In this document: in pieces, positions 1 to 10,790 of the stretch
Position numbering within the stretch: position 1 is the stretch's first letter
Layout: each line of letters starts with the position of its first letter
Assembly (NCBI GenBank): GCA_001803565.1
Contig: MHDQ01000078.1
Coordinates: 1-10,790, forward strand
Length of the DNA stretch: 10,790 nt
Direction of reading: 5' to 3'
Source of the DNA: Nitrospinae bacterium RIFCSPLOWO2_12_FULL_45_22
GTDB taxonomy: Bacteria; 2-12-FULL-45-22
Notes under the pieces: generated by a model
What the model saw: the letters and a program-made list of their open reading frames with translations, nothing else
Told to the model about the DNA's origin: nothing
Database searches by the model: none
Program-made: the position numbers and the translations under genes

Positions 1-148
1 TACTATAACTCATTTAAGTCAGTGAATTTATTACCTGACCAAAACAAAGTTTCTCATATAGAAACATAAGTTTAAAAAAATTATACGCATCTCCTCGAGC
101 TTATGTCAAGGTTTTTTATCCGGGAAAACCAAGGAAGAGAGGGAGATA

Positions 149-177
149 TTGACAGAGGTGTTCAAAAAACTTAAAAT
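149..177 (+). promoter_or_regulatory. sigma70-type promoter for tRNA-Leu
   Basis: A perfect -35 box TTGACA (149-154) is followed after 17 bases by TAAAAT (172-177), five of six matches to the -10 consensus. Transcription would start near 184, about 55 bases before the mature tRNA, leaving a 5' leader for RNase P. No other promoter-like pair of this quality lies nearby, and the tRNA is the first gene downstream. This is a visual consensus match only. Confidence 0.7.
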
Positions 178-238
178 AGCCTCGGCCATACAGATCATAA
201 GCCAAGATTACCTAAAAATAAATATCAGTGGAAGAGAT

Positions 239-325
239 GCCGGAGTGGTGAAACTGGTAGACGCGCGGGACTCAAAATCCCGTGGGCTTCGGCCCGTGTC
301 GGTTCGAGTCCGACCTCCGGCACCA
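239..325 (+). tRNA. tRNA-Leu (anticodon CAA)
   Basis: This is a class II tRNA of 87 nt including an encoded 3' CCA. The 7-bp acceptor stem pairs GCCGGAG with CTCCGGC. The anticodon stem CGGGA/TCCCG encloses the loop CTCAAAA, which places CAA at positions 34-36, so it reads the leucine codon TTG. The long variable arm (GGGC-TTCG-GCCC) and the T arm GTCGG-TTCGAGT-CCGAC are typical of tRNA-Leu. The acceptor is followed by discriminator A and then CCA. The gene stands alone with its own promoter at 149-177. I see no convincing hairpin-plus-T terminator after it. Confidence 0.97.
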
Positions 326-476
326 GTATTATCAGGATTTTTGCCCTTTCTACCTATTTTTGCTGCCGCTTTAGACAGCCTTTATCTTCCCGTTAACACT
401 CTTTACCCGCCCTTTTTATCCCTCTACTTTGTGAGGGGAGATAGGCAAGAAGTAATAGGGATAATTGTATACCATT

Positions 477-495
477 GAGGGGGCAAATAATGTAA
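477..495 (+). promoter_or_regulatory. Shine-Dalgarno followed by an ATG-TAA start-stop
   Basis: GAGGGGG (477-483) is followed after 6 bases by ATG (490-492), then at once by TAA (493-495), then ACT and the ATG of the methyltransferase at 499. All four codons are in the same frame. The ideally spaced start therefore belongs to a one-codon reading frame. The gene's usable start lies 9 bases further on. It may be a minimal upstream ORF that damps expression, or the original start with its second codon turned into a stop. Confidence 0.55.
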
Positions 496-498
496 ACT

Positions 499-1203
499 AT
501 GGAAAGAGATTTCAAAAAAGATTGGCGAGAATACCTGCCCAATAAAATACCAACTAAGGATAAATTACCGGATTACCTATACGAAGTCCTGGAAAAAGAA
601 GGGGTGAAAACGATTCTGGATCTAGGCTGTGGCACTGGTAGGTTCACAATTGATTTAGCCAAAAGAGGCTACTCGGTACTGGGCGTTGATATCAATCCAG
701 AGGCGATAGAGGCAGCAGAGTTAGAAGCAGCGAGATTGCACCCCGCTGAGCGTCGAGGCCGTTTAAGATTCATGGCCGGCGACGTTCTTAATGTAGAACT
801 AGATAGGGCTTCATTCGATGCCGTTTTGCTACAACTGGTAATTTCTATAATAGGCAAAGCTGAAGACCGGTGGAGATTAATACAAGTAGCAAGCTCTTTG
901 TTAAAACCTGTTGGGATATTATATTTTAGCGCCTCTGGTGTATCTGATGAAATTAACCCAACCTATGCTGACCTCTACCAAAAAGACCTGCCATTAACCG
1001 GCGAGGAATACACCTATTTTTCCAGGGATCAAAAAACTGGCGAAATACTCTACCTGACTCATCACTTTACTCACGAGGAGCTAGAGGAGTTACTAAAAGA
1101 AGATTTTGAAATAGAAATGATAAGCAAAGAAAGGGAGGCCAGTAGCCGTCGTCCTAGCGAGGCTGCCTATTTCTTCTATGTTATAGCCAGGCAAAAAATC
1201 TAA
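499..1203 (+). CDS. class I SAM-dependent methyltransferase
   Basis: The product is a 234-residue soluble Rossmann-fold methyltransferase. SAM-binding motif I is ILDLGCGTGRF (about residues 39-49). The acidic end of strand 2 is VDIN (Asp64), which should contact the ribose of SAM. Further motifs are AGDV (93-96), FDAVLLQLV (106-114) and LLKPVGILYFS (134-144). This is the layout of the Methyltransf_11/25 group, which transfers a methyl group from SAM to a small molecule, RNA or protein; nothing here fixes the substrate. The C-terminal third (HHFTHEELEELL onward) is a variable cap. The chosen ATG lies 15 bases after a GAGGGGG Shine-Dalgarno sequence, which is too far for efficient initiation. 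A better spaced ATG at 490 is in frame but directly followed by TAA (see findings). The gene sits between the tRNA and radC with no clear promoter of its own. Family certain, function unknown. Confidence 0.88.
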   Translation: MERDFKKDWREYLPNKIPTKDKLPDYLYEVLEKEGVKTILDLGCGTGRFTIDLAKRGYSVLGVDINPEAIEAAELEAARLHPAERRGRLRFMAGDVLNVELDRASFDAVLLQLVISIIGKAEDRWRLIQVASSLLKPVGILYFSASGVSDEINPTYADLYQKDLPLTGEEYTYFSRDQKTGEILYLTHHFTHEELEELLKEDFEIEMISKEREASSRRPSEAAYFFYVIARQKI

Positions 1204-1299
1204 CAGAGAGCAAAAACCCGGCTTAGCTTGGGGGCAGGGGTAATTTTCATCTTCCGATGAAGACCGGGGTGACTGTCTGTCCGTGATGGCATCGAGATT

Positions 1300-2033
1300 A
1301 TGAGAAAGAGTTTTCATAAGATGAATGAGATTAAGAAAACTGATGGAATAAAAAGTTGGCCCAGGTCAGAGCGACCTCGGGAGTTATTATTAGAGAAGGG
1401 GTCTGAATATGTATCCGACGCAGGATTGGTGGCTATACTTCTCCGCACCGGAATAAAGGGAAAGGATGCGGTGACCTTAGGAAGAGAACTCCTTAAGCAC
1501 TTTTCTGGCCTTAGGGGATTATTGAATGCCAACAAAAAGGACCTGGAAGAAATTAAAGGGTTAGGAACTGCCAAGATTGCTCAATTACTTGCAGCTACCG
1601 AGATTGCTAAACGACAGTTGAAAGAGGAAATAGTCGGTAAGACAGTCATTCATGGACCCGAAGATGTCCTTGAGTACCTTTCTTTATCAATGTCGAATCT
1701 CAAAGAAGAGGCATTTAAGGTTATCTACCTCAATAGTGCCAATGTCGTTCTGGCCGCCGAGGATCTATTTAAGGGCACTATCGATCAATCCGCGGTCTAT
1801 CCAAGGGAGATCATCAAAAGGGCCTTTGAATTGAATGCCTCAGGACTTATATTTGTCCACAATCACCCATCGGGCAATTTAGAGCCCAGCCAATATGACT
1901 TATCGCTAAATGAGAAACTGAACAAAGCCTGCCACGCTGTTGATCTGACCCCCTGGATCATCTGATTATAGGTCCTACCGGTTATATTTCATTCACGGAG
2001 AAAGGACTTTTAGTAAAAACAGTAAATACCTAA
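1300..2033 (+). pseudogene. radC: RadC/JAB-domain protein, frameshifted near the C-terminus
   Basis: The zero-frame product (1300-1965, 221 residues) is a RadC-family protein. It has the N-terminal IKSWPRSERPRE segment, a helix-hairpin-helix region (ELLKHFSGLRGLLN...IKGLGTAKIAQL, about 64-93), and a JAB/MPN metalloprotease-like domain. The full JAMM signature is present: HNHPSGNLEPSQYD fits HxH-x7-S-x2-D. The frame then ends early in TGA at 1963. Slipping back one base in the C5 run (1949-1953) continues with LDHLIIGPTGYISF...EKGLL to TAA at 2031-2033. This is the conserved RadC end, in register with no missing residue. The gene therefore lacks one C, or uses -1 slippage on CCC. The start is uncertain: ATG 1321 (MNEIKKTDG) fits family length better than ATG 1300, and neither has a strong Shine-Dalgarno. 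RadC was named as a DNA-repair protein but its role is unsettled; copies are common near mobile and defence genes. Confidence 0.88.
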
Positions 2034-2038
2034 AATTC

Positions 2039-2073
2039 ATAGTTTATCATCATATCTAATGATGATAAACTAT
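2039..2073. repeat. 35-bp perfect AT-rich palindrome
   Basis: A 15-bp arm (2039-2053) and its exact reverse complement (2059-2073) flank the 5-base centre ATCTA. The stem core reads TTTATCATCAT / ATGATGATAAA. It lies 6 bases after the restored radC stop. It could fold as a hairpin at the end of the radC transcript, but no T run follows on either strand, so a classic Rho-independent terminator is not supported. An operator or protein-binding site ahead of the promoters at 2088 and 2334 is an alternative. Confidence 0.75.
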
Positions 2074-2087
2074 ATTAATAACCTCAA

Positions 2088-2116
2088 TTGACACTTCTAT
2101 CGGTATATGGTTAAAT
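2088..2116 (+). promoter_or_regulatory. possible distal promoter upstream of the methylase operon
   Basis: A perfect TTGACA (2088-2093) is followed by a 17-base spacer and TTAAAT (2111-2116), four of six matches to the -10 consensus. Transcription would start near 2123, inside the short palindromic repeat and about 325 bases before the methyltransferase ATG. It is weaker than the promoter at 2334-2362 and could be a chance match in AT-rich DNA. Confidence 0.35.
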
Positions 2117-2119
2117 TAA

Positions 2120-2137
2120 CGCAGGCTAAAGCCTGCG
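2120..2137. repeat. short palindromic repeat (CGCAGGC-TAAA-GCCTGCG)
   Basis: A perfect 7-bp GC-rich stem with a 4-base loop stands out from AT-rich surroundings and is followed by GACTACC-like sequence. Elements of this form are scattered in intergenic regions of many genomes from uncultured bacteria; that link is recalled, not searched. Only one copy is visible here. Confidence 0.6.
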
Positions 2138-2255
2138 ACTACCACAAAACCGCATTAATAAAATGAAAATTCCTATGCTATTAAATTAGACTGGAAACAT
2201 AATGTAACTCCAGAAAGTATCCCTCCGATCATCTCTCCATCCTCCAACACATGCC

Positions 2256-2281
2256 AGGATTGCGAAAATCCTTTTGTTTTC
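2256..2281 (+). terminator. weak terminator-like hairpin
   Basis: AGGATT (2256-2261) pairs with AATCCT (2267-2272) around the loop GCGAA, and TTTGTTTTC follows. The 6-bp AT-rich stem is short for an intrinsic terminator. It lies between the distal and proximal candidate promoters, so it could end read-through from radC. Confidence 0.3.
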
Positions 2282-2333
2282 TTACCACAAATGGTAAAAT
2301 GGTTCTGGCTCTAGCGCTTACACCTAAGTAGAT

Positions 2334-2362
2334 TTGATAAAAATGGACGGAATAAATATGAT
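2334..2362 (+). promoter_or_regulatory. sigma70-type promoter for the methylase-PIN operon
   Basis: TTGATA (2334-2339, five of six) is followed by a 17-base spacer and TATGAT (2357-2362, five of six). Transcription would begin near 2369, giving a leader of about 80 nt before the ATG at 2449. The leader carries a hairpin at 2409-2425. This is the best promoter match in the gap and suggests the two-gene unit is transcribed separately from radC. Confidence 0.65.
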
Positions 2363-2408
2363 TATGGTTGAGAAAAGAAAATATTTCAGCGTCATGGCAA
2401 ATAAAGTT

Positions 2409-2425
2409 TATGCGGCTCCCGCATA
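2409..2425 (+). promoter_or_regulatory. leader hairpin before the methylase ribosome binding site
   Basis: TATGCGG (2409-2415) and CCGCATA (2419-2425) form a perfect 7-bp stem with loop CTC, ending 10 bases before the strong Shine-Dalgarno GGGAGGTG (2436-2443). A small open frame, ATG 2394 to TAG 2424-2426 (MANKVYAAPA), ends at the 3' side of the stem, so a ribosome translating it would melt the hairpin. That ATG has no clear Shine-Dalgarno sequence. A control role is inference from position only. Confidence 0.45.
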
Positions 2426-2448
2426 GGTAACGGTTGGGAGGTGAATGC

Positions 2449-5007
2449 ATGAAGCAACATGAGGTTGATATTTTATCAAGAGTTCGTGATGAGTTAAATC
2501 GCTTAGGTTATGTTGACAAACTTTTACGACAAGACTACGTCTTTGATGATGCATCCGCCACAGGAACCCGAGAGCTGCATATACCCTTAGCAGCCTTTGC
2601 CCAATGGCCACCATCTTATCGCAATGCTTGTATAGGTGTGCTGACTGCGAACCGTCAACCGGGTCCAGAGCATGTTTCAAGCTATAGCACCCTAGGAGCC
2701 CCAATGTTTTTTGAGACGTTTCAGGACCGTATTGACCGATACCGTGTTGAAGCCTCTCGCCATGCTGTTTTCTTGGAGTCAATTCCAGCCCCAAATATCC
2801 CTAATGCCTTTGAGGCCAACAGAGAGAAGTGGGCCCCTGACACAATTTTCCGTGCCAAAGCTATCACGCCATTGACAGGTCCTGTTCAGCTCGATTTTAT
2901 TGATATAGGCCTTTTCCCTGCTCTAAAGGGTATGATCCATGGTAAATTGGATCGTTTACTAAAGGATATATTACAGAAAGCCATCATTACTTATGAGAGC
3001 AACACCTCAGGCGTCAAACCGGACGAAACTTTGCTCTTTCGCCTGATTTTCCGTTTCCTTGCGGCTAAAATTTTAAAGGACAAGAAACATCCTGGTAACT
3101 GGGCGACCCCCCAGGCAAATAGCATAATTGAAGAAATCCAAAGGTTTTATGGGCTCACTGCACCTAACATGCAAAAGATCCTTGATGAGCCGGGTACACA
3201 GCAGATTGTGTGGGATAAGTTTCGAAACGCTTTTAACTTTCAAAATACCTCTGTGGATGATCTGGCGTTTATTTATGAAAATACTTTAATAAGAGAAGAA
3301 ACTCGTAAACAATTTGGAATACACAGTACTCCGCCTGTTATAGCCGAACTCATAGTCGACCGACTTCCCTTTGAATCATTGCCTCAGGATGAACGTTACG
3401 TTCTCGAACCCTGTGCAGGACACGGTGTTTTTTTGGTTGCAGCCTTGCGCCGTCTTCGCGAATTATTGCCCATATCCTGGAGAGATAAGGAGAGACACAG
3501 GTATCTAAAAGACCGATTAACTGCTATTGAGATTGACCCTTTTGCCGCTGAGGTCTGCCGCCTATCCTTGATATTAGCTGATTATCCCAATCCGGACGGC
3601 TGGGAAATTATGCCTGAAGATATCTTCGCCAGCGACGTTCTAAAGAAGCAATTAAAAACATCCCAAATTGTTCTCTGTAACCCCCCCTTTGAAGATTTTA
3701 CCCCATTTGAAAGAATCCGTTATAGTAATAAAGTTCTAAGTGTCCACAAACCTTATGAGATTCTTCGCAGAGTCCTGGAACATCCTCCGGCCATGTTCGG
3801 CTTTGTGTTACCAAAATCTGCTATAGTGGGAGGAAGATATAGAGACCTCCTAGAACAAATTGTCCGTACTTATAAGAACATAGAAACGATAGCTCTACCG
3901 GATCGGATCTTTGTGTTTTCAGATCAAGAGGCTATGTTAGTCCTTGCTTATGAACATGATAAGACAGCCAATGCAAACGTTCTTACTCGCACCTTTTGGG
4001 TACGCGAAAATGATAGGCAATCGTTGCTCGAAACAAGGCGATTACCCAAAGAGATTAGCAAGGTCATAAATCGCTCAACTCATACGAGACCTATTTCCCC
4101 TTGGAATGCTCCCCTTTCAGAAATTTGGGATTATCTCAAAAGTTATCCCCAGTTAAAGGATGTGGCCGACATTCACAGGGGTATTGAATGGAATATTTCT
4201 CTCAAAGAAAATAGAAGTATTTTGATATCTTCTGAGCCAAAACCCGGCTTCAAAAAAGGAATAGACAAGGTTCGAAGGAAAATAGAGCCTTACTATACCG
4301 AGGGATTCGTATATCTCAATATGGATGAGCAGTATCGCCGAACAACCTCGCATTCATTGCCTTGGGATAGTCCCAAGGTCGTTGCTAACAGTCGCAGGAT
4401 AAGCCGGGGGCCGTGGAGGATTGTCGGTAGTCCGGATTCAAGCGGCTTGGTTTGTTACACAAATTTTTTAGGGATGTGGCCAAAAGTAGATATAAATATA
4501 GAAGCGCTTTCAGCTATCATTAATTCCCCTTTGGTCAATGCGGCGCTTTATCTTAAAGGGTATGGACGTGATAACCTGATTAATATATTGGAAAAAATCC
4601 CAATCCCTTTTTCGATGGCTATTGATACAGATAGAATTACTCTCCTCGCCAGGTACTATGCCAAACTTAGATCAGAATTTAAAAAGGGCCCTGTTAAAGC
4701 AACAACTATTAATGAATGTATCAAAACACTAATGGAAATAGACGGTTTGATTCTAAAGGCCTACGATCTCCCTCCAGGGCTTGAACGGAAGCTTTTGGAG
4801 TTTTTTAGAGGATACGACAGACCCCTTCCATTTGGTTTTCCTGACTATTATCCGCCGAAATTTGGACCCTATATTCCATTGCATAAGTACCTTAAGATGG
4901 ATTTTAAACAAGCCAGCGCCAAAGAGCTTCTTAAAAGAATCATCCCTTTTGATTCCGAAGAAATACATGAACTGGTAATGGATATTGAGAGAAGGCAATC
5001 CTTATGA
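2449..5007 (+). CDS. N6-adenine DNA methyltransferase with C-terminal recognition-like region (Eco57I/type IIG-like)
   Basis: The product is an 852-residue protein expected to methylate adenine in DNA using SAM. ATG 2449 is chosen because GGGAGGTG lies 5 bases upstream; the in-frame TTG at 2434 lies before that site. Residues 1-160 form an N-terminal domain I do not recognise; a helical region follows (about 160-285). The catalytic core has FGIHSTPPVIAELIVDRL (289-306), motif I VLEPCAGHGVF (318-328), acidic IEID (360-363), and catalytic motif IV NPPF (411-414), the gamma-class N6-adenine signature. The C-terminal half (about 550-720) has features of target-recognition regions in single-chain type II/BREX-like methylases: LKDVADIHRGIEW, WDSPKVVANSRR and INSPLVNAALYLKG. 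I see no PD-(D/E)XK nuclease motif or helicase domain, so it is not an obvious type IIG restriction enzyme. Its stop overlaps the start of the PIN nuclease gene (ATGA), so the two are probably translated together. It may be an orphan methylase or the modification half of an unusual two-gene system. Confidence 0.9.
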   Translation: MKQHEVDILSRVRDELNRLGYVDKLLRQDYVFDDASATGTRELHIPLAAFAQWPPSYRNACIGVLTANRQPGPEHVSSYSTLGAPMFFETFQDRIDRYRVEASRHAVFLESIPAPNIPNAFEANREKWAPDTIFRAKAITPLTGPVQLDFIDIGLFPALKGMIHGKLDRLLKDILQKAIITYESNTSGVKPDETLLFRLIFRFLAAKILKDKKHPGNWATPQANSIIEEIQRFYGLTAPNMQKILDEPGTQQIVWDKFRNAFNFQNTSVDDLAFIYENTLIREETRKQFGIHSTPPVIAELIVDRLPFESLPQDERYVLEPCAGHGVFLVAALRRLRELLPISWRDKERHRYLKDRLTAIEIDPFAAEVCRLSLILADYPNPDGWEIMPEDIFASDVLKKQLKTSQIVLCNPPFEDFTPFERIRYSNKVLSVHKPYEILRRVLEHPPAMFGFVLPKSAIVGGRYRDLLEQIVRTYKNIETIALPDRIFVFSDQEAMLVLAYEHDKTANANVLTRTFWVRENDRQSLLETRRLPKEISKVINRSTHTRPISPWNAPLSEIWDYLKSYPQLKDVADIHRGIEWNISLKENRSILISSEPKPGFKKGIDKVRRKIEPYYTEGFVYLNMDEQYRRTTSHSLPWDSPKVVANSRRISRGPWRIVGSPDSSGLVCYTNFLGMWPKVDINIEALSAIINSPLVNAALYLKGYGRDNLINILEKIPIPFSMAIDTDRITLLARYYAKLRSEFKKGPVKATTINECIKTLMEIDGLILKAYDLPPGLERKLLEFFRGYDRPLPFGFPDYYPPKFGPYIPLHKYLKMDFKQASAKELLKRIIPFDSEEIHELVMDIERRQSL

Positions 5008-5513
5008 ATGGTTACCTATTGGATACCAACGCAGCCAGTATCCTTTGGGATGCCCGGCATACGGATCACAACAAAATCAAATCTTTTCTCGAAAACCATT
5101 CCCAGTCCCTCCTCTGGATATCTATTATCGTGCTGGCAGAGGTTGAGTACGGACTAAAAACAGCTCCCAAAATGGACACAAGTCGTCAGAATGATGTCAG
5201 GAATGAGATGGCCAAATTTCCCGAAGTTCTTGACCTGGATAAGCACACGGTCTCTTCCTATTCGGATATTCGTGCAGAATTGTTTAAAACTTATTCACCA
5301 AAAGTCCGGAGAAAAAGGCTAACAGCAAAATGGCCAGAAGACCTTTTTGAACGAACAAGTGCCAAAGAACTCGGAGTCCAAGAAAATGATATATGGATAG
5401 CATCGCAAGCAATTCAATACAATTTAATACTGGTTACTGATGATCGCATGTCCCGGCTTGTAGAAGTCTCTAATTCCCTCAATGACCCCCTACAAATTGC
5501 TAAATGGAGATAA
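5004..5513 (+). CDS. PIN-domain (VapC-like) ribonuclease
   Basis: The 169-residue product has all the acidic positions of a PIN nuclease, which uses Mg2+ or Mn2+ to cut RNA. These are Asp7 in YLLDTNAAS, Glu46 in VLAEVEYG, Asp129 in ENDIWIAS, and Asp146/Asp147 in LVTDD. Between the third helix and ENDIW lies a basic insert (about 96-124, with KVRRKRLTAKW) that makes it longer than a typical VapC of about 130-140 residues. The start ATG overlaps the methyltransferase stop by 4 bases and has no separate promoter, so translation is probably coupled. No VapB-type antitoxin gene precedes it; the partner position is taken by the DNA methyltransferase. It could be a toxin held in check by that protein, the effector of a defence module, or a VapC captured by chance. 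The nuclease fold is nearly certain; its target is unknown. Confidence 0.9.
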   Translation: MNGYLLDTNAASILWDARHTDHNKIKSFLENHSQSLLWISIIVLAEVEYGLKTAPKMDTSRQNDVRNEMAKFPEVLDLDKHTVSSYSDIRAELFKTYSPKVRRKRLTAKWPEDLFERTSAKELGVQENDIWIASQAIQYNLILVTDDRMSRLVEVSNSLNDPLQIAKWR

Positions 5514-5712
5514 CGATGCGATAGTATAATAGGGGTCATCCATTAAATGGCTTGTCAGGTAAAAACATACCTCTCTGGTTTAAAAAATTGTTTATTTTTC
5601 CCCTTGGCTTACCCAAGCCCAGCACAACCCCTCATCTTCACTACCCTTTTCGCACCCGTTATTTCTTTCGGAATAGGTTTACGTTCAGGCTTCGCTAATA
5701 CACACCAGGTAG
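5514..5712. other. non-coding stretch after the PIN gene
   Basis: I find no supported gene here. There is a TATAAT (5525-5530) without a matching -35 box, a small palindrome CCATTAAATGG, and a 5-bp hairpin (AGGTA/TACCT) too weak to call a terminator. Open frames crossing it show no recognisable motif. The stretch separates the intact PIN gene from the remnant of a second PIN gene and may be debris from past rearrangement. Confidence 0.4.
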
Positions 5713-5895
5713 CAAGCAGGATCCAGGTCAATATATATTATTGTCGGCATGGACCAGCCTGGTGCGGTGGATATTCAGACACTGGAATGGATTGAATCCG
5801 GAAAAGTAATAGATCGTACCCTGGTTAAGGCGCTTCAGACGGAGATAGATGAAGGCCAAGCCGAAAGGATAGCCCTTTCCATTGAGTTGGGTTAA
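5713..5895 (+). pseudogene. remnant of a DUF3368-like PIN toxin gene
   Basis: In one frame after a TAG at 5710 the translation runs IIVGMDQPGAVDI, TLEWIESGKVI and TEIDEGQAERIALSIELG, then stops at TAA (5893-5895). This follows the middle and late part of DUF3368-type PIN proteins, where an L/IDEGEAEAIALALELG segment is normally followed by the last catalytic strand (ADLLLLDE). The fragment stops just before that strand and lacks the N-terminal VSNTSPLI-type segment with the first catalytic Asp, so it cannot be an active nuclease. The only ATG, at 5749, would give 48 residues without a Shine-Dalgarno sequence. Its TAA overlaps the stop of the convergent ABC gene in the palindrome TTAA. The assignment rests on remembered family consensus. 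Confidence 0.55.
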
Positions 5896-7856
5896 TAATA
5901 ATTTATAGAGTTCAAGCATACAAAATTTTCGGTCGCTTTTGGGATGTCCTGTGGGTGGTGATATATATAAGAGATACTGTATTGGAGTTGATATAGTTTC
6001 GAATATATTCCGTCCTTATTTAATAATTGTTTATGGGTCCCTATCTCTACCAATTTACCTTTCTGCAAGACGATTATTTTATCGCAATTTAAGATAGTAG
6101 ACAATCTATGCGCAATAACTATGGTTGTTCTACCCTCCATTACCTTTTTGGTGGCTTCTTGTATAATTGACTCTGTTATTAGATCAACGTTACTGGTAGC
6201 TTCGTCCAGTATGATTATATCAGGGTTATAAATGAGGATTCTTGCGAACGATATAAGCTGTTTCTCACCCATAGACAGATTAGCCCCCCCCTCGACAACT
6301 TTACTATTAATCCCTTCTGGCAATTTATCTATATAGTAGCTGAGTCCCAGTTCCTTTGATATATATTTCAGATCCTCCGCAGGTATATCTCGGAAGAGGG
6401 TTAAGTTATCCTTTACGGTGCCATGGAAGAGGAAGAGGTCCTGCTGCACTATACCTATCCGGGAGCGGAGCAAGGTCTTATCATATTCCCTCAAATCTAT
6501 CTGGTCTAATAAAATCCTGCCTTGGTTGGGTTCGTAAAAGCGACACAAGAGGTTCATAAGGGTAGTTTTACCGGCCCCGGTTGCCCCAACCACGGCAACC
6601 GATTCCCCGGGCTCCACCGCAAAGCTTATATCCTTTAACACGTAATCTTCCCCAGAATAGGCAAAATAAACCCTATCAAACTCTATTTTTCCTCTTGTAT
6701 AATCATCCTCAATAGTTATCCTACCCTTGTCAATTTTATCTTCTCTTATGCTAATTCCTTCTTCTGCTGAAACTTTAACACCTGACCCTGCTTCATCATC
6801 TAGATAGTCCTTATGATGCCTTTGCCTGCCCTGTCCGGGCCGAGCCATCTCCGAAGGCTCAGCCATGAGATTAAATACCCTCTCAGCCGAGGCCATAGCC
6901 GCCTGAAAGATGGTATACTTATCGGCCAAATCCCATATAGGCATGTATAAATTCTGCGCATAAGCTAAGAAGGCCACTAATATACCTAGTTTTAATTCCC
7001 CCTGGCTATGTAATAAGCCACCGTACCAGAGGATCATAGCGATGGCTAGAGCGGTAAGGATGGTGGTAGTAGGGTGAAAGAGGGCATAGTATCTGGTTGC
7101 CTGCATTTGTTCTTTATAATAGTCTTTACTAATCTCTTTGAATTTCTCAAAATTCTTACCCTCTTTACCAAACAACTGAATGATCTCCATCCCGGATATG
7201 TTCTCGTTCAAGAAGGCATTTATCCTTGCCAGTTTCCTCTTTATCTCTCGGTATATACCTCGTAACCTGTTGCTAAAGAAGAGTGTAGAAAGTATCATGA
7301 GGGGCAAAATACCCAGTGTAATAAGGGCAAGCTTTAAATTAAGGATCAAGAGGAATATAATTACCCCAAATATCAGGCATATATCTCCTATTACTACGAT
7401 GATACCGGATGAAAATAGCTCACTTAGCGTGTTGATATCATTGGCTACCCGGGTAACGATCCTTCCCACTGGATTCTTATCGAAGAATGGTATGGGTAAG
7501 GTCTGGATATGGGAGAACAAGTCCATCCGTAAGTCGCGGATAACGTTTTGCCCCAGGAGTTGCAAAACATAAGTCTGGGCAAAGAGAACCGCCATGGTTA
7601 CCGTGTATATGCCAAATAAGGCCAGGCCTAATAGGATAACCATACTTTTATCGGCTTTATAAATCCCTTCATCGATGACATAACCGATGATATAGGGCGG
7701 GATAAGAGAAAGAGCGGTAGATAGCACCACTAAGGCAAGGGATAAGATTCCACAATAAGGGTACCTCTTCAGGTAGATAAAAAGCTTTCCTACCAAGGCC
7801 CGATCATATAGCTTTACGTTTATGGTATCATCTACGTGATAGAAACTGTTATGCAT
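5892..7856 (-). CDS. ABC exporter half-transporter, catalytic-type NBD (second subunit)
   Basis: The 654-residue product has a six-helix exporter transmembrane domain (about 25-320) followed by an ATP-binding domain: Walker A GATGAGKT (424-431), Q-loop VQQD (Gln472), signature LSMGE (527-531), Walker B IIILDE with catalytic Glu552, and H-loop IAHR (His583). It belongs to the MsbA/LmrA/BmrCD-like group that exports lipids, drugs or peptides; the substrate is not readable. The signature departs from LSGGQ, as expected for the partner of a subunit with a degenerate Walker B, and that partner is the upstream gene. Two oddities: the linker between domains (about 335-388) is long and highly charged, and about 28 residues (627-654) follow LYQLQY, where such proteins normally end. 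The ATG at 7856 has an AAGGA only 2 bases upstream. Family certain. Confidence 0.93.
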   Translation of the reverse strand: MHNSFYHVDDTINVKLYDRALVGKLFIYLKRYPYCGILSLALVVLSTALSLIPPYIIGYVIDEGIYKADKSMVILLGLALFGIYTVTMAVLFAQTYVLQLLGQNVIRDLRMDLFSHIQTLPIPFFDKNPVGRIVTRVANDINTLSELFSSGIIVVIGDICLIFGVIIFLLILNLKLALITLGILPLMILSTLFFSNRLRGIYREIKRKLARINAFLNENISGMEIIQLFGKEGKNFEKFKEISKDYYKEQMQATRYYALFHPTTTILTALAIAMILWYGGLLHSQGELKLGILVAFLAYAQNLYMPIWDLADKYTIFQAAMASAERVFNLMAEPSEMARPGQGRQRHHKDYLDDEAGSGVKVSAEEGISIREDKIDKGRITIEDDYTRGKIEFDRVYFAYSGEDYVLKDISFAVEPGESVAVVGATGAGKTTLMNLLCRFYEPNQGRILLDQIDLREYDKTLLRSRIGIVQQDLFLFHGTVKDNLTLFRDIPAEDLKYISKELGLSYYIDKLPEGINSKVVEGGANLSMGEKQLISFARILIYNPDIIILDEATSNVDLITESIIQEATKKVMEGRTTIVIAHRLSTILNCDKIIVLQKGKLVEIGTHKQLLNKDGIYSKLYQLQYSISYIYHHPQDIPKATENFVCLNSINYY

Positions 7857-7867
7857 AGTCCTTATTT

Positions 7868-7926
7868 GCTGGGTTGGGAGACCCAGCCCTACCCCGCAGG
7901 ATAGGATCGGGTCTCCTGACCCGATC
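7868..7926. repeat. compound palindrome: two inverted hairpin repeats between the ABC genes
   Basis: Two hairpins lie in the 81-bp gap. One is GCTGGGT-TGGGAG-ACCCAGC (7868-7887, 7-bp stem). The other is GATCGGGTC-TCCT-GACCCGATC (7905-7926, 9-bp stem). Read in opposite directions they share the core GGGTnnGGAGACCC, followed by CCTAYCCYGC, so they are inverted copies of one short repeat meeting at a shared centre. On the minus strand the hairpins lie between the two transporter cistrons. They could stabilise or attenuate the message, or be a dispersed repeat insertion. No T run follows, so termination is not supported. Confidence 0.7.
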
Positions 7927-7937
7927 TTTAACTTACT

Positions 7938-9686
7938 TTATAACCTTACTTCTTTTAGCTGGCTTAACTTGAGGAGTCTTGCATATAAACCATCTTGTAC
8001 CATCAGCCAGTCATGCGTGCCGCTTTCCACAATCTCTCCTTCTTTAAACACGACTATCAGGTCAGCATCCTTTATCTTTGCCAGCCTGTGGGTAATAATA
8101 ATAGTTGTAAACCCCTTCCTCTCGGCTCTGAGGCACTCCAATATTGCCTCTTCCTTTTCTGCATCCACTGATGAGAAGGGGTCATCCAGTATGAGTATGG
8201 GTGGTTTTCTTATAAGGGCCCGGGCTAGGGTGAGCCTCTGCTTCTGCCCACCAGATAGGTTGATGCCACGTTCTCCCAGATATGAGCCATACTGGTACGG
8301 AAACCCCTGTATCTCGTCATGAATCATCGCAATCCTCGCGGCTTCTTCCACCGAATAGGATGGCCGGGCATCCGTGCCCAGGCCAAAGGCGATATTTTCA
8401 TAGATAGTTTCTGAAAAGAGGAAAGGGTCTTGGGGTACAAATCCTATATTTTCCCTGATCCTCTCAAGCGGAATGTCAGTTATATCCACTCCATCTAAAA
8501 ACAACATTCCCTGGTTAACCGGGTGAAGTCCAGGTATTAATCTAGCCAAGGTACTCTTGCCTGATCCTATGGGACCAACAAATGCTACCACCATCCCCGG
8601 ACTTATATCCAAGTTGATACCCTCAAGGACTGGTTTAGAGGCTCCGGGATAACTAAACGATAAGTTTTTAAACTCTATCTTGCCTTTTATAGTTTTTATA
8701 TCCCGGTGATGATCGCCCTCTGGTCTCTCTGGCGTGGTGTCTAGTACCTCCCTTATCCGTTTCATAGAGGTCAATCCCTTTTGTAATAGATAAATTGCCC
8801 AGCCAACGGCCTTCATAGGCCATATAAGCCTGGATATATACCTTTGAAAGGCGACAAATGTTCCGATGGTTATAGCGCCATTTATAACGTATATACCACC
8901 TACCATTATGAGGAGCACCATCCCGGCATCCATGAAATACTCCATAAACGGTACGAAATATGCCTGGATAAAAGCCAGGGACAGGTTCTTATCCCGGCAT
9001 TTATCATTAATCTGCCTAAAAGATGCTACCTCTTGCTCAGCCCTATTGAATGTCTTTATAACCCTTATACCAGAGACATTCTCCCTTACCTTCTAACTTA
9101 TCTCAGAGAAGGCCTTCAGGACCTCATCAGATTTACGATCTATAATATTCCGGTTCTTTTTGACGAAGAAGGGGAGGCAGGGTAAGAAAAGAAAACTCAC
9201 TAGGGTAAGCCCAGGGGAGAGATAGATCATTATAATAGGGATGGTTAATATATAGAACAATGAGTCCAACGTTATAAGTATCCCCATGCCTACTGCCATT
9301 CTAACTGACTCTGAATCGTTCGTAGCCCTAGACATAATGTCACCCGTAGGTATGGATTGGAAGTAAGATCTGGAAAGCTTCTCCAGGTGTCGGAAAAGCC
9401 TTGCTTTCATATCGTATTCTATCCGGAAGGCAGCACCGACTAAATTCATCCGCCAGCCATATCGAAATAAACCTTGCAGGCAGGCTACCAAGACGAAAAG
9501 GATCGTAAGGGGCATTACACTCCTTTTGCTGGTAATATCAGATATATAGTCAATGGCTACTTTGATTATCAGAGGTGGGAATAGATCAAGGATATCTACT
9601 GCCAGCAGGGAGAGAATGCCCTGGATATAAAAACGTTTATGTCTCTTGATATTGTCCCAAAATAAATAGGTATCCCTGGATAACAT
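7938..9686 (-). pseudogene. ABC exporter half-transporter, degenerate-type NBD, interrupted by an in-frame TAG
   Basis: The gene spans 582 sense positions in one frame, with TAG at codon 198 (9095-9093). Before it are the first four transmembrane helices. After it the frame continues KVRENVSGIRVIKTFNRAEQ, the normal follow-on in this family, where Glu or Gln usually fills the TAG position. The ATP-binding domain is intact: Walker A GPIGSGKS (about 371-378), Gln419 of the Q-loop, signature LSGGQ (477-481), Walker B LILDD with Asp502 in place of the catalytic Glu, and His533 of the H-loop. Asp at that site marks the non-catalytic half of heterodimeric exporters. It is the first gene of the operon, 81 bp ahead of its partner. 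ATG 9686 is preceded by in-frame TTG 9689; AGGAAGAGG sits 12 and 9 bases before them. If TAG is a true stop, the pair cannot work and the partner is stranded. Confidence 0.88.
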
Positions 9687-9765
9687 CAAAAGCTTTAGCC
9701 TCTTCCTACGACTACTGGCCTGAAAGTTGATTCCTGAAACCTCATACCTCTATACCTACTTAAGT

Positions 9766-9795
9766 ATTATACCGACTTCTCGGTGAAAATCTTCA
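9766..9795 (-). promoter_or_regulatory. candidate promoter for the ABC exporter operon
   Basis: On the minus strand a perfect TATAAT (9771-9766) lies about 80 bases before the ATG at 9686. The best -35 at 18 bases upstream is TGAAGA, only three of six matches, and there is no extended TGn. Position and -10 box support it; the -35 does not. Confidence 0.45.
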
Positions 9796-9796
9796 T

Positions 9797-9937
9797 GAGA
9801 TTGCGGAGGCTGTTCCGAGCGGGGTGAGGAATCTCGCGCCGGGTTTGCTTCGGCTTCGCCTTGCAACTGCTAGCGCACCTTGCAATGACATTACGAAACC
9901 TTTTTCTGTCATTGAGTCCAAAGCGAAGCAATCTCAG
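9797..9937. repeat. degenerate palindromic repeat cluster (GCAATGACA / TGTCATTG ... GAAGCAATCTC)
   Basis: CAATGACA (9883-9890) faces TGTCATTG (9907-9914). To the right is AAGCGAAGCAATCTC (about 9920-9935). To the left, inverted, is a longer unit with TTGCTTCGGCTTCGCC, and GAGATT (9797-9802) faces AATCTC (9830-9835). These are the ends of a repeat of the form TGTCATTGCGAG...CGAAGCAATCTC, known to me from many environmental genomes (recalled, not searched). Two copies appear head to head, both diverged. No gene is supported in this part of the divergent gap. Confidence 0.55.
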
Positions 9938-9980
9938 TCCCTCGTTATTTCACAGAGAATTGCGGCCTTGACTCCCAATA

Positions 9981-10021
9981 TAACAGTCTATAATATAGGG
10001 ACGTTATGCCAAAGACTGTTA
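9981..10021. repeat. 9-bp inverted repeat with 23-base loop
   Basis: TAACAGTCT (9981-9989) and AGACTGTTA (10013-10021) are exact reverse complements. The loop is AT-rich. It lies between the repeat cluster at 9797-9937 and the nested element at 10047-10260, and no function is evident. Confidence 0.45.
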
Positions 10022-10046
10022 GTTATCAGAAGGCTGGTGACAGCAA

Positions 10047-10260
10047 TATATTATCCTGGATCCAGAGCGAATGATGAAAATCCTTTATAAAATGATGATT
10101 CGGCTATCACAGAATGTAGGGACGGGGTTCATCCCCGTCCGCTCTGCCTGTGCTATGGCAGACCTGTCTGCCATAGCACAGGCAGGCAGGTAAAACGGAC
10201 AGCCACAAGGGCTGTCCCTACAGTTAAATAAAAAATTCGCTCTGGATTCAGGATTATATA
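10047..10260. mobile_element. MITE-like nested palindromic element with 26-bp terminal inverted repeats
   Basis: A 26-base segment at 10047-10072 (core ATCCAGAGCGAAT) is repeated in inverted orientation at 10235-10260 with 24 of 26 bases matching. The enclosed DNA has no gene but holds a second nested inverted structure at 10115-10222. The ends are TATAT-rich, compatible with a TA target, but no longer flanking duplication is visible. The right end lies about 30 bp before the CoA-transferase start codon. No transposase is present, so it could only be non-autonomous. The two inverted repeats might instead be separate dispersed repeats. Confidence 0.5.
10115..10222. repeat. two inverted 27-bp hairpin units flanking a 19-bp perfect hairpin
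   Basis: The left unit (10115-10141) and right unit (10196-10222, inverted) share TGTAGGGAC at the outer end and CYGTCCG at the inner end. Each folds into an 8-bp stem: GGACGGGG/CCCCGTCC on the left and GGACAGCC/GGCTGTCC on the right. Between them a 19-bp perfect stem (10144-10162 with 10167-10185, loop CCTG) carries CTGCCTGTGCTATGGCAGA and its complement. The whole block could form a cruciform in DNA or a branched RNA. Confidence 0.75.
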
Positions 10261-10276
10261 AAACGAAGTAAATAAA

Positions 10277-10284
10277 GAGAGGGG
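10277..10284 (+). promoter_or_regulatory. ribosome binding site of the CoA-transferase gene
   Basis: GAGAGGGG ends 6 bases before ATG 10291. This is good Shine-Dalgarno spacing and fixes the start. No clear promoter pair is seen upstream; a TATATA at 10255-10260, within the right inverted repeat, lacks a matching -35 box. Confidence 0.6.
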
Positions 10285-10290
10285 CAAAAG

Positions 10291-10790
10291 ATGAAGAAAG
10301 AAGAGTTTTACCGAGAAAAGAAAGAGACTACTATCGGGCCTTTAGAAGGCGTAAGGGTTCTGGAGGCCACTACTTCGGGGGCAGGACCTTGGGCCGGGAC
10401 CCTACTGGCGGATATGGGTGCCGAGGTGATAAAGATTGATCAACCAGAGGCCGGGGATGTGGTAAGAAGGCTCCCACCCTTCTTGAAGCCTGAAATGCCC
10501 CAAGAAACCGGCCTATTCCACCTATCCATCAATAGGAACAAGAAGAATATCACCCTTAAATTATCCTCTGACGAAGGGGCCGAGATATTCAAGAGACTGG
10601 CCCTGCATATGGATATTATTATCGAGAATTTCAAGCCCGGGACTATGGATAAATGGGGTATAGGCTATAAAGCTATTGAACAGATACACCCGGCAATCAT
10701 CTATACCTCGGTTTCAGGCTTCGGACAATATGGCCCGCTCCATACCCGGGCAGGTTATGATGGTGTAGGCCAGGCTATGGGTGGCCTGAT
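10291..10790 (+). CDS. CaiB/BaiF-family (class III) CoA-transferase, N-terminal part
   Basis: The first 166 codons are present and the frame is open at the window edge; full-length members are about 400 residues. Family features are PLEGVRVLEAT (17-27), GPWAGTLLADMGAEVIKID (32-50) at the CoA-binding N-terminal fold, FHLSINRNKKNITL (76-89), IIIENFKPGTMDKWGI (109-124) and YTSVSGFGQYGP (138-149). Asp157 in AGYDGVGQAMGG matches the catalytic aspartate (Asp169 of formyl-CoA transferase), which carries the acyl group as a mixed anhydride. Such enzymes move CoA between carboxylic acids, for example carnitine, bile acids, oxalate/formate or aromatic succinates. The acyl substrate cannot be told from this part. 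It is divergent from the ABC operon, and the repeat-filled gap separates them. Confidence 0.93.
   Translation, partial: MKKEEFYREKKETTIGPLEGVRVLEATTSGAGPWAGTLLADMGAEVIKIDQPEAGDVVRRLPPFLKPEMPQETGLFHLSINRNKKNITLKLSSDEGAEIFKRLALHMDIIIENFKPGTMDKWGIGYKAIEQIHPAIIYTSVSGFGQYGPLHTRAGYDGVGQAMGGL

Follow-up and report, generated by a model that had tools for sequence, protein, structure and literature searches.

A DNA adenine methylase with a toxin gene behind it: a possible union of restriction-modification and toxin-antitoxin logic

The methylase and PIN genes of the window

The window analysed here is a stretch of 10,790 nucleotides from Nitrospinae bacterium RIFCSPLOWO2_12_FULL_45_22 (contig MHDQ01000078.1), and the locus of interest consists of two overlapping genes on its plus strand. 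The first (2449..5007, from ATG 2449 to TGA 5007) encodes an N6-adenine DNA methyltransferase (MTase) of 852 residues, a single chain with type IIG-like architecture which matches the Pfam N6_Mtase family with E=4.6e-10. The second (5004..5513, ATG at 5004) encodes a VapC-like PIN-domain nuclease of 169 residues (Pfam PIN, E=1.2e-13). A 4-bp ATGA stop-start overlap joins the two (5004..5007, plus strand) and is read directly from the sequence, as is the Shine-Dalgarno-like GGGAGGTG at 2436..2443 (plus strand) ahead of the MTase ATG. The open reading frames therefore bear out the claim of an earlier note on this DNA that two intact genes overlap by ATGA. The private promoter which it had also described is not clearly supported, as promoter-like matches in the upstream region are close to chance (5 versus 2.1 ± 1.7 expected).

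Both proteins keep their catalytic residues, as the earlier note had stated. The NPPF catalytic motif of the MTase (residues 411-414; 3679..3690, plus strand) has its N, P and P invariant in 60 of 60 relatives, and D7, E46, D129 and D147 of the PIN are invariant in all 50 intact relatives. Comparison of the window with its closest relative, locus L008 from a Desulfobacteraceae MAG, gave dN/dS values of ~0.12 for the MTase and ~0.20 for the PIN; hence both genes are under purifying selection and neither is decaying.

Upstream of the MTase, at 2328..2423 (plus strand), we found the remnant of a MerR-like helix-turn-helix (HTH) gene (profile E=3e-4), of which ~80-95 bp are kept. Thirteen of 26 residues encoded at 2334-2411 are identical to the MerR-like protein of L008, and the DNA is 80% identical to that of L007 over 46 bp. 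We set aside the idea that this 26-residue homology is a functional peptide, since it looks like a decayed remnant. The earlier description of the pair as having no antitoxin is thus accurate for the window today, but in most relatives a MerR-like gene stands ahead of the methylase, and a trace of it survives in the window.

Conservation and co-inheritance of the pair

A tblastn search of plasmids returned three full-length relatives of the methylase, with a PIN gene next in two of them and a RES-domain gene next in the third (Rhizobium sp. Q54). An alignment-based scan of ~85,000 genomes added a further 59 loci, giving 62 relatives, or 63 loci with the window. The hosts of these relatives are mainly Alphaproteobacteria, with others among the Chloroflexota, Acidobacteriota, Thermodesulfobacteriota, Myxococcota, KSB1 and Beta- and Gammaproteobacteria. 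In all 61 readable loci, window included, the gene after the methylase encodes a toxin or nuclease, namely PIN in 54, RES in four (L006, L052, L060 and L061) and HNH in three (L011, L013 and L014); L053, at a contig end, and L065, a methylase fragment, were left out of this set, and eight of the PIN partners were assigned from the plain sequence, the automatic pattern having missed them. In every relative the methylase and partner genes are closely spaced, at -23 to +20 bp. The PIN reading frame is broken in L026, L051 and L064, and one further PIN is cut at a contig end. Against these three broken PINs behind methylases, we saw no intact PIN without a methylase.

Since the original loci had all been found via the methylase, the PIN was also searched for on its own across whole orders, with thresholds of 1e-30 for the methylase and 1e-12 for the PIN. 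Among 396 Sphingomonadales genomes the methylase was present in six and the PIN in the same six, adjacent each time, and among 397 Hyphomicrobiales genomes both were present in the same two, again adjacent. At these thresholds no orphan methylase or PIN was seen in the 793 alphaproteobacterial genomes (8/8 paired), a sample which contains the two genomes that gave the queries. The adjacency of homologues that the earlier note had proposed to count is therefore evident both in the readable loci and in the order-wide scans. Nor does a usual VapB-type antitoxin appear to be simply missing here: the PIN resembles VapC in its four conserved acidic residues, and an adjacent small DNA-binding VapB is absent from the window, while in the readable PIN-linked relatives it is the methylase that adjoins the PIN.

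Pairwise distances among the methylases correlate with those among the PINs with r=0.965, a value matched by none of 2000 permutations. One row of plasmid origin was left out of the alignment. Near-identical copies occur across families, in Brucella, Oceaniglobus and Sphingobium (L028, L029 and L054), which points to transfer of the methylase together with its partner. No relative was present in the phages or viral contigs searched, and on this ground a phage or virus origin was rejected. In the two genomes searched from the window's own phylum there was no close relative besides that of the source genome.

Methylase architecture and the partner-specific tail

The N-terminal domain of the MTase (residues 1-142; 2449..2874, plus strand) is predicted from AF2, VIA-align and 60-row conservation to be a dead domain with a PD-(D/E)XK restriction-nuclease fold. 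When folded alone, the N-terminal 145 residues of the window protein gave an AF2 pLDDT of 91.9. In VIA-align, rows 1-15 are all restriction-endonuclease-like (Z 9.2 to 6.3), including HsdR at 9.2, DrdV at 8.7 and BpuSI at 8.2, and the first row outside this group has a Z of 6.2; Foldseek alone gave a weak signal, the best being E 0.05 to BpuSI. Across the 60 rows no Asp or Glu of the domain reaches 93% conservation, hence the modelled nuclease fold is without its PD-(D/E)XK active site.

In a model of the relative L015, residues 155-760, which span the methylase and recognition parts, match CamA (Z 23.7, 474 residues), M.BseCI, BrxX, DrdV and BpuSI, and this fold confirms the recognition-like region noted earlier for the methylase. 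Type IIG enzymes such as DrdV and BpuSI similarly unite a methylase core, a recognition domain and an N-terminal nuclease-fold domain in a single chain, and the solitary methylases CamA and M.BseCI combine the first two of these. The present family differs from all of these in that a toxin gene is always next and in that the nuclease active site is missing. On these models the methylase probably derives from type IIG enzymes and has a nuclease domain that is no longer active, and we infer that its harmful activity has been outsourced to the partner gene.

At its other end the methylase carries a partner-specific C-terminal tail, which in the window comprises 60 residues (4825..5004, plus strand) after the conserved boundary LERKLLEFFRGYDRP. 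This boundary has the form LERxLLxFFxGxxRP in the family and lies at residue 792 in the window methylase. Tails are 53-66 residues long with a shared motif where the partner is a PIN, 70-78 residues where it is an HNH and 169-172 residues where it is a RES, and tail class matches partner class at all loci. A profile of the PIN-type tail matches only these methylases among 296 genomes. Its Pfam and PDB matches to known antitoxin families were unconvincing, and identification with a known antitoxin domain was rejected; we propose the tail as a candidate toxin-binding (antitoxin) segment.

The RES-type tails are more informative. They contain, correctly ordered, the middle domain PF23125 (4/4) and the C-terminal toxin-binding domain PF09722 (3/4) of Xre/MbcA/ParS antitoxins, with a best E of ~1e-5 for each and individual scores mostly below the Pfam curated cut-offs. 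Against solved structures the top match of the RES tail is the ParS antitoxin, a weak one (E=1.2). The partners themselves match the RES domain with E=1e-16 to 1e-18. The methylase of this RES variant carries, by fusion, the portion of a known antitoxin that binds the toxin, which is direct support at the sequence level for a methylase taking the place of an antitoxin.

The RES-linked methylases form one clade nested among the PIN-linked ones, with the PIN-linked L049 as sister, and the methylase tree needs three partner changes, the placement of the HNH-linked members being unsure owing to some long branches. The single origin of the RES clade and this small number of changes, some of them at long branches, mean that the tail-toxin match reflects few independent events. 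Within the PIN-linked set there is little tail-PIN correlation beyond the shared tree (partial r 0.10), and specific co-variation of this kind was dismissed as weak. When the MTase and PIN of L015, whose genes are in frame, were folded with AF2 as one read-through chain, both folds were recovered; with a tail pLDDT of ~68-74 the model offers nothing firm, nor an interface measure, on tail binding.

A methylase in the proposed role of antitoxin

An ordinary type II antitoxin consists of a DNA-binding domain joined to a toxin-binding tail, and in this family a site-specific methylase seems to stand in for the DNA-binding half. Our best reading is that the pair is a hybrid between a type IIG restriction-modification enzyme and a type II toxin-antitoxin system, and specifically, with a probability of roughly 0.6, that it is a mobile module whose site-specific adenine methylase also serves as antitoxin to the toxin of the following gene. 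The data thereby suggest an undescribed suicide-defence or addiction module that joins the logic of the two kinds of system. The earlier note had placed the methylase in the antitoxin's position over an RNase toxin; adjacency and the RES variant favour that position, whereas an RNase does not cover the RES and HNH partners.

In the model that we propose, the methylase would have its origin in a type IIG restriction-modification enzyme that has lost the activity of its DNA-cutting domain. Given the gene order the methylase would be made first, and its tail would capture the cognate toxin, a PIN here and a RES or HNH elsewhere. As long as a working methylase keeps the host DNA methylated, the toxin would stay inactive. 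Loss of the methylase, its inhibition by a phage protein or its recruitment by foreign DNA that lacks methylation would free or activate the toxin, which would then stop growth (abortive infection, addiction or both). Where a MerR-like gene stands ahead of the methylase, as it does in most relatives, its product is probably the regulator of the operon. The first half of this cycle, in which the methylase comes first and its tail captures the toxin, is suggested by the order of the genes, by their co-inheritance and by the fused antitoxin domain. The PIN-type tails would neutralise the PIN, and the trigger and biological outcome of toxin release are suggested by analogy with PrrC-PrrI (PMC3506569, PMC12707154). 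More tentatively, the family may represent a new hybrid class of antitoxins, with a full methyltransferase (a defunct type IIG enzyme) as the DNA-binding half and a matching tail for an interchangeable toxin (RNase, NAD-consuming enzyme or DNase), in which DNA methylation status directly decides toxin release.

An unlikely alternative is restriction-modification with an unusual cutter, where the methylase would recruit the PIN or HNH to unmethylated foreign DNA, to cut nucleic acid at that site in place of its dead PD-(D/E)XK domain. A type IIG-like methylase with a dead nuclease domain would suit such a scheme, as would the HNH partners of L011, L013 and L014, which belong to a typical DNA nuclease family, and for this HNH variant plain DNA restriction could equally apply. 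However, RES toxins act on NAD and are not nucleases, and they come here with the toxin-binding domain of an antitoxin; moreover, VapC-like PIN domains are RNases.

Rather improbable is a MerR-PIN toxin-antitoxin pair in which the MerR-like protein is the antitoxin and the methylase a passenger, or a regulator via operator methylation. MerR-PIN pairs have been described (PMC2701414), and a MerR-like HTH gene does lie just upstream of the methylase in 52 of the 62 relatives, all four RES loci included, usually with a 4-bp overlap. Some of these genes reach Pfam significance (L008, E=1.3e-10; L022, E=3.3e-6), and the others were joined to the family by position, length and family-specific profiles. 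Hence the two-gene module of the earlier note stands as a conserved pair, but most relatives have a third gene in the operon. The described pairs are similar in having a MerR-like protein upstream, and differ from this family, in which a methylase of 850 residues separates the MerR from the PIN and some lineages can dispense with the MerR. No MerR gene lies directly next to the PIN; the MerR-like gene is 5' of the methylase, and only as a remnant in the window. In L009 and L010 it is absent from the sequenced upstream regions. Since these two loci and the window keep the PIN without an intact MerR, a role as operon regulator is more likely for it than one as indispensable antitoxin. Furthermore, related MerR-like genes precede RES too, and the partner-specific part sits on the methylase and not on the MerR.

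It is very unlikely that the operon is purely a plasmid or island addiction module without a defence role, in which its loss would lead to post-segregational killing by the toxin. The patchy and mobile distribution, the near-identical copies in different families and the plasmid-borne relatives are all consistent with addiction, but it leaves a site-specific methylase as conserved partner unexplained, and some loci adjoin other defence genes. That the two genes are chance neighbours is practically impossible, being refuted by the pairing in 8/8 genomes and 61/61 readable loci.

The idea of a methylase as antitoxin recalls a 2012 proposal in which suicide toxins without an encoded antitoxin are held back by the immunity proteins to which they are linked, PrrC-PrrI being the well-studied case (PMC3506569). 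In PrrC-EcoPrrI an anticodon nuclease is latent in a type Ic restriction-modification complex, and a methylase complex restrains an RNase toxin until restriction is inhibited or unmodified DNA is met (PMC3506569, PMC12707154), as is proposed here. That system has its own ABC-ATPase-fused HEPN nuclease and a complete HsdRMS, whereas here the methylase is solitary, its nuclease domain is dead, its PIN, RES or HNH partner is small and its tail is partner-specific; no HsdRMS or PrrC ABC-HEPN genes are present in the window, only the methylase and PIN. With only two or three genes, the methylase-toxin family opens the 2012 idea to direct test, and its naturally swapped toxins with their matching tails serve as internal controls. 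If true, the reading would amount to a physical union of restriction-modification with toxin-antitoxin systems and would suggest a route from restriction enzyme to abortive-infection sensor.

The RES-linked relatives resemble RES-Xre systems (COG5654-COG5642, ParST/MbcTA) in pairing a RES toxin with the middle and C-terminal toxin-binding domains of the antitoxin. They are unlike them in that a whole DNA methyltransferase replaces the antitoxin's Xre HTH, no such HTH being present in the RES-linked tails, and in their overlapping methylase-toxin order behind a MerR-like gene. RES is exactly the toxin for which the PF23125 and PF09722 antitoxin domains are named. PanAT and similar combinatorial toxin-antitoxin networks (PMC10440598) likewise combine a constant neutralising part with different toxins; in the present family a DNA methylase is that constant part, and its tail varies according to the toxin.

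Among defence systems, the methylase core has a distant similarity to MADS mad2 (PADLOC mad2, E=5e-17), at 27.8 bits versus a family cut-off of 720, and no other mad genes were recognised. Assignment to MADS, BREX or known PADLOC systems was rejected, as the methylase similarity is distant only and the PIN has no PADLOC match. NCBIfam gives a distant match for the methylase, and for the PIN no more than a distant placement among VapC families. PIN RNases also figure as backup effectors in a 2026 survey of BREX-related loci, where the systems are much larger (PMC12839542). The searchable literature, outside which lie most subscription papers and all bioRxiv preprints, yielded general hypotheses but no account of a methylase paired with a PIN or a RES; the pair would be an anti-phage candidate that the searched PADLOC-DB models miss as a system. 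A Shedu-domain gene lies beside L005, a type ISP enzyme beside each of L027, L030 and L048, MmeI-like enzymes beside L028 and L054, and a type IIG enzyme beside L006 and L043.

A possible HNH-linked branch and an upstream gene in L055

Among the related loci, the methylases of L013 and L014 have a C-terminal tail of a separate type that goes with their HNH partner, and these two loci could represent a distinct DNA-cutting branch on the common scaffold. No MerR gene was seen in the HNH-linked locus L014. The betaproteobacterial locus L055 carries an upstream gene (5438-5980) similar in size and position to the MerR-like gene, and this gave no match to MerR-like profiles or Pfam.

Restriction-modification enzymes beside the module

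In several hosts a single-chain restriction-modification enzyme lies about 0.5-0.7 kb behind the methylase-toxin module, namely a type ISP enzyme in L027 (9014-12643), L030 and L048, and an MmeI-like enzyme in L028 (9151-11838) and L054. A functional link with the module or a shared island is possible.

Flanking genes and repeats in the window

The RadC-like gene (1300-2035) goes out of frame at about 1949-1953, where five C stand in a row. What should be its C-terminus (DHLIIGPTGYISFTEKGLL...) carries on in a different frame, hence the break is a frameshift or sequencing error. Two hairpins (2038-2074 and 2120-2137) separate RadC from the methylase; including both, three terminator-like sites were observed vs 0.4 expected by chance.

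On visual inspection, a 48-aa reading frame at 5748-5894 (MDQPGAVDIQTLEWIESGKVIDRTLVKALQTEIDEGQAERIALSIELG) resembles part of another PIN-type toxin, DUF3368-like and unrelated to the first; a Pfam search with it gave no match. An intact ABC transporter gene (5892-7856) adjoins another (7938-9689, minus strand) whose reading frame is broken in two near 8946-9096. The break is a frameshift or a stop and may come from misassembly. Finally, the CoA-transferase gene is preceded by an inverted repeat (10117-10227) of the form 'gggacggggttcatccccgtcc ... ggacagccacaagggctgtccc', probably a dispersed element.

Follow-up and report, generated by a model that had tools for sequence, protein, structure and literature searches.

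The window, by which we mean the whole stretch of 10,790 nucleotides that was analysed, carries the start of a class III CoA-transferase gene (PF02515), and directly upstream of that gene lies a nested set of inverted repeats (Table 1). Mechanical inverted-repeat finding returned outer arms of 26 nt and central arms of 20 nt, and a pattern search resolved between them an inner pair of units, inverted relative to one another, both of which follow the pattern GTAGGGAC...GTCC. As a chance control, the region 9690-10290 was subjected to 60 dinucleotide shuffles, in which the best 26-mer inverted repeat reached 18/26 and the best 20-mer inverted repeat reached 16/20, relative to the 24/26 and 20/20 observed. 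The single-strand fold of -117.9 kcal/mol (z = -13.5) was equalled in 0 shuffles. Three nested levels of symmetry are therefore confirmed in the window, far beyond chance. A preliminary description of this DNA had proposed three such levels in a 214-bp element, with a 24/26 outer repeat whose right arm lies 30 bp ahead of the start codon, and with a perfect 19-bp hairpin at its core. The three levels, the outer repeat and its distance to the ATG at 10291 were borne out; the hairpin is indeed perfect, but is 20 nt in length, and 214 bp is the span of the symmetry, whereas the element proper takes up 10055-10252, a length of 198 bp. At either outer end, the remaining 8 bp consist of a 5-bp target duplication and host TATA-rich flank.

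Table 1. Features of the nested repeat and of the gene start downstream of it, with positions in the window.
Feature	Position	Strand	Basis and remarks
Outer inverted-repeat arms	10047-10072 / 10235-10260	.	26 nt, 24/26 complementary; mechanical inverted-repeat finding
Left target-site duplication ATTAT	10050-10054	.	Identical to 10253-10257
Left terminal inverted repeat CCTGGATCCAGAGCGAAT of the MITE, best filed as IS1380-type	10055-10072	+	Pattern and profile searches; end also 3' of the L118, L119 and L123 transposase relics
MITE backbone, left arm	10073-10115	+	Common to C132, C79, C71, C129, C201 and C218; alignments, profile
GTAG-tagged REP hairpin 1, GTAG-GGACGGGG-TTCAT-CCCCGTCC (unit GTAGGGACGGGGTTCATCCCCGTCC)	10116-10140	+	Hairpin and pattern searches; type also at C100 and C106
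Two inverted copies of a 24-bp palindrome, consensus CCTGTCTGCCAAGGCACAGGCAGG	10142-10190	.	Arms 10144-10163 / 10166-10185, 20 nt, perfect complement (mechanical inverted-repeat finding); solitary copies elsewhere
GTAG-tagged REP hairpin 2, inverted, other stem type, GTAG-GGACAGCC-CTTGT-GGCTGTCC (unit GTAGGGACAGCCCTTGTGGCTGTCC)	10197-10221	-	Hairpin and pattern searches
Right terminal inverted repeat, CCTGAATCCAGAGCGAAT on the - strand	10235-10252	-	Inverted-repeat finding and genome pattern search
Right target-site duplication ATTAT	10253-10257	.	With host flank, makes the TATATA of the preliminary description
Class III CoA-transferase gene start (PF02515)	10291-10788	+	MITE ends 38 bp before the ATG

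The outer level has the properties of a MITE, being short, non-coding and multicopy, with terminal inverted repeats and a target-site duplication. Its true termini, CCTGGATCC...GGATTCAGG, are flanked by the 5-bp duplication ATTAT, and no ORF of at least 60 aa lies within the 198 bp; the tail of an 88-aa mechanical ORF (9824-10090) crosses the left arm. A pattern search of the genome with CCTGGATCCAGAGCGAAT, allowing up to three mismatches, gave 23 matches compared to 3 for the reversed control. Alignment of MITE left arms resolved a shared backbone, CCTGAATCCAGAGCGAATGnTAATAAATGCTTnCCAGATAAAGATTTGCTnATCACAAnATG. A profile of this backbone, built from seven left arms including that of the window copy, gave E-values of 7e-13 or lower for its seven training arms, as must be expected of training sequences (the window copy, itself a training sequence, scored E = 1.2e-13), and detected four further relics in the genome beyond the training set at E below 1e-3. 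Nine two-ended copies are found in the genome, and single ends or relics are about as numerous; for C201, only the left arm was usable in the multi-copy alignment.

With the bounds of the element taken from CCTG to CAGG, exact 5-bp duplications flank six of the nine two-ended copies, i.e., C78, which is the window copy (ATTAT), C132 (TTTAT), C79 and C129 (each TTTAA), C321 (TTTAC) and C138 (TTAAT), and no exact 5-bp duplication is seen at C71, C201 or C175. Flank identity occurs at 5 bp and never at 3, 4, 6, 7 or 8 bp (apart from a chance match at 2 bp for the window copy), and a permutation test in which the right flanks were shuffled among copies gave p of about 1e-4. These identities are transposition scars. 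They do not fit the empty site with a single TA that had been expected at this locus, and a duplication of 5 bp rules out a TA-target (IS630/mariner-like) reading of the outer repeat. When the empty site was sought in the only order-level relative, G001, no match to the terminal inverted repeat was obtained there, and the regions upstream of the G001 paralogues have nothing in common with the window.

Members of the IS1380 family produce 5-bp target duplications (PMC2887853), as described for IS1247 (PMC3281130). The MITE end also resembles the published ends of ISEcp1, CCTAGATTCTACGT and CCTAAATTCCACGT (PMC10101111), terminal repeats of the CCT(R)GATYC type being common to the window element and this family. 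A search for the exact 18-bp end across 84,980 species genomes showed that it is carried by several deltaproteobacterial MAGs, beside AT-rich flanks. At two loci reached via this DNA end, L118 and L119, it lies ~200 bp past a C-terminal fragment matching the IS1380 family. The L118 fragment matched PF13701 at E = 2e-13 and NF033539 at E = 4e-26, the latter below a curated cut-off that is meant for the whole protein, and the L119 fragment is 59% identical to it. A third locus, L123, was reached via the protein alone; its end, checked afterwards, lies past the stop codon as CCTGAATCCAGAGCGAAC, with one mismatch to the 18-bp end. The MITE end is thus found at the 3' end of three NF033539 relics, each of them a degenerate 3' remnant of a transposase gene in another MAG, with one end each.

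Unlike the IS1380 family members, the window element has no transposase gene, and its own genome yielded no intact parent: six PF13701 matches were obtained in this genome, which is 85% complete, and none bears the MITE ends. A search of 155 + 395 genomes around L118 and of viral contigs gave 3' relics only, or nothing, and no intact IS1380 element with MITE ends was found in the order-level relative or in the sampled genomes. Since no intact parent was found, we infer the mobiliser from the 3'-end relics in other MAGs. On the combined grounds of the relic-adjoining ends, the likeness to ISEcp1 and the 5-bp duplications, the outer element is best filed as an IS1380-type MITE.

The inner level is formed by hairpins 1 and 2, which together make an inverted heterodimer of the REPIN type. 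An unpaired GTAG at the hairpin foot is seen in both window units, and the two-unit inverted orientation is seen in the window, at C100 and at C106. Published GTAG-tagged REP dimers have the same organization, i.e., a hairpin preceded by GTAG, with two units of unlike stem in inverted orientation (PMC3733652). As in known GTAG REP dimers and REPINs, which are associated with RAYT (TnpAREP), the genome also holds RAYT genes beside GTAG hairpins: REP_Tyr_transpos genes were recognised by NF047646 at C49 (E = 2.5e-61), C141 (3.9e-29) and C282 (4.4e-26), those at C49 and C141 being accompanied by GTAG hairpins. The window dimer differs from the known cases in that none of the RAYT genes of the genome is flanked by the exact GTAGGGAC REP type, and in that a pattern search for this exact stem type found only three dimers in the genome, in the window, at C100 and at C106, all of them inside other inverted-repeat elements. 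REP-associated tyrosine transposase genes at L103 (1256-2030) and L104 (1450-2050) are accompanied by their own types of GTAG hairpin. The intergenic region that holds the element contains one more REP-like stretch, GCAATGACATTACGAAACC...GTCATTGAGTCCAAAGCGAAGCAATCTCAG, at 9870-9960 of the window, and GTCATTGTGAGCAAAGCGAAG at L137 is similar to it.

The dimers at C100 and C106 sit inside a different inverted-repeat element, which begins TATACYNAAYTGATT. At C106 the spacer of the dimer is 9 nt long and lacks the palindrome; that of C100 contains a similar but shorter stretch. This second element, with its TATACYNAAYTGATT ends and GTAGGGAC dimer, is observed at L010 (1433-1560) and L147 (94-230), and its ends suggest a TA-type target. 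Among the MITE copies, the place of the window dimer is taken by a different GTAG type in C132 and C201 and by another palindrome in C71 and C79, and C129, a copy of 89 bp, consists of the MITE backbone without REPs. Because the inner blocks differ or are absent among MITE copies, and because dimers occur elsewhere, the outer and inner levels are separable.

The central level is likewise a dispersed repeat. Its two inverted palindrome copies together form the 20-bp perfect central hairpin, and the palindrome occurs as a solitary copy at about 15 other sites in the genome. At L118 (~5050-5090), a palindrome, GCCTGTCTGCGTGCTGCGCACAGGCAGGC, that resembles this central repeat adjoins the IS1380 relic. 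With outer ends present without the inner block, and inner blocks present without the outer ends, the structure is three nested repeats, not one element. The preliminary description had hinted at a mobile element, which was correct as to mobility; it had also recognised that outer repeats found independently of the inner block would speak against a single unit, and such independence is observed at C129. Since the levels occur independently of each other, the notion of a single architecture is not retained.

We consider it highly probable that the locus is a MITE with IS1380-type ends that was inserted at ATTAT and in which the REP dimer and then the palindromes came to be nested. The 198-bp MITE would have entered the leader region of the CoA-transferase gene, duplicating those 5 bp, and would owe this move to an IS1380-family transposase that acted in trans and binds CCTGRATCC...GGATYCAGG. 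The parent IS1380 element would be expected to bear CCTGRATCCAGAGCGAAT at both ends, and an element-free leader allele should read ...GCAATATATTATATAAAACG..., with a single ATTAT. The GTAG-REP dimer adjoins the conserved CACARAAT of the backbone, where a REP-associated tyrosine transposase most likely inserted it, and the two inverted copies of the third dispersed palindrome would then have come to lie inside the spacer of the dimer. The nesting would represent repeats accumulated by insertion into a non-coding safe harbour. A close precedent exists for an architecture that had at first seemed to match no named element: in Anabaena variabilis, long palindromes have taken up GTAG-15 dimers (Di Nocera et al. 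2013; PMC3733652). In both cases a longer palindromic element encloses a REP dimer. The window structure differs in the REP-free copy that exists of its outer element, in the 5-bp duplications and IS1380-type end of that element, and in the third palindrome, which lies within the dimer.

A considerably less probable account is that a GTAG-REP dimer was captured by the MITE once, that the composite spread as a unit, and that the REP stems diverged in place. This would explain why GTAG or similar hairpins recur at one place in several copies, with a GTAG hairpin inside C132, C201, C124, C321 and the window copy, mostly directly after CACAAAAT or CACAGAAT, and why C132 and C201 share one REP type. 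Against this account, the window shares its REP type with C100 and C106, whose dimers lie in an unrelated inverted-repeat element, and not with C132 and C201; C129 is free of REPs, and C71 and C79 have a different palindrome at that place.

Any effect of the element on the CoA-transferase gene, through a long structured 5' leader or through separation of promoter and gene, would be a by-product of this nesting. The TATATA at the right end had led to the proposal that the element could influence transcription; this TATATA is mostly duplicated target and host flank, and a search for sigma-70-like promoters found none in the right arm. Promoter-like matches were few (three, compared to 1.1 expected in shuffles); a weak one at 10023-10052 stops at the left edge of the element, and if it is real the element lies within the 5' leader. 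At C78, C79, C321, C83, C127 and C85, a long frame starts with an SD-preceded ATG 22-38 bp downstream of an element end, which makes 6/27 ends examined relative to 4.1% of intergenic AT-rich 5-mers (54/1319; p of about 7e-4), an enrichment that is a lead only, being post hoc and based on a small sample, on mechanical reading frames and on a control from the same loci.

The strong fold (z = -13.5), the spacing to start codons and the weak match at the left edge would together be consistent with a folded element that acts in the 5' UTR of the CoA-transferase gene, by attenuation, RNA protection or an outward promoter. We regard such a regulatory role as improbable: the fold is strong because of the repeat symmetry, the right arm is devoid of promoter-like sites and promoter matches are few, a preference for AT-rich targets could account for the position, and the enrichment was spotted after the copies were viewed. 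A leader-RNA effect is possible in view of the enrichment ahead of start codons. About as improbable as the regulatory role is a reading in which the IS1380-type MITEs of this lineage offer a docking site, after CACARAAT, where several types of GTAG-REP dimer are acquired or swapped again and again; two unrelated transposition systems would then build a modular mobile cassette for 5' leaders, with a tendency to insert 22-38 bp ahead of translation starts. A functional structured RNA, i.e., a riboswitch or sRNA, is very improbable despite the high stability of the structure, given that both strands fold about equally well, as follows from the palindrome, and that all Rfam families scored below the gathering score, with hairpin look-alikes only; an Rfam structured RNA identity was rejected on that basis. 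The locus is a stack of known kinds of mobile repeat upstream of a gene, and not a new regulatory device.

The three-level symmetry is thus accounted for by three dispersed repeats, and the same genome contains simpler forms of the outer two. Other mobile elements may serve REP dimers as landing sites, a point of relevance to how REPs spread, and the locus can aid the annotation of genomes from this candidate phylum. Elsewhere in the window, a large N6 DNA methylase-like protein is encoded at 2434-5513, with a weak match to MAD2 and BREX PglX models, and a PIN-domain gene follows directly after it.
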